Source: Sphingobacteriales bacterium (lineage in GTDB: Bacteria > Bacteroidota > Bacteroidia > Chitinophagales > CAIOSU01). From it: DNA of 64,000 nucleotides. The stretch covers positions 124,001-188,000 of the forward strand of contig JAIXOI010000035.1 in NCBI GenBank assembly GCA_027486795.1, read 5' to 3'. This document shows positions 1-64,000 of the stretch, in pieces. Position 1 is the first letter of the stretch. Each line of letters opens with the position of its first letter. The translations under genes and the position numbers were made by a program. The notes under the pieces were generated by a model. That model searched no databases, had not been told where the DNA came from, and saw only the letters and a program-made list of their open reading frames with translations.

Positions 1-2
1 AT

Positions 3-332
3 AGCAGGCAAGAGCGCATACCTTACACCTCGTGCGACCATATCATTATAGCCAAGGTGCTGGAACTGTTCCAAAAACTATTCGAACGGCGGCAGCTCAT
101 CCGTACCATTGGCATTAAATGCAGCAACCTGGTTGGTGGTGGACACCAGATAAACCTACTGGAAGATTCGGTGGAACTGATACAGCTTTACCAAGAAATG
201 GACTACCTGCGCAAAAAATACAAGGATAGCCGCATTGTAACCCGAGCCTCAATTCTGGACCAAGAAAATATTGGCGTATGGAACCCATGGACGGGTGAGC
301 GCCCCACTCCCCCAGCCCACAGGCACGCCTAA
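3..332 (+). CDS. dinB: DNA polymerase IV (DinB), C-terminal part, cut by window start
   Basis: The reading frame is open from base 3 and ends at a TAA at 330-332, so only about the last 109 residues are inside the window. They match the little-finger domain of Bacteroidota Y-family polymerase IV, including the segment FERRQLIRTIGIKCSNLVGG and the following INLLEDSVELIQLYQEMD. The family copies damaged templates without proofreading. Only 13 bp separate it from the downstream dnaE, so the two are almost certainly co-transcribed as a translesion cassette. The polymerase catalytic residues lie upstream of the window and cannot be checked. The last 15 or so residues (proline- and histidine-containing) are not obviously conserved. 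Confidence 0.8.
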   Translation, partial: SRQERIPYTSCDHIIIAKVLELFQKLFERRQLIRTIGIKCSNLVGGGHQINLLEDSVELIQLYQEMDYLRKKYKDSRIVTRASILDQENIGVWNPWTGERPTPPAHRHA

Positions 333-345
333 AACAAGCAACGGT

Positions 346-3273
346 ATGTATCTCAATTGTCATAGCTATTATAGTTTCAACTATGGGGTAATGTCCGTAG
401 AAGACCTATTACGTTATGGTCACGCCATGGGTGCCACACATTTGGCCCTTACCGACATTAACAATACCTCCGGCTGTCTTGATTTTCTGCGGTTGGCGCC
501 CAACTATGGCATCCAGCCCATCATCGGCATCGATTTTAGGAATGGCAACACCCAACTATACATAGGCATTGCATTCAGTAATTTGGGGTTTAGGCATTTA
601 AACGAATACCTCTCCAAATACAAAATGGCCAAGCAAGACTTGCCATTAATGGCGCCGGTATTGGAGGGTGTGGTTTTTATCTATCCTTGGGTTAGGGGCA
701 TGAAAACCGCCTTGCTCGAAGGGCATTATATCGGCGTAAAGCCACACGAGCTTACACACTTTCGGCTATACGGCAAAAAACACCCGCCTGGTAAGGTAGT
801 AATATTGAATACCGTTTCGTTTAGGCACAAAACCGATTTCAACACCCACCGCCTGTTGTGCGCTATTGGCAACAATGCCCTGCTAAGCAAGCTGGAACCC
901 TCACTGCACGGCACCGAAACGGATGTATTGATACCGCAGGCTAAACTGCTAACCCTGTATGCCGAGTTGCCCCAAGCAGCCAACAATACCTTAACCATAA
1001 CCGAAACGGCACAAGTCTATTTTGAGTTTGGCAAAAGCAAAAACAAGAAAACCTACCTGGGCAACGAAGCCGACGACTATGCCCTACTAGCCAAACTAGC
1101 CAAAGATGGGCTTGATTATCGCTACCCGCAGCAAACGGATAAGGTAAAGCAACGCTTAGCCCATGAGTTGGAAACGATAGGTAAACTAGGCTTTACGCCC
1201 TATTTTTTGATTAACTGGGATATGGTACGTTTTGCTAGTTCGCAGGGCTTTTTTCATGTGGGCAGGGGCAGTGGTGCCAATAGTTTGGTGGCCTATTGCA
1301 TGGGCATAACCGATGTAGACCCCATGGAGCTAGATCTGTATTTTGAGCGCTTTATCAACCCTTCGCGCAAAAACCCACCCGACTTCGACATCGACTTTTC
1401 ACATACCGATAGGGATACCGTAAGGCGCTATCTGTTTGATAAATACCCTGGCCACACCGCTTTGGTGGGGGCATACAGTACCTTCGAGCACAAGGCCGCC
1501 ATTCGTGAGATTGGTAAGGTATTCGGCCTACCCCCACACGAAATTGACCAACTACAGGCCGACCGCAAAACCGCATCGCCACAGCAAGACCAATATGGCA
1601 AACTGATAATGCACTATGCCGCCCACATACACGGGCTGCCCAACTTGCTTACGGTGCATGCCTGCGGGGTGCTTATTTCCGAGGAGCCTATAACTTGCTA
1701 CTCGGCATTGGAGCTGCCGCCCGTGGGGTTTCCGGTTACGCAGTACTCTATGTTGGAGGCCGAAGATGTGGGGCTGTATAAATATGATGTACTGAGCCAG
1801 CGTGGCCTGGGGCACATTAAAGATGCGGTGGGTTTTATCAAAACCAACCAAGGCATTGATATAGACATACACGACATCAAGGCCTTTAAAGAGGATTTGC
1901 GCATTAAGCAAATGCTAAAAACGGGCGATACCATTGGCTGCTTTTATGTGGAGTCGCCTGCTATGAGGCAGTTAATGCGCAAGTTGATGGTGGATGACTA
2001 TCTGGGGTTGGTGGCCGCCAGTTCGGTTATTCGGCCCGGCGTATCCAGCTCGGGCATGATGCGGCAATATATTCTTCGGTACCGCTACCCTGATAAGCGC
2101 AAGGAGGCTCACCCAAAGCTGCTAGAGATAATGCCCGAAACGTTTGGCGTGATGGTGTATCAAGAAGACGTGATAAAAGTGGCCCACTACTATGCGGGGC
2201 TTAGTCTGGAGGAGTCGGATGTGATGCGGCGGGGCATGTCGGGCAAGTTTCGCAGCCGGGCCGAGTTTCAGCGCGTAGAGGATAAGTTTTTTGAGAATTG
2301 CCAAGAGCGCGGCTACCCCGAAGAGGAGGCCAAAGAGATATGGCGGCAAGTGGAGAGTTTTGCGGGCTACTCGTTTGCCAAGGGACACTCGGCATCGTTT
2401 GCCGTGGAGAGCTACCAGAGCCTATACTTGCGGGCCTACTACCCTATTGAGTTTATTACGGCGGTGGTAAATAACTTTGGGGGCTTTTACTCCACCGAGC
2501 ACTACCTACACGAGGCGCGCATGCTGGGTGCTACCGTAGAGTTGCCCTGCGTAAACAATAGCGACGACCTCTGCGTGCTGCGCGGCACCACCATATACAT
2601 GGCGCTTTGCCTCATTAAAGACTTAGAGCGGGGCACCGTAAAAGCACTATTATCGGCGCGTAAGCAAGATGGGCCCTACGTCAGTTTGCAGGATTTTATA
2701 ACCCGCGTATCCATTTCGTTGGAGCAGTTACGCATCCTTATCCGCATCAAGGCCTTTCGGTTTACGGGCAAAAGCAGCAAAGAACTGCTGTGGGAAGCGC
2801 ACATGGCCCTCTCGAAAACCAAGAAAACCGACCCCAAACCCGAACTGTTTAAAGCCAAACCCGAACCCACGCAGTTGCCCGAACTGGAATATGGCCAAAA
2901 TGAGGATGCCTTTGATGAAATGCAGATACTGGGTTTCCCGTTTGCATCGCCATTTAACTTGATGAAGAAGCAATACAAGGGTCTGGTAATGGCCGATGAG
3001 TTGATGGAGCACCTCGGTAATGTGGTGTATATAGTGGGTTACTTTGTAACACTCAAGCCTGTGGTAACCATCACCAACCAGCGCATGTTTTTCGGGAGTT
3101 TTATCGATCACCAAGGGAAGCTGTTTGATACGGTGCATTTCCCGCAATCGGTGGCACGAAACAGCACGCCATCAAAAGGCTGCTATTTACTAAAAGGTAC
3201 GGTAATAGAAGATTTTGACGTACCCAGCATCGAAGTAAGCCACATGGAGCGGATACCGTGGGCTATTGATTGA
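346..3273 (+). CDS. DNA polymerase III alpha subunit, short DnaE2/ImuC-like form
   Basis: C-family replicative-type polymerase of 975 residues, much shorter than the usual 1,100-1,450 of a main DnaE. The start is the ATG at 346, after which the PHP-domain homology begins at once; an upstream in-frame start would overlap dinB. The palm carries PDFDIDF with Asp346, Asp348 and Asp350, and the third acid is Asp481 in KYDVLS. The motif GRGSGANSLVAY and the fingers segment VYQEDVIKVAHYYAG are intact. A C-terminal OB-like segment lies near residues 890-950. The N-terminal PHP domain looks degenerate: NCHSYYS has one histidine where HxH is normal, and LALTDINN replaces TDHGN. Placement after dinB and the short length suggest the mutagenic second DnaE of the imuA-dinB-dnaE type rather than the replicase; this is inference. 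Confidence 0.88.
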   Translation: MYLNCHSYYSFNYGVMSVEDLLRYGHAMGATHLALTDINNTSGCLDFLRLAPNYGIQPIIGIDFRNGNTQLYIGIAFSNLGFRHLNEYLSKYKMAKQDLPLMAPVLEGVVFIYPWVRGMKTALLEGHYIGVKPHELTHFRLYGKKHPPGKVVILNTVSFRHKTDFNTHRLLCAIGNNALLSKLEPSLHGTETDVLIPQAKLLTLYAELPQAANNTLTITETAQVYFEFGKSKNKKTYLGNEADDYALLAKLAKDGLDYRYPQQTDKVKQRLAHELETIGKLGFTPYFLINWDMVRFASSQGFFHVGRGSGANSLVAYCMGITDVDPMELDLYFERFINPSRKNPPDFDIDFSHTDRDTVRRYLFDKYPGHTALVGAYSTFEHKAAIREIGKVFGLPPHEIDQLQADRKTASPQQDQYGKLIMHYAAHIHGLPNLLTVHACGVLISEEPITCYSALELPPVGFPVTQYSMLEAEDVGLYKYDVLSQRGLGHIKDAVGFIKTNQGIDIDIHDIKAFKEDLRIKQMLKTGDTIGCFYVESPAMRQLMRKLMVDDYLGLVAASSVIRPGVSSSGMMRQYILRYRYPDKRKEAHPKLLEIMPETFGVMVYQEDVIKVAHYYAGLSLEESDVMRRGMSGKFRSRAEFQRVEDKFFENCQERGYPEEEAKEIWRQVESFAGYSFAKGHSASFAVESYQSLYLRAYYPIEFITAVVNNFGGFYSTEHYLHEARMLGATVELPCVNNSDDLCVLRGTTIYMALCLIKDLERGTVKALLSARKQDGPYVSLQDFITRVSISLEQLRILIRIKAFRFTGKSSKELLWEAHMALSKTKKTDPKPELFKAKPEPTQLPELEYGQNEDAFDEMQILGFPFASPFNLMKKQYKGLVMADELMEHLGNVVYIVGYFVTLKPVVTITNQRMFFGSFIDHQGKLFDTVHFPQSVARNSTPSKGCYLLKGTVIEDFDVPSIEVSHMERIPWAID

Positions 3274-3286
3274 AGGGGTGGTAGGA

Positions 3287-3428
3287 AACCGTTAAAACGG
3301 TTCATTTACATCCCGAATCCATTGTCCCATGGTTAAAACCATGGGCTAGTTCAGCTGTTTATATAAGATAGCCCACGGTTTCAAACGTGGGTAAGAAGCG
3401 TCAAAATACCTCAACCGTTTTAACGGTT
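3287..3428. repeat. 142-bp nested inverted-repeat (REPIN/MITE-like) element
   Basis: The element is bounded by AACCGTTAAAACGGTT at 3287-3302 and its exact reverse complement at 3413-3428; each arm is itself nearly palindromic. Inside are two hairpins, CCCATGGTT/AACCATGGG at 3326-3345 and CCCACG/CGTGGG at 3372-3391. They are linked by complementary GGGCTA (3343-3348) and TAGCCC (3369-3374). The unit fills most of the gap between the convergent dnaE and hisA genes. The layout resembles REP doublets mobilised by REP-associated transposases. No transposase is nearby and no second copy is seen in the window. It could also act as a bidirectional terminator. Confidence 0.75.
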
Positions 3429-3438
3429 TTATAAACAC

Positions 3439-4155
3439 CTAACCAAACGCAGCCAACTCTTTCAAAGTCACCCTACCTTCGTAAATAGCTTTACCAAGGA
3501 TAGTACCTGCTACGCCAATTTCATTGAGTTGGTGCAGGTCGTCCATGTTGCTTACGCCGCCACTGGCTATCAATTGTAGCTTGGGAAACTCGGCCATCAT
3601 GTCTTTATATAAACCAATAGATGGGCCTTGCAACATGCCGTCTTTGGATACGTCGGTACAGATAACTTGGGTAATGCCCTTTTGGATGTAATCTTCAATA
3701 AAGGCAGGCCACTTAACCGTGCCTTTTTCTTGCCAGCCGTGTATGGCTACAAAATCACCTTTTACATCGGCACCCAATATAATCTTATCTGCCCCAAACC
3801 GCGCCAACCAATGCGATACAGTATCGGGTTGAGTAACGGCAATACTGCCTGCGGTAACCATGGCTGCGCCACTATTAAACACCACCTCCAAGTCTTCATT
3901 GGTGCGCACGCCGCCGCCAAAATCAATTACGAGGCTAGTATTGTTGGCTATGCGCTCCAATACTTTCCAATTGATTACTTTCTTCGCCTTGGCACCATCC
4001 AAATCAACCAAATGCAAACGAGTCAACCCAGCACCTTCAAACTCTTTGGCAACCTCCAGTGGGTCTTCGTTGTAGATAGTTTTCTGGTTATAGTCGCCTT
4101 GGGTAAGGCGCACGCACTTGGCATCAATAAGATCAATTGCGGGGATGATTTTCAT
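3439..4155 (-). CDS. hisA: ProFAR isomerase HisA
   Basis: Phosphoribosylformimino-5-aminoimidazole carboxamide ribotide isomerase, 238 residues, the usual length. It opens the sugar ring of ProFAR in histidine synthesis. The (beta/alpha)8 barrel starts with [20 protein letters not shown], carrying the first catalytic Asp in PAIDL. The second is in VICTDVSKDGM, and the phosphate-binding segments are DFGGGVR and IASGGV. Its ATG overlaps the hisH stop by one base, which implies translational coupling. It is the last gene of the hisB-hisH-hisA unit. hisF, its usual neighbour, does not follow. Confidence 0.95.
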   Translation of the reverse strand: MKIIPAIDLIDAKCVRLTQGDYNQKTIYNEDPLEVAKEFEGAGLTRLHLVDLDGAKAKKVINWKVLERIANNTSLVIDFGGGVRTNEDLEVVFNSGAAMVTAGSIAVTQPDTVSHWLARFGADKIILGADVKGDFVAIHGWQEKGTVKWPAFIEDYIQKGITQVICTDVSKDGMLQGPSIGLYKDMMAEFPKLQLIASGGVSNMDDLHQLNEIGVAGTILGKAIYEGRVTLKELAAFG

Positions 4156-4733
4156 TACAGCTCCAAGAATTTTTTAAGAATTTGCTCGCCTAATAAACCC
4201 GATTTCTCAGGGTGGAACTGCATGGCGTAAAAGTTGTCTTTTTGAATAGCGGCGCTGAACGGCATAATATAATCGCAAACGGCCGTGGTATCGCTGCCCA
4301 ACGGCACATAATAACTATGGACAAAATATACGTGCCCACCTTCCATATCGGCTGTAAATAATGGCCCCTTCACTCGGGTAATGTTGTTCCAACCCATGTG
4401 CGGCACTTTCATTATGGGCTCAAATTTCACCACACGATGCGGAAAAATACCTAAACCATGCGTTTCCCCTTCATCAGAATATTCGCACATCAATTGCATG
4501 CCCAAGCAAACACCCAATACTGGTTGGGTAAGGCTAGGTATCAAAGTATCCAGCCCTAACTCCCTCAAAAATCCCATCGTTGATGAGGCTTCTCCTACGC
4601 CCGGAAATATTACCTTATCAGCCTTACGAAGCACCTCTGGGTCACGGGTTAACACAGGTTCTACCCCTAAACGTTGTAGTGCGAATATTACGCTCTGAGT
4701 ATTGCCCGCGTTATAATCAACAATAACAATCAT
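4155..4733 (-). CDS. hisH: Imidazole glycerol phosphate synthase glutaminase subunit HisH
   Basis: Class I glutamine amidotransferase, 192 residues, which supplies ammonia to HisF in the complex that makes imidazole glycerol phosphate and AICAR. The nucleophile is the Cys of GVCLGMQLM, and the His-Glu pair is in QFHPEKSG. The start [15 protein letters not shown] is standard for the family. It overlaps hisB by 4 bases (ATGA) and hisA by 1 base, so it is the middle gene of one operon. Its partner HisF must be encoded elsewhere on the chromosome. Confidence 0.95.
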
Positions 4734-5833
4734 AGCGTTCCTTTTGTGCTTGGCAATTCGCCAGTTCCATCATCTTTAATGGCCATTTTCAAAGCTTTCG
4801 CAAAAGCCTTGAAAATTGATTCTATCTTATGGTGTTCATTGGTGCCTTCTGCTTTAATGTTGAGGTTGCAGCGGGCCGTATCACTCAACGATTTAAAGAA
4901 ATGGTAGAACATTTCCGTTGGCATATCGCCTACCATGTCACGGGTAAACTCTACTTCCCAAACCAGCCAAGGTCGGCCACCAAAATCAAGAGCCACTTGT
5001 GCTAGGCAATCATCCATGGGTAAGCAGAAACCATAACGCTGTATACCTCGCTTTTCGCCAAGTGCTTTGTCAAGCGCCTGACCTAATGCTAATGCTGTAT
5101 CCTCAATAGTATGGTGCTCGTCAATGTGCAAGTCGCCTACAACATTAACTTGTAAGCCAATGCCACCATGGCGGGCTATCTGCTCCAGCATGTGATCAAA
5201 AAATCCAAGGCCAGTGCTTATTTTAGTTGGAGTAAGGTTCTCTAGGTCAACAGTGATGTTAATGTCCGTCTCTTTTGTTTTCCTATTTACGCTGGCTTTG
5301 CGGCCCGTTTGTTTCAAGAAACTATATACCTCGTTCCAGTCTTTGGTAACCAATTGGCAAGTTTCGGCCAATACTTCTGGTATAATCAGTTCGTTTAACA
5401 GAATCGATTTGGCCCCAAGGTTTTTGGCTAGTTCCATATCGGTTAGCCTATCGCCTATTACCCACGAATTGGCAAGGTCGTACTGGCCGTTCATATAATC
5501 TACCAGCATCCCAGTGCGCGGCTTGCGGGTGTGGGCTTTTTCTTCCTCAAAAGTCTGATCAATATGCACCCCACGGAAGGTAATACCTTCGCCTTTCAAG
5601 GTATCCATCAATAAGTTATGGGCAGGCCAAAAGGTATGTTCGGGAAAAGAATCGGTTCCCAAGCCATCTTGGTTCGTAGCCATCACTAGTTCATAGCCCA
5701 GCTCATGTTGCAACTTGTATAGGTTGCGGATCATGCCCGGGTAAAACTGCAGTTTCTCAAGGGAGTCTATCTGCCAATCGGCAGGCTCAATTATCAACAC
5801 GCCGTCGCGGTCAATAAAAAGGATTTTCTTCAT
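4730..5833 (-). CDS. hisB: Bifunctional histidinol-phosphatase / imidazoleglycerol-phosphate dehydratase
   Basis: Fused enzyme of 367 residues for two steps of histidine synthesis. Residues 1-170 form a HAD phosphatase with the nucleophile motif DRDGVL at the N-terminus. From about 185 the IGP dehydratase domain shows [21 protein letters not shown] and the C-terminal metal motif NEHHKIES. I chose the ATG at 5833 ([11 protein letters not shown]); a TTG three codons upstream adds nothing conserved. A -7-like TATCTTTG lies six bases before the ATG, so the mRNA may be almost leaderless. First gene of the hisBHA unit. Confidence 0.95.
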
Positions 5834-5839
5834 AGTGGG

Positions 5840-5847
5840 CAAAGATA
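5840..5847 (-). promoter_or_regulatory. Candidate -7 box for hisBHA
   Basis: Read on the minus strand this is TATCTTTG, a full match to the Bacteroidota -7 consensus TAnnTTTG. It sits six bases before the hisB ATG. No TTG lies at the ideal 19-21 bp upstream; the nearest are at gaps of 12 and 26. The box is therefore supported by its sequence and position only. Confidence 0.45.
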
Positions 5848-5855
5848 ACTCGTAA

Positions 5856-5883
5856 GTATCAAGATGTGAGTATCAAGTATGAA
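5856..5883. repeat. Degenerate heptamer repeat (GTATCAA units)
   Basis: Four 7-bp units in a row read GTATCAA, GATGTGA, GTATCAA and GTATGAA. The heptamer is the reverse complement (in another phase) of the perfect TACTTGA array at 49251-49281. It lies between hisB and yqgE, just upstream of the hisB -7 box. Confidence 0.6.
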
Positions 5884-5918
5884 GACTATTTTCTACAAAT
5901 AGCCAATTACCGACCTAA

Positions 5919-6503
5919 TCAATTCAAAATAGGATTCTCAGGAAAATTGACCATCATGGCATAGTCGCCGCCTTTTTCTTGCAGCACTTTTTTCCAAAGG
6001 CTAATCGATTCGATTTTGAAAACATACCTAGGCTTTGCTGGATGCACTATCCACGAATTATCTTCCATTTCTTCTTCCAATTGCCCTGCATCCCAGCCTG
6101 AATAGCCCAAAAAGAACTTGAATTGCTCGGGCTTAACTTTGCCTTCTTGCACGAGTTCTTGTAAAATTTCAAAGTTTCCTCCCCAATAAAGGCCAGGTAA
6201 CACCTCAACACTACCTGGTAATAAATCGCCAACGGTATGCAAGTAATGCAAAGTATCAATAGCTACAGGGCCTCCTATAAAAAGAGGTGCTTCGAATCCT
6301 TCGAAACCATCTACTACGCTTTCCAGCGCTAACGGCGCTTGCCTGGTAAGCACAAACCCAAATGAGCCATCTTCGTCGTTATGCTGCGCCAATATAATTA
6401 CCGTGCGCTTAAAGTTGGGGTCCTCCATGAACGGCTCAGCCAATAGTAGACATCCTCCATATGGTTTCTTATCTTTCAAGATGTTGACGTTTGCTTTATC
6501 CAT
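5919..6503 (-). CDS. YqgE/AlgH family protein
   Basis: A 194-residue UPF0301 (YqgE/AlgH) protein of unknown biochemical role. Family landmarks are the N-terminal GGCLLLAEPFMEDPNF, then GFVLTRQ, FIGGPV and the C-terminal FLGYSGWDAGQLEEE. Members are soluble and cytoplasmic, with no known catalytic site. It lies 73 bp downstream of corA and may be the last gene of a corA-linked transcript. The ATG at 6503 gives the normal length. Confidence 0.88.
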   Translation of the reverse strand: MDKANVNILKDKKPYGGCLLLAEPFMEDPNFKRTVIILAQHNDEDGSFGFVLTRQAPLALESVVDGFEGFEAPLFIGGPVAIDTLHYLHTVGDLLPGSVEVLPGLYWGGNFEILQELVQEGKVKPEQFKFFLGYSGWDAGQLEEEMEDNSWIVHPAKPRYVFKIESISLWKKVLQEKGGDYAMMVNFPENPILN

Positions 6504-6576
6504 AAATAAACAACAACCAAGTCAAAACGTTTATCAAAAGACCATGGCTGCATCAATTTGGTTGCAACTTGCTTTG

Positions 6577-7638
6577 TTAAAGCCAATCTTGGCGGCGCAT
6601 CCAAATATACATAGCTATGCCTGTAAACAACATTCCGCATAATACAATCGGATAGCCCCAATGGTATTCTAGCTCTGGCATGTACTTAAAATTCATGCCA
6701 TACACCCCTACAATAAAAGTAAGCGGAATGAAAACTGTAGTAATAACGGTGAGGGTTTTCATTACATTATTCATCCGGTAGTTTAGCGATGAGTTATACA
6801 GATCCATAACACCAGCTAGCAACTCTCGTTGAGCCTCTAAGTCTTGTATTACTTGGCTTACATGGTCTAGCACGTCGTTAAAGTACTTTTCGTTTTCTTC
6901 TTTTACCAGTTCACTTTCGCTACTGGCCAGTTTACGCATTGCCTCTCTGAATGGTAAAAGTATTTTTCTTAGGAAGATAAATTCCCGTTTTAGGGCAGTT
7001 ATTTCTTGCACGAGCTTTTTATCCGGCTTGCCAGAGACTTTCAGTTCAATCTCTGCCAATCGATTACTAAGGTATTCTACTACTAAAAAGTAATGGTCTA
7101 CTACTACATCAATTAAGGAATATAGCAAATAGTCGGCACCTTTACGCCGGTGTCTGCCATTAAGATTCTCAATTCGTTTTCTTACCGCATTAAACACATC
7201 ACCTGGCTGTTCTTGAAACGAGAGCAGATATTCGCCACCTAAAATAAAGCTTACTTGCTCGTGCCTTATTCCTTCATTTTCAAGGGAAAGCATTTTTAGG
7301 GAAACAAAAACATACTGCTGCATGTCGTCAAATTTTGGTAATTGGTCGATATTCAGTATATCTTCTAATACCAAAGGATCTAGCTTATACTCATTTCCAA
7401 TTTCCTCGATTAAAAGAACATTTTGCAGCTTGTCAATATCAATCCAGTTAATGCGGTCAGGTTTTAATAACGGCAATAATTGGTCGAGCCTATTGCATGT
7501 ATTTGTAGTTGTCTCATCGCTGTTGTATGATATGAGGGTAACAACGGTTTCCATTATGGTTTCATCGCCATTGTAAATCAATGCACCTGGCGATTTGCCT
7601 ATCATTTCCTTGTACCTTTTATTCCGCTTGTGGGCCAT
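6577..7638 (-). CDS. corA: CorA family Mg2+/Co2+ transporter
   Basis: Inner-membrane divalent-cation channel, 353 residues from the ATG at 7638 (MAHKRNKRYKEMIGKSPG). A second ATG five codons upstream is possible. The large N-terminal cytoplasmic domain is followed by two C-terminal membrane helices. The selectivity motif YGMN ends the first, before an acidic periplasmic loop (YMPELEYH); the C-terminus is basic and short (RRQDWL). The start overlaps the end of the mechanosensitive-channel gene by 20 bp, so the two are translationally linked. Mg2+ versus Co2+ preference cannot be read from sequence. Confidence 0.92.
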   Translation of the reverse strand: MAHKRNKRYKEMIGKSPGALIYNGDETIMETVVTLISYNSDETTTNTCNRLDQLLPLLKPDRINWIDIDKLQNVLLIEEIGNEYKLDPLVLEDILNIDQLPKFDDMQQYVFVSLKMLSLENEGIRHEQVSFILGGEYLLSFQEQPGDVFNAVRKRIENLNGRHRRKGADYLLYSLIDVVVDHYFLVVEYLSNRLAEIELKVSGKPDKKLVQEITALKREFIFLRKILLPFREAMRKLASSESELVKEENEKYFNDVLDHVSQVIQDLEAQRELLAGVMDLYNSSLNYRMNNVMKTLTVITTVFIPLTFIVGVYGMNFKYMPELEYHWGYPIVLCGMLFTGIAMYIWMRRQDWL

Positions 7639-8515
7639 AGGCTTCGCCTCCATTTTTGTAAACTACTGTGCGATGAGGATAAGGAATTTCAATTCCCTCC
7701 TTATCAAACCTAAGCTTAATGGATCTAAATAAATCGCATTTCATTTCGAAACCCTCTGGCGACGAGTTTGCCCAAACCCAGGCTCTGAGGTTTACTGATG
7801 AATCGCCAAAACCAATTACTCGCGTTTTAACTTTTGGCTCGCCAGCAGCCAATTCCTCTTCACTTCTTGCATCAATACATTTTGGATGTTTATATGCCTC
7901 GTCGGCCATTATGGCCATCGCTAAATCTAAATCGGCGCTGTAGCTTATACCCATTTCCAAAAAAATGCAAACGCGCTCTTCGGTTATAGTTGAGTTAACA
8001 ATTACCTCATTACTGATAACACTATTAGGGATAACGATTCGCCTATTTTCGAAATTCTTGATTACGGTATGTCTTAGCGTTATATCCTCAACTATCCCTT
8101 GCATATTAGTACCTATCGTTATAATATCATCAACCCTGAAGGGCTTGAAAATGACGATGAAAATGCCACTAATGATATTGGAGAATGCTGCCTGGCTGGC
8201 AAAACCTATAATGGCTGCCAAAATACCAGCACTGGCAAACAAGGTAAGCCCCAGTGCCCTTAGCGACGGGATGGTGTAAAAGATGATTATAGTAGCAATG
8301 AGGAATATTACAAAGCTGACACCGTTTTTGGCAAAAGTATATCTAGTAGGGTCAACTTTTGATGATAGACTGGTTTTACGGAAGTACCGATCAACCAAAC
8401 CTCTGATAACTCGAGTAGCCAGCACGGCCATTCCCATTACCACTACTGCAAACACAAAGTAAAGGAAAAATTTGTGCTGGGTTTCTAAGTCAATAAACTG
8501 TTCTAGGAATTTCAC
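7619..8515 (-). CDS. MscS family mechanosensitive channel
   Basis: Small-conductance mechanosensitive channel, 298 residues, predicted inner-membrane heptamer that releases solutes on hypo-osmotic shock. Membrane segments lie near residues 15-35, 68-88 and 92-125. The last is the Gly/Ala-rich pore helix (SAGILAAIIGFASQAAFSN), followed by the beta domain motif FKPFRVDDIITIG and the sequence NRRIVIPNSVISNE typical of MscS. It lies between a small membrane protein and corA in a minus-strand cluster of membrane genes, suggesting joint expression with ion transport. Confidence 0.92.
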   Translation of the reverse strand: MKFLEQFIDLETQHKFFLYFVFAVVVMGMAVLATRVIRGLVDRYFRKTSLSSKVDPTRYTFAKNGVSFVIFLIATIIIFYTIPSLRALGLTLFASAGILAAIIGFASQAAFSNIISGIFIVIFKPFRVDDIITIGTNMQGIVEDITLRHTVIKNFENRRIVIPNSVISNEVIVNSTITEERVCIFLEMGISYSADLDLAMAIMADEAYKHPKCIDARSEEELAAGEPKVKTRVIGFGDSSVNLRAWVWANSSPEGFEMKCDLFRSIKLRFDKEGIEIPYPHRTVVYKNGGEAYGPQAE

Positions 8516-8518
8516 GGC

Positions 8519-8590
8519 TAATTATCGGTTATTAGTTCTGCCATTTAATGGCACTAAGATAAATAAACCAATTAACTGATTACCTAATAA
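8519..8590. repeat. AT-rich quasi-tandem repeat gap
   Basis: This gap between the 98-residue membrane protein and the MscS gene is made largely of approximate 8-bp units around CCAATTAA, CTGATTAC and CTAATAAC. Closely similar units recur at 9832-9896 and 47919-48027, always next to gene ends. Function unknown; a terminator or mRNA-end structure is possible. Confidence 0.4.
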
Positions 8591-8887
8591 CTAATTAACC
8601 TTTTGGTTGGTATGTTCTTCAATAATCTCGTAGCTGGCATACTCAGGCTCAGCAGCCTTTCCACTTCGGGTTACTTTAATCCGTGGTGCTTTTTGTCTTT
8701 GTGATAGCGCCCTAAAGAAAGTCTTTGTTTTGGCATAAAACATAAACAAAGAGAGAGCACATAATGCTACTATAATTACCAAAGGTAGCAATACTAATAT
8801 AAGCAAAAGCACAAGTCCAGAAAGCACGGGGCTGCTAGTGCGATACTGTTTTGCTTGATTGAAAAGATTGATATACTGTACTTGCAT
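8591..8887 (-). CDS. Small single-pass membrane protein, unknown function
   Basis: 98 residues with one long hydrophobic segment at about residues 22-50 (GLVLLLILVLLPLVIIVALC), then a basic stretch (RALSQRQKAPRIKVTRSGK) and an acidic tail EYASYEIIEEH. The basic flank after the helix suggests the C-terminus is cytoplasmic. I do not recognise a family. ATG start, isolated from the divergent Nudix gene by 113 bp, and 75 bp upstream of the MscS gene in the same orientation. The start of the membrane cluster MscS-CorA-YqgE may be here. Confidence 0.6.
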   Translation of the reverse strand: MQVQYINLFNQAKQYRTSSPVLSGLVLLLILVLLPLVIIVALCALSLFMFYAKTKTFFRALSQRQKAPRIKVTRSGKAAEPEYASYEIIEEHTNQKVN

Positions 8888-8988
8888 GGGGGCTAAATTA
8901 GTACAATTGACGCATACCTATGAGCGTTTATTGCAAATGGTGGGGTTAAAAACTGTTAAATCAAATGATAATCAATGAAAGAACTTAC

Positions 8989-8996
8989 TAGTTTTG
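8989..8996 (+). promoter_or_regulatory. Candidate -7 box for the Nudix-VOC gene
   Basis: TAGTTTTG matches TAnnTTTG and ends four bases before the ATG at 9001. Transcription from it would give an almost leaderless mRNA. No good TTG lies 19-21 bp upstream, so the call rests on the -7 box alone. Confidence 0.35.
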
Positions 8997-9000
8997 GGTT

Positions 9001-9831
9001 ATGACAAAACATACTAGCGAAATATTTGTGACTGTTGATGCCGTGGTTTTTGGCTTGGGCGCTAATGATGTATCGTTATTGCTAATTCAAAGGAAAAAAG
9101 AGCCTTTCAAAGGCCAATGGGCACTGCCGGGTGGCTTTGTGGAGAAGGATGAAGACCTGGAAACTGCGGCCAAAAGGGAGCTGCAGGAGGAAACCGGTTT
9201 GAAGGTTGATGCCATGCAACAGCTTCATGCATTTGGCAAACCCGGCCGCGACCCAAGGGATAGGATGGTTTCGGTAGCATATACGGCTACGGTGCAATTG
9301 GCTGAAACTGTTGTTAATGCAGCAGATGATGCAGTGGATGCTAAGTGGTTTAATATCAATCAACTACCAGCATTAGCCTTTGATCATTCGGAAGTAATAC
9401 AAATGGCTATTGCTAAAGCAAAACCTAGCAACAACTTAACGTTTACTCAAGTAAAAGAAACCTGCTTGTATGTAACCGACCTTGCCCGTACCCGGGCATT
9501 TTATGAAGGCAAGCTTGGGTTGGAGTGCATTGGCGAAGTGCCCAACAGGCATATCTTTTTTAGGGCGGGCAGCTCTGTTTTGTTGTGCTTTATAGCCGAG
9601 GCCACTAAAAACGACCAAAGCCTGCCACCCCACTTCGGTTATGGACAACAACACTTTGCTTTTGAATGTAAAAAAGAGGACTACCAGTCGTGGAGGAATA
9701 AATTGGCGAATGCAGGCATACCAATCATACAAGATGTGGAATGGCCTCGTGGCGGGCGCTCTTTCTACTTTCATGACCCGGATATGAACGTGGTAGAAAT
9801 TGTAGAACCTGGTATATGGAATTTTTTGTGA
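9001..9831 (+). CDS. Nudix hydrolase - VOC (glyoxalase-like) fusion protein
   Basis: 276 residues holding two domains. Residues 5-140 are a Nudix hydrolase with a complete Nudix box at about 41-63: GFVEKDE, seven residues, then REL, QEE and TGL. From about 145 to 272 runs a vicinal-oxygen-chelate domain: YVTDLARTRAFYEGKLGLEC, QHFAFE, and a closing FHDPDMNVVEIVEP. The likely VOC metal ligands are the His of QHFAFE and the Glu of NVVEIVE; the usual first His appears to be a Glu. Nudix enzymes cleave nucleoside diphosphates linked to another group; VOC domains handle small oxidised metabolites. The substrate is unknown. It is a single reading frame, with no sign of an assembly join. Confidence 0.85.
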   Translation: MTKHTSEIFVTVDAVVFGLGANDVSLLLIQRKKEPFKGQWALPGGFVEKDEDLETAAKRELQEETGLKVDAMQQLHAFGKPGRDPRDRMVSVAYTATVQLAETVVNAADDAVDAKWFNINQLPALAFDHSEVIQMAIAKAKPSNNLTFTQVKETCLYVTDLARTRAFYEGKLGLECIGEVPNRHIFFRAGSSVLLCFIAEATKNDQSLPPHFGYGQQHFAFECKKEDYQSWRNKLANAGIPIIQDVEWPRGGRSFYFHDPDMNVVEIVEPGIWNFL

Positions 9832-9896
9832 TTGGTTAATTGCTTATTAGTTAATGGTGCCAATCAACCAATAACCAATTAATTAATCAATCCTCC
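9832..9896. repeat. AT-rich quasi-tandem repeat between convergent genes
   Basis: The whole gap between the Nudix-VOC gene and the convergent unknown gene is built of units such as CCAATCAA, CCAATAA and CCAATTAA. GGTTAATT-like complements precede them, so the RNA could fold. It belongs to the same sequence class as 8519-8590 and 47919-48027. Confidence 0.4.
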
Positions 9897-10655
9897 TTAA
9901 AATCCACCAACAAGCAAGCGCTTGGCTCCATTAATGCCGCACTTTTGATAGGTATTATATCCGTTGGCTGCCTCGTTTCTTAACACCTCCCTGCTTTCAC
10001 CTTTTATCCATGCATCCAACGCAAAGCTTAAGGTATATGCCTCTGGAGCCATTAATCCGGTAGTCCATACCAACGGGTACATTTTGGCAGCTAATACATA
10101 CTTACTAAAATACTCTTTACTGATGCAAGCCAGTATGATAGCTTCGCGTTCAATGTTGTCTTTACTTTTAGGTATGTTGTCAAGGTCAAACTCCATTAAC
10201 CCATCGTGGCCAATATATGCCAGCAAGCTAGCTCCGGAGCCAATTTCTAAACACTTATTTCCAACCCGCACGGTATCTCTTTTGTAACCTGCTCCAGCAT
10301 GCATTAAATCGTTTATTGCCTGTTTGATTTCACGACCCCTATAGGCATCGGCAACTAGATATACATTGTCAGTTTTGTGTTTAAATATGCAGCGCTCCAA
10401 TATCACCGAGTCCTTATCTACTGGTCGGGTTTCCAGCAATTCCCAGCTGGCATGGCGCTTAAAAAAAGTCTTTACGCCGTAGCCGCAGCCCCAGTATAGG
10501 TTGTTGCGTGGGTCGTCGCCATTACCAATAACATTTGGCACAGGCACAATACCTTGGTATTCATTGTCGCAAAGTGCCACATATACATGTACGGTCTTTT
10601 GCGCAAATAACCATTGAGAAAGAACTAGCAAGGCTGCCAAAGTGTATAGTTTCAT
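9897..10655 (-). CDS. Secreted protein of unknown function
   Basis: 252 residues from the ATG at 10655, which places a clean signal peptide at the N-terminus (MKLYTLAALLVLSQWLFAQ, cleavage after AQ). An upstream start would bury it. The mature part contains VHVYVALCDNEYQGIVPVP, NNLYWGCGYGVKTFFKRH and a Gly-rich IGSGASLLAYIGHDGLM. Four or five cysteines are present, which is odd for a cytoplasmic but possible for a periplasmic protein. I do not recognise the family. Convergent with the Nudix-VOC gene and divergent from the sugar isomerase gene. Confidence 0.65.
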   Translation of the reverse strand: MKLYTLAALLVLSQWLFAQKTVHVYVALCDNEYQGIVPVPNVIGNGDDPRNNLYWGCGYGVKTFFKRHASWELLETRPVDKDSVILERCIFKHKTDNVYLVADAYRGREIKQAINDLMHAGAGYKRDTVRVGNKCLEIGSGASLLAYIGHDGLMEFDLDNIPKSKDNIEREAIILACISKEYFSKYVLAAKMYPLVWTTGLMAPEAYTLSFALDAWIKGESREVLRNEAANGYNTYQKCGINGAKRLLVGGF

Positions 10656-10709
10656 AAACCGATAGTTATGTTGTGCACACAACCTTAACGATAATAATAA
10701 ACGACCTTA

Positions 10710-10717
10710 TATCTTTG
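10710..10717 (+). promoter_or_regulatory. Candidate -7 box for the sugar-phosphate isomerase gene
   Basis: TATCTTTG, followed by C, is identical to the boxes before hisB and the ABC-F gene. It leaves a leader of about 60 bases before the ATG at 10783. No clear TTG at the ideal distance. Confidence 0.4.
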
Positions 10718-10782
10718 CTCGCAATTTTCTTTTAGTTTAGCGTGGTTTATTAAATACCTTACAAAGTAAAGTAAGTGAAACT

Positions 10783-11772
10783 ATGACAATGGATAAATTG
10801 GTAGCTGGATTTGCAGATCAGCTTAGAGAGGCAATAGCGATTGGCAATAAGATACAAATGCATGCCTCGAAGGCCGAAACGCGTAACATTATTGTTACTG
10901 GTTTGGGTGGCTCTGGTATAGGTGGCAACTTGGTTTCCGAAATTGTAGGACCTGAATTAAAGGTGCCTTTCCAGATAAACAAAGAGTATGGCCTACCAAA
11001 CTATGTAAACGAGCATACTTTAGTTATTTGCTCTTCCTACTCGGGCAATACTGAAGAAACGTTAGCTGCATTTGATGATGCACTTAAGGCTAAAGCCAAA
11101 ATAGTATGTATTACTTCTGGTGGTAAGCTACTAGAATTAGCCAAACTGCATAACTTGGACCATGTAGTAATACCTGGTGGAAACCCACCAAGGGCTTGTT
11201 TGGGCTATTCTTCGGTTCAGCAAATGTTTGTGTTAAACAGACTCGGTTTAATAAGCAATAAGTTTGAAGCCGAATTGAACAACACTATTAATTTGCTGGA
11301 GCGCGAAAGCGAGCACATAAAAACTTTGGCCCATGCAATAGCAGGTAAGCTACAAAACAGGATACCAGTGCTTTATTCCGTTACGGATATGGAGTCAGTG
11401 GCCGTTCGTTTCAGGCAGCAAATCAACGAAAACTCAAAAATGCTTTGCTGGCATCATGTTGTGCCAGAAATGAACCATAACGAATTGGTAGGGTGGCGTA
11501 ATCGCATAGGTAATTGGGCCCCAATATTTTTGCGCAGCCGCGAAGACTTTGAGCGCAACCAACAACGTATTGAGATAAACAAAGGTATTGTTGCTGAATT
11601 TGCCGAGCAGGTGATTGAGATATATGCGAAAGGCGAAAGCCACATGGAGCGTGCCTACTATTTGATTCATTTAGGCGATTGGGTAAGCGTATATCTTGCG
11701 GAACTAAACGGTGTGGACGCTGTTGAGGTAAAGGTGATTGATCACCTTAAAAACGAGCTTGCGAAAATTTGA
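10783..11772 (+). CDS. Bifunctional phosphoglucose/phosphomannose isomerase
   Basis: SIS-domain sugar-phosphate isomerase of 329 residues, the usual size for the archaeal/Bacteroidota PGI/PMI family. It interconverts glucose-6-P or mannose-6-P with fructose-6-P. The N-terminal SIS domain shows GLGGSGIGGNLVSE and the phosphate-binding SSYSGNTEETLAAF. The C-terminal half carries MNHNELVGW, typical of the family, and ends YLAELNGVDAVEVKVIDHLK. No classic 550-residue PGI is present in the window. Its stop codon overlaps the TTG start of lipB by 4 bases, so the two are co-transcribed. Confidence 0.92.
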   Translation: MTMDKLVAGFADQLREAIAIGNKIQMHASKAETRNIIVTGLGGSGIGGNLVSEIVGPELKVPFQINKEYGLPNYVNEHTLVICSSYSGNTEETLAAFDDALKAKAKIVCITSGGKLLELAKLHNLDHVVIPGGNPPRACLGYSSVQQMFVLNRLGLISNKFEAELNNTINLLERESEHIKTLAHAIAGKLQNRIPVLYSVTDMESVAVRFRQQINENSKMLCWHHVVPEMNHNELVGWRNRIGNWAPIFLRSREDFERNQQRIEINKGIVAEFAEQVIEIYAKGESHMERAYYLIHLGDWVSVYLAELNGVDAVEVKVIDHLKNELAKI

Positions 11773-12479
11773 ACACCGGAACAAAGCCTGAAGTAGTTGT
11801 TAAAAATCTTGGTTTGGTAGATTATCAATTAACCTGGGATTATCAGCAACAACTAATGGATGAGTGCATTGCCCGCAAATTATCGAATCGCGGGGCCGAA
11901 CATCCAACAACACAGCAACATTATCTTTTGCTTTGTGAGCACCCTGCTGTGTTTACTTTGGGCAAAAGCGGCAGTATGAGCAACCTATTGGTTAGCGAAC
12001 AAGAGCTACAGGAGCGAGGCGTAAATTTCTATAAAATTAACCGAGGTGGCGACATTACACACCACGGCCCAGGGCAGTTAGTTGGCTACCCTATAATAGA
12101 TTTGGATGAATTTTTTACCGACATCCATAAGTACCTTCGTTTTCTTGAAGAAGCCATTATACTTACCCTTCTTGACTTTGGTATAGTAGCTGGAAGATTG
12201 GTTGGTGCCACTGGCGTGTGGCTTGACCCTGACAATGCTTTAAAAGCAAGGAAAATATGCGCTATGGGTATTCGCGCAAGCCGATGGGTTACTATGCATG
12301 GCTTTGCGCTAAATGTGAATAATGACCTAAACTATTTTGATTGGATAATACCTTGTGGCATAGATGATAAGCAGGTAACTAGTATGCGAAAAGAACTCGG
12401 CCATGATGTTTCTATGGAGGATGTTAAATCGCGCTTTCAGCGGCACTTCTCTGATGTATTTGGAGCAGAGCTGGTGTAG
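11769..12479 (+). CDS. lipB: Octanoyltransferase LipB (TTG start)
   Basis: Moves octanoyl groups from acyl carrier protein to lipoate-dependent enzymes, the first step of lipoate synthesis. 236 residues. Motifs seen are GLVDYQLTWDYQ, RGGDITHHGPGQLVGYP and the substrate loop GATGVWL. The likely catalytic Lys is in KARKICAMGIR and the Cys in IIPCGI. The start must be the TTG at 11769: conserved sequence begins within 12 residues of it, there is no ATG before residue 30, and the TTGA overlap with the upstream stop fits coupled translation. lipA is not in the window. Confidence 0.92.
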   Translation: MNTGTKPEVVVKNLGLVDYQLTWDYQQQLMDECIARKLSNRGAEHPTTQQHYLLLCEHPAVFTLGKSGSMSNLLVSEQELQERGVNFYKINRGGDITHHGPGQLVGYPIIDLDEFFTDIHKYLRFLEEAIILTLLDFGIVAGRLVGATGVWLDPDNALKARKICAMGIRASRWVTMHGFALNVNNDLNYFDWIIPCGIDDKQVTSMRKELGHDVSMEDVKSRFQRHFSDVFGAELV

Positions 12480-12509
12480 TTATCAGGGGATTCAAGTGCT
12501 GGGGCTGTT

Positions 12510-13517
12510 CTATTTTTTAGTGCTTTTCTGTTGCCACTCCCTTACCGCGGTATCCTTTTTCACTTCTTCTAAAACATTAATTACAATAGTTCTGATAATG
12601 CGATTGAGCTCCATATCGCCTTCTTTTTTGTTTATTAGGGCATCAAAAACCTTGCCGGCAACTTCCTCAATTTTCACGTTTTCTTTACTTGCCAATTGTT
12701 GCATAACATTATCAATACCTTGAAATATTCCCTCACTGATAGTGTTTTCAAGTTTTTGAGCCACCGCTTTGCCTACTACTGGAATGCTAACTAATGTTTG
12801 CATCGGTGCACTTTCACTCATTATTTTCTCTACCATTTCCTGTATCTGGCGTTCTATATCATCTTTATTGGGTGCGTACTCATTTGCTGCAGTATCGCGC
12901 ACTTTATTGGCCATCCAATCAATAATTTCTTGCCTATGCGGATAAACGGCTTTGTATACCAAGTGCCCCTCAGGATCTGGCTCAGTTTCTTTTTCAACTC
13001 CTTTTTGAATGCTAGTTAACAAACGAATAATAACCAAGTCGGAAATTTCCTCTACAAAAATATCTTTTACAAACATCAATTGTTTGTAGGCGTACCATTT
13101 GGTTACATCAATAATGCCCATACGCTGCAAGCGGTAAACAATTGACACAAGCCTTAAAACCCTTAAAACTCTAAAGTAACCTGCCGGAATGAGACCAAGT
13201 ATATCGTAAAAGTGGATAATGGGATAATAAAACCAACGATGATATACACCGTTAATAACCGCTCCAGCCCACCGAAACAAAAATTCGATTAAAAATACTA
13301 CCACGAACCAAAAATCGTAGTTGCCAAAATTATCGTGAATAGGCAGGTAAAATTGGTAAAAGTCAGGTAAATTAGTTTCAATAAACAACCTTAGGGTATC
13401 ATTTTCCCACAGGAAATCGAAAGCAAACCATAGTAAATTGATGACCAAAACAAGGGTCATTATCAAATCAATAGAGAAAACCCGAACATCTTCTCTCTTT
13501 AGTTTTATTGCTGCCAT
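12510..13517 (-). CDS. Voltage-sensor-like membrane protein without a pore domain
   Basis: 335 residues. Four membrane segments occupy residues 13-37, 66-90, 95-113 and 114-133. The fourth has the S4 pattern with Arg116, 119, 122, 129 and 132 at mostly three-residue spacing (FRVLRVLRLVSIVYRLQR). S2 carries Glu78 and Arg82 (FLIEFLFR), and S3 carries Asp105 (FYDILG), as in voltage-sensor domains. No S5-pore-S6 follows. The remaining 200 residues are soluble and helical, with a Gly/Val-rich amphipathic part near PVVGKAVAQKLEN. Known pore-less sensors are proton channels and voltage-sensing phosphatases, but no phosphatase motif is visible here. Function unknown. Confidence 0.7.
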   Translation of the reverse strand: MAAIKLKREDVRVFSIDLIMTLVLVINLLWFAFDFLWENDTLRLFIETNLPDFYQFYLPIHDNFGNYDFWFVVVFLIEFLFRWAGAVINGVYHRWFYYPIIHFYDILGLIPAGYFRVLRVLRLVSIVYRLQRMGIIDVTKWYAYKQLMFVKDIFVEEISDLVIIRLLTSIQKGVEKETEPDPEGHLVYKAVYPHRQEIIDWMANKVRDTAANEYAPNKDDIERQIQEMVEKIMSESAPMQTLVSIPVVGKAVAQKLENTISEGIFQGIDNVMQQLASKENVKIEEVAGKVFDALINKKEGDMELNRIIRTIVINVLEEVKKDTAVREWQQKSTKK

Positions 13518-13554
13518 TTAGAATTTTAAAATTTCGGATTTTAGCTGTCGAGCA

Positions 13555-13586
13555 CAAAAATAGCGATTAGCTAAAAGTTATGACAA
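13555..13586 (-). promoter_or_regulatory. Promoter of the voltage-sensor-like gene
   Basis: On the minus strand TTG (13586-13584) is followed after 21 bp by TATTTTTG (13562-13555), fitting TTG-N19-21-TAnnTTTG. The -33 element overlaps the last codons of mpl. It leaves a leader of about 35 bases before the ATG at 13517. Confidence 0.55.
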
Positions 13587-14951
13587 CTTAGTGGCGCTTG
13601 TAATTTCACTAGCCAGTTCGTTGAGGTCTAAACCGTCAAAGTTTCCGCTGCTCATCATTAACAAGTTCGTTTCTTGCCAATTTTGTTTAGAAAGATACTC
13701 TTTCAGGTCAGAGCCCTCAGTGAATACTTGAATATTGTTTTGGTCAAACTCACCTTTCACATCATTGGCGCTTATAGGCGGCAATCCTTTTATACTTAAC
13801 GCATGCGAATTAAAGAACACAATCGGTACATCGGCCTCTTTCATACTACCTTTATATTCCGATAGGAAATCCTTGTTTAAGCTACTGTATGTATGCAACT
13901 CCATAACCGCTACGAGCTTTCTCGCAGGATACTGCTCTTTAAGGGCAGCAGTTGTGGCAGTTAACTTTGATGGCGAATGGGCAAAATCTTTGTAGACTAC
14001 TGTTGAGCTACCTTCGGCTACCTTTTCTAACCGCTTGGCAGCGCCTTTAAATGTTTGAATGGCGGCAAAGAAATCATCATCAGATATACCCAATTGAGCG
14101 CAAACATTTCTTGCGCCTTCAAGGTTCTGAAGGTTATGCTTGCCAAAAACTTCTAGTTTCCGTTCCTTTCCGTCCTGTAATATATAAGTCCTATTATCCC
14201 GCACGATATAATTAGGGGTAGAATAGGGTATTTTTACTATTGAAGCATCAGAGTGAAGCGCAATCTGTCTAAGCAACGAATCTTCTAGGTTGTATATCAA
14301 TTTGCCTTTGGTAACTATAGTATCAACAAATATGGCAAACTGCGCTGCGTAATTTTCGAAGGTAGGAAAAACGTTGATATGGTCCCAAGCTATCCCGGTA
14401 AGCAACGCAATGTGTGGGCGGTAAAGATGAAACTTGGGAATACGTTCAATTGCTGATGAAAGGTATTCGTCGCCCTCAATTACCACAATAGGTGCATCAT
14501 TGGTTATTTTAACGGTTAGGTCAAAACCTTCGATTCTTGAGCCAATTAAATAGTCAAAATTCAAATTGTTCACGCGAAGTACGTGCATGATCATGCCCGT
14601 AATAGTAGTTTTTCCATGACTACCGCCAATTACCGCCCTAGTTTTGTCCTGTATTTGTTGTCCAACAAAAGCTGGGAAAGAAAATATTTTTAATTCCAAC
14701 TCTTGTGCACGAAGTAGTTCGGGGTTGTCTTTTTTAGCATGCATGCCTAATATTACAGCATCCAAATCTTCTTTTATGCAGTCAGGGTTCCAGCCGATGC
14801 TGGCGGGCATTAAATTCTCGTTTTTCAACAAGGTCAGCGCTGGTTCAAAAATTTCATCATCTGAACCCGTAACATTATGTCCATTCCGCCGTAAAGATAT
14901 GGCGAGATTGTGCATGATACTTCCCCCGATGGCAATAAAGTGAACATTCAT
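13578..14951 (-). CDS. mpl: UDP-MurNAc:L-Ala-gamma-D-Glu-meso-DAP ligase (murein recycling)
   Basis: Mur-ligase family protein of 457 residues, matching Mpl in length. It attaches recycled murein tripeptide to UDP-MurNAc. The N-terminus MNVHFIAIGGSIMHNLAISL is the Mpl Rossmann start, with the variant GGSIMHN loop that distinguishes Mpl from MurC. The ATP loop is GGSHGKTT, followed by EGDEYLSSA and the DNA-binding-like HSPSK (KDFAHSPSKL) typical of Mur ligases. It stands alone on the minus strand. No other recycling genes are close; the product acts in the cytoplasm. Confidence 0.9.
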   Translation of the reverse strand: MNVHFIAIGGSIMHNLAISLRRNGHNVTGSDDEIFEPALTLLKNENLMPASIGWNPDCIKEDLDAVILGMHAKKDNPELLRAQELELKIFSFPAFVGQQIQDKTRAVIGGSHGKTTITGMIMHVLRVNNLNFDYLIGSRIEGFDLTVKITNDAPIVVIEGDEYLSSAIERIPKFHLYRPHIALLTGIAWDHINVFPTFENYAAQFAIFVDTIVTKGKLIYNLEDSLLRQIALHSDASIVKIPYSTPNYIVRDNRTYILQDGKERKLEVFGKHNLQNLEGARNVCAQLGISDDDFFAAIQTFKGAAKRLEKVAEGSSTVVYKDFAHSPSKLTATTAALKEQYPARKLVAVMELHTYSSLNKDFLSEYKGSMKEADVPIVFFNSHALSIKGLPPISANDVKGEFDQNNIQVFTEGSDLKEYLSKQNWQETNLLMMSSGNFDGLDLNELASEITSATKLS

Positions 14952-14995
14952 GTGCTAACCTTTAAAATTTTATTAGGACTAGTAGAATTTTGTTA

Positions 14996-15003
14996 TAATT
15001 TTG
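14996..15003 (+). promoter_or_regulatory. Candidate -7 box for the small lipoprotein-ytxJ unit
   Basis: TAATTTTG matches TAnnTTTG, about 95 bases before the ATG at 15097. No convincing TTG at the right distance was found. Confidence 0.3.
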
Positions 15004-15096
15004 CCAACAAAAACTTTCGGGCACGACTTTTGGTTGGTCCTGAATAACAAACCAAAACTAAATTACGTTATTAAACTGACACTAAAATAAATCACC

Positions 15097-15231
15097 ATGA
15101 AAATGTTCCGTAAACCCGTTACCATGATTGTTGCCGTTGCTATGTTGGCTCTTACTTTCACTTCTTGCCACCGCGAAGGCTGCCCAGGTCAAATTACCAA
15201 AGCCAATGTGGTTGTAGTTGAGCAATGCTAA
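15097..15231 (+). CDS. 44-residue Cys-containing putative lipoprotein
   Basis: Short gene starting MKMFRKPVTMIVAVAMLALT and followed by FTSC, a usable lipobox with Cys24, so the mature chain would be only about 21 residues. It holds Cys24, Cys29 and the terminal Cys44. It begins after an ATG preceded by an A-rich stretch (AAAATAAATCACC), typical for the phylum. The stop lies three bases before the ytxJ ATG, so it is co-transcribed with a thiol-redox protein. I do not recognise a family. The signal-like N-terminus and tight coupling argue it is real. Confidence 0.6.
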   Translation: MKMFRKPVTMIVAVAMLALTFTSCHREGCPGQITKANVVVVEQC

Positions 15232-15234
15232 GCC

Positions 15235-15567
15235 ATGAATTGGCAGGAGTTGACATCATTGTCCCAATGGGCCGAAGTGGTGAAGCTTTCCTGGCAAACA
15301 CCTGTTGCAGTATTCAAACACAGTACTAGGTGCAGCATAAGCAGCACGGCTAAAAGCCGATTGGAAAGGGATTGGCAAGGCAACGAACCTAATTTTCCAG
15401 TCTTTTATTTGGATCTCATCGCACATAGAGATGTTTCCAACGCTATTGCTATGGATACCAGCGTTGAGCATCAATCGCCTCAGATAATAATATTAAAAGA
15501 GGGCAAGTCCATTTATGACAGCTCGCACAATATGATAAATGCCCAGCGGGCTAAAGCATCTGTATAA
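15235..15567 (+). CDS. ytxJ: Monothiol bacilliredoxin YtxJ
   Basis: 110-residue thioredoxin-fold protein of the YtxJ/DUF2847 family, thought to remove bacillithiol from protein thiols. The single active Cys is in KHSTRCSISS, matching the family TxCxIS pattern. Further landmarks are FPVFYLDLIAHRDVSNAIA and VEHQSPQIIILKEGK, which holds the cis-Pro. Its presence implies that the host makes bacillithiol, though no bsh gene is in this window. It follows the 44-residue lipoprotein gene by three bases. Confidence 0.88.
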   Translation: MNWQELTSLSQWAEVVKLSWQTPVAVFKHSTRCSISSTAKSRLERDWQGNEPNFPVFYLDLIAHRDVSNAIAMDTSVEHQSPQIIILKEGKSIYDSSHNMINAQRAKASV

Positions 15568-15624
15568 GATTGCTTTGTCGCTGGGTTTTGTATTTCTCCT
15601 TGTTTACTTTAGGCAAATTACTTT

Positions 15625-15650
15625 ATTTCGATACTGTCAGTATCTGAAAT
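15625..15650. promoter_or_regulatory. Palindrome, possible operator upstream of the sigma factor gene
   Basis: The core GATACTG-T-CAGTATC at 15630-15644 is a perfect 7-bp inverted repeat around one base. ATTTC at 15625-15629 and GAAAT at 15646-15650 extend it. It lies 111 bp before the ECF sigma factor start. The size and symmetry fit a dimeric regulator site. It is not followed by a T-run, so a terminator for ytxJ is less likely. Confidence 0.4.
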
Positions 15651-15760
15651 ATAAGACCAAAGTGTCTTTCTCTTAGATAAGTCTCCTCAATATCAATTAT
15701 ATATTGCCCTACCTTTATTCTCGATAAAATATTTTCATTGCACGCTCGTCAATAGTTGTA

Positions 15761-16342
15761 ATGGAACACGTGACCACAACCACAATGGCCAATAAGGACA
15801 CCGAAATAGCGGGAGTATTCAACTCAATGAGGGGCCAACTGATGCGTTTTATTCGCCAACGAGTGCGGGTGGCTGAAGATGCTGAAGATATTTTGCAAGA
15901 CGTTTTCTCTCAGTTTGTTGAGGTATACCGAACTATTGAAGGAATTGATAAAACTGGAGCTTGGTTATATACCGTTGCCCGAAATAAGATTATAGACAAG
16001 AGCCGTAAGAAAAAACCTGAAACGTTTAGTAACCTGATTTATAGTGGTGCCGATGACGTGGATGGCGATGGCCCGAGCCTTGAGGACTTAATACCCGACC
16101 TAAGTGGTATGCCTGATGAGCAGTATGCCCGAAACTTAATTATGAACCGCATTGCTGAGGCTTTGGACGAATTGCCCGTAGAACAACGGCAAGTATTTGT
16201 ATGGCACGAGTTTGAGGACAAAAGCTTTAAAGAGATAGCTGAAGAAACAGGTGTAACTGTTAATACTGCATTGAGCCGCAAGCACTATGCCGTGAGATAC
16301 CTGCGCCTAAGGCTGCAAGATTTATATGATGAGTTAGCTTGA
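15761..16342 (+). CDS. ECF-type RNA polymerase sigma factor
   Basis: 193 residues with region 2 (RGQLMRFIRQRV, EDAEDILQDVFSQFVEVY, AWLYTVARNKIIDKSRKKK) and region 4 (LDELPVEQRQVFVWHEFEDK, SFKEIAEETGVTVNTALSRK) joined by an acidic linker. No region 1 or 3, so it is an extracytoplasmic-function type that redirects RNA polymerase. The ATG at 15761 precedes a Thr-rich leader of about 14 residues; a second ATG lies eight codons in. The next gene, 92 bp downstream, encodes a small membrane protein that could be its regulator. No classical anti-sigma gene is adjacent. Confidence 0.9.
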   Translation: MEHVTTTTMANKDTEIAGVFNSMRGQLMRFIRQRVRVAEDAEDILQDVFSQFVEVYRTIEGIDKTGAWLYTVARNKIIDKSRKKKPETFSNLIYSGADDVDGDGPSLEDLIPDLSGMPDEQYARNLIMNRIAEALDELPVEQRQVFVWHEFEDKSFKEIAEETGVTVNTALSRKHYAVRYLRLRLQDLYDELA

Positions 16343-16345
16343 TTT

Positions 16346-16423
16346 TAGTAACTAGTGACTAGTAAATAGTTACTAGCAAAGTAAAACGAAACTCACTAGT
16401 CACCATTTACTGTCTACTCATAA
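16346..16423. repeat. Imperfect inverted repeat of ACTAGT-type units
   Basis: The left arm at 16346-16376 is built from TAGTAACTAG/TGACTAGTAAATAG units. The right arm at 16391-16423 is roughly its complement (ACTAGTCACCATTTACTG). It separates the sigma factor gene from its small membrane neighbour and could fold in the transcript. Confidence 0.5.
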
Positions 16424-16433
16424 TTAGAAAGAA

Positions 16434-16736
16434 ATGAAAATACTTCGTGTCATATTTTTTGGTTTGGTGTTTATCGCTGCTATGGGGTTTTTGACGACCA
16501 CCCTTTGGAACTGGTTGATACCAACCTTGTTCAACGGGCCGAAGATAATATTTGCCCAAGCACTAGGCTTAATGCTACTAGGCCGACTACTGGTAGGTGG
16601 TTGGGGCAAAGGTAGCAGCAATGGCTGCTCTCACGACGACAATGCCTGGAAGGCCAAGTGGAAGGCCCGAGTAACCGGAATGAGTGAGGAAGAAAAAGAG
16701 GCCTTCAAAAAGCGCTTTTGTGATAAGTGGGATTAA
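16434..16736 (+). CDS. Small membrane protein next to the sigma factor
   Basis: 100 residues. One or two hydrophobic segments cover about residues 4-24 (LRVIFFGLVFIAAMGFL) and 40-58, followed by a Gly-rich turn (GGWGKGSSNG). A soluble, charged C-terminal part ends WKARVTGMSEEEKEAFKKRF. Residues CSHDD and the late Cys could bind metal. I do not recognise a named family. Same strand as the ECF sigma factor and 92 bp after it, so a role in controlling that sigma factor is plausible but unproven. Confidence 0.65.
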   Translation: MKILRVIFFGLVFIAAMGFLTTTLWNWLIPTLFNGPKIIFAQALGLMLLGRLLVGGWGKGSSNGCSHDDNAWKAKWKARVTGMSEEEKEAFKKRFCDKWD

Positions 16737-16784
16737 CGGATAGATTTTAAATTTTAGCTCAATCGATAATATAAGTTCAGGTAC

Positions 16785-19700
16785 TTAAAACGCCCTGCTC
16801 ACCCCAATTACAAATCTAAACTGCACATTGTCTTCCCCAATAGGTGAATGACTTAGGTAGAACGGCACATCGAAACGAAGCGTAAACGGCTTAACCGTTT
16901 CAAGAGGGCCAAACTTCTTAATAGTGAGCGCTAATCCTGCACCGGCATCCATCCGCAGGTTACTGAATATTTTTTCGCCAGCATCAGTATCAAACACTAT
17001 CATACCAGCATCGCCAAAAAGGTAAGTATCTAGTTTGAAGTACTTACTGAGCTTTTTGGGCTGCCATTTTACCAACTCATCAAAGTCTAACTCTAGGTTT
17101 ACAGCTCCCCCACTCTGGCCTTTGTAGGCTCTGAAGGATTTGCCGCCTTCTTCTTCAACTACATAATAGCCAGCATAGCCACGTAGGTTTAGCCCACCAC
17201 CATGCTGAAAGTGATTGGTGCCTGCATCATAGCTACCAACCCAGGTAGGCGGCACGTAGCCTATACTGCGCGTAAGTGGTTGGCCCATCAATTCCTCAGG
17301 GTTGGCACCAGCCAAAAACAACGCCGACTCAGGTGCTTGGTTGCTACCAGTACCTGCACGCACAAAGGCACGGCTATGCAATTCAAACCTCCATAATTTG
17401 GTATGGTTTATGGCAGTTGTGGTAAGATAATGGTAGTCAAAATCAGATAGCAACGCCGAACTGCGCAAGGTTGCGTTGATGGTACCTGAGCCTTTCGGGT
17501 AAGTGTATTTGTGGTCCCACTCTAGGTTAATAGAAGTATTCCACTTGCCCGTTTGCCATTCGCCGGGGTACAATAGTTGGTTCAATTTATTATCGTTAGG
17601 GCGATTAAACATTTTAGCATAAAGCGTTAAGGTTGAATTCTTTCGAACTCCTTGGCTCAAGCCGAACTTATACAGTTCCAATCCATCCCAATACTCGCTA
17701 TAATAAAATGCAGAAAGCTTCTTTACATACTTATCGAGCTTGGTATCGTATGAGAAATAATAGTTGAACTTATCATACCCCTTCTTATCGGCATCAGCAA
17801 AATTGAACCTATCGGGGCTGCCTTGCAATAAGTTGCCTGTCGGCGCTAACACACTAAAACTTACTTGGTGCCTACCTGCTATGTAGCCGCTGTTAAAATG
17901 TAGACCAATTTTAAGCCCATCGTAAGCATTCCACCATAGGGCGGGGCGCAACTTAACGTCGTATTCCGTCCACCGAGCGCGGTTGTATATTTTATGATCA
18001 AACGATACAACAAAGGGCACCTTTTTACTATTGTTCAGCATGTTCACGTCTGCCAATCGGTATGTAGGGTCAATATTTACATTTTTTATTTTGCTCGATA
18101 ACGTTACAGTTGCAGTATACTCTGGCTGCAGGTTGTTATCCCAGCCAATCCAACGTGGCAATGTGGTAGCATCCGTTTCCTTCTCAAACCAAGTATTGGG
18201 TATATAGTACTTGCTGGTGTCGCCATCGGTAGTAATTACTGTAAAATCGATTGGCATTTGCATCAAACCTTCGCGTTTAAAAGTTATCTCGTATACCTCT
18301 TTACCATCCTCAGTGGCTTTGTGCTTCACTTTACCAACGCTATAATCAATGTTCTTAGTCGTTTCTAGCCATTGGTCAAAAAACCAGTTCAGGTCAGTGT
18401 GCGTGTAATGGATAAAGCTATTGCGTAAGTCTTCAAAGTAAGGGTGCGCATAGCTGTACTCGTCGAAGTAGTTCTTCATGGCATTCTGAAACAGTGTATC
18501 GCCCAACACGTATTGCAAGTTATAAAGCATTACCGCTGTTTTGCTATATACATGGCGGTAGCCTCCACCCTGCCCTAGCGCACCACTAAAGCCATCAGAG
18601 TGGGTGTTCAATTGCGCATCGGCCTCGTTTATGGCATCGTACAAGTAACTGTCATATGCCCTTGTATTTCTTGCCAAATCAGGCTTTTTGAATTTGGCCT
18701 TATACTTTTTCATTTTACCCATTGGCACTTCCGGCCCATCCAACCTTTCTTGCGCCCAAACGGTTAAAAACTGCGTAAATCCCTCATCTAGTGCTGCCCT
18801 ATAGGTCTCATTGTTGCCAACCATGCCATAAAACCAGTTATGTCCCACCTCATGCGCTATAAGTCCTTTATTGCTCGGAAATGAGCCACCACAAAGCGTT
18901 AACATGGGGTATTCCATACCATCGCGGGCATCGGCTACTATCATTTTTGGGTAGCCGTACATGCCAAAATCGTTTGAAAACAACTCCACTACATCGGCAG
19001 TATACTGGGCTACCTTTTGCCAGCCAGATGCATGACCTTCCTCAACCAAAGCAATGCACTTAATTCCGTTCCATTCTGCCTCTCCAATGCGGTAAGTCGG
19101 GTCGGCGGTAAAGGCCACGTTGTGCACGTTTTCGGCATGGAATTTCCATGTTTTCCGTTGCGTGCTGTCGTAAGGGATTATAATACTAGCCTTTTCGCCC
19201 CAAGGTTTTTTAGCAAAGTTCTTAATGTCCAGCTTTTCCCTAAGGCTGTCAGGCAGCACCTCGCTCCTATTCAATAAGTTTCCTGTAGCTTCAACCACAT
19301 AGTTGCTAGCAAAGGTTAGTTCCAAATCGTAGGTGCCAAAGTCGGCATAAAACTCACGATTTAAATGCTGGTCGGTAGTCCAGCCAAATTTAGCATCGTA
19401 CACCGAAATGCGCGGATACCAATGTACGCCGTTATAATGTTTGTGCTCCCCGTCAACCAAGTAATATTTCATGCGGCGGCGCATACTACCTTCATCAAAA
19501 TAGGTATTAAAATCTAGACTGAACTCTTTTGCGGCACCAGGCATAATTGGTTCATCCAAATACACCTTCATTATGGTGTTGTCCGTCTCCGTTTTCAATA
19601 CTTTACCGTTGCTTTTTAGGTTGCTTACTGTAGTACCCAAACCTTCGGCTTCGTAATGGCCAAAAGTTGATTTTACATGGTTGTGATTGGTCAAATCATC

Positions 19701-20030
19701 CAAATAACTGCATGGTTGAAAAGCATTTTGATACAAATGGAAGAAAACGTAGGTAAGTGTATCAGGCGAATTGTTCCAATAAGTTAGCTCTAGTGAACCC
19801 GTGATAATATCCGTTCTTTCATCTACATCTGCCTTAATGTTGTAGTACACATCCTGCTGCCAATAGTTTGGGTGTGGCATTTTATTCTTCCAATAATGCG
19901 GGTTGTCGGGATGCTGAAAAGTATTGGGTTTTTGTAGTGGGTCGTAGCCTACTTTGCTTTGGGCTGATACCTGAAGAAAGCTGGAAGTAAGGAACGCAAA
20001 AAAAACTATTAAAATAAATTTTATCGACAT
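16785..20030 (-). CDS. M1-family peptidase fused to an Omp85-like beta-barrel
   Basis: 1,081 residues from the ATG at 20030, which begins a signal peptide (MSIKFILIVFFAFLTSSFLQ, then VSAQ). Residues 50-600 form an M1 gluzincin: DGMEYPM corresponds to the GxMEN-type substrate motif, the zinc site is HEVGH at 393-397, and the third ligand is Glu in AALDEGF, 18 residues on. A conserved Tyr lies in HVYSKTAVMLY. From about residue 690 to the end, alternating beta-strands culminate in GGLNLRGYAGYY, YLFGDAGMIVF, FTLRFDVPFYLS and a terminal RFVIGVSRAF. That is the LRGY and D15 pattern of Omp85 proteins with a C-terminal Phe. No POTRA domain is seen. Probably an outer-membrane peptidase. Confidence 0.82.
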   Translation of the reverse strand: MSIKFILIVFFAFLTSSFLQVSAQSKVGYDPLQKPNTFQHPDNPHYWKNKMPHPNYWQQDVYYNIKADVDERTDIITGSLELTYWNNSPDTLTYVFFHLYQNAFQPCSYLDDLTNHNHVKSTFGHYEAEGLGTTVSNLKSNGKVLKTETDNTIMKVYLDEPIMPGAAKEFSLDFNTYFDEGSMRRRMKYYLVDGEHKHYNGVHWYPRISVYDAKFGWTTDQHLNREFYADFGTYDLELTFASNYVVEATGNLLNRSEVLPDSLREKLDIKNFAKKPWGEKASIIIPYDSTQRKTWKFHAENVHNVAFTADPTYRIGEAEWNGIKCIALVEEGHASGWQKVAQYTADVVELFSNDFGMYGYPKMIVADARDGMEYPMLTLCGGSFPSNKGLIAHEVGHNWFYGMVGNNETYRAALDEGFTQFLTVWAQERLDGPEVPMGKMKKYKAKFKKPDLARNTRAYDSYLYDAINEADAQLNTHSDGFSGALGQGGGYRHVYSKTAVMLYNLQYVLGDTLFQNAMKNYFDEYSYAHPYFEDLRNSFIHYTHTDLNWFFDQWLETTKNIDYSVGKVKHKATEDGKEVYEITFKREGLMQMPIDFTVITTDGDTSKYYIPNTWFEKETDATTLPRWIGWDNNLQPEYTATVTLSSKIKNVNIDPTYRLADVNMLNNSKKVPFVVSFDHKIYNRARWTEYDVKLRPALWWNAYDGLKIGLHFNSGYIAGRHQVSFSVLAPTGNLLQGSPDRFNFADADKKGYDKFNYYFSYDTKLDKYVKKLSAFYYSEYWDGLELYKFGLSQGVRKNSTLTLYAKMFNRPNDNKLNQLLYPGEWQTGKWNTSINLEWDHKYTYPKGSGTINATLRSSALLSDFDYHYLTTTAINHTKLWRFELHSRAFVRAGTGSNQAPESALFLAGANPEELMGQPLTRSIGYVPPTWVGSYDAGTNHFQHGGGLNLRGYAGYYVVEEEGGKSFRAYKGQSGGAVNLELDFDELVKWQPKKLSKYFKLDTYLFGDAGMIVFDTDAGEKIFSNLRMDAGAGLALTIKKFGPLETVKPFTLRFDVPFYLSHSPIGEDNVQFRFVIGVSRAF

Positions 20031-20173
20031 AAAACGAGCTAATTGAAGGACTTGCAAATATAGGCAAATAGGCCAACGAATAAAGTTTGCCAATAAAAAC
20101 AAAGGTCTCTTTAATTTGTAAATTGTACCGAACTTTGCACAGCAAACAAGCGCCCTTAACCTACCAAATTATT

Positions 20174-21196
20174 ATGGAACAGCTTTTTCTTCAGGCCAGT
20201 TTGGCTGAAAGTAACCCACTAGTAAACACCTATTTTATAATTGGCTTTGTGATATTGATTGCCACCATGATGGTAATTGATTTGGGGGTGTTTAATAAAC
20301 GAAGCCACACCATTAGCAATAAAGAAGCTTTGGTTTGGACCGGAATATGGATAAGCCTTGCAGTAGTTTTCGGCATATTCGTTTATATGTTCATGGGCAT
20401 AACTAAAGCCTCTGAATTTTACACTGCGTACCTTATAGAGGAGGCACTATCCATAGATAACTTGTTTGTGTTTATACTGGTTTTCGAGTTTTTTAAGGTA
20501 CCTGCGCAGTATCAACATAAGGTGTTGTTTTGGGGTATCTTAGGAGCTATATTCTTCAGAGCCATATTTATATTTGCAGGTGCCCAGTTAATCCAATACA
20601 CTTACATGCCCGATTTTATGCTGCTTGGGTATACAATTAAAGAGTTTAATGTGTTACTCACTATGTTTGGTTTGTTTTTGCTTTATGCTGGCATAAAATC
20701 GGTAAGAAAGAGCGAAGATGAGGAACCCGATTTCTCGAAAGGCTTCGCCATAAGATTACTTAAAAAGGTAGTTCCGATTACCGAAACCTATGATGGTGGT
20801 AAATTCTTTACCATTGTAAATGGCAAAAGGGTTGCTACTTTGTTGTTTTTGGTTGTTGCAATAGTAGAAATTACGGACCTCATTTTTGCTGTAGATTCCA
20901 TTCCTGCCATTTTTACCGTCTCTAGAGATCCTTTTATCTTATACGCCTCCAATATTTTTGCCATTCTTGGATTACGTTCCATGTACTTTGTGCTGGCCAA
21001 TTTTATGCACTTGTTTTCATACCTTAAATACGGATTGGCTTTTATACTCTCCTTTATTGGCGTAAAAATGATAATTGCACCAATTTACCATGTTTCTTCG
21101 CCACTGTCGCTTTCCATTGTTGCCTTGGCGCTTTTGCTCTCCGTTATTGCATCTGTTGTTTGGGGGCCAGAGAAAAAGGCGAATAACAATCATTGA
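20174..21196 (+). CDS. TerC family integral membrane protein
   Basis: 340 residues from the ATG at 20174 (MEQLFLQASLAESNP); an in-frame start further upstream would only add a basic non-conserved leader. About nine membrane helices. Family motifs are DLGVFNKRSHTISNKEAL, EEALSIDNLFVFILVFEFF and EITDLIFAVDSIPAIF, with acidic residues inside the helices (EALSIDN, VDSIPA) that are typical of TerC/Alx. Characterised members export Mn2+ or assist metal loading of secreted proteins. No yybP-ykoY-like riboswitch is evident before it. Divergent from the M1 peptidase gene. Confidence 0.9.
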   Translation: MEQLFLQASLAESNPLVNTYFIIGFVILIATMMVIDLGVFNKRSHTISNKEALVWTGIWISLAVVFGIFVYMFMGITKASEFYTAYLIEEALSIDNLFVFILVFEFFKVPAQYQHKVLFWGILGAIFFRAIFIFAGAQLIQYTYMPDFMLLGYTIKEFNVLLTMFGLFLLYAGIKSVRKSEDEEPDFSKGFAIRLLKKVVPITETYDGGKFFTIVNGKRVATLLFLVVAIVEITDLIFAVDSIPAIFTVSRDPFILYASNIFAILGLRSMYFVLANFMHLFSYLKYGLAFILSFIGVKMIIAPIYHVSSPLSLSIVALALLLSVIASVVWGPEKKANNNH

Positions 21197-21380
21197 GGCT
21201 TTACTGTAGCGGCACTTTGTCGTTACAAATGGCTCCAGGGTTTGTGGGGTTTCATGCATAGACGTAGAAGTATTGAAGAATTCAACAAAAAGGCTAAAAC
21301 ACATCTACGCTTCAGCTGCATTTGATTCTTTGCTCCCTAAAACTTGATTTCAATAAGCAAGCAATTGCAATCAAATCAGA

Positions 21381-21407
21381 TGACTATTGACTGTGGACTG
21401 TCGACCA
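21381..21407. repeat. Quasi-tandem TGACTATTGACTGTGGACTG unit array
   Basis: Three approximate 7-bp units (GACTATT, GACTGTG, GACTGTC) sit directly upstream of the -7 box of the ABC-F gene. They are of the same kind as the other short unit arrays in this window. The rest of the 257-bp gap to terC shows nothing recognisable. Confidence 0.4.
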
Positions 21408-21414
21408 AAATCCT

Positions 21415-21422
21415 TATCTTTG
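21415..21422 (+). promoter_or_regulatory. Candidate -7 box for the ABC-F gene
   Basis: TATCTTTG followed by CAG, a full match to TAnnTTTG, 31 bases before the ATG. The nearest TTG upstream is 25 bp away, longer than ideal. Confidence 0.4.
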
Positions 21423-21447
21423 CAGTCTTAAACACGATAAGGAATAA

Positions 21448-23079
<1,632 letters not shown>

Positions 23080-23085
23080 TTTAAA

Positions 23086-23170
23086 TGACAAATATGAGAT
23101 GAGAGATAACAAACCCCTCGTTTCGTTTTTGTTTTTCTTATTTGTTATCTGATATTTCACATCTAACATT
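23086..23170. repeat. Imperfect inverted repeat upstream of fbp
   Basis: Arms of about 30 bp: AAATGACAAATATGAGATGA continuing to AGATAACAAA at 23086-23115, and the rough complement running from TTTGTTATC to AACATTT just before the fbp ATG. The loop is T-rich. It may fold in the fbp leader RNA. Confidence 0.45.
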
Positions 23171-23171
23171 T

Positions 23172-24191
23172 ATGTCTCGCACTCGCCAAATCGTTCTCGA
23201 CGAATTTATTATACAGAAAGAAAAGGATTTCCCTTACGCTACCGGTGAACTATCTGCCTTGCTTCGTGATATTGGCGTGGCTGCTAAAATTGTAAACCGT
23301 GAAGTAAACCGTGCTGGGCTAGCCGATATATTGGGCCAAGCCGGAGTTGAAAACGTGCAAGGAGAAGCGCAACAGAAGCTGGATGTGCTAGCCAACAATA
23401 CCTTTATTAATAGCCTTAAAACTAGTGGCGAATGCGCCGGCATTGCCAGTGAGGAAGACGAGGATATAATTTGTATTGACGTAGATGGCGAGAAGGCCAA
23501 GTATGTAGTGGCTATGGACCCTTTGGATGGGTCGTCGAATATTGACGTGAATGTTTCTATTGGTACTATTTTTTCGATATACCGCCGTTTGAGCGAAAAA
23601 TGCCCATGCACGCACGGTGACTTTTTGCAAAAAGGTCGTGAGCAAGTTGCAGCTGGTTATGTTATTTATGGCTCAAGCACCATGTTGGTTTATACTACCG
23701 GTAATGGCGTAAACGGCTTTACCCTTGACCCTAGTATAGGTGAATTCTACCTGTCTCACCCAGATATTAAAATACCATCGAAGGGCAGTATATATTCTAT
23801 CAATCAAGGTGGTTACACCAAATTTCCGAAGGGAGTGCAAGCATACCTTGATTATTGCCAAGGGCTTGATGGTAACAACGATAAGCCATACAGCTTGCGC
23901 TACATCGGTTCTATGGTTGCCGATTTGCACCGCAACCTTATAAAGGGCGGTATCTTTATATACCCATCAACTGCCGATGCTCCCAAGGGTAAATTGCGCT
24001 TACTTTACGAGTGCAACCCAATGGCGTTTATTGTAGAGCAAGCCGGTGGCAAAGCCACCACAGGTAAGGAGAACATCCTCGACCTACAGCCAACCGAACT
24101 ACACGAGCGCACCCCAATTTTCATTGGCAACAAAGAGATGGTAGAAAAAGCAGAAGCAATGTTGGTGCAGTATGGGCAGGCGGTGGTATAA
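23172..24191 (+). CDS. fbp: Fructose-1,6-bisphosphatase class 1
   Basis: Gluconeogenic enzyme that hydrolyses fructose-1,6-bisphosphate; 339 residues, normal for class 1. The start is the ATG at 23172 ([20 protein letters not shown]); ten codons upstream another start is possible but not conserved. The metal site is [12 protein letters not shown] preceded by SEEDED. The sugar-phosphate part includes [14 protein letters not shown] and the conserved [20 protein letters not shown]. It complements gapA and pgk elsewhere in this window. It lies 92 bp after the ABC-F gene, separated by an inverted repeat. Confidence 0.95.
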
Positions 24192-24223
24192 GGTTATTTA
24201 CATTTTAAATTGTCTTTATAGCC

Positions 24224-24703
24224 TTATCGGTCTTTCCAAGCCTCCAACAAATCTTTGCTCATTTTAAAGTGAGGTATGGTTACTTCCATAAACTCATTAC
24301 CTATAATTTTATATCCTTGCTTTAGATAAAACGGCACAGCCGTCTTGCGAGCGTGCATTTCCATGTGCTTATAGCCTAAGTCAAGTGCATAAGCCTCTGA
24401 AAATTCTACCAACTTGGCACCAATACCAGCACCTTGATATTGCTCATCTACCGCAACTTGCCTCATTTTTATGTATCCATTCTCGGTCGGGGTAAGCATT
24501 AGAGTAGCCATTACAATCGAATCAGTGTAGTATATTATGTGTATATCCTTGTCTTCGGCCAATAGCTGCTCCCTTGTGTAATTTAGCCCCAGCGGCTCTC
24601 GCAGTACTGCATATCGCAAATCGACTGCATGCCAATAATTAGAGCTGCCATGAGCTACCACACTAATGTATCTATGGCCCTTTAGCTTGTGTACGTAATG
24701 CAT
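24224..24703 (-). CDS. GNAT-family N-acetyltransferase
   Basis: 159 residues from the ATG at 24703. A TTG eight codons upstream overlaps the -7 box, so it is not used here. The acetyl-CoA loop is VDEQYQGAGIGAKLVEFSEA (Q/RxxGxG/A), followed by LGYKHMEMHARKTAVPFYLK and GYKIIGNEFMEVTIPHFKM. Substrate unknown: members acetylate small amines, protein termini or antibiotics. It shares its promoter gap with the divergent lipoprotein gene and ends 33 bp from fbp. Confidence 0.85.
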   Translation of the reverse strand: MHYVHKLKGHRYISVVAHGSSNYWHAVDLRYAVLREPLGLNYTREQLLAEDKDIHIIYYTDSIVMATLMLTPTENGYIKMRQVAVDEQYQGAGIGAKLVEFSEAYALDLGYKHMEMHARKTAVPFYLKQGYKIIGNEFMEVTIPHFKMSKDLLEAWKDR

Positions 24704-24724
24704 TTCGATTGGACTTTTGAAACG

Positions 24725-24732
24725 CAAATATA
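24725..24732 (-). promoter_or_regulatory. Candidate -7 box for the GNAT gene
   Basis: On the minus strand it reads TATATTTG, a match to TAnnTTTG, 21 bases before the ATG at 24703. It overlaps an in-frame TTG at 24727, which argues against that start. Confidence 0.4.
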
Positions 24733-24769
24733 ATGGCTATTTTTATCGTTGTAATAGAAACTGAAAGCT

Positions 24770-25645
24770 ATGAATACTCGAATAAAAACGCTATTGGCTT
24801 TATCGCTAATACTGATGTTATCTTCGTCCTCTTGCAAAAAAGATGACAAAAACAATAATAACAATACTGATGGGCCGATGTTACGGTTTAAGTTTGTGCT
24901 CGACCCTACGCAACAGCGCCTAGGAAACTTGGGTGCCCCTGCGGCTATGCCAGCAGGTCATGCAGGCCAAAACCCACAGTTTAATGGTATTAGTGCTCAC
25001 TATCTGGAACTGGCACCTAATCAATACACCCTTTTAGGTTCAGGAACAGTTTTATTTATGAACGAAGAAACCACTGCAGGAGGAAGTAAGGCCATTGTAT
25101 TTGATAAAGAAATCATCAAAAACAACGGAGAGGTATTTTTAGAAGTACCTATCAAAGATGTTATCCCCGGTAGCTATGAGTGGCTTAGGGTTTCGCTTGC
25201 ATACCAAAATTATAATGTGCAATTCGATGCAATTGGCTCCACTTTTACGGGCACTTTAGCTTCGTTTGTTGGCTACAACACTTACGTAGAAAGTTATAAA
25301 ATTAAGGATAGCACCGTAGTTGTAAATGGCAATAAAGCACAAGGCTACTGGGGTTTTGAGACAATATACACAGTGAACACCGGACAAGCGCCTGCCACAA
25401 CTGTACCGAATCCAATTCAAGCAACTTCCCCTATTCCGCTTAACTCATGTGTAGTTACTGGCGGCTTTGCTCAACCTTTTGTTATAACTGGTAGCGAAAC
25501 CGAAGATATTACAGTTTTAGTATCGTTATCTACTAATAAAAGCTTTGAGTGGGAAGACTTAAACGGTGACAATACCTGGGACCCACTTGATGGGGAAAAT
25601 GTAGTAGATATGGGTCTTAGGGGTTTAGAACCTAGAATTGAATAA
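24770..25645 (+). CDS. Lipoprotein of unknown function
   Basis: 291 residues. The signal ends in a lipobox, LSSSSC at about residue 22, then Lys/Asp/Asn-rich spacer residues (KKDDKNNNNN), so it is lipidated and perhaps sent to the outer membrane. The mature part is beta-rich: FNGISAHYLELAPNQYTLLG and GSYEWLRVSLAYQNYNVQFD. Near the C-terminus DLNGDNTWDPLDGENVVDMG resembles a calcium-binding Asp/Asn loop. I do not recognise a named family, although similar proteins occur in the phylum. Convergent with the reductase gene, ten bases apart. Confidence 0.72.
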   Translation: MNTRIKTLLALSLILMLSSSSCKKDDKNNNNNTDGPMLRFKFVLDPTQQRLGNLGAPAAMPAGHAGQNPQFNGISAHYLELAPNQYTLLGSGTVLFMNEETTAGGSKAIVFDKEIIKNNGEVFLEVPIKDVIPGSYEWLRVSLAYQNYNVQFDAIGSTFTGTLASFVGYNTYVESYKIKDSTVVVNGNKAQGYWGFETIYTVNTGQAPATTVPNPIQATSPIPLNSCVVTGGFAQPFVITGSETEDITVLVSLSTNKSFEWEDLNGDNTWDPLDGENVVDMGLRGLEPRIE

Positions 25646-25655
25646 TTGATACCGA

Positions 25656-26753
25656 TTACGCGTCGTAGCTATACACTACCCTTTCGGTAAGTGGTTTGCT
25701 TTGACATGTAAGTACATAACCTTCCTCAATCTCACTATCCGATAACGATTCACGATCGGCCATAATTACTTGGCCCTCGGTTACTTTGGCTCGGCAAGTG
25801 CAACATGCGCCAATTTGGCATGCATATGGTGCATCAACCCCACTATCAAGTGCCGCCTCCAAAATGGAATCTTCCCCTCTATACTCAACATTATATTCGC
25901 TGCCATCCAATTGAAAAGTAAGACTGGCAGTTTTCAGTGGTGTATCAGATACTTTCATAGCATTATTAGTACTTTCGGCATGTCCACCTGCAATGCCTGG
26001 CTCAGTATTGGTGTGGCTGCTAAAAAATTCTTTGTGAATACGTTCGATGTTAACACCCCTTTGCATCAAAAGGTTTTCTATAAGCTCCATCATAGGCGAT
26101 GGCCCGCAAACATAATAGAGTACATTAATAGCATCAGGCACATTGGCATCAAGCATTTCAACAGCTCGTTCTTTACTAAACTTGCCTACATAGCCATCCC
26201 AATTTCCAAGAGGCTCATCGAGCGTGTATGCTACTTTAAACCTATTAGGATGTTGTTGACTATAGCCATCAAAAAGCTCTCGGAACATGATATGTTCTTC
26301 GTTCCTGTTAGCATAAAGTAAGGTTATGTTGCTTGATGGCTCTTCGGCAAGTAGGGCTTTAATTATTGCCAACATAGGAGTTATGCCACTTCCACCAGCA
26401 AACAGCACGTAGTGTTTTTGTTTAAATGGTTGCGCATCAACTGTAAACTTACCAAGTGGCGGCAATACTTTTAGCAATTGGCCAACCACGGCGTGATTGT
26501 TTAAATAAGACGACATCACCCCGCCATCAACCTTTTTTACGCCAATTGATAGGGGCTCGCTCCTGTGGCTACAAATTGAATAAGAGCGACGAACTTTCTT
26601 ACCATTTACATCCGCCTCAAGGGTAATGTATTGTCCTGGCTCAAACCTAAACTGCTCGAGTAAGTGCGGCGGAATATCAAATGATATAACCTTTGCATAG
26701 CTAGTTTCCGTGCGAATTTGGCTCACACGGATGTCGTAAAGTTGTTGACTCAT
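25656..26753 (-). CDS. PaaE/HmpX-type flavin reductase with 2Fe-2S domain
   Basis: 365 residues, three domains. FAD: RSYSICS, near residue 60. NAD(P): GGSGITPMLAIIKALL and YVCGPSPMM. A C-terminal plant-type ferredoxin from about 275 has ligands in CQIGACCTCRAKV and the last in VLTCQSKP. The order FNR-ferredoxin matches PaaE (phenylacetyl-CoA epoxidase reductase) and related electron donors to oxygenases. No paa genes are near, so the partner is unknown. Cytoplasmic. Confidence 0.85.
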   Translation of the reverse strand: MSQQLYDIRVSQIRTETSYAKVISFDIPPHLLEQFRFEPGQYITLEADVNGKKVRRSYSICSHRSEPLSIGVKKVDGGVMSSYLNNHAVVGQLLKVLPPLGKFTVDAQPFKQKHYVLFAGGSGITPMLAIIKALLAEEPSSNITLLYANRNEEHIMFRELFDGYSQQHPNRFKVAYTLDEPLGNWDGYVGKFSKERAVEMLDANVPDAINVLYYVCGPSPMMELIENLLMQRGVNIERIHKEFFSSHTNTEPGIAGGHAESTNNAMKVSDTPLKTASLTFQLDGSEYNVEYRGEDSILEAALDSGVDAPYACQIGACCTCRAKVTEGQVIMADRESLSDSEIEEGYVLTCQSKPLTERVVYSYDA

Positions 26754-26835
26754 AAAATTTACTAAGACTTCTTACTTAAGGCTGGTAAAGATAGGCAAAA
26801 GCCCTTTTTATTAGGAATGATAAGGGTAAATAACA

Positions 26836-27115
26836 TCAATCAAGCTCGATTAATTTATTTCGGAGCCAAGTAATGTCTGCAACATCCTGTTTAGCAGTAA
26901 TGTCCAGTTTAAGCTTATCTGTCACTTTCTGCCCTGTGGCCTTATATCTGGAGAGTTTTACAATATACTTTACCATGTTCCGATAAAGACTTTTCTGGTA
27001 TTCAGGCATTAGCTTGTTTCTTCTTAAGTAAAGCTTAAATGCATCTGCTTGCGATACCAGCAAATCAAACTCATTCAGCTCAAAATAGGTTTTTAGTAGA
27101 AGGCTTCTTAACCTT
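26836..27115 (-). pseudogene. Truncated C-terminus of an unknown Bacteroidota protein
   Basis: The minus-strand frame gives RSLLLKTYFELNEFDLLVSQ and then DAFKLYLRRNKLMPEYQKSL, ending WLRNKLIELD and a stop at 26836. This is the usual C-terminal repeat/helical region of a phylum-wide hypothetical protein. The frame is open back to about 27170, then meets a stop; the homologous part starts near 27115. The N-terminal hundreds of residues are missing, and a second remnant abuts it, so it looks like a deletion relic. The similarity is judged from memory. Confidence 0.5.
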
Positions 27116-27116
27116 A

Positions 27117-27472
27117 ACGAATAGCAATGTATTAGAAATTTCGGCCAACGGCACGGTTATCCTGTTGGATGTATATGGCGTTACTTTATTAGCAAAACAA
27201 GATGGAGTAAGTATATTCGAGACAATTTTTGCTTTAAGTATAAAAGTATATCCTATTCCGGCTAAAGATATGGTGAATATTGTAGTTCCAAGCAACATAA
27301 AAGTAGAAGCTATTGAAGTATTTAATGGATTGGCTGTGTATTGATAGAAACAAATAAAATCGACAAATTGAGTACTTATAGTATAAATACAGAAGGTTAC
27401 GTTTCTGGCTATTACCTATTGAGGATAAAAATCGAAAGTGGTAGGATAACCAAGCGTTTCAGTATCTTGAAA
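27117..27472 (+). pseudogene. Type IX secretion sorting-domain remnant, frameshifted
   Basis: Plus-strand translation shows VLEISANGTVILLDVYG, then IKVYPIPAKDMVNIVVPSNI and KVEAIEVFNGLAV. It then hits a TGA at 27342-27344. Moving back one base, the frame continues ETNKIDKLSTYSINTEGYVS, GYYLLRIKIE and ends TKRFSILK. These are the beta-sandwich landmarks of the T9SS type A C-terminal sorting domain, normally a tag at the end of a surface protein. The passenger protein is missing and the domain is broken, so the gene is dead. It does show that relatives of the host use T9SS. Confidence 0.65.
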
Positions 27473-27687
27473 TAGAGAAGATAAAAGGGCGAAGTTTCAA
27501 GCCTTAGAGGGTACTCTTTTGGGTTCTTAGGGAGTTGATTTAGCAATCTATTGTCAGGGTTCAATTTTAGGTTCTATCTTATCATCAAATCCGTTGTTAA
27601 GTCTAAACTGATATGCAGCCACAAAGGCTAGAAATTACTTTTTAAGTGCGCATCGGGTACATGATAAACTGATACTCCCAGTGCCGG

Positions 27688-27704
27688 TACTTTTGCTACA
27701 TTTG
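27688..27704 (+). promoter_or_regulatory. Overlapping candidate -7 boxes for the sulfotransferase gene
   Basis: TACTTTTG at 27688-27695 and TACATTTG at 27697-27704 both match TAnnTTTG. They lie 19 and 28 bases before the ATG at 27723. No firm -33 TTG was found. Confidence 0.35.
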
Positions 27705-27722
27705 TAGTACATTTTGCATACT

Positions 27723-28577
27723 ATGAAGGGTAAAGTCGTTTTTATATTAGGATGCACGCCACGCAGCTCAACTACCGCTACCATGAAGGCATTGAGTGCG
27801 CATACCCAACTGCATGCCCCTTCTATGGCCGATTTGTTGCTGCCAAAAGCGCCAAAAATAGTACGAAGTGGTTTCGAATGGATAGCACCTATAGTGCAGC
27901 CATACTTTGATAGCCGTTGGAACCCTGCCATACATGCTACAGGTTTCAACAAACGAGAGGCTTTCGATATTGCAGTGATGCGCAAGTTTCAAGGCGAAGG
28001 AGTGATGGGCCACACCTACTATGGATTGCTTAATGGTAAAACAACTCCAACCTTTACTACACAGCACCTCGATTTTTTGGAGCAGATAGTAAAGCGCGCG
28101 CAAAGTGAAAACCCTAAACAAATACCGCTTTTAAAATACTTTGGGGGTATCTTTCATCTTGGTGAGCTCAAGGATCGGTTTCCGGATGCTAAATTCATTT
28201 TCTTGCAGCGAAACCCCGAAAAGGCATTCACCTCATACGTTACATTGTTAGGCAATGCCTTAAAAAACGAAAAACTACCCGAGACATACTGGGCAGGGGT
28301 TTACCAGATGGTTGTATCTGCCTATGCTTTAGCACAACAGGTGCAATCTTATACGGATATCTTATCACTTAAGAGCGAAGAAGTATCTGCGGATATGGAA
28401 AAGCATGTAAGGCTAATGCTTGATTATATCGGGTTGCCCTTTGAAGGCCAACAAGCGCTTCAAGAAGCGTTACAACAGCTAAAATTGAAATGGCAGGAAA
28501 GGAGCGAAAAAGGTATGGGATATACCTATACCGATAAAATAGCGAAAGCGTTATTTAAAGCAGAAGACTTTCAATAG
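27723..28577 (+). CDS. PAPS-dependent sulfotransferase family protein
   Basis: 284 residues from the ATG at 27723. The N-terminal PAPS 5'-phosphosulfate loop is ILGCTPRSSTTATMKALSA, close to the family's RSGT/S-type loop. The 3'-phosphate motif is at KFIFLQRNPEKAFTSYVT (RxP-x-(7)-S pattern). It moves sulfate from PAPS to an unknown acceptor: a sugar, a lipid or a tyrosine. No signal peptide, so it is cytoplasmic. It converges on the fabH-like gene with stops touching. The cysC, cysD and cysN genes next door make its PAPS, which strongly supports the call. Confidence 0.82.
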   Translation: MKGKVVFILGCTPRSSTTATMKALSAHTQLHAPSMADLLLPKAPKIVRSGFEWIAPIVQPYFDSRWNPAIHATGFNKREAFDIAVMRKFQGEGVMGHTYYGLLNGKTTPTFTTQHLDFLEQIVKRAQSENPKQIPLLKYFGGIFHLGELKDRFPDAKFIFLQRNPEKAFTSYVTLLGNALKNEKLPETYWAGVYQMVVSAYALAQQVQSYTDILSLKSEEVSADMEKHVRLMLDYIGLPFEGQQALQEALQQLKLKWQERSEKGMGYTYTDKIAKALFKAEDFQ

Positions 28578-29570
28578 CTAAACTAGTAACACATTACCAT
28601 TAATGGTAAGCAAAACACCACCCGACTTACCACCCATGCCAAATGCCCCGAGCAAGAAATGTTTGGTGCCCTTTGGCGCTAAACTGTTTTGCAATACATC
28701 ATACAGGCCCAAGAACACACTAACAGCTGCCGTGTTGCCAATGGTTTGTATGCCTTTTACATAAAACTGCGAATCGGGAATGTTATTTGTCTCCTGCATT
28801 TTTCTCAAAATGCGCAGGTTAGCTTGGTGAGGAATAAAAAAAGTGTTCTCCTCTAGTGCTTCCATTTCTGCAGCATCCAATATGGTTCTATATACCTTGG
28901 CATCGGTGGCAAAACGATAAATCTCTCTGCCATCCATTTGTAAATAAGGCTTTTCGCCTTTAAACGGATTACCAACACGTAAGCCACTGGTAGCTTTTAA
29001 TGTTCTCACTAAAGGGCGTTTAATGGAAAATCCCGTTTTTTCGTCTCCAAAATCCACTTTTAACAACGCTACAGCTATACCATCGCTAAACAGCTGACCG
29101 GTTGCCGCATCGCCCGAAAGCATTACGTTAGGGGTTTCAGAAACTACTGCCAAATAATAAGGTTGTTCAGGTGTGCAGTAGTGTATGGCATACATATACG
29201 CCGATGCTAACACCTCGATACCTGCCACACAGCCGAACCCTGCCGCTGTAGTTATTTTATCGGTAAACTCTTTGTAATAGCCGGCAATGCCCATTTCAAT
29301 ACCTGGTACCAAATTGTGGTCGGGTTGCGTGCTAGTACTCCAGCCAACTACCTGAGCCATATCTACTTGGCTGGCTGCCAAAATGCGGACAATCATATCA
29401 GCTGCAATGGCTGACAAATCGGTTGTGAGCGGAAACTTATAAAGGGCGGTAATGCCCGTGGCTTTAATTACTTGAGCCTCTGTAGTGTCAAATTGCTTTG
29501 CAACATCAGCTAAGCTAATTACCTGCTCTCCTACCCTTGCCGATAGCGCTACTAACGAAACACCAACCAT
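28578..29570 (-). CDS. 3-oxoacyl-ACP synthase III-like protein (KAS III)
   Basis: 330 residues of the thiolase fold. The Cys-His-Asn triad is intact: Cys in AAGFGCVAGIEVLASA, His in FIPHQANLRIL and Asn in TIGNTAAVSV. KAS III enzymes condense an acyl-CoA with malonyl-ACP; many relatives make secondary lipids or polyketides instead. It follows cysN by 104 bp on the same strand and converges on the sulfotransferase gene. That placement suggests a role in making a sulfated lipid, but this is inference. Typical FabH starts (MxxAyI..) differ somewhat here, so primary fatty-acid initiation is not assured. Confidence 0.82.
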   Translation of the reverse strand: MVGVSLVALSARVGEQVISLADVAKQFDTTEAQVIKATGITALYKFPLTTDLSAIAADMIVRILAASQVDMAQVVGWSTSTQPDHNLVPGIEMGIAGYYKEFTDKITTAAGFGCVAGIEVLASAYMYAIHYCTPEQPYYLAVVSETPNVMLSGDAATGQLFSDGIAVALLKVDFGDEKTGFSIKRPLVRTLKATSGLRVGNPFKGEKPYLQMDGREIYRFATDAKVYRTILDAAEMEALEENTFFIPHQANLRILRKMQETNNIPDSQFYVKGIQTIGNTAAVSVFLGLYDVLQNSLAPKGTKHFLLGAFGMGGKSGGVLLTINGNVLLV

Positions 29571-29674
29571 TAAGCCTCATTTATTTGTTGCAGCAAAGTA
29601 AGCTATAAATTGGGCGGCAGTCAATTATTTATAAGTTGCAACCCAAACTTTAAGCAAACAACATTTTACAGTAA

Positions 29675-30952
29675 TTAAATAATCATAGCCGCTCCAACGG
29701 TTACATTAGTAGCTTCATCTATAATGATGAGGCTACCTGTATTTCGGTTGCGTCGGTACGAATCATAAAACAACGGCGTAGTTGTGCGGATGCTTATACG
29801 CGCAATGTCATTTAGGCCAATGCTAGAATCTTCTTCGTTGCGATGCAGGGTGTTAATATTGAGCTTATATTTTACTTCTTTAATCACGCATCTTGCATTG
29901 CGGGTAGTGTGTTTTATGGCATATTTACCACCAAGTTGCAATGGCTTGTCAGTCAACCAACATACCATTACTTCTAAATCTTGACCGCTAGTAGGTAAGT
30001 TATTTTCGCGTACAATCATATCGCCACGGCTAATATCTATCTCATCCTCTAGCGTAATAGTAACAGACATTGGCGCAAAAGCTTCATTTAAGCTACCATC
30101 GTAAGTATCAATACTCTTAATGCGGGTAGTAAAACCAGACGGCAAAGCCATTACTTTATCTCCCTTTTTAAATACGCCACCAGCTATACGACCTGCATAA
30201 CCACGATAGTCGTGGTATTCGCTTGACTGCGGACGGATAACATACTGCACCGGGAAACGACAATCGATATGATTAGAGTCGCTGGCAATGTGCACAGTTT
30301 CTAGTAGATACAATAAAGTAGGGCCCTCGTACCAAGGGGTCTTGGTTGAGCGATCGACCACGTTATCGCCCATCAAAGCACTAATAGGTATAAAACGAAC
30401 ATCCTTTACATCAAGTTTAGAGGCAAATTTGCGGAAGTCATTCTCAATGTCTTCAAATACCTTCTTGTCGAAGTTTACCAAATCCATTTTGTTTACACAA
30501 ATTACTACATGCGGTATTTGCAGTAATGAAGCAATAATGGCATGGCGACGGGTTTGCTCCGCTACGCCGTGGCGGGCATCTACCAATATTAAAGCCAAAT
30601 TAGCACTCGATGCACCAGTAACCATATTTCGGGTGTACTGTATGTGCCCAGGAGTATCAGCAATTATAAACTTACGGCGAGGTGTTGAGAAGTAGCGGTA
30701 TGCCACGTCAATAGTAATACCTTGTTCACGCTCGGCACGCAAACCATCGGTAAGTAAAGCAAGGTTTACATACTCCTCACCTTTCTGCTCGCTGGTTTTA
30801 CGGATGGCTTCGTATTGGTCTTCGTAAATAGATTTGCTATCGTACAGCAAGCGGCCAATAAGGGTGCTTTTACCATCATCAACGCTGCCAGCCGTGGTAA
30901 AGCGCATCAACTCCATATTTAGGTACTCGGCACTATCGAATGTATCTTCCAT
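29675..30952 (-). CDS. cysN: Sulfate adenylyltransferase subunit 1 CysN
   Basis: GTPase subunit of ATP sulfurylase, 425 residues, without the C-terminal CysC fusion found in some bacteria. It couples GTP hydrolysis to APS synthesis by CysD. Seen: P-loop GSVDDGKSTLIGRLLYD, switch II motif ADTPGHIQYTRNM, NKMD (VICVNKMDLV) and the EF-Tu-like beta-barrel domains 2 and 3. The ATG at 30952 is standard. A 148-bp gap with an imperfect inverted repeat separates it from cysD upstream; the separate cysC lies above that. Confidence 0.94.
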   Translation of the reverse strand: MEDTFDSAEYLNMELMRFTTAGSVDDGKSTLIGRLLYDSKSIYEDQYEAIRKTSEQKGEEYVNLALLTDGLRAEREQGITIDVAYRYFSTPRRKFIIADTPGHIQYTRNMVTGASSANLALILVDARHGVAEQTRRHAIIASLLQIPHVVICVNKMDLVNFDKKVFEDIENDFRKFASKLDVKDVRFIPISALMGDNVVDRSTKTPWYEGPTLLYLLETVHIASDSNHIDCRFPVQYVIRPQSSEYHDYRGYAGRIAGGVFKKGDKVMALPSGFTTRIKSIDTYDGSLNEAFAPMSVTITLEDEIDISRGDMIVRENNLPTSGQDLEVMVCWLTDKPLQLGGKYAIKHTTRNARCVIKEVKYKLNINTLHRNEEDSSIGLNDIARISIRTTTPLFYDSYRRNRNTGSLIIIDEATNVTVGAAMII

Positions 30953-31005
30953 TATCGATGATTCTATATTAATTGCGCTGGTAGCGCAGATTATATTGCT
31001 TAATT

Positions 31006-31089
31006 AATTTGAAAATTTGAAGATGTGCTAATTTGGAAATTAAATTAAATAAAAGCCTATTATTTTGAAATTTCCAAAATTGCCTCATT
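31006..31089. repeat. Imperfect inverted repeat between cysD and cysN
   Basis: The left side, AATTTGAAAATTTGAAGATG and on to TTTGGAAATT, is roughly complementary to TTTTGAAATTTCC followed by CACAAATTATTTT. It lies in the gap between two operon genes and could fold in the mRNA. Confidence 0.4.
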
Positions 31090-31100
31090 CACAAATTATT

Positions 31101-32003
31101 TTAAAAGTATCCAGCCTTTTTGCGGTCTTCCATAGCAGTCTCACTTCGCTTGTCATCTGAACGACCTCCACGCTCTGTAACACGGCTAGATGCTACTTCT
31201 TGGATAATTTCTTCCAAAGTTCCAGCCTCTGACAAAGTCGCACCAGTGCAAGTGGCATCTCCAATAGTACGGAAACGCACTATTTTATCAACTAATACCT
31301 CACTATCCTTGCGTTCCATAAATTCCGTTTCGGCGTACCATACATCGTCGCGTAAAAATACGCTGCGCTTATGAGAGAAATACAGATTTGGCAATTTGAT
31401 TCCTTCCATGTGAATGTATTGCCAAACATCCAATTCAGTCCAATTGCTTATTGGGAATACCCTGAAGTGCTCACCAAAGCCTTTGCGGGCATTAAAAATG
31501 TTCCATAGCTCTGGGCGTTGGTTTTTTGGGTCCCATTGGCCAAACTCATCGCGGTGAGAGAAGAAACGTTCTTTGGCACGAGCCTTTTCTTCATCTCTGC
31601 GAGCACCGCCCATAGCTGCATCAATCTTATTGGCTTCTATTGTTTCTAGCAAGGTCAAGGTTTGCAAACCGTTGCGACTTGCATTAATGCCTTTCTCTTC
31701 AGTCGATCTGCCGGCATTAATGGCATCTTGCACTGAGCCTACTATTAACCTAGCGCCAATCTCTTCAACCAACTCATCACGAAAAGTAATGGTTTCTTCA
31801 AAGTTATGACCAGTATCAATGTGTACTAATGGGAATGGAATTTTGGCAGGGAAAAAAGCTTTGCGGGCCAGGTGAGTCAACAAAATTGAGTCTTTGCCTC
31901 CTGAAAAAAGAATTGCCGGGTTTTGGAACTCAGCAGCAACCTCACGGATAACGTATATCGATTCCGCTTCTAGTTCTTTCAGGTGATTCAAATTATAATC
32001 CAT
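31101..32003 (-). CDS. cysD: Sulfate adenylyltransferase subunit 2 CysD
   Basis: Adenylyl-transferring subunit, 300 residues, that makes APS from ATP and sulfate with CysN. The PP-loop SGGKDSILLTHLA is near residue 35, followed by FPLVHIDTGHNFEETI and the conserved MGGARRDEEKARAKERFFS. The tail RGGRSDDKRSETAMEDRKKAGYF is the family C-terminus. Its start follows the cysC stop by one base, so it is the second gene of a cysC-cysD-cysN unit. Confidence 0.95.
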   Translation of the reverse strand: MDYNLNHLKELEAESIYVIREVAAEFQNPAILFSGGKDSILLTHLARKAFFPAKIPFPLVHIDTGHNFEETITFRDELVEEIGARLIVGSVQDAINAGRSTEEKGINASRNGLQTLTLLETIEANKIDAAMGGARRDEEKARAKERFFSHRDEFGQWDPKNQRPELWNIFNARKGFGEHFRVFPISNWTELDVWQYIHMEGIKLPNLYFSHKRSVFLRDDVWYAETEFMERKDSEVLVDKIVRFRTIGDATCTGATLSEAGTLEEIIQEVASSRVTERGGRSDDKRSETAMEDRKKAGYF

Positions 32004-32004
32004 A

Positions 32005-32616
32005 TCAGTTCTTTGCTTCTATTTTAGGTAATAACAATGCAACCACCGCCTGAACACTTTCGGCAATGGTCATCCTGTCTGTAGCTATTTCTAGGTTGGC
32101 ATTGGTAGGTGCCTCAAAAGGTGCGTCTAACCCAGTAAAATTCTTGATTTGGCCAGCCCGGGCCTTTTTGTACAATCCTTTTACATCGCGGTCTTCGCAA
32201 ACGGCAAAAGGAGCATTTACATATATTTCAATAAAGTCTTCGGTGCCAATAATGTCGCGGGCCAAAATGCGAATATCCTCAGTTGGGCTCACAAAACAGT
32301 TAAGGGTAATAATGCCTGTATTGATGTATAACTTGGTAACTTCCGCTATACGGCGAATATTTTCCAATCTATCTTGTTCGCTAAATCCAAGGTTGTTATT
32401 AATGCCGCTACGAATATTGTCGCCATCTAATACTTGGGTAAGGTAACCACGGTTGTGCAACTCGCGCTCAACGCCTTTGGCTATGGTTGTTTTGCCGGAG
32501 CCCGAAAGCCCAGTAAACCATACGCAAAAAGCATGCTGCTTAAGCAATTGCTCTTTATCGGCGCGGTTCAACAACTGGTCGAAAGTGGTGTGAATATTTT
32601 CGGGCACTTGGCTCAT
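32005..32616 (-). CDS. cysC: Adenylylsulfate kinase CysC
   Basis: 203 residues. Phosphorylates APS to PAPS. Walker A is GLSGSGKTTIA, followed by QVLDGDNIRSGINNNLGFS, and the phosphoserine-type lid motif is NCFVSPTED. The C-terminal RDVKGLYKKARAGQIKNFTG and DAPFEAP are standard. First gene of the cluster. A consensus promoter ends only seven bases before its ATG. No CysH, CysI or CysQ gene is adjacent. Confidence 0.95.
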   Translation of the reverse strand: MSQVPENIHTTFDQLLNRADKEQLLKQHAFCVWFTGLSGSGKTTIAKGVERELHNRGYLTQVLDGDNIRSGINNNLGFSEQDRLENIRRIAEVTKLYINTGIITLNCFVSPTEDIRILARDIIGTEDFIEIYVNAPFAVCEDRDVKGLYKKARAGQIKNFTGLDAPFEAPTNANLEIATDRMTIAESVQAVVALLLPKIEAKN

Positions 32617-32623
32617 CGAGAGG

Positions 32624-32654
32624 CAAAGTTATACTTTTCACTACTACTCGACAA
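32624..32654 (-). promoter_or_regulatory. Promoter of the cysCDN cluster
   Basis: On the minus strand TTTG is followed after 20 bp by TAACTTTG: the TTG at 32654-32652, the -7 box at 32631-32624. This is a full match to the Bacteroidota consensus TTG-N20-TAnnTTTG. The box ends seven bases before the cysC ATG, so the transcript should begin at or next to the start codon. Confidence 0.65.
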
Positions 32655-32700
32655 ACTTGGTAGGGTTTTAGTTACAAACAGCTAACTATTTGAAATGGTA

Positions 32701-34095
32701 TTAACCGTTTCCGTTCGTTAATTCTTTGATGTCGCTCATTATTTTGGTTGCCAATGTTCGCGCAGTAGTTTCATTGGCACTCTCTGCATAAATACGAATA
32801 ATAGGCTCTGTATTCGATTTGCGGAGGTGAACCCAATTATCGTCAAATTCAATTTTAACCCCATCTACAGTGTTCACCGGCTGCTTTTTATACTTCTTGT
32901 GGATATATTTCAATACCTCATCCACATTAATTTCCGGCGACAACTGAATCTTATTTTTGCTCATATAGTAGTTGGGATACTGTGAGCGCAATACCGAAAC
33001 TGACTTGCCGAATTTAGCCAAATGCGTAAGAAACAATGCAATACCCACCAACGCATCACGGCCATAGTGCAACTCGGGTACAATAATACCTCCGTTGCCT
33101 TCGCCACCTATTACGGCATTCACCTCTTTCATTTTGGCCACAACGTTAACCTCACCAACGGCAGTTCCAAAATGTTCTCCCCCGCGTTTAATGGTTACAT
33201 CTTTCAATGCTTTGGTCGAGGAGAGATTGCTTACGGTATTGCCAGGTTTGTTTTGTAGCACATAATCGGCAATAGCTACTAAAGTATATTCTTCGCCAAA
33301 ACAATTGCCATCATCGTTTACAAACACCAAACGGTCTACATCGGGGTCAACGGCAATGCCTATATCAGCATTGGTTTTCTTTACCTCGCTTATCAAAGCA
33401 ATCAAGTTCTCCGGAAGCGGTTCAGGGTTGTGTGAAAACAAACCATCTGGTTCACAAGAAATTTCAACTATGTTTTCAACACCAAGTGCACGCAATAGCA
33501 TAGGTACAGCAATACCCCCAGTACTATTTACCGCATCAACTACCACTTTAAATCCTTTTGATCTAATGGCAGTTACATCAACCAATGGCAATGCTAATAT
33601 TTGCTGTATGTGCCATGCAATGTAGTCATCCTTGGTACTGTAGATACCCAGTTTGCCTACTTCGGCAAAATTGAAATCCCCTTTCTCAGCCAGCTTAAGC
33701 ACTAGCTCCCCATCTGCTTCAGAAATAAATTCCCCCTGCTCATTCAACAACTTTAGGGCATTCCATTGCTTAGGGTTGTGGCTAGCTGTAAGTATTATGC
33801 CGCCATCGGCGCCCTCATTTACAACTGCCATTTCAACAGTGGGGGTGGTAGATAGGCCAAGGTCGATAACATCAATGCCCAGCGACAATAAAGTGCCTGT
33901 TACAATTTGCTGAACCATAGGACCAGAAACCCTTCCATCGCGACCAATGACCACCTTATAATGGTCGGCTTTCTTCTTTTGAAGCCAAGCGCCATAAGCG
34001 GTTGTATATTTTACAATGTCGTGTGGTGTTAAGTTATCGCCTGGTTTACCCCCAATAGTACCCCTAATGCCCGATATAGATTTGATTAAAGTCAA
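32701..34095 (-). CDS. glmM: Phosphoglucosamine/phosphomannose mutase family protein (TTG start)
   Basis: 464 residues of the phosphohexomutase superfamily. The start is the TTG at 34095, read as MTLIKSISGIRGTIGG, which is the invariant opening of Bacteroidota GlmM-like enzymes. In-frame codons further upstream run into the divergent methyltransferase gene. The phosphoserine loop is TASHNPKQWNALK, the metal loop is DPDVDRLVFV, the sugar loop is GGEGNGGIIVPE, and the phosphate loop is RKSNTEPIIRIYAES. It makes glucosamine-1-phosphate for cell-wall synthesis if GlmM, or mannose-1-phosphate if a phosphomannomutase; the GEGNGG form slightly favours GlmM. Confidence 0.85.
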   Translation of the reverse strand: MTLIKSISGIRGTIGGKPGDNLTPHDIVKYTTAYGAWLQKKKADHYKVVIGRDGRVSGPMVQQIVTGTLLSLGIDVIDLGLSTTPTVEMAVVNEGADGGIILTASHNPKQWNALKLLNEQGEFISEADGELVLKLAEKGDFNFAEVGKLGIYSTKDDYIAWHIQQILALPLVDVTAIRSKGFKVVVDAVNSTGGIAVPMLLRALGVENIVEISCEPDGLFSHNPEPLPENLIALISEVKKTNADIGIAVDPDVDRLVFVNDDGNCFGEEYTLVAIADYVLQNKPGNTVSNLSSTKALKDVTIKRGGEHFGTAVGEVNVVAKMKEVNAVIGGEGNGGIIVPELHYGRDALVGIALFLTHLAKFGKSVSVLRSQYPNYYMSKNKIQLSPEINVDEVLKYIHKKYKKQPVNTVDGVKIEFDDNWVHLRKSNTEPIIRIYAESANETTARTLATKIMSDIKELTNGNG

Positions 34096-34150
34096 TTTTT
34101 CCCAGTATTTTAGTGCACGAAAATAGTATATTATTTCAATAAAACAGCAG

Positions 34151-34915
34151 ATGACATTGGAGCCCGAGGCGATTAAAAAGATAAGTGACTGGTACAAAGT
34201 TTGGTTTGATTCGCCTTACTATCACTTGTTATACCAAAACAGAGATGAAAAAGAGGCAGAAGCATTTATAAGCAATTTGTTAGGCTATTTAAACCCCAAA
34301 AGTGGCAGTATTATTATGGATTTGGCCTGCGGAGCTGGCAGACACTCTATGTTTTTAGCTAGTAAAGGGTTTGATGTAACTGGCGTTGATTTATCGATAA
34401 AAAGTATTAGAAAGGCAAAGGTTGCCGAAGCAGAAAACCTTCACTTTTACCAACACGATATTCGCAACTACTTTCGGATAAACTACTATGATTGCATTTT
34501 CAACTTCTTTACCAGCTTTGGTTACTTTGAACATGAAAGTGACAATATTAAAACCCTGCGCGCTGCCAATTGGGGGTTAAAAGATGGTGGGATACTAGTT
34601 ATCGACTTCTTTAATATTCATACTGTTTTGCAAAAACTGGTGCCGCAAGAAACTAAACAAATTGACGGTGTAACGTTCAATATTCAGCGCTCCGTTTTTA
34701 ATGATAGGATAGTAAAGGAAATTGAAATTATGGATGGTAGTAATGTGGGTACATTTACAGAAACTGTGCAAGCGCTGGCATTAGAAGATTTTCAAGGCTA
34801 CTTTGCTAAAACAGGCTTTGTGCTGGAGCAAACCTTTGGCGACTACCAACTAAACCCTTACCAACCCGAAATTTCGGACCGATTGATACTAGTAGCCCGC
34901 AAACATGCTGGATAA
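34151..34915 (+). CDS. Class I SAM-dependent methyltransferase
   Basis: 254 residues. Rossmann motif I is IMDLACGAGRHSMFLASKG, followed by VTGVDLSIKSIRKAK and the acidic motif II region YYDCIFNFFTSFGYFE. Substrate not recognisable; the fold matches the Methyltransf_25 group. It starts 55 bp from the glmM start in the opposite direction and overlaps the PAP2 gene by 11 bp, so it is the first gene of a two-gene transcript. Confidence 0.85.
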   Translation: MTLEPEAIKKISDWYKVWFDSPYYHLLYQNRDEKEAEAFISNLLGYLNPKSGSIIMDLACGAGRHSMFLASKGFDVTGVDLSIKSIRKAKVAEAENLHFYQHDIRNYFRINYYDCIFNFFTSFGYFEHESDNIKTLRAANWGLKDGGILVIDFFNIHTVLQKLVPQETKQIDGVTFNIQRSVFNDRIVKEIEIMDGSNVGTFTETVQALALEDFQGYFAKTGFVLEQTFGDYQLNPYQPEISDRLILVARKHAG

Positions 34916-35471
34916 ACTATTGAAAATTGACAATGAATGGTTTATAGCCATTAACAATGGCATGGCCAATGATTGGTTTGATGTATTAATGCCCGTGCTC
35001 AGAAACCAATATACATGGGTACCACTCTATGTTCTCACTGCTTTTTGGTTGCTTTATAAGTACAAACTTCAAGGTTTTTGGTTTGTCGCTTTTACGCTAG
35101 TAACTTTCGTGCTGAGCGACCAAATTAGCGCATCGCTCATAAAACCTTTTATTGAACGCCTGCGCCCCTGTCGCGAACCAATGCTGGCAGAACAAGTACG
35201 GCTATTGGTGCATTGTGGCAGTGGGTTTAGTTTTCCGAGCACGCATGCTACCAATCACTTTGGGTTCGCCATTGTAATTGGCGCTAGCTTATATAGGGAT
35301 AACAAATGGCCCATGTATGCGCTCCTGGCAATTGCAACATTGGTTTCGTTTGCCCAAGTATATGTTGGGGTGCACTACCCTATCGATGTGTTTGCTGGTG
35401 CACTTTTAGGCTCTATAATAGCCGTATTCGTTTTTTTATTAGGGTGTAAAATAAAAAAGCAGACCCAATAA
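34905..35471 (+). CDS. PAP2 family membrane phosphatase
   Basis: 188 residues, five or six helices. Phosphatase motifs: C1 KPFIERLRP, C2 PSTHATN (FSFPSTHA, catalytic His), C3 VYVGVHYPIDVFAG (His and Asp present). In C3 the usual Arg of SRxxxxxH is replaced by Gln (FAQVYVGVH). Members dephosphorylate lipid or polyprenyl phosphates at the membrane. Such a replacement occurs in related Bacteroidota enzymes, so activity should not be ruled out. Overlaps the methyltransferase gene. Confidence 0.85.
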   Translation: MLDKLLKIDNEWFIAINNGMANDWFDVLMPVLRNQYTWVPLYVLTAFWLLYKYKLQGFWFVAFTLVTFVLSDQISASLIKPFIERLRPCREPMLAEQVRLLVHCGSGFSFPSTHATNHFGFAIVIGASLYRDNKWPMYALLAIATLVSFAQVYVGVHYPIDVFAGALLGSIIAVFVFLLGCKIKKQTQ

Positions 35472-35485
35472 TGAGCCTGCTTTTT
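35454..35485. terminator. Bidirectional terminator between convergent genes
   Basis: AAAAAGCAG at 35454-35462 pairs with CTGCTTTTT at 35477-35485 around a 14-base loop. There is a T-run on either strand, so it serves PAP2 on the plus strand and the DUF3857 genes on the minus. The arm begins inside the PAP2 reading frame and the stop codon lies in the loop. Confidence 0.7.
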
Positions 35486-35504
35486 AAGTCTATCTTATTT
35501 TTGA

Positions 35505-37454
35505 TTACTTGATTATTGGCTCAAGCACCAAAGCCACTTTGTTAAAATCGGATGCAGCATTAATTACAGAGCGGAAGCCTTCGTAAAGCTCTTTCTTCAA
35601 TTCGGGCACTACGTAGTATTCGTGTACGTTTATGTGAACCACATTGCCTTCAATTTTATAGCTTGAGATAAAACTTGCCAATGTTTCACCATTACTCTCT
35701 AATTTCTTTTCAATTTTCACATCCTCCAAACCGCTTACCATATATCCAGCCGGAATGGTAAAGTAAATATGATGTAAATACTGTTTTGGATATGGAAAAG
35801 CAATGTCTGTTTGGCGCTCATGCTCTTGGTAAAGCTCTGCTTGTGGGCCAATGATATCACCAACATTCAATATATAGCTATTACCTGCATTTTCTAACAA
35901 CGCGCCCGAAGCAAACTCACCTGAAAGTTCCAAAGGCTTATCGGTTGCATTGTCGTTTAAAAGGACATTGACGTTTGATTTCGACTTGATAATCGCATCA
36001 TCAAGACCGGATGCCAACAACTCACGGATAAAAGCCTCTTTGTTCTCCTCGTCGGCATAGGCAAAATTGTAACGGTAAATATATGCGGTATGCCCCGTCC
36101 ACGATTGTTTTTTCTTTACCGTTACGTACTCCATGTTCTTGTCAAACAATATCTCGGCATCTAAACCAATCGTATTGTCTTTGTATCCCATTGTTGGTAT
36201 ATCGCGCACTTGGCCAAAACCATAGGGCACAGTTATAAACAATCCTTTGTTGCCGGCAAGGTAGCTTGGTGGCACCCCTAAACGTAAATTTATGTTTGCT
36301 GGAGAAATGAATTTCTTCAATTCTGGCAAATAAAACATATACTCATCAAGATTATAATAGTCCTCAAACTCGGCAACAAACTTATTGTCGTATCGGCTAC
36401 AAGTTTGCACTAATTGATGTCGGATGCCTAATTCATTTAGCACCATTGCGTATACCCTTGTTAGACCTACCTCGTTTCCATACAAGCGAGAAACCACTTG
36501 CGCTGGATCGCCTAACCCGTCTCCCGACTCAAGCTTAACCGCAACGTTTGTTTTTAGATAATTCTCCAACGCGAGTATTTTCTCTTGGTCGGTTTTATAC
36601 TTGGTAAGTTTCAGCTCCTTAATAAATTTGGCTGGATTAAAATCAGTTTCGGAGGCGTATATACTTGTCAAAAAATGCATAGAGGCATCGTTCCAAGTGT
36701 TAAGCCTACCTTCAACACCTTTTCTTCCTGTAAGTTTATACGAAATTCGTTGCATACTAGCTTCATATCCGCTATAAGCCTCTTCATATAGCGGTTCCAT
36801 ATCGGTAACCGTTATGTTTAGTATATAGCGTTCACCATCTTTAACAAACTCACCATCGGGGAAACCATTGTAACCATAGGTACCAAACTTCAAGTCTTCA
36901 GTAACAATCAAGGTAAAAGTTGCCTTCTTTATTTTTACATCTGTTTGGTATGTTTCCCTGCCAAAAATCTCTGCTGAGCGTTTAATGGTGTATACATACT
37001 CTATTTCGCCCCCCTTTTCAACACCTTCTATGGCAAAAAGCGCAAAATTGCCGTAGTCTTCATAATTGTCCAGGTTTTTAATGCTCTTTTCGTTTAGTAC
37101 TTTCACTGTACCGTCTTTTGCAATTGACCTGGCTTTCAGCATAATAACCTCATCATCCTCGCGAATTGGAACAAATACCTTGTTATACTCATCAATGCCT
37201 TTATCGTTGTTTACCCTTATGCGTTTATGGCGGGTAATGTACATTGCATAATCATCGGCCTCCTCACCTTTCACGTACTCCATCATTCTGGTATCAACCA
37301 GTATAATTGCATTGTCGGCCAACTCCTTGTCGGTTAACTGGGCTAAGTTAATGGCGGTGTCCCAATCATAATGGGTATAGCTGCTATCAGGGTTTGCAGC
37401 CGCTAAGCTCACTGCCAAAGTGGAAGCAAACAAAAAAATAAGGGTACGTATCAT
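35505..37454 (-). CDS. DUF3857/transglutaminase-like protein with the catalytic triad missing
   Basis: 649 residues with a signal peptide (MIRTLIFLFASTLAVSLAAA). An N-terminal DUF3857 beta domain is followed at about 280-400 by a transglutaminase-like core and by a C-terminal beta domain. At the position of the usual GDCKD (intact in the next gene) it reads YGNEVGLTRVYAM, with Glu328 for Cys. The His-Asp pair is also absent (LDEYMFYLPELKKFISPAN). So it is probably a non-catalytic paralogue: a binding or scaffolding protein in the periplasm or on the surface. It lies 10 bases downstream of the active-looking paralogue and is co-transcribed. Substrate unknown. Confidence 0.82.
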   Translation of the reverse strand: MIRTLIFLFASTLAVSLAAANPDSSYTHYDWDTAINLAQLTDKELADNAIILVDTRMMEYVKGEEADDYAMYITRHKRIRVNNDKGIDEYNKVFVPIREDDEVIMLKARSIAKDGTVKVLNEKSIKNLDNYEDYGNFALFAIEGVEKGGEIEYVYTIKRSAEIFGRETYQTDVKIKKATFTLIVTEDLKFGTYGYNGFPDGEFVKDGERYILNITVTDMEPLYEEAYSGYEASMQRISYKLTGRKGVEGRLNTWNDASMHFLTSIYASETDFNPAKFIKELKLTKYKTDQEKILALENYLKTNVAVKLESGDGLGDPAQVVSRLYGNEVGLTRVYAMVLNELGIRHQLVQTCSRYDNKFVAEFEDYYNLDEYMFYLPELKKFISPANINLRLGVPPSYLAGNKGLFITVPYGFGQVRDIPTMGYKDNTIGLDAEILFDKNMEYVTVKKKQSWTGHTAYIYRYNFAYADEENKEAFIRELLASGLDDAIIKSKSNVNVLLNDNATDKPLELSGEFASGALLENAGNSYILNVGDIIGPQAELYQEHERQTDIAFPYPKQYLHHIYFTIPAGYMVSGLEDVKIEKKLESNGETLASFISSYKIEGNVVHINVHEYYVVPELKKELYEGFRSVINAASDFNKVALVLEPIIK

Positions 37455-37464
37455 TTACTGCCTT

Positions 37465-39384
37465 TTAGGGTTTTTTGGTAAGCACTAGGGTTTCTTTGTA
37501 GGCTTTATTCAGTTGATTTAGAAACTCATTCCATTGGTCAAATTGGGTTGGTTTAAGCATCAAAGTGTTTATGTAAACCCTTTTAACTTGCTTCACTTCG
37601 TTACCGGTTTGGGTGTAGGTTATCTTAAACCCAAAATTGTCATTTTTGTATTCCACCGAGCTTGGAATGTACTCAACCAGATAGCCTTCGGGTATCACAA
37701 TGGTCGTAAGCAAATTGTTGTCAAGCTTATAATCAAACTCGAAACTGTAAGTGCGCTTTGCCTTATCAATAGGCTGGGTATTCAGCATTTTATCCATATT
37801 GACTCCAATATAGTACTTACCTGCAACCGACTTTACATAATCGGGTATAGTGCACTCATAATCAATAACTAATGGAGTAGTCGAATTCAACGGATCGTTC
37901 AAGGTGAATTTATCCGTTTTAAATTTATTGTTGCCTTTAGTAATTAGGGCAGTAACAAACATTTGGTCATCAGCTTTATCTTTACTGTAATAGCCATAGG
38001 CTGCATCTACTTTTGGGTAGCCCGTCCAGCTAGCTCTTCCGGTTCCCTTCAAATCTGTGTCATTAATTACCAAACGTACTGAATCAATCACCCTGTTCGT
38101 CTCTAAGGCAATAATAGGCACTTGTTTTATTACGTAGGTATTAGCATCTATACCAATCAGTGCCTCCTTACCTTGAATCATATCTGTTGGTAAATCAATA
38201 GTTTGATACTTTCCAGTGGCATCCAAAAAAAGTGTATCTCCATCTAAAAACAAGGCAGTTATCATGTGATTATCTACCATTGGCGTAGGCACCATTTTAT
38301 AGGTGTATGGTTTACTGCGTGTGCCAATCCAAGTCATTCGAGCATTCAAACCTCCTAAATTTAGCATCTGGGTAAGCAGGTTAGCCATATCCTTGCAATC
38401 ACCATACTTTTTAGTACATACATCAATGGCGTTGCGGGGAACAAAACCTCCCATGCCATCTTCAAATGCAACATAATTGATGTTGTTTTGCACCCACTTA
38501 AATATAGCTTCCGCTTTTTCGCGTTGGGTATTTTTTCCTTTAACAATATCGTCCACTATCGTCTTTAGCTCTTCGTCCCCTTTTGGATTTATCGACTTTA
38601 CTAACGAATAGTACCAAGCATATAAATCGTCAGGGTTGCGCAGCACTGGCTGCTCTGAACCCCCTAAACTGACAGTGGTAATATGCAGTATAATATGAGG
38701 GTCGAAATAGCTGCGACTTGGTGCATTACCTTCAAACTTCAACTTTGGCAGGTTTTCAGCAGTCCAAGTATAAATTATACTCCCGTCTGTTTGCTTGGTC
38801 TCTTTAAATTTTATTTTTTCAGTATTATCACCTAATAATACAAAAGCAACCTTAACATCAGCTGGAAAGCTTACACTATATTCTGCTCTCAAAACCGGTA
38901 CATAAAAATTGAAGAAGAAAGGACTGAGCATACGAGGGTCTTTGATATGCTCAGTATAATCCATTTGAGTGGTAGCGCCTGACATTACGCTTGGAAAAAT
39001 AAATTCCATTTTTTTACTGTCATCAAAAAATACACCATCGGAGGTAGCTGACTTTTCTTGAAAATCAGTTACTTCCACTTTTTTGCTTTTTTTTCCGTTT
39101 GGCACCTCGGTGAACGCTTTTAAATCCTCAATTTCCGAAAAACTAGTGTAATAAATGCGCTCGCGAGACATACTTAAATCATTCGAGGTAAGATAGTGGG
39201 CACGTTCCCTTACTTTGTTTTTTATCTGCAATGAATCGCCTTCGATCGTAATATCCAAATGTTGCGACATTTCTAAATATACTACATCCTCTTTCGGGAA
39301 GCGCTCCAGTAGCTGAGCATTTACTTGCCCGAAAACCGAAATTGAAAAAAAACAAAAAAAGAATAGCCCCCAAAATTTAGCCAT
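37465..39384 (-). CDS. DUF3857/transglutaminase-like protein, active-site residues present
   Basis: 639 residues from the ATG at 39384, with a signal peptide (MAKFWGLFFFCFFSISVFGQ). DUF3857 occupies about residues 50-230 and the transglutaminase-like core 265-400. The nucleophile Cys330 is in KYGDCKDMANLL, His in DNHMITALFL and Asp in LFLDATGK. A C-terminal beta domain follows. The family cleaves or cross-links peptide substrates outside the cytoplasm; its natural role is unknown. It lies just upstream of the inactive-looking paralogue, and the pair may form a complex. Confidence 0.85.
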   Translation of the reverse strand: MAKFWGLFFFCFFSISVFGQVNAQLLERFPKEDVVYLEMSQHLDITIEGDSLQIKNKVRERAHYLTSNDLSMSRERIYYTSFSEIEDLKAFTEVPNGKKSKKVEVTDFQEKSATSDGVFFDDSKKMEFIFPSVMSGATTQMDYTEHIKDPRMLSPFFFNFYVPVLRAEYSVSFPADVKVAFVLLGDNTEKIKFKETKQTDGSIIYTWTAENLPKLKFEGNAPSRSYFDPHIILHITTVSLGGSEQPVLRNPDDLYAWYYSLVKSINPKGDEELKTIVDDIVKGKNTQREKAEAIFKWVQNNINYVAFEDGMGGFVPRNAIDVCTKKYGDCKDMANLLTQMLNLGGLNARMTWIGTRSKPYTYKMVPTPMVDNHMITALFLDGDTLFLDATGKYQTIDLPTDMIQGKEALIGIDANTYVIKQVPIIALETNRVIDSVRLVINDTDLKGTGRASWTGYPKVDAAYGYYSKDKADDQMFVTALITKGNNKFKTDKFTLNDPLNSTTPLVIDYECTIPDYVKSVAGKYYIGVNMDKMLNTQPIDKAKRTYSFEFDYKLDNNLLTTIVIPEGYLVEYIPSSVEYKNDNFGFKITYTQTGNEVKQVKRVYINTLMLKPTQFDQWNEFLNQLNKAYKETLVLTKKP

Positions 39385-39722
39385 ATTACTGCAATATTCC
39401 ATTTTTATCCCTTAAATGATTGTATGGTGAACATACTGCCGAAAATCTACATAAACAAGCAAACAGTATGTTGTAACATTAAAATGCCCATTATTCAACG
39501 GCAAAAAAGATAGGATAGTGCGCTTAAAAAGCAAATTTATCAATCCTTAACTATTGCGGCTGTGTCTAGCTCATAAGGCGTTGTTAGTCCTTTGTTTAAA
39601 AATTTACTTTACAGTGTTATGAAATAACCCCAGCATTCTAGTATTTTTGGGCGCTTTAACGGAAATAACACCAACAAACACTTAAATAAAAAATCAAACT
39701 TCCTTTACAAACTAACAATTTT
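39385..39722. other. Non-coding gap between divergent DUF3857 and hppA genes
   Basis: 338 bp with no supportable gene. It must hold promoters for both neighbours. On the plus strand TATTTTTG at 39642-39649 matches the -7 consensus, about 73 bases before hppA, but no TTG sits at the right distance. Near 39590 a TTTGTTTA run gives no full match. The gap is AT-rich and shows no repeat or riboswitch fold I recognise. Confidence 0.5.
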
Positions 39723-41978
39723 ATGATTGCACAAAATATTCTCTACGTTTTGCCTGTATTAGGTGTGCTGGTACTGCTGTACACATACTTCAAATCACGA
39801 TGGGTAGTAAAACAAGATGCTGGTGATGCCAATATGGTTGAGCTTGCTGGCTATATTGCCGATGGCTCGATGGCTTTCCTTAAGGCCGAGTGGAAAATAC
39901 TGGCTTTGTTTGTTATCCCTACTACGCTATTGTTGGGCTGGTCGGGCACGCTAGGTCACAATTCGCACTGGCTAATTGCGGTAGCTTTTATTATCGGTGC
40001 TATATCATCCGCTTTTGCTGGTTACATAGGTATGAACATTGCCACTAAAGCAAACGTTCGCACTACACAGGCCGCCCGTACTAGCTTGAAACAAGCCTTG
40101 AAAGTTTCTTTTGCAGGTGGTACCGTTATGGGCCTTGGTGTTGCCGGTTTGGCATTGCTAGGTTTGGGCTCATTGTTCATCGTTTTCTACTACAAGTTTG
40201 TAGTTAACGTTGGTGCTGGCGTAAACGGCTCTGAAATGGCTACTGCCCTTGAGGTATTGGCTGGTTTCTCATTGGGTGCTGAAAGTATTGCACTGTTTGC
40301 CCGTGTAGGTGGTGGCATCTACACCAAAGCTGCCGACGTAGGTGCTGATTTGGTTGGTAAAGTTGAAGCTGGTATCCCTGAGGATGATATTCGTAATCCT
40401 GCAACAATTGCCGATAACGTAGGCGATAACGTAGGTGACGTAGCGGGTATGGGTGCTGATTTGTTCGGCTCTTACATAGCTACCATTTTGGCTACTATGA
40501 TTTTGGGTCGTGAGATTGTATCTGCCGACAACTTTGGCGGTATTGCCCCTGTGCTTTTGCCAATGCTTATTGGTGGCATGGGCTTGGTTTTCTCTGTTGT
40601 TGGTGCTTTGTTGGTAACCATAAAGGACGACAAGAGCGATGTGCAGCAAGCATTGAACATTGGCAACTGGAGTTCAGTAATTCTAACTGTTATTGGTTCT
40701 TACTTCCTCATACATTGGATGTTGCCTGCTGGCGATTTGGTTATGAACCGTTTAAATTCAAATCCCTTTACTGCCAATGGTGTATTTTATGCCGTATTGG
40801 TAGGTCTAGTAGTAGGTACTTTAATGAGTATCATTACTGAGTACTACACAGCAATGGGCAAACGCCCTGTTAATTCTATAATCAAGGGTTCATCTACAGG
40901 TCACGCTACCAACATTATTAGTGGCTTATCAGTTGGCATGGAATCAACAGTATTGCCAATTTTGGTATTGGCTGCGGGTATTATTTTCTCTTATGCTTTT
41001 GCTGGCCTTTACGGCGTAGCTATTGCCGCAGCCGGAATGATGGCTACTACTGCTATGCAGTTGGCTATTGATGCTTTTGGCCCAATTGCCGATAACGCTG
41101 GTGGTATTGCCGAAATGAGTGGTTTACCGAAAGAAGTACGCGAGCGTACAGATAACTTGGATGCTGTAGGTAACACTACTGCTGCTACCGGCAAGGGCTT
41201 CGCTATCGCTTCTGCTGCTCTTACATCATTAGCATTGTTTGCTGCCTTTGTAGGTGTTGCTGGCATTAGCTCAATCGATATTTTCAAAGCCCCAGTATTA
41301 GCTGCTTTGTTTATCGGTGCCATGATTCCTTTCATTTTCTCAGCATTGACTATTGCTGCCGTGGGCCGCGCTGCTATGAAAATGGTAGAAGAAGTTCGTC
41401 GCCAGTTCCGCGAGATACCAGGTATCATGGAATATAAAGCCAAGCCTGAGTACGAAAAATGTGTGGCTATCTCTACCGAAGCTTCAATTCGCGAAATGAT
41501 TGCTCCAGGCCTTATTGCTTTGCTTACGCCACTAGTTGTTGGCTTCGGCTGGCAGAACAGTTGGGTAGCTGGTGTATCTGCCCCTGAAGTATTGGGTGGC
41601 TTGCTTGCTGGTGTAACGGTATCGGGCGTGTTGATGGCTATGTTCCAATCTAACGCTGGTGGTGCTTGGGATAATGCCAAGAAGTCGTTTGAGAAAGGTG
41701 TTTTGATTAACGGTGTAATGACTTACAAAGGTTCTGATGCGCACAAAGCATCTGTAACAGGCGATACAGTTGGTGACCCGTTTAAGGATACTTCTGGCCC
41801 ATCTATGAACATCCTTATCAAATTAATGTCTATCGTAGCGCTTATCATCGCGCCGCACATTGCCGTTACGAGCGTTGATGGTGGTCATGCGAGCACTAAT
41901 GATGCTAAAGTAGAAGTAGTAAATGCAGAAGTTGCTTCGACCATTTCGGACGATACCGCAGTATTGCCTGCAGAATAA
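39723..41978 (+). CDS. hppA: K+-dependent membrane pyrophosphatase (H+ and/or Na+ pump)
   Basis: 751 residues, about 16 membrane helices. Hydrolyses pyrophosphate to pump ions outward. The catalytic site is the repeated acidic motif [33 protein letters not shown], with a second cluster [18 protein letters not shown] and a third, [20 protein letters not shown]. The sequence [16 protein letters not shown] has Ala where K+-independent pumps have Lys, so it is of the K+-dependent class. Members of that class in this phylum pump Na+, H+ or both. The C-terminal 30 residues are a variable, Asp/Val-rich tail. A terminator follows. Confidence 0.93.
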
Positions 41979-42007
41979 TCAAAGTATCACAATTGTATAA
42001 CAATTAC

Positions 42008-42040
42008 AACGGCTGCTCTTTTTGGGCAGCCGTTATTGTT
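42008..42040 (+). terminator. Terminator after hppA
   Basis: AACGGCTGC at 42008-42016 and GCAGCCGTT at 42026-42034 form a perfect 9-bp stem around a T-rich loop, followed by ATTGTTTT. It lies 30 bases after the hppA stop and 80 bases before msrB. Confidence 0.8.
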
Positions 42041-42115
42041 TTGTGGCAAGGTGTTTGCACTTGAACAATTGTTCTGTAAAAAGCATTTTAAAACAAGTAA
42101 CTCAAAACAAAAAGC

Positions 42116-42685
42116 ATGAAACTTCTTTGGATAACATTAGCCCTACCCTTTTTTGTATTTGCATCTTGTAAGCAAACGATGGTAGAAACCCTGCCTGAAA
42201 TAACTGTTTACAAAAACAATGCTACCTACACCGCGGTTGATTCTGGAAAAACTAATTACGAGATAACCAAAACCGATGAAGAATGGCGAAAAGAGCTAAG
42301 CCCCGAACAATATCAGGTACTGCGAAATAAAGGAACAGAAAGACCTCATACAGGCGAATATGATGAGCATTTTGAAAAAGGATACTACATATGTGCGGCA
42401 TGCAGCACCAAGCTATTTAGCTCTAACACCAAATTTGACGCGCATTGCGGCTGGCCTAGTTTCTTTGCCCCTGAAGATAGCGCTGCTATAGAATACGTAA
42501 TAGACTATGCGCATGGCATGGTGCGCACCGAAGTGCTATGCGCCAAATGCGGTGGCCACCTTGGCCACGTTTTCGATGATGGCCCCAACCCTACTGGCCA
42601 ACGTTATTGTATCAATTCTGTTTCACTAGGCTTTGTAAAAGAAGGTTCAGCGCCCGATTCTTTGAAAAATAACAATGGTAAGTAA
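42116..42685 (+). CDS. msrB: Lipoprotein-type peptide-methionine (R)-S-oxide reductase MsrB
   Basis: 189 residues. A signal with lipobox FASC at about residue 18 directs it outside the cytoplasm. The MsrB domain starts near [20 protein letters not shown]. Zinc cysteines: CAAC and CAKC. The catalytic Cys is in [13 protein letters not shown], with the conserved [11 protein letters not shown]. It reduces the R form of methionine sulfoxide in periplasmic or outer-membrane proteins. No msrA is fused or adjacent. It stands alone between hppA and the TlpA-like gene. Confidence 0.93.
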
Positions 42686-42865
42686 CTATAACAGAAGTTA
42701 AATTTTGTTATTTAACCTAGGACTAAACATCACAATGCTTAGCAATACTCAATTAGTCATTTTCTTTGTTCGGCATTTCACTTTACCAAATTGCTATTTG
42801 GCTTGCACCATTTACTTATATTTGTGTGCAGTGAATGGTTTTACAATTAAGAGCTTGTTGAGTCT

Positions 42866-44374
42866 ATGAAAATTATGGCAAATTTATTCGCGATTGCATT
42901 TTTGGCTTTGTTTGGCTGCGGTGCCTCTACCGATAACGATAACCAAATAGAAGAAATACAAGTAGAGCCCATTTATGAGCAATTTGACAAGAAAGATGGT
43001 TATGAAATCAAGGTTAAAATAAATAACCTGAAAGACACGACCATATACTTGGCCTTTTACCTAGGCGACAAAACCTACATGAAAGATACCACCCAATTGG
43101 ATGCCAATGGAGTTGGTGTGTTTAAAGCAGACAGCAGTTTACCTCAAGGTATTTATTTGGTTGTGCTTCCGCGCAAAACTTACTTTGACGTGGTGGTGGG
43201 TGAAAATCAGCATTTTTCGGTGGAAAACGACACCGCACCTGCCGATTTTATCAAAAACTTCAAATCTACTGGTAGCCTTGAGAACCAAATATTTTATGGC
43301 GATATTCTTTTCATTGCGGAACGAGGAAAGAAAAGAGAGGAGATAAACAAACAAATAAAAGACTTTGAAGAAAAGAAGAAAGGCAATGAGGTTGAAAAAT
43401 TAAAGGAGGAGTTGAAAAAACTTGACGAAGAAGTAAGGCAAAATCGGAAACTACTACAAGCTAAGTACCCAGGTACATTGTTTTCAAAACTTTTGAAAAT
43501 GATGGAGGAAGTACCTACACCAGAGTCCCCGAAAAAGGAAAATGGGGAATTAGTTGACTCTAACTTCGCTTACAATTTTTACAAACAACATTATTTTGAC
43601 AACTATGACTTTGCCGATCCTCGAATGTTGCGCACTCCAATTATGCACAACAAGGTGATTAATTACCTAGATAAAGTGTGCATTCAGCATTACGATACTA
43701 TTATCGAAGCCGTTGAATACATCATCCAAAAATCGAAACCTGACGAGGAAAGCTATAAGTATTGGGTAATAACTTTGCTTAATAAATATGCCAATACCAA
43801 CATTATGGGCCACGAGGCAGTGTATGTGCACATAGCCGAAAAGTATTACAGTGGCGATCAAGCCTATTGGTTAGACAAGGCCGATAAGTTCCGTATTATG
43901 GACCGAGCTGCTAAAATGAAGCCTACGCTAATTGATAAACAAGCGCCTGCATTGGTATTGAAGGATGTGAATGGGAAAATGGTAAATCTTTATTCAATAG
44001 ATGCCGATTATATTTTGTTGATGTTCTACGATCCGGATTGTGGTCATTGCAAGAAGGAAGCTCCATTATTTAAAGCCGCTTATGATAGCTTAAAAACCAT
44101 TTACAGCATTAAGGCTGTTGCCGTGAGCATTACCAATGAAACCGATAAATGGAAGAAGTTTTTGAAAGAGTTTGGTATCGAAGATTGGTATAACCTTGCC
44201 GACTTGGAGCGTGTGAATCCGTTTAGAGAGATATACGATATACAAAGCACCCCACGTTTGTTTTTGTTGGACAAAGACAAGTTTATTCGCGGAAAGCGTT
44301 TTGGTCCAGAGCAGCTATCCGATTTGTTAAAATCGCTTGACCAGATGAAAAAGCAAAACAAAGCAGGCAAGTAA
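42866..44374 (+). CDS. TlpA-like thioredoxin-domain lipoprotein
   Basis: 502 residues. Lipobox ALFGCG at about residue 19. A DUF4369-like beta domain covers 45-140, then a strongly charged coiled-coil at about 150-195 (KREEINKQIKDFEEKK, VEKLKEELKKLDEEV). A helical part follows to 340, and a thioredoxin domain with the redox motif DPDCGHCKKEA at about 390-400. Members are exported thiol oxidoreductases, often working on cytochrome c or outer-membrane proteins. The cis-Pro lies in IQSTPRLFLLDKD. A TATATTTG at 42817-42824 may be its -7 box. A single-gene unit. Confidence 0.85.
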   Translation: MKIMANLFAIAFLALFGCGASTDNDNQIEEIQVEPIYEQFDKKDGYEIKVKINNLKDTTIYLAFYLGDKTYMKDTTQLDANGVGVFKADSSLPQGIYLVVLPRKTYFDVVVGENQHFSVENDTAPADFIKNFKSTGSLENQIFYGDILFIAERGKKREEINKQIKDFEEKKKGNEVEKLKEELKKLDEEVRQNRKLLQAKYPGTLFSKLLKMMEEVPTPESPKKENGELVDSNFAYNFYKQHYFDNYDFADPRMLRTPIMHNKVINYLDKVCIQHYDTIIEAVEYIIQKSKPDEESYKYWVITLLNKYANTNIMGHEAVYVHIAEKYYSGDQAYWLDKADKFRIMDRAAKMKPTLIDKQAPALVLKDVNGKMVNLYSIDADYILLMFYDPDCGHCKKEAPLFKAAYDSLKTIYSIKAVAVSITNETDKWKKFLKEFGIEDWYNLADLERVNPFREIYDIQSTPRLFLLDKDKFIRGKRFGPEQLSDLLKSLDQMKKQNKAGK

Positions 44375-44476
44375 AGGGTGTTAAGATATTTTAATTGCAC
44401 CTATTGCTGTATTCCTATTTAGGATTATTGTCTTACTTTTGATTTCCAGTTTTAAAGAAACAAACTAACTATTACC

Positions 44477-45220
44477 TTGAGCGATCGGCTGGTTATTATT
44501 CCAACCTACAATGAGAAGGAAAACATTGCAAAGATGATACATAAGGTATTTTCTTTGTCGATGCCTTTCGATGTGCTCATTATAGATGACGGCTCGCCCG
44601 ATGGTACCGCCGACATTGTTAAGGGCTTAATGAAGGAACAATATACTGGCAAGCTTTTTATTGAAGAACGCACTGGCAAATTGGGCCTAGGCACTGCTTA
44701 TATACATGGTTTTCGCTGGGCGCTGGAAAGGCATTACGAGTATATTTTTGAAATGGATGCCGACTTTTCGCACAACCCCGAAGACCTACCGCGCCTTTAT
44801 GAAGCTTGCCATACTGGTGGAGGTGACTTATCAGTGGGGTCAAGGTATGCAAAAGGCGGAAACGTTAAAAACTGGCCTTGGGATCGTATCATGCTTTCTT
44901 ACGGCGCCTCTTTGTATGTCAGGTTAATCACATGGTTGCCATGCAAAGACGGCACCGCAGGGTTTGTATGCTACCGCCGCGTTGTGTTACAAACTATGGA
45001 TCTCTCTCGTATCCGTTTTATCGGTTACGCTTTCCAGATTGAAATGAAGTTTACTGCTTGGAAACACGGTTTCAAAATAAAGGAAGTGCCTATCACTTTC
45101 ATCGACCGAGTTGAAGGCGTATCGAAAATGAGCACTAAGATTATCAAAGAAGCCATCTTTGGCGTGCTTAGCCTGCAATGGGAGAGCTTTTCAAGGAAAT
45201 ATGCTAAGCCTAAACGTTAA
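44477..45220 (+). CDS. Polyprenol monophosphomannose synthase-like GT2 (TTG start)
   Basis: 247 residues of the GT2 dolichol-phosphate mannosyltransferase (Dpm1-like) family. Motifs: VIIPTYNEKENIAKM, LIIDDGSPDGTADIV, the metal motif EMDADFSHNP and SVGSRYAKGG; no C-terminal membrane part. The start is TTG at 44477; the next Met is within the conserved domain, so a later start would truncate it. It transfers a sugar from a nucleotide sugar to polyprenyl phosphate. Bacterial members feed protein or lipid glycosylation. Convergent with the P-type ATPase gene, six bases apart. Confidence 0.85.
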   Translation: MSDRLVIIPTYNEKENIAKMIHKVFSLSMPFDVLIIDDGSPDGTADIVKGLMKEQYTGKLFIEERTGKLGLGTAYIHGFRWALERHYEYIFEMDADFSHNPEDLPRLYEACHTGGGDLSVGSRYAKGGNVKNWPWDRIMLSYGASLYVRLITWLPCKDGTAGFVCYRRVVLQTMDLSRIRFIGYAFQIEMKFTAWKHGFKIKEVPITFIDRVEGVSKMSTKIIKEAIFGVLSLQWESFSRKYAKPKR

Positions 45221-45226
45221 TCTTTC

Positions 45227-47731
45227 TTAGGCTTCACTCCTACTTCGTTTCACTACCTTCACCAACTCATACCAGATTACAGATATAAAGCCTGCGGTTA
45301 TGCTTATGCCTAATTGGGGTAAGCTAAGCGGCTCAAACTTAAAGAACCTAGCCAATATGGGTATGTAAAGTAATAAGCCTGTGATAGCTATGGTAATGCC
45401 TATAATAATCAGCACAAGATTGTTCTTATACTGTAGGGTTTTTAGTATCGAGAAATAGAAGGAACGATTGACCAAGGTAAGCACGATATTCGCTGCAATA
45501 AGCACCGTGAACACCATACTCCTGGTGTGGTCTTCATTTAGGCCAATATGAACGGCGTATTGATAAACGAACAACGCACCAGCAGTAATAACTAAACCTT
45601 GCATTATACTGGTAACCAATTCATTGAATTTTAAGAAAGAGGTTGTGTACGACCGAGGCTTTTGCGACATGGTATTGGCTTCCATGGGCTCATTTTCATA
45701 AATAATAGAGCATGTCGGGCCCATTATCAGCTCTAGGAAAATAATGTGTACTGGCGTAAAAATGTTAGGATACAACCAACCCAAAGCCAATGGTATAAAT
45801 ACTGTGAGGATGATAGGAATGTGGATGGATATGATGTAGCGGATTGCCTTTTTAAGATTGGTGTAAATGCGGCGACCCATGGCTATAGCATCTAACATTT
45901 GCGATAGGTCGTCATTAGTGAGAATCAAAGATGCTGCTTGTTTGGCTATCTCTGTTCCTTTCCTACCCATAGCAATGCCAATATGCGATGCTTTTAAAGC
46001 CGGCCCATCGTTTACACCGTCACCTGTCATTGCTACTATTTCATTATTGGCTTTAAGCGCGTTAATTATTTTGAGCTTAGCCTCTGGAAACATCCTGGTA
46101 AATACCTTTGTGGTAGCTACACGCTTTTGTAGTTCAGTATCAGACAGTTGCATCAATTCATCGCCACTAATACTTTTATCCCAACCTACAAACCCCACCT
46201 GCTTGGCTATAGCGGTTGTAGTTTCTGCATTATCGCCGGTTACTATTTTCACGTCAATGCCTGCTTTATAAAACCCTTCAAATACGGCTTGAATGTTTTT
46301 CTTAGGCGGGTCGTAAAAGGCTACCAAACCTTTAAACAAGAACTGGAATTGCTGCTGCTCTTTTGGGTACTCAATGCCCTCGAATTGTGCACTCCCAACC
46401 GCCAATACTCTAAATCCGTCTTTAGCTAGATCACTAATAGCTTGATGTATTTGGCCTCTTTCGGTTTGGTTAAGGTTTGATACAGCCACAATTGCCTCGG
46501 GAGCGCCCTTTGCAGCGATTATGCGAGCTCCTTGACCATTTTCGAACAAATGAGTCATCATAGGTGGTTTGCCGCCTAGGGGGTACTCATGAACCATTTT
46601 AAAGCTAGGTCGCTCGTCGGCAGCAGTTAATTTGCCGTATTCGTAATGCAATGCAACCTCCATCGGGTCGAACGGAATAGGCTCGCTGGCCCACATAGCA
46701 AAAGTTACCAATTCTTTTTGGGCATCCGAAAGGGTGCCTTCCATCGTGCTTATTTCTCCTTCTGAAAGAACATATAGCCTCGCAACACTCATTTTGTTCT
46801 CTGTAATTGTTCCAGTTTTATCAGTACAGATAACTGTTGCGCTGCCAAGAGTCTCAACGGTTTTCATTTGCTTTACTACAATGCCCATTTTCATTAGGCG
46901 CCAAGCACCTAGCGCCATAAATGTTGTTAAGGCTACCGGTATCTCTTCGGGTAATATACTCATGGCCAAAGTCAATGACTTTTGGAGACTATCCAAGATA
47001 TTTGGATTGCGGTAATGGTTAATGCCCCAAACTACCACAAATACCATTGCACCTATAATAACCATCTTCTTTACGAAGTCGTTAATTTGAAGCTCCAATG
47101 GCGTTTTCTCTTCAGTAATAGCTTCTAGGCTTTTGCCAATCTTGCCTAATTGAGTCTCCTTGCCTATGGCTGTTATTGTTGCTATAGCAAGGCCACTTGC
47201 AACAGTTGTACCTTGAAATATGTGGTTATTCTTACTCTCGGCATCCTTGTATACCGTCATAGACTCGCCTGTGAGGATGGATTCATTTACTGAAAAATCG
47301 TTCGAATGAATAATGGTACCATCGGCGGTGATAAAAGTACCTTCTTCAATCATCAGTGCATCACCAATTACAAGCTCCTCGCTTTTTATCTCTACTACTT
47401 CTCCATCACGAATTACTTTGCAAGTAGGTTGCGTGAGGTTTTTGAGCTTAGCAAGCGCATTTCGACTTCTTGAATCTTGGTACAATGATATTGTAGCTAC
47501 CAATAAAACTGCTGCGACCATGAAAAAACCATCGCCATTGTCGCCAGTTAAAAAGTAAATAGAGGAAGCAATAAGTAGCAATATTACCATTGGCTCTTTA
47601 GCCAATGCGTTAATCGCCGGCCAAAATGAATTTTCATTCTTAAAATCTTGGCTATTAGCACCATGCATTTTCCTAGCCTCACTTACTTCATGCTGGTTGA
47701 GCCCGTTAATATTGAAATTGTTGGATGGCAT
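45227..47731 (-). CDS. Cation-transporting P-type ATPase, ion uncertain
   Basis: 834 residues from the ATG at 47731. N-terminal cation-ATPase domain, about ten helices, the phosphorylation motif CTDKTGTIT, TGES, and MTGDGVNDGPALKASHIGIAMG. Arrangement as P2-type pumps. The M4 sequence PEEIPVALTTFM keeps the Glu used by Ca2+ pumps. M5 and M6 do not: M6 has FLELIMGPTCSIIYENEP where Ca2+ pumps have Asn-Asp residues. A Ca2+ label is therefore unsafe. A tRNA-Pro gene lies upstream on the same strand. Convergent with the glycosyltransferase gene. Confidence 0.85.
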   Translation of the reverse strand: MPSNNFNINGLNQHEVSEARKMHGANSQDFKNENSFWPAINALAKEPMVILLLIASSIYFLTGDNGDGFFMVAAVLLVATISLYQDSRSRNALAKLKNLTQPTCKVIRDGEVVEIKSEELVIGDALMIEEGTFITADGTIIHSNDFSVNESILTGESMTVYKDAESKNNHIFQGTTVASGLAIATITAIGKETQLGKIGKSLEAITEEKTPLELQINDFVKKMVIIGAMVFVVVWGINHYRNPNILDSLQKSLTLAMSILPEEIPVALTTFMALGAWRLMKMGIVVKQMKTVETLGSATVICTDKTGTITENKMSVARLYVLSEGEISTMEGTLSDAQKELVTFAMWASEPIPFDPMEVALHYEYGKLTAADERPSFKMVHEYPLGGKPPMMTHLFENGQGARIIAAKGAPEAIVAVSNLNQTERGQIHQAISDLAKDGFRVLAVGSAQFEGIEYPKEQQQFQFLFKGLVAFYDPPKKNIQAVFEGFYKAGIDVKIVTGDNAETTTAIAKQVGFVGWDKSISGDELMQLSDTELQKRVATTKVFTRMFPEAKLKIINALKANNEIVAMTGDGVNDGPALKASHIGIAMGRKGTEIAKQAASLILTNDDLSQMLDAIAMGRRIYTNLKKAIRYIISIHIPIILTVFIPLALGWLYPNIFTPVHIIFLELIMGPTCSIIYENEPMEANTMSQKPRSYTTSFLKFNELVTSIMQGLVITAGALFVYQYAVHIGLNEDHTRSMVFTVLIAANIVLTLVNRSFYFSILKTLQYKNNLVLIIIGITIAITGLLLYIPILARFFKFEPLSLPQLGISITAGFISVIWYELVKVVKRSRSEA

Positions 47732-47813
47732 AGTAAACGACAAGATAAAAAGGATGGAAATACATCAACTGAAAGATAGAATATTTAAAGCTTAAATGTA
47801 AGCTTATAAAAAA

Positions 47814-47836
47814 AAGGGTGGCTTAAGGCCACCCTT
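47814..47836 (-). terminator. Terminator after tRNA-Pro
   Basis: On the minus strand AAGGGTGGC and GCCACCCTT form a perfect 9-bp stem around a 5-base loop, followed by a run of T's (47813 and below). It follows the tRNA by five bases. Confidence 0.85.
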
Positions 47837-47841
47837 AATAG

Positions 47842-47915
47842 TCGGGATGACTGGATTCGAACCAGCGACCCCACGACCCCCAGCCGTGTGCTCTACCGGG
47901 CTGAGCCACATCCCG
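47842..47915 (-). tRNA. tRNA-Pro (GGG)
   Basis: Minus-strand cloverleaf. The acceptor pair is CGGGATG/CATCCCG, D arm GCTC-AGCCCGGTA-GAGC, anticodon stem CACGG/TCGTG, T arm with GGTTCGAATCC and discriminator A at 47842. The anticodon loop is C-T-GGG-GG, so GGG. No CCA is encoded. A strong terminator follows. Confidence 0.9.
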
Positions 47916-47918
47916 AAT

Positions 47919-48027
47919 ATTCGTTATTAGTTATTGGTTTATTATTTATTAGTATACTGGTTACAAACAACTCAGTATGCTGGCTTACCAGTAAACCTAT
48001 TATCCAATAAACTAATCAACCGATTAA
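47919..48027. repeat. AT-rich quasi-tandem repeat between pgk and tRNA-Pro
   Basis: The sequence contains units such as CCAATAAA, CTAATCAA, CCGATTAA and CTAATTAA, and opposing TTATTAGTTATTGGTTTATT units, so the two ends partly complement each other. It abuts the end of pgk. It is of the same class as 8519-8590 and 9832-9896. Confidence 0.5.
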
Positions 48028-49221
48028 CTAATTAACCCTTATCGCTTTAATGCCTGGTAATTCTTTTCCTTCAAAGTATTCCAACATAGCGCCACCTCCT
48101 GTCGAAACAAAGCTTACTTGCTCGTCCAAACCAAACTTATTGATGGCTGCAACCGAGTCGCCACCGCCAACAAGGCTAAATGCACCATTAGCAGTAGCTT
48201 CAGCTACTGTAAGAGCTATGGATTTAGTTCCTTCTTGGAATTTCTCCATTTCAAACACCCCCATTGGGCCGTTCCATAAGATGGTCTTAGATGCAAGGAT
48301 AACCGCTTTGTAATCAGCAATAGCTTTCGGACCAATATCTAAACCCATCCAGCCCGCTTCAATACTATCGCTATTCAAAACTTTAGTATTGGCATTGGCA
48401 TCAAACTTGTCTGCCGAAACCGAATCAATAGGCAAATATAATTTAACTCCGTATTTTTTGCACTTTTCTACCAACTCTTTTGCCAGTTCTAGCTTATCTT
48501 CTTCTACAAGCGAGTTGCCAATTTGACCACCAGCAGCTTTTATAAAAGTGTAAGCCATGCCGCCACCAATAATTAGGTTATTAACCTTTGGCAATAGGTT
48601 CTCTATTATCAATATCTTATCTGATACTTTTGCACCGCCCAAAATAGCCGTAAATGGATGTTCTGCGTTGTGCAGCACTTTCTCAGCATTGGCCACTTCA
48701 GCATCCATCAGGTAGCCAAACAGCTTATGGTCGGCATCAAAAAAGTCGGCAACAATGGTGGTGCTGGCATGTGCACGGTGTGCGGTACCAAAGGCATCGT
48801 TTACATAAACGTTGCCCAAGCTAGCCAACTTGCCAGCAAATTCCCGGTCTCCTTTTTCTTCTTCCTTATAAAAGCGCGTGTTTTCTAGCATCAACACTTC
48901 GCCTGGTTTAAGTGCAGCGGCTTTCGCTTTAGCCTCATCTCCTATACAATCATTAGCAAACTGTACATTTTTACCCAACAATTGGCTTAAGTGGGTTACT
49001 AAGTGCCTCAAGCTATACTTATCCTCTGGTCCTGTTTTGGGGCGGCCAAAGTGCGACATTAAGATTGCAGAGCCGCCATCGCTCAATATTTTATTGATTG
49101 TGGGCAAGGCCGCACGAATACGGGTATCGTCGGTAATGACGAAATCGGCATTAAGCGGCACATTAAAATCAACCCTAACGAGGGCCTTCTTACCTGAAAA
49201 ATTGAAGCTATCTATGTTCAT
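48028..49221 (-). CDS. pgk: Phosphoglycerate kinase
   Basis: 397 residues from the ATG at 49221 ([20 protein letters not shown]). Converts 1,3-bisphosphoglycerate and ADP to 3-phosphoglycerate and ATP. Substrate motifs: [16 protein letters not shown], and FVNDAFG-like [16 protein letters not shown]. The nucleotide site shows [17 protein letters not shown] and GGGDSVAA. Downstream partner of gapA, 59 bp apart; the gap holds a tandem heptamer array. Confidence 0.96.
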
Positions 49222-49250
49222 TGTAAATCTGGTCTCTTTTAATGTCAAAA

Positions 49251-49281
49251 TACTTGATACTTGATACTTGATACTTGATAC
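49251..49281. repeat. Perfect tandem heptamer array (TACTTGA)
   Basis: Four perfect copies of TACTTGA followed by TAC occupy nearly all of the gap between gapA and pgk. Its last base reaches the gapA stop. The same heptamer, degenerate and inverted, occurs at 5856-5883. Slippage could change its length, and with it the spacing between the two operon genes. Confidence 0.85.
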
Positions 49282-50285
49282 TATTTCAATTCCTTAATCT
49301 TTAAAATCAAATCGGCCAAGCGATTGCTATAGCCTGTCTCGTTATCGTACCAGCCCGTAATCTTGATAAAATTCCCGGCCGATTGGGTCAATTTAGAATC
49401 GAAAACACATGAGTATGGATTACCAACTATGTCAGTTGACACCAATTCGTCTTCACTATATTCCAAAATACCCACTAATGTGCCATTGGCAGCTTTAGCA
49501 AAGGCAGCATTAATCTGCTCTACCGTTACCGTTGCTTTCAACAAAGCATTTATCTCGGTTAGGGAGCCATCAATAACTGGCACCCGAACAGCCGAAGCAA
49601 AAATTTTGCCCTCGGTAGATGGAATTACTTGAGCCAGCGCAGTACCCGCATTAGTGCTGGTAGGCACTATGTTAATGGCCGCAGCCCTTGCCCGGCGCAA
49701 ATCGTCGTGCGGGGCATCTTGCAAGCGTTGGTCGGCAGTGTAAGCGTGCACTGTTGTTACAAATGCTTTTTCAATACCAAACTCCTCTTCCAACACTTTA
49801 ACCATAGGCGCTAGGCAATTAGTGGTGCATGAAGCGTTGGAAAGAATAGTATCTCCAACTTCAAGCAACTCATCATTAACACCCAATACAATAGTTTTAA
49901 TATCATGGCCCTTTGCAGGAGCTGACAGCACTACCCTTTTAGCACCTGCGGCAAGATGTTTTGAAGCTTTATCGCGACTGCGAAAAATGCCAGTACACTC
50001 AAGCACTACATCAATACCCAATTTGCCCCAGGGTAATTGCTCTGGGTCGCGCTCGGCCAGGCCCAAAACTTTATGATTGTTTACTACTAAATAGTCGCCA
50101 TCTAAAGACAACGTGCCTTTAAAACGGCCATGGGTGCTGTCAAATTTAAGTAGATGAATTAATGTGGCATTATCAGCCAAATCATTAATCGCAACCAACT
50201 CAATATCGGCATGGTCATGTAAAAGCCTGAAGACCAAGCGCCCAATGCGTCCAAAACCATTTATTGCTACTTTAATCCGGGTCAT
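49281..50285 (-). CDS. gapA: Glyceraldehyde-3-phosphate dehydrogenase, type I
   Basis: 334 residues from the ATG at 50285 ([20 protein letters not shown]); a TTG two codons earlier is possible. The catalytic Cys is in [13 protein letters not shown] and the His in [11 protein letters not shown]. The N-terminal GFGRIGR and Asp in AINDLAD favour NAD. Upstream of pgk, forming the glycolytic pair. Possibly used for gluconeogenesis too, given fbp. Confidence 0.96.
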
Positions 50286-50363
50286 AATCAACAGGTTTGA
50301 ATTACAAATTTATAGGAATAGTGCACCAAAGTGAATTTTTTATTAAAATTATTGTCGTAAAAT

Positions 50364-50394
50364 TTGGCAGATGCCGAAAAGCCGATTACTTTTG
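50364..50394 (+). promoter_or_regulatory. Promoter of tRNA-Glu
   Basis: TTG at 50364-50366 is followed after exactly 20 bp by TACTTTTG at 50387-50394: the full Bacteroidota pattern. The tRNA starts at 50413, 18 bases after the box. Confidence 0.7.
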
Positions 50395-50412
50395 CACCAC
50401 CATTAGATAAAT

Positions 50413-50487
50413 GGCCCGTTCGTCTAGGGGTTAGGACGCTAGATTTTCATTCTAGAAACAGGGGTTCGATTCCCCTACGGGCTACCA
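50413..50487 (+). tRNA. tRNA-Glu (TTC), CCA encoded
   Basis: Cloverleaf: acceptor GGCCCGT/ACGGGCT (with a G-T end pair), D arm GTCT...GGAC, anticodon stem CTAGA/TCTAG with loop TTTTCAT, so anticodon TTC, and T arm AGGGG-TTCGATT-CCCCT. ACCA is encoded at 50484-50487. A consensus promoter precedes it and a terminator follows. Confidence 0.93.
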
Positions 50488-50498
50488 AAGCAAAGTAT

Positions 50499-50526
50499 AA
50501 GGCGCTGAAATTCAGCGCCTTGTTTA
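50499..50526 (+). terminator. Terminator after tRNA-Glu
   Basis: AAGGCGCTGAA at 50499-50509 and TTCAGCGCCTT at 50511-50521 form a near-perfect 11-bp hairpin, followed by GTTTATTTT. The gap on to nuoN at 50714 shows nothing else clear. Confidence 0.85.
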
Positions 50527-50713
50527 TTTTAGCCATTTACTGCACGCATTTTCACGCGCACATGAATTCAAAGCAAGTTTTCTCTTAATTTGAATTAGTG
50601 TCTTCCTAGCTGCATATACGCTTAAACGAAAAGGCTATTGTATCCTCGCACCATTAACTCCACTGTAATGTGGTTAGTTTTCGATTGTGTTAAGGATGCT
50701 GTAAACTAGATTT

Positions 50714-52090
50714 TTAGAACAACTGTATCACGGGGTTTGGATACAAGCCCAAGATGAGGCTAAGTAGCACACACAAGCTAGCCACCATAACATACACCCA
50801 AGGGAATTTAACCACTACCGCTTCGTCGGTTGGTTCGGTATACATCGCCAAGATTAACTTAAAGTAGTAATAAACTCCAATAATGGAGTTTACGATGGCT
50901 ATCAATAACAAGGCAAAAAAGCCGTTGGACATAGCCTCGCTGAAAATGTAATACTTAGCCAAGAAACCTGCAAACGGGGGTATACCAGCCAAAGACAACA
51001 ATGCCATTGTTAGCATAGCAGCCATAAAAGGTTTACGCTTGCCTAAACCGTTGAAGGCTGAAACCAATTCGCTACCGGAAGCCTGAAATACCGGTATTGC
51101 TACTGCAAAAGCAGCAATGGTGGCCAGTGCATATGCAGCGCTGTAATAGAACAATGCCGAAGTAGCATCGGTAGAGATACTTAAAATACCCAGCAACAAA
51201 TAACCCGCGTGGGCAATACCAGAGAAGGCTAATAGGCGCTTCACATTTACCTGTTGAAGAGCGGTCAAGTTACCTACTACCATAGTAAGTGCTGCTACTA
51301 GAGCTATCAACCAGTTGGTATAGTCACCCAAATTGCCAAAGGCTGTGCTAAACAAGCGATAGAATGCACCGAACATTACTACCTTAACCAGCGTAGCCAT
51401 CAAAGCAGTAATCAGCGCTGGAGAGCCTTCATATACATCGGGGCTCCAAAAATGGAAAGGCGCTGCAGATACTTTAAAAAGGATGGCCACCAACAGCATC
51501 AAAACACCTAAATAAAACAGAGGGCTAACAGTGGTAGCAGAAGCGAGGTAAGTATTAATTGCTTCCAAATGAAAAGAGCCAGTAACACCATAAATCAATG
51601 CAATGCCAAACAATAAAAAGCCCGAGGCAAATGAGCCCATCAAGAAATACTTTAGGCCCGCTTCGTTGCTGCTAGTATCATACTTGCGGCTTCCCGCCAT
51701 TACATAAAGTGATAAAGAGAGTATCTCAATACCTAGGAAAAGCATAGCCATATTAGAATACGAAAGCAGCACCAAACCACCCACCAAGGTGAAGATGATG
51801 ATGGCCATGTAATCGCTGATGTGATTCTGTTCGTTCTTATAGTAATCTGATGATAGAGCGATTACCAAGCCAGTAATGATGATGGCCAAGGAGCCAAACG
51901 CCACCGAAAAATTATCGGTGCGCACCATATCGTTATAGTGGGCGACAGTGGTGCCCCAATCTGTAATCGTAAGGGCCAAAATAGCAGCTAATCCAATTAC
52001 TGCCACCGGTATGATAACCTTGCGCAGGTTGAGTATTTCCGCAACCATGCAGATAAAACCCAATACTGATGTATATATAATCGTGTTCAC
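50714..52090 (-). CDS. nuoN: NADH-quinone oxidoreductase subunit N
   Basis: 458 residues, about 14 helices, one of the three antiporter-like proton-channel subunits of complex I. Conserved channel sequence: GLKYFLMGSFASGFLLFGIA (Lys in the TM7-like helix), FKVSAAPFHFWSPDVYEGSP, NVKRLLAFSGIAHAGY. Last gene of the operon, four bases after nuoM. Shorter than the E. coli form but normal for this phylum. Confidence 0.94.
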   Translation of the reverse strand: MNTIIYTSVLGFICMVAEILNLRKVIIPVAVIGLAAILALTITDWGTTVAHYNDMVRTDNFSVAFGSLAIIITGLVIALSSDYYKNEQNHISDYMAIIIFTLVGGLVLLSYSNMAMLFLGIEILSLSLYVMAGSRKYDTSSNEAGLKYFLMGSFASGFLLFGIALIYGVTGSFHLEAINTYLASATTVSPLFYLGVLMLLVAILFKVSAAPFHFWSPDVYEGSPALITALMATLVKVVMFGAFYRLFSTAFGNLGDYTNWLIALVAALTMVVGNLTALQQVNVKRLLAFSGIAHAGYLLLGILSISTDATSALFYYSAAYALATIAAFAVAIPVFQASGSELVSAFNGLGKRKPFMAAMLTMALLSLAGIPPFAGFLAKYYIFSEAMSNGFFALLLIAIVNSIIGVYYYFKLILAMYTEPTDEAVVVKFPWVYVMVASLCVLLSLILGLYPNPVIQLF

Positions 52091-52094
52091 AGGG

Positions 52095-53543
52095 TTAGTT
52101 CAATACTGCGTTATCCAAAATAATTCTCAATGCGGGTTCGGCAATAGCCAAAATCGGTTGTGGGTAAATACCCGCAGCGATAATGACAATTACCAATATC
52201 CAAAGTACTACTTTCTCATTCCAGTGCAAGTCGGCAAAGTTTACTGTAACCTCGTTGGTTTTACCCAGCATTACCCTTTGGAACATGCGGAACATATACA
52301 CTGCGCTTAGGATGATAGTAAGTCCGCCTATACCTGCTGCAATATAGTTGTATTGAAACACACCCAACAGCAACAAGAACTCGCCAATAAAGCTATTAGT
52401 GAGCGGCAAGCCAACACTAGCCAATACTATAATTAAAAATAAGGTATTAAACTGCGGCGCTGCTGTTCGAATACCTCCTAGTTTATCAATCTCTAAAGTA
52501 TTGGTGCGGTGGTAAATGATATCCGCTGCAAAGAACAGGCCTACCACAACCACACCGTGAGATAGCATTTGTACAACACTACCTTCTAGGCCAGTTATGT
52601 TTAAAGTAAATATACCAGCAGATATCAACCCTACGTGTGCTAAGGACGAATAAGCCAACAGGCGCTTCAAGTCTTTCTGCATAATGGCGATGATGGAGGC
52701 ATATACAATACCTGCTATACACAGGCCCATTATCAATGGCGTCCACATCGCCACGCCTTCGGGAAACACTGGTAGCAACCAGCGGAGCAGGCTGTAAGTG
52801 CCCATTTTCAACATAATACCCGAAAGCAACATGGTGCCTTGGGTTGGGGACTCTTTATAGGTATCGGCCTGCCAAGTATGGAAAGGGATAATCGGTATTT
52901 TAATTGCGAATGCCACAAAGAACATCCAGAAGAGCCAAGCCTGGTTTTCTTTTGAAATTACCATGTTATACAACTCAGTAATGTTGAAAGACTTGCCTGG
53001 ATTGAGGTGATACAATGCAATGAAACCGAACAACATAAACAAGCTGCCAGCCAAGGTGTAGATAAAGAACTTCAGTGTAACTGGAACCCGATTCGGCCCA
53101 CCCCAATTAAGCGCAATGAAGTAGATAGGTATCAGCGCCAACTCCCAGAAGATGTAGTACAGCAAACCGTCGTTGGCCATAAATACACCCAAAAGTGCGA
53201 ACTGCATCATTAATATCAGCGAAAAATATGCTTTGGCATTATCTATCACGCGATTGAAGCCAGTAAGGATGATAATGGGCAAAAGGAAGTTGGTCAACAA
53301 TACCATCAACATACTTAAGCCATCCAAGCCTAAGTTAAGGCTGATTTTCGGGTCGGTAATCCATTCTTGGAACACCGTGAACAACTCGGAGCCGCTTAGT
53401 AAAAACACGCTAAGGCAATAACCGGTAAGGCCTAGCTCTACCAGGGCAAACAACAAGGCCAGCTTGGCTGCGAGCTTATTGCCCGACGCCAAAACCACCA
53501 ACGAGGCTACTAAAGGAAACAATAAAAGCAGTAACGTCAACAT
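52095..53543 (-). CDS. nuoM: NADH-quinone oxidoreductase subunit M
   Basis: 482 residues, antiporter-like proton-channel subunit. Landmarks are WELALIPIYFIALNWGG (conserved Glu in helix 5), KFFIYTLAGSLFMLFGF, the lysine-bearing AIKIPIIPFHTWQADTYKESP, and DLKRLLAYSSLAHVG. Four bases separate it from both nuoL and nuoN, so translation is probably coupled. Confidence 0.95.
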   Translation of the reverse strand: MLTLLLLLFPLVASLVVLASGNKLAAKLALLFALVELGLTGYCLSVFLLSGSELFTVFQEWITDPKISLNLGLDGLSMLMVLLTNFLLPIIILTGFNRVIDNAKAYFSLILMMQFALLGVFMANDGLLYYIFWELALIPIYFIALNWGGPNRVPVTLKFFIYTLAGSLFMLFGFIALYHLNPGKSFNITELYNMVISKENQAWLFWMFFVAFAIKIPIIPFHTWQADTYKESPTQGTMLLSGIMLKMGTYSLLRWLLPVFPEGVAMWTPLIMGLCIAGIVYASIIAIMQKDLKRLLAYSSLAHVGLISAGIFTLNITGLEGSVVQMLSHGVVVVGLFFAADIIYHRTNTLEIDKLGGIRTAAPQFNTLFLIIVLASVGLPLTNSFIGEFLLLLGVFQYNYIAAGIGGLTIILSAVYMFRMFQRVMLGKTNEVTVNFADLHWNEKVVLWILVIVIIAAGIYPQPILAIAEPALRIILDNAVLN

Positions 53544-53547
53544 GGCC

Positions 53548-55479
53548 TTATATGAGTAAACGGATTACAAATAGTACAACAATACCACACACCATGGCTA
53601 GCAAATAAAAGGTAGTGCTACCAGTTTGCATCAATCGCAAAGTACGGCCAGATAAGTCGGTTACCTTTGCTACACCGTTCACCACATTGTCCACAACTAG
53701 CTTATCTACGTATTCATAAATTAGGGTTGATAGTTTCACCACTGGCTTTACGAAAACGGCATTGTACACTTCATCCACATAAAACTTGTTCGACACCAGT
53801 TTCTGTAAGCCATTTAGTTCAGCATCGCTATTAGCTGGCAATTGGCCTTTGGTAACGTACATGTAGCGTGCAATTAAAATACTCACGATGGCCGCTAAAA
53901 CGGCAACTCCAATCAACACATATTCCGTGGCATGGCTTAGGTGGTGCGCTTCTGGCAAAATACCAGCAGCGGCACCCGTAACACTACTTAAGTAATTGCT
54001 AAACTTGTGTGTAAGGCCCGTAATGGCTGGCAAGCCCATAAAGCCACCGATGATGGATAGGATGGCCAGAATAATCAATGGAATGGTAATCAATGCTGGC
54101 GACTCATGGATTTTTGAGCGAGTTTCTTCGGTACCACGGTAATTACCAGAAAAGGTAATGTATACTAAACGGAACATATAAAAGGCGGTTAAAGCCGAAC
54201 TTAGGGATACGATAATCCAAATTGCTGGGCTATGCTCAAAGGCCTTGGCAAGAATTTCGTCTTTAGAAAAGAAACCTGCAAACGGCGGTATACCCGATAT
54301 GGCCAAAGAGCCAATCATAAAAGTGATAAACGTTATCTTGATGTACTTGCTTAAGCCACCCATCTTGCGGATGTCTTGCTCGCCATGAAGGGCATGGATA
54401 ACGCTACCTGAGCCCAAGAACAATAACGCCTTGAAGAACGCATGCGTAACTACATGGAACATACCACTGCTGAAAGCACCTAACCCCAAAGCCACAAACA
54501 TCAACCCCAACTGCGAAACAGTAGAGTAAGCCAATACTTTTTTAATGTCATTCTGCATGAGGCCGATGATGGCGGCCATTACACAGGTTGCAACGCCCAC
54601 AATCAATATCACATCCAAAGTAGCAGGTGCCATAGCAAACAATACATTGGAACGCACTATCATGTAAATGCCAGCGGTAACCATGGTGGCGGCGTGTATC
54701 AAAGCCGAAACCGGTGTCGGACCAGCCATTGCGTCTGGCAGCCAGGTGTACAATGGAATCTGTGCCGACTTACCCATGGCACCAATAAAGAGTAGAAGCG
54801 TAATGCCTATAATCAATCCATCATTAATCGGGTAGCCTTGCACTGCTTGAGCAACGGAAGCATAATCTAATGTGCCGAAAAGCATCAACAAAGCAAACAT
54901 GCCTAGCAGGAAACCCAAGTCTCCTACCCTATTCATAATAAATGCTTTCTTAGCAGCATTATTGTTTTCGTGCTCTTTGAACCAGAAACCAATTAGCAAG
55001 TAAGAGCAAAGCCCAACACCTTCCCAGCCGATAAACATTACCAAATAGTTGTTGCCCATAACCAACAACAACATAAAGAAAATAAACAGGTTGAGATAGG
55101 TAAAGAAACGTGTAAATCCCTCATCACCATGCATGTAGCTGATGGAGTATAGGTGGATTAGGAATCCGATGCCTGTAATAACCAACAGCATCGTAATGGT
55201 TAAAGGATCGATTAAGAAACCGAAGGAGATGTTTAAATTGGCGTAAGCTATCCAATTGAACAGGTTGAAGCTAAGAGATTCGGTAGCAGGCAAGGTAAAA
55301 AAAATGGCAGCCGCACAAACAAATGATGCCAAAACTGCAATGCTGCCTATCCAGCCAGAAATGGGCTCAGGCACCTTTTTACCAAGAAGGCCATTAATGA
55401 GAAAACCCACCAATGGAAATACCGGTATCAGTATACTGAGTATGGTTAGTAATGAATAGTTGGTTATCTGGTCGTTCAC
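53548..55479 (-). CDS. nuoL: NADH-quinone oxidoreductase subunit L
   Basis: 643 residues: distal proton-channel subunit with a long C-terminal extension. Landmarks are FIGWEGVGLCSYLLIGFW, KSAQIPLYTWLPDAMAGPTP, DIKKVLAYSTVSQLG and GSLAISGIPPFAGFFSKDEI. The C-terminal stretch near 560-610 (KFYVDEVYNAVFVKPVVKLS) begins the lateral helix region. 41 bases after nuoK. Confidence 0.95.
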   Translation of the reverse strand: MNDQITNYSLLTILSILIPVFPLVGFLINGLLGKKVPEPISGWIGSIAVLASFVCAAAIFFTLPATESLSFNLFNWIAYANLNISFGFLIDPLTITMLLVITGIGFLIHLYSISYMHGDEGFTRFFTYLNLFIFFMLLLVMGNNYLVMFIGWEGVGLCSYLLIGFWFKEHENNNAAKKAFIMNRVGDLGFLLGMFALLMLFGTLDYASVAQAVQGYPINDGLIIGITLLLFIGAMGKSAQIPLYTWLPDAMAGPTPVSALIHAATMVTAGIYMIVRSNVLFAMAPATLDVILIVGVATCVMAAIIGLMQNDIKKVLAYSTVSQLGLMFVALGLGAFSSGMFHVVTHAFFKALLFLGSGSVIHALHGEQDIRKMGGLSKYIKITFITFMIGSLAISGIPPFAGFFSKDEILAKAFEHSPAIWIIVSLSSALTAFYMFRLVYITFSGNYRGTEETRSKIHESPALITIPLIILAILSIIGGFMGLPAITGLTHKFSNYLSSVTGAAAGILPEAHHLSHATEYVLIGVAVLAAIVSILIARYMYVTKGQLPANSDAELNGLQKLVSNKFYVDEVYNAVFVKPVVKLSTLIYEYVDKLVVDNVVNGVAKVTDLSGRTLRLMQTGSTTFYLLAMVCGIVVLFVIRLLI

Positions 55480-55520
55480 TGAAACAAAATCTTTAGGTCA
55501 AACAAACAATTTGCCGACTA

Positions 55521-55841
55521 TTACCATTTTAATTTTTTCATGCTATCTATGTCCGTACTGGCCACGTTTCTGTAAATGCTCACAATTAAAGCCAATCCTA
55601 CAGCTACTTCGGCGGCTGCTACTACCATCACAAAAAATACAAAAACTTGCCCATCGGCATTCTGCGCATAGGCCGAAAATGATACTAGCAGCAAGTTTAC
55701 CGAGTTAAGCATCAGCTCAATGCACATCAGTATCACAATTACATTCCTGCGAAACAACACACCCATAACCCCTATACAGAATAGTAGGCTGCTTAAAAGC
55801 AGGTACCAGTTGTGCGGAACAGAAACTAATGCGTTTTCCAT
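55521..55841 (-). CDS. nuoK: NADH-quinone oxidoreductase subunit K
   Basis: 106 residues, three helices. Landmarks are [36 protein letters not shown] (conserved Glu) and [19 protein letters not shown] (second Glu). Slightly longer at the N-terminus than the 100-residue E. coli protein. Two bases after nuoJ. Confidence 0.94.
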
Positions 55842-55843
55842 GG

Positions 55844-56338
55844 TTATGATTCTTTTTTAGCCAAAACTACCGAACCAATGATTGCTGAAAGCAACAATAC
55901 AGATGATATCTCGAATGGCAATACATATTCGTTAAATAGCTTTTTGCCTACATGCTCTACCATCCCAATGTCCGATTTTTCTGGCAAAATAAAGGTGCCA
56001 GTTTCTGATGTATTAAGTGAAAGCAACAGTACCAAAAACAACATACCGCCTGATATTGCAGCAGCCACCCTTAAGAGCTTTCCGTGAGATTTATCGGGTT
56101 CTTGGTTTAGGTTGAGCAACATTACTACAAACAGGAACAGCACCATAATAGCGCCGGCATACACTATAATGTGCACAATAGCTAAGAATTGGGCATTTAA
56201 CAAAACGTAGTGTCCAGCTATTGAAAAGAAGCACACAATCATCGCTATTACGCTATACATGGGGCTTTTGGCAAATACCACGTATAAGGCACTAAGTATA
56301 GTGACTATGGAAAGTGCGTAAAAAATGTATTGTGCCAT
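55844..56338 (-). CDS. nuoJ: NADH-quinone oxidoreductase subunit J
   Basis: 164 residues, five helices. The pattern [20 protein letters not shown] is the conserved quinone-path helix with the pi-bulge Tyr/Gly, followed by [13 protein letters not shown] 71-bp gap (the largest in the operon) separates it from nuoI, but no terminator is visible there. Confidence 0.93.
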
Positions 56339-56409
56339 GAACGTATTGTGGTTGCTAGTTGTGTTTTTGAGTACGCTTGTTTCTAAACCGCAAAGATTTA
56401 CAATTTATG

Positions 56410-56931
56410 TTACTTTTTACGTGGTACAATATCAATGCGGTCATCTATTTTTTCCACCAGCTTATTTTTGCCATAGATAAAATCTTGACGATCATACTCT
56501 GGTGAAACTAAACGGTCGGTAAGGTAAATTGCATCTTTTGGGCAGGCTTCTTCACAAAGTCCGCAAAAAATGCAACGAAGCATGTTTATCTCGTAAGTTG
56601 CCGCATACTTTTCTTCTCGGTAAAGGTGCTCTTCCCCTTTCATGCGCTCGGCTGCTTCCATGGTAATAGCCTCCGCTGGGCAAGCAACAGCGCAAAGACC
56701 ACAAGCGGTGCAGTTCTCACGGCCTTCTTCATCGCGTTTTAGCACGTGGCGGCCGCGCCATATCTCGGTACGTGGCTTCTCTACTTCAGGGTATTGCACG
56801 GTAGCTTTCTTTTTGAAAAAATGGCTTATCGTGATACCAAGGCCTTGCGTAATAGCAGGCAGATAAAGTTTCTCACTCCAGGTAAGCTCCTTTTTCGAAA
56901 CAACTACTGAACGGTTCGTAAGCTTCATCAC
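56410..56931 (-). CDS. nuoI: NADH-quinone oxidoreductase subunit I
   Basis: 173 residues, peripheral ferredoxin-like subunit. Two 4Fe-4S motifs, CTACGLCAVACPAEAI and CIFCGLCEEACPKDAI, hold clusters N6a and N6b on the path to quinone. The N-terminal part is longer than the core because of a membrane-associated helix. Three bases after nuoH. Confidence 0.95.
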   Translation of the reverse strand: MMKLTNRSVVVSKKELTWSEKLYLPAITQGLGITISHFFKKKATVQYPEVEKPRTEIWRGRHVLKRDEEGRENCTACGLCAVACPAEAITMEAAERMKGEEHLYREEKYAATYEINMLRCIFCGLCEEACPKDAIYLTDRLVSPEYDRQDFIYGKNKLVEKIDDRIDIVPRKK

Positions 56932-56934
56932 TGT

Positions 56935-57960
56935 TTATTTTACAAATGTTAGCCAAGCAGCCGTTGCTACCACATTAAATATGGACAAAGGTAACAGTAT
57001 TTGCCAGCCAAGTTTCATCAATTGATCGTAGCGGAAGCGAGGAATGGTCCAACGAATCCACATAAAAAAGAAAATAAAAAAGAAGGTTTTAGCGAAAAAG
57101 ATAACCACGCTAATGATGGAGGCTATGTTCTGTGGCAAATCTAAATTATCGATACCTGGAAAGTTGTAGCCGCCAAAGAAAAGACACACTATCAACGCCG
57201 AGGATATAAACATGTTTACATACTCCGCAAACAGAAACATACCCAGTTTCATCGAACTGTATTCTGTATGATAGCCACCTACGAGCTCGGTTTCGCATTC
57301 GGCAAGGTCAAATGGAGCACGATTACACTCAGCAAAGGCACAAATGAGAAAAATCAAGAACCCCAAGGGTTGATAAATTATGTTCCAATGGAAACCTTCC
57401 TGACCTTTTACAATATCGCTAAGGCTCAACGAGTTTGAGATTAGCAGCACGCCTATGATAGAAAGGCCCATGGCCAACTCATAACTAATCATTTGCGAAG
57501 AAGCGCGCACAGCACCCAGTAGCGAGAACTTATTGTTAGATGCCCAACCGCCGAGCATGATGCCATAAACGCCAACGGAAGCAGTAGCAACAATATAAAG
57601 CACACCAATATTGATATCAGCAACTTGCAGATTCATTTGGTAGCCACCGATATCTAATGGCTTACCCCAAGGTATTACGGCACTAGTCATCAATGCCGTC
57701 ATCATAAATATGCACGGCCCCAGCATAAAAAGGAACTTATCAGCTGCTGAAGGGATGATTTCTTCCTTCATAAACATCTTCACTCCATCTGCAATTGGCT
57801 GAAGCAATCCGAACGGTCCTGCGCGGTTGGGGCCAATCCTATCTTGCAAAAAGGCAGCCACTTTGCGCTCTGCATACGTGCTGTATGCTGCTATTCCCAA
57901 GCTTATCAGGAATATAATCAGTATTAAAACCGACTTATCTATTAAGGGCAACCATTCCAT
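56935..57960 (-). CDS. nuoH: NADH-quinone oxidoreductase subunit H
   Basis: 341 residues, eight or nine helices, forms the quinone chamber with NuoB and NuoD. Family motifs are AFLQDRIGPNRAGPFGLLQP, ADGVKMFMKEE, FDLAECETELVGGYHTEYSS and RWTIPRFRYDQLMKLGW. Its ATG overlaps the nuoG stop by one base. Confidence 0.95.
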   Translation of the reverse strand: MEWLPLIDKSVLILIIFLISLGIAAYSTYAERKVAAFLQDRIGPNRAGPFGLLQPIADGVKMFMKEEIIPSAADKFLFMLGPCIFMMTALMTSAVIPWGKPLDIGGYQMNLQVADINIGVLYIVATASVGVYGIMLGGWASNNKFSLLGAVRASSQMISYELAMGLSIIGVLLISNSLSLSDIVKGQEGFHWNIIYQPLGFLIFLICAFAECNRAPFDLAECETELVGGYHTEYSSMKLGMFLFAEYVNMFISSALIVCLFFGGYNFPGIDNLDLPQNIASIISVVIFFAKTFFFIFFFMWIRWTIPRFRYDQLMKLGWQILLPLSIFNVVATAAWLTFVK

Positions 57961-58925
57961 TATGGGTTGAGCGGTTTAATATCGTTAAGTGTCAATTCAT
58001 TGGGCACCACCAACTTTTCGTAGTGGTTGGCAGAGATTACAGAGTGCCGGCTAAGATTAGTAGGACCTTCTACAACCCAATCACTGGTGCGTTTCTTATC
58101 GAAACGACAAGTGTTGCAAATAAACTCTTCAACCTCGCCCCATTGGTCTTTACGGCCAGTTACGCGCAACACATCCTCACCTTTATACCAAAGCACTACT
58201 TTACCGCAGCACTTATCACAATCGCGGTGGGCAGTTACTGGCTTAGTAAACCAAACACGGCTTTTAAATCGAAAGGTTTTATCTGTAAGAGCTCCTACTG
58301 GGCATACATCAATCATGTTACCTGAAAACTCGTTATCTACCGCTTTGGTAATGTAAGTCGAAATCTCGCTATGGTCGCCGCGGTTCATTACACCATGCAC
58401 ACGCTCAGGGGTTAGCTGATCTGCAACCTTCACACAACGGTAGCACAGAATACAGCGGTTCATGTGCAGTTGTATCTTGTCGCCGATATCTATTTTATCA
58501 AACGTACGGCGCTCAAAGTCGGTACGTGTTTTGGCCGAACCATTCTCGTAGCTCAAATCCTGCAAATGGCACTCTCCAGCTTGGTCGCAAATGGGGCAAT
58601 CCAGCGGGTGGTTCAACAGCAAAAACTCCACCACGCCTTTACGGGCATCTACGGCCTTTTCGCTGGTGCGGTTTCCAACTACCATGCCATCCATTACCTG
58701 TGTGCGGCAGCTTGCCACCAACTTCGGCATGGGCCTAGGGTCTTTTTCCGATCCCTTGGTAACCTCTACCATGCAAGTACGGCAATACCCGCCACTACTG
58801 GGCAGGTTAGTATAAAAGCACATAGCAGGTGGTGCCACCGTTGGTCCTATCATACGAGCAGCCTGCAAGATGGATGTTCCATCTGGTACTTCTATTTCTA
58901 TGCCATCTATGGTTACTTTTGCCAT
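57960..58925 (-). CDS. nuoG: NADH-quinone oxidoreductase subunit G, short form
   Basis: 321 residues instead of about 700-900: only the N-terminal ferredoxin-like domains and the start of the molybdopterin-type region are present. Clusters: N1b (CFYTNL, CRTC, SCRT), the HxxxCxxCxxxxxC set in HPLDCPICDQAGEC, and CILCYRC with DVCPVGAL. After it a CDKCC...CNTC group stands in for the first Fe-S domain of molybdopterin enzymes, then the protein stops. The 5-base gap from nuoF and 1-base overlap with nuoH show this is not a fragment. Short NuoG is usual in this phylum. Confidence 0.93.
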   Translation of the reverse strand: MAKVTIDGIEIEVPDGTSILQAARMIGPTVAPPAMCFYTNLPSSGGYCRTCMVEVTKGSEKDPRPMPKLVASCRTQVMDGMVVGNRTSEKAVDARKGVVEFLLLNHPLDCPICDQAGECHLQDLSYENGSAKTRTDFERRTFDKIDIGDKIQLHMNRCILCYRCVKVADQLTPERVHGVMNRGDHSEISTYITKAVDNEFSGNMIDVCPVGALTDKTFRFKSRVWFTKPVTAHRDCDKCCGKVVLWYKGEDVLRVTGRKDQWGEVEEFICNTCRFDKKRTSDWVVEGPTNLSRHSVISANHYEKLVVPNELTLNDIKPLNP

Positions 58926-58930
58926 ATTAG

Positions 58931-60271
58931 TTATGCTTCAACCAAATTGTGAATATTATAATAATGTTTCACATCCACTATAGAAGATGGATTAGAAACA
59001 TACTCTTCAAACTCTTCGCGGAAATGGCGTATAGCAGCAGCTACGGGCCAAGCAGCGGCATCGCCCAATGGGCAAATGGTGTTACCTTCTATCTTACGCT
59101 GTATATCCCATAATAGGTCTATATCTGCTAAAGTGCCGTGTCCATCCAATATTTTATGCGTTATCTTCTCCATCCAGCCGGTTCCTTCGCGGCAAGGGCT
59201 ACATTGCCCGCAGCTTTCGTGATGATAAAAGCGATTGAATGTATGCAAGTTCCGAACAATGCTGGTGGTTTCATCCATTACAATAAAGCCGCCTGATCCC
59301 AACATACTACCGCTAACAAAGCCACCTTCACTCAACGATTCGTAGCTCATTAAGCGAGGTTCGCCTGTTGGTGTCTTTAATGATAATTCAGCTGGCAATA
59401 TAGGTACAGATGAGCCACCCGGCACTACTGCTTTCAATTTTTTATCATTTAGGATACCACCACAGTACTCTTCGGAGTATATGAACTCTTCAACTGGCAA
59501 CCCCAATTCAATTTCGTAAACACCTGGCTTTTTGATATGGCCTGATGCAGAAATTAATTTAGTACCTGTCGATTTACCGATTCCGATTTTAGCATACTCT
59601 TCACCACCCATATTCAAGATAGGCACTACCGCTGCAATGGTCTCTACATTGTTTACCACTGTTGGGCAGGCATACAAACCTTTTACTGCTGGGAACGGTG
59701 GCTTGATACGTGGGTTGCCACGCTTGCCTTCTAATGATTCCAACAAGGCGGTCTCTTCTCCGCAAATATACGCACCAGCGCCGGGGTGCACATACATGTT
59801 AAGCGAATAACCACTGCCTTGTATATTATCGCCCAACCAACCTGCGGTATAGGCTTCTTCAATGGCTTTCTCAAGAATATTTACAATATAGAAATACTCT
59901 CCACGGATGTAAATGTAAGCCGTATTGGCTCCCAAAGCATAACTAGCGGCAATCATACCCTCAATAAGCAAATGAGGGTGGCGCTGCATTAGGTAACGAT
60001 CTTTAAACGTACCCGGCTCACTTTCATCAGCATTACACACCAAATAGCGAGGCACACCTTCTGGCTTGGCCAAAAAACTCCACTTCATACCGGTAGGAAA
60101 ACCCGCACCGCCGCGGCCACGCAAGCCTGATTTCTTAACTTCTTCCACTACCTCGTCAGAAGTCATTTTTAATGCCTTCTCAACCGAGGTATAGCCCCCG
60201 TGCTGGCGATAAACCTCGTAGGTATCTATGCCTGGTACGTTATCGTTCTGTAATAATAGTTTCTTACCCAT
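58931..60271 (-). CDS. nuoF: NADH-quinone oxidoreductase subunit F
   Basis: 446 residues. FMN and NADH site: [32 protein letters not shown], and [19 protein letters not shown]. The 4Fe-4S cluster N3 uses [13 protein letters not shown] and [14 protein letters not shown] oxidation starts here. It follows nuoE by 20 bases. Confidence 0.96.
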
Positions 60272-60291
60272 TACTTAAATCTTGCCAGTAC

Positions 60292-60828
60292 TTAATTTTT
60301 GCGATACGTATTAGCATCGCAATATCTGCTGTGCTTATCTTCTTTGGTAAACTGTGTGAGCAGTTCATCTACTTTTTCAAGTGTTAAATTCTCATGATAA
60401 TCCTTACCCACCTGCATCATCGGCGCTGTGCCGCATGAGCCTAAGCATTCCACCGCTTTAAGGCTGAACATGCCGTCTGCAGTAGTCTCCCCTACTTTAA
60501 TTGCAAGGCGTTTTTCAATATGCCTTATCACGTCGTCGGCACCGCGCAACCAGCATGAGCTGGTGCGGCATACCTCCAACATACATTTACCCACTGGGTT
60601 AAGGTTGTACATCGAGTAAAAAGATGCTACTTCATATACCTCTACAGGCTTTATATTCAATATCGATGCCACATAATCCATAGCAGCTGGGCTCAGCCAA
60701 CCGCCAAACTCAGCCTGTGCTAAGTGCAATATGGGCAGCAGGGCTGACTTGTGCCTACCTTCAGGATAGCGCCTCATGAGGTTGTGCACCACCGCAAGCG
60801 TTTCATCGTTAAACTTTACTTCCGACAT
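60292..60828 (-). CDS. nuoE: NADH-quinone oxidoreductase subunit E
   Basis: 178 residues, thioredoxin-like fold, binds 2Fe-2S cluster N1a through CRTSSC and CLGSCG. Other landmarks: RRYPEGRHKSALLPILHLAQ and YEVASFYSMYNLNPVGK. The C-terminus ends CDANTYRKN, a few residues longer than average. Works with NuoF. Confidence 0.95.
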   Translation of the reverse strand: MSEVKFNDETLAVVHNLMRRYPEGRHKSALLPILHLAQAEFGGWLSPAAMDYVASILNIKPVEVYEVASFYSMYNLNPVGKCMLEVCRTSSCWLRGADDVIRHIEKRLAIKVGETTADGMFSLKAVECLGSCGTAPMMQVGKDYHENLTLEKVDELLTQFTKEDKHSRYCDANTYRKN

Positions 60829-60858
60829 CGTTGTTCGTGTTCCAAATTAATTTTATAA

Positions 60859-62058
60859 TCAGCCGTCGAGCTCGCCGGCAATTACGTTCATGCTACTCAT
60901 TGTTAATATGGCATCACTCAACATGCTGCCTTTAATCATTTCGGGGTATGCTTGGTAGTAAATGAAGCATGGCCTACGGAAGTGTAAGCGGTATGCTGCA
61001 CGGCCGCCATCACTTACTAGGTAATATCCTAGCTCGCCATTGCCGCCCTCTACACTATGGTATACTTCGCCAATTGGCACATCTTGCTCGCCCATCACTA
61101 TCTTGAAGTGCCATATAAGCGCTTCCATCTTAGTATACACATCCTCTTTCGGAGGGAGGTAGAACTCCGGCACATCGGCAAAGTGCCTACCTTCGGGTAG
61201 ATTATCCAATGCCTGCCTAATGATTTTCATACTCTCCACCATCTCCTCATTGCGCACCATAAAACGATCGTAAGTATCTCCACTGGTACCAATAGGTATA
61301 TTGAAATCGAAATCTTGATATGAACTGTACGGATTCATTACCCTTACATCATAATCTACACCAGCAGCACGTAAGTTGGGCCCAGTAAAACCATAGTTTA
61401 GGGCACGCTCAGCGCTTATAGGGCCGGTGCCAATAACGCGATCCATAAATATGCGGTTGCGCTCTAGCAAACTGCGAAACTGGCCAAATACCTTAGGGAA
61501 ATCCCTCAAAAACTCATTTATCAGGCGTATGGCAGTTTCGTTCAGGTCGCGTTCCATACCACCTATACGGCCAATATTGGTTGTCAACCTAGCACCGCAA
61601 ATCTGTTCGTAAATGTCGTAAATTTTCTCCCTCCACTGGAACATATAGGTGAAGCCTGTCAAAGCACCGGTATCCACTCCTATTACTGCATTGCAAATAA
61701 TATGGTCAGCAATACGGGCAAGCTCCATGATGATGACGCGAATGTATTGCGCGCGCTTTGGTATCTCTACCTGTATCAGCTTCTCTACCGTCATATGCCA
61801 ACCGATGTTATTAATGGGCGATGAACAATAGTTCATCCTATCGGTAAGCGTTGTAACCTGGTAGAACGGACGGCGCTCGGCAATTTTCTCAAAGGCACGA
61901 TGAATGTAACCAACAGTTTGCTCAGTATCTACAATGACCTCACCATCCAACTTCAGCACGTTTTGGAAAATACCATGCGTTGCCGGATGCGTAGGGCCAA
62001 GATTAAGGGTTGTATAATCTTTAAGCAGTTCTGGTGTTATTGGGTCTTGCATCTCCAT
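60859..62058 (-). CDS. nuoD: NADH-quinone oxidoreductase subunit D
   Basis: 399 residues, the 49-kDa-type quinone-binding subunit, hydrogenase-like fold. Landmarks are NLGPTHPATHGIFQNVLKLD (quinone His), GYIHRAFEKIAE, RIGGMERDL and the C-terminal RLHFRRPCFIYYQ, DAILTMSSMNVIAGELD. Start at ATG 62058, with a second ATG two codons in. Two bases after nuoC; not fused to it. Confidence 0.95.
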   Translation of the reverse strand: MEMQDPITPELLKDYTTLNLGPTHPATHGIFQNVLKLDGEVIVDTEQTVGYIHRAFEKIAERRPFYQVTTLTDRMNYCSSPINNIGWHMTVEKLIQVEIPKRAQYIRVIIMELARIADHIICNAVIGVDTGALTGFTYMFQWREKIYDIYEQICGARLTTNIGRIGGMERDLNETAIRLINEFLRDFPKVFGQFRSLLERNRIFMDRVIGTGPISAERALNYGFTGPNLRAAGVDYDVRVMNPYSSYQDFDFNIPIGTSGDTYDRFMVRNEEMVESMKIIRQALDNLPEGRHFADVPEFYLPPKEDVYTKMEALIWHFKIVMGEQDVPIGEVYHSVEGGNGELGYYLVSDGGRAAYRLHFRRPCFIYYQAYPEMIKGSMLSDAILTMSSMNVIAGELDG

Positions 62059-62060
62059 TT

Positions 62061-62567
62061 CTATCTTCCAAAATATTCGTCAGCCTTATCATTACGGGTA
62101 CCATCTTCCAAGGGGTACTCGCGCCTTAGTGGAAAGTAATCCATTTCGTCTACATTTACTATTCGCTTCAGGTTAGGGTGCCCGTCAAAGACTACCCCAT
62201 AGAAATCAAATGTTTCGCGCTCTTGCCAATTAGCCGCCTCGTACAAAACGGTCATAGTAGCGATATGTGGATGGCTGATAGGTATAAAAAACTTCAACCG
62301 AATGCGCAAGTTAGTATAGAAACTATGCATATGGTACACCATACATAGCTCATTGCCAACATTATCAGGATAGTGTACCGCACACAGGTCTGTAAGGAAG
62401 TTGAACTGTAACTCGCTATCGTCCCTCAAAAACTTGATTACATCTACGTTGCGATCTTTGTTGAGGGTAACCGACAACATACTGTAAGATTCCTCCGAGG
62501 ATAGTACATCAGCACCGAAATGTTGCTGCAGCTTTTCTAAGATGTAGGTGTTTGTTATCTCCGCCAT
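62061..62567 (-). CDS. nuoC: NADH-quinone oxidoreductase subunit C
   Basis: 168 residues, the 30-kDa-type subunit. Conserved C-terminal block ERETFDFYGVVFDGHPNLKR followed by DYFPLRREYPLED. The N-terminal region covers the usual alpha/beta domain. Separate from nuoD, as in most non-enteric bacteria. Three bases from nuoB. Confidence 0.94.
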   Translation of the reverse strand: MAEITNTYILEKLQQHFGADVLSSEESYSMLSVTLNKDRNVDVIKFLRDDSELQFNFLTDLCAVHYPDNVGNELCMVYHMHSFYTNLRIRLKFFIPISHPHIATMTVLYEAANWQERETFDFYGVVFDGHPNLKRIVNVDEMDYFPLRREYPLEDGTRNDKADEYFGR

Positions 62568-62570
62568 GTC

Positions 62571-63134
62571 TTATTCAATTCCGTAGCTAGCCAACAGTGC
62601 TTTATATTCTGGTGAATTCCTTCTGTGTATCGATTCCTTTTTTACTAGCTCTTGCAGTCTCATTACGCCATCCAATATCTGCTCGGGGCGCGGTGGGCAG
62701 CCTGGCACATACACATCAACTGGTATTACCTTATCAATGCCTTGCAATACGCTGTAAGTATCGAAAATACCACCGCTACTTGCGCAAGCACCTATAGCTA
62801 TTACCCAACGGGGCTCGGCCATTTGTAGGTATACTTGTTTTAATACGGGGCCCATCTTTTTGGCGATGGTACCAGCTACCAAAAGCATATCTGCTTGGCG
62901 GGGCGAGAAGCTTATACGCTCTGAGCCAAAACGTGCCAAATCAAAATCGGAAGCCATAGTGGACATAAACTCAATACCACAGCACGACGTGGCAAAAGGT
63001 AATGGCCATAATGAATTAGCCCTAGCCATGCCTACAAACTTATCCAAAGAGGTAGCCATAAAGCCTTCTCCCTCCAATCCTCTCTCCGTAACTCTAGTAC
63101 CGGGTATTGCTCCGGTGTCAATTGCTATTCCCAT
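62571..63134 (-). CDS. nuoB: NADH-quinone oxidoreductase subunit B
   Basis: 187 residues, the cluster N2 subunit that reduces quinone. Ligands: the tandem Cys pair in FATSCCGIEFMS, a Cys in IGACASSGG and the last in VPGCPPRPEQ. Its first ten bases overlap the end of nuoA. Confidence 0.95.
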   Translation of the reverse strand: MGIAIDTGAIPGTRVTERGLEGEGFMATSLDKFVGMARANSLWPLPFATSCCGIEFMSTMASDFDLARFGSERISFSPRQADMLLVAGTIAKKMGPVLKQVYLQMAEPRWVIAIGACASSGGIFDTYSVLQGIDKVIPVDVYVPGCPPRPEQILDGVMRLQELVKKESIHRRNSPEYKALLASYGIE

Positions 63135-63487
63135 TTGAAAACTCCTTTTTTAATGACGTAAACAAAGCCCAATAACAAAGTCCCAATAAAAAGTAACATC
63201 TGCAAGAAACCATCGGCACCTAGCTCGTGAAAATTAACCGCCCAAGGATACATAAAAATAATCTCCACATCGAACATTACAAATAGAATGGCAATAAGGA
63301 AATACTTGATAGAAAATGGTAAACGGGCATTACCCTGAGAATCTATACCGCACTCAAAAGCTTCAAGCTTGTCGCTCGTTTTGCGTTTAGGGCCGATTGC
63401 ATGGGATACAACCATTGTAGTAACCACAAATCCGGCACCTACAAGAAACTGGATTAATATCGCCAAGTAATCAATAGAATTCGGCAT
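63125..63487 (-). CDS. nuoA: NADH-quinone oxidoreductase subunit A
   Basis: 120 residues, three helices, first gene of the 14-gene operon. Landmarks are KLEAFECGIDSQGNARLPFS (Asp/Glu/Cys loop at the quinone site) and FVMFDVEIIFMYPWAV. ATG at 63487, 22 bases after a consensus promoter. Confidence 0.95.
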   Translation of the reverse strand: MPNSIDYLAILIQFLVGAGFVVTTMVVSHAIGPKRKTSDKLEAFECGIDSQGNARLPFSIKYFLIAILFVMFDVEIIFMYPWAVNFHELGADGFLQMLLFIGTLLLGFVYVIKKGVFKWE

Positions 63488-63509
63488 ACGACAGGTTTCT
63501 TTTGTTGTG

Positions 63510-63540
63510 CAAAGCTACTTAAACCATTTTACGTTTTCAA
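63510..63540 (-). promoter_or_regulatory. Promoter of the nuoA-N operon
   Basis: On the minus strand TTG (63540-63538), 20 bp, then TAGCTTTG (63517-63510): a full match to TTG-N20-TAnnTTTG. It leaves a leader of roughly 20 bases before nuoA. Confidence 0.7.
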
Positions 63541-63826
63541 CGCATTGTGGCATTAAGTTATCCAGTACCCTAAAATTAAAAAAGACAAGAGCTTTAGCAA
63601 GTAATATAATAGACAACAACGTTGTTGCGATAAGGTTTTAATAATTATCAACATGGCGCACTGCCACAACATGGTAATGAAAGTGTTAGTTTTTTTGAGT
63701 TAATGAGTCAATACCCTACTCATGCCTGCGCTTTAATTAGGTTTCTTATTAAACAGCTGCTTAAATTCTACTTTTAAGTTATCAAATATCAAAAAAATAA
63801 GTGGTACCTAAATTACAGTAAGGAAC
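63541..63826. other. Non-coding sequence upstream of the nuo promoter, with one palindrome
   Basis: The region right of the nuo promoter is AT-rich and shows no supportable gene. A perfect 14-bp palindrome CAACAACGTTGTTG lies at 63614-63627, about 75 bp upstream of the promoter's -33 element. It could be a regulator site. No terminator is evident. Confidence 0.4.
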
Positions 63827-63949
63827 ATGAAAGAAGTTAAGCCACTAATCAATCCTCCCGCTAAACCGTTCTTTCAAAGCCTCAGGAGGCACAATGTGGC
63901 TTTGATTGCTTTCAGTTTTCTAGTCATTTGTGAAGAATATAAGAAGTGA
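63827..63949 (+). CDS. Doubtful 40-residue ORF
   Basis: Reads MKEVKPLINPPAKPFFQSLR, then a hydrophobic RHNVALIAFSFLVICEEYKK and a stop. A short basic-hydrophobic peptide with a possible single membrane helix and an A/G-rich stretch (AGGAAC) before the ATG. No family, and no neighbour in phase. It may be chance. Confidence 0.2.
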   Translation: MKEVKPLINPPAKPFFQSLRRHNVALIAFSFLVICEEYKK

Positions 63950-64000
63950 AAAACCGATAAAGGCTACTTTATTCGATTTTTTACTGTTATTGCCTTATGC

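Follow-up and report, generated by a model that had tools for sequence, protein, structure and literature searches.

Enzyme/pseudoenzyme pairs are well known in folds other than the one considered here. In mitochondrial processing peptidase (MPP) and the prokaryotic M16B pairs, an active beta subunit is accompanied by an inactive alpha subunit, which is encoded together with it in a two-gene operon in bacteria and is needed despite being dead (PMC11266112). Inactive proteins also occur in the transglutaminase fold: human EPB42 and FBXO21 have a transglutaminase-like domain without activity (PMC10318531), but they are not encoded in an operon with an active homologue. For the DUF3857 family, bacterial members of which have the transglutaminase fold, one paper in the open-access literature searched mentions the name, and that in passing; no active/dead pair in the family was found described there, and no assigned function was found for it.

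Here, we describe two adjacent genes, A and B, in a window of 64,000 nucleotides (the whole stretch of DNA that was analyzed, positions 124,001 to 188,000 of contig JAIXOI010000035.1 from a Sphingobacteriales bacterium). Like the subunits of MPP and M16B, they encode a live homologue (B) and a dead one (A, as predicted from its sequence) of equal length. The two cases differ in that MPP and M16B have an unrelated metallopeptidase fold and form a proven complex, whereas the pairing of A with B is known from the genes; A/B would be analogous in kind to MPP beta/alpha. Like EPB42 and FBXO21, A has a transglutaminase-like domain that is apparently inactive. Such a pairing of live and dead homologues is provisionally regarded as new for bacterial DUF3857 proteins of the transglutaminase fold.

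A tandem pair of DUF3857 genes

The genes, the interval between them and the codons at the catalytic positions are as follows (genes from the open reading frames, Pfam and structure models; the interval from the open reading frame coordinates; codons from the alignments).

37465-39402, minus strand: gene B, 645 aa, with DUF3857, transglutaminase-core and DUF3858-like domains; predicted to be exported, catalytic triad intact
37455-37464, minus strand: gap of 10 nt between B and A
35505-37454, minus strand: gene A, 649 aa, with DUF3857, transglutaminase-core and C-terminal domains; predicted to be exported and catalytically dead
38395-38397, minus strand: codon of Cys336 of B, the predicted nucleophile
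38266-38268, minus strand: codon of His379 of B
38221-38223, minus strand: codon of Asp394 of B
36471-36473, minus strand: codon of Glu328 of A, aligned with Cys336 of B; start of model helix 328-342
36339-36344, minus strand: codons of Glu371-Tyr372 of A, aligned with His379 of B
36303-36305, minus strand: codon of Ser384 of A, aligned with Asp394 of B

B is the upstream gene of the pair and A the downstream one, and the 10-nt gap indicates that they are co-transcribed. Because the flanking genes on both sides run on the opposite strand, B-A is a two-gene unit. A and B are the sole DUF3857 proteins of the source genome (about 3.9 Mb). Each has an N-terminal hydrophobic segment and no strongly hydrophobic stretch elsewhere, which suggests that both are exported.

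The DUF3857 domain (PF12969) is recognized in A (51.8 bits, E 1.3e-13) as well as in B (61.5 bits, E 1.4e-16), both above the curated cut-off of 24.6. Transglut_core (PF01841; cut-off 23) is recognized in B (41.3 bits, E 2.1e-10), and its score in A, 19 bits, is under the cut-off. Neither protein matches any NCBIfam model, and a PDB search with the single A sequence gave no match. BLASTP finds little similarity between A and B (E 5e-4 at 20% identity; 16-20% identity across comparisons). Profile-profile alignment is unambiguous, running end to end over 610 columns (P 100%, E 8.5e-51), and it is this homology to B, together with the fold of 3kd4 described below, that assigns A to the transglutaminase-core fold.

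The predicted structures of A (pLDDT 89.6) and B (pLDDT 91.0) have an identical three-part architecture, and each matches over its full length 3kd4, a DUF3857/DUF3858 protein (BDI_1141) of Parabacteroides distasonis deposited as a "putative protease," the architecture of which is that of A (Z 20.3, 472 aligned, rmsd 4.0 for A; Z 26.3, 486 aligned, rmsd 3.9 for B). In 3kd4, YGTPLE is aligned to YGDCKD of B, so that the nucleophile Cys is apparently missing; the only solved full-length relative thus seems to be one without it. The catalytic domain of B also resembles those of peptide:N-glycanase (PNGase; 1x3w, Z 11.7, 154 aligned, rmsd 3.4) and LapG (4fgo, Z 11.0, 135 aligned, rmsd 3.7), both of which differ from B in their accessory domains. 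Few transglutaminases are among the VIA-align matches listed for A, where failure to appear is uninformative. In both models, the N-terminal DUF3857 domain is similar in structure to ribophorin I/Ost1 of the oligosaccharyltransferase and to the first domain of M1 aminopeptidases (for A against 8agb_E: Z 11.7, 172 aligned, rmsd 4.0).

The profile-profile alignment sets YGNE of A against YGDC of B. A Cys-His-Asp/Glu triad is present in B (Cys336, His379, and Asp394), and the corresponding positions of A are occupied by Glu328, Glu371 or Tyr372 (the alignments being one column apart at the His position) and Ser384. The first residue of the catalytic helix is Cys336 in the model of B and Glu328 in that of A. 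The only Cys of A in the window, C352, is 24 residues away from the site and poorly conserved, with a Cys at that position in 8 of the 38 A-class proteins; of the 46 members of the class, 4 have no Cys at all. The original prediction had placed at 35505-37454, exactly as found here, a paralogue of B without any of the three catalytic residues, and the full-length alignment agrees with it, no replacement Cys being present. It was also right about Glu328. The nucleophile of B, which it numbered Cys330, is Cys336 by our count; the former number would fit a count from Met7.

Active and dead classes among relatives

Relatives were gathered from the genus, the order and the phylum, and the DNA around them was read. 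The DUF3857 family is present in about 40% of the sampled Bacteroidota genomes (99 of 247). A single alignment of 222 Bacteroidota relatives contained 112 members of active classes (B, B', and C2) and 110 of dead classes (A, A', and D2), where classes were assigned by the best-matching whole-sequence profile and not by the Cys, the seeds of C2 and D2 having been chosen with the motif in view. All 112 active-class proteins have both the Cys and the His, with Asp (73) or Glu (39) at the third position. None of the 110 dead-class proteins has Cys at the catalytic site, the GDCK motif is absent from them, and just four scattered Cys residues lie within six residues of the site. Another Cys in the active site or a conserved one near it, either of which would have spoken against the original prediction, is therefore missing from the relatives as well as from A. 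In the A class, Glu is the commonest residue at the site (23 of 46), and Asp, Lys, Asn, Gly, and others are also found; the His has been lost too. Thus, on the question of whether Glu-for-Cys is conserved as a class, the loss of Cys holds throughout and the Glu in half of the A-class proteins: the class trait is loss of the nucleophile rather than substitution by Glu.

Ser is found at the catalytic site in 24 dead-class members. D2 is the less securely dead class, Ser being frequent at its site, and at least seven D2 proteins have Ser-His-Asp, keeping the His and Asp; these might have some weak activity or have lost it only recently. PDB searches with one D2 and one C2 sequence gave no match.

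The other classes also form active/dead tandems, B'/A' (in the order B' then A', the latter being about 730 aa) and C2/D2, in which one or two D2 genes may either precede or follow C2. At two loci (L149:2238-8598 and L154:458-6667), B' is followed by two consecutive A'-class dead paralogues, and two dead paralogues likewise accompany C2 in L169, L170, L176, L204, L207, and L212. Singleton active DUF3857 proteins also occur, so the active form does not always depend on a dead partner. In L157-L163, single genes encode DUF3857-transglutaminase proteins of about 1250 aa with an intact LGDCKD or IGDCKD motif. The possibility that these are A-B fusions of the Rosetta-stone type was considered and rejected: L159 carries TPR repeats within its N-terminal half and one active transglutaminase domain, and in L160 one DUF3857-transglutaminase unit and no second copy was found.

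In some lineages a third gene is present. At 20 of the 39 A/B loci with upstream sequence, the nearest gene upstream of B, in the same orientation and often overlapping the start of B, encodes a protein with TPR and MORN_2 repeats; this protein is about 1090 aa long and is predicted from a signal-like N-terminus to be exported. Two examples are:

L139:6878-9877, minus strand: TPR-MORN protein
L217:2899-6156, minus strand: TPR-MORN protein, full length

The genome of the window has no full-length equivalent, giving local MORN_2 matches only, and the genus lacks the protein. As half of the A/B loci are without this gene, there is no support for a fixed complex of three proteins; the TPR-MORN protein is optional and may serve as a scaffold in some lineages.

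Co-inheritance, selection and origin

In the order sample, A (counted at E below 1e-30) and canonical B (full-length matches scoring over 600 bits, one gene broken across two contigs being counted as well) were found in an identical set of 40 of the 149 genomes, where the 600-bit threshold, which divides canonical B from B' with its own partner A', was set after the gap in scores was visible. In the phylum sample, they were found in an identical set of 11 of the 247 genomes. Hypergeometric values for such co-occurrence ignore the relatedness of the genomes, and two other observations count for more than these chance values. First, several families divide into genomes that carry A together with B and genomes that lack the two, and none has a member with one alone. 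Second, A and B co-occur though unlinked in at least five genomes (G016, G098, G125, G128, and G327): in G128 and G327 both genes lie inside long contigs, and in G016, G098, and G125 there is no B on the upstream side of A.

Where the genes are linked, the order is B then A in 44 clusters. The gap between active and dead genes in relatives has a median of 5 nt and is 50 nt or less in 73 of 93 cases; the genes overlap in 29 of 93, an upper bound, since gene starts were taken as the longest possible. With these 44 clusters and the identical genome sets, A and B are encoded together and co-inherited in the manner of an enzyme/pseudoenzyme pair.

A is under purifying selection, its dN/dS against two close relatives being 0.083-0.084 (0.15-0.16 for B), and pseudogene decay is rejected on this ground. 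The two proteins are conserved in different parts. The transglutaminase core is the best conserved domain of B, with a mean information of 2.70 bits against about 2.0 elsewhere. In A it is the least conserved domain (2.06 bits), and the maximum among the stretches measured in the A class lies in the C-terminal helix:

35517-35621, minus strand: C-terminal segment of A, residues 612-646, 3.01 bits, candidate interaction surface

In A, conservation has shifted away from the transglutaminase core and towards the C-terminal domain, as expected if A was freed from the demands of catalysis and acquired, or retained, those of binding. The name pseudoenzyme given to A by the original prediction is well supported by the class-wide loss of Cys and His, the intact predicted fold and the purifying selection.

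In a tree of 90 sequences, dead and active proteins are split by one weak branch (37%). With the caveat of long branches, the AU test does not reject a tree in which all dead proteins form one clade (p 0.62). It does reject a clade of A, A', B, and B' (p 0.007), the grouping to be expected had the dead copies been derived from their own partners. The catalytic loss in A would be old, and A does not seem to be derived from its own partner B.

The role of the dead copy

What, then, does A do? It is very probably a needed partner of B and not a relic. We consider it likely that A and B form a cell-envelope enzyme/pseudoenzyme module, in which A is a dedicated non-catalytic partner binding B or the substrate of B via its C-terminal domain. 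B would be a transglutaminase-fold hydrolase or transferase that relies on Cys-His-Asp, functioning as an exported cysteine enzyme in the envelope, where the N-terminal export signals would place both proteins. A, which has apparently kept the three-domain architecture and lost the catalytic site, would be its dedicated non-catalytic subunit; by binding B, or a substrate to be presented to B, most likely through the conserved C-terminal domain, it may stabilize, position or restrain the enzyme. The earlier suggestion that A may regulate or scaffold B is supported indirectly, by co-occurrence even without linkage, by gene order and by tight coupling.

Co-occurrence is also compatible with two proteins that act in the same pathway without contact. 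A might have been neofunctionalized, working with an activity or ligand of its own in the pathway of B rather than as its subunit. We think this unlikely: A does have conserved charged or polar residues of its own (N91, R109, E152, E297, K301, R354, and R391), but no sampled genome has A without canonical B or the reverse, and no consistent nucleophile is left in the former pocket. Far less probable is that A is still catalytic through other residues, be it a different nucleophile or a Cys that has shifted position. The superfamily does include non-canonical triads (PMC4866520, PMC10318531), and Ser at the site of many dead-class members, accompanied by His and Asp in several D2 proteins, could be read in the same way; in the A class itself, however, the variable site offers no constant nucleophile, the His is gone and some proteins are Cys-free. 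That A is a decaying duplication relic retained solely through translational coupling to B is hardly credible, despite its low identity to B, because its dN/dS is 0.08, its frame is open and full-length in dozens of species, it is kept even where unlinked from B, and the clade expected of dead copies derived from their own partners is rejected.

The reading of A as a non-catalytic partner of B may extend to the family. We suggest tentatively, as a possibility somewhat short of a favored view, that the exported DUF3857 transglutaminases of Bacteroidota largely function as obligate heteromers, each with a single live subunit and either one or two dead ones; the live/dead split might have been a single ancient event, after which the pairs (A/B, A'/B', and D2/C2) co-diversified, in some lineages around an exported TPR-MORN scaffold. 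The pairing of A with B offers a handle on function, as loss of either gene would be expected to give the same phenotype. It is also a warning that not every DUF3857 protein of the transglutaminase fold should be annotated as a transglutaminase.
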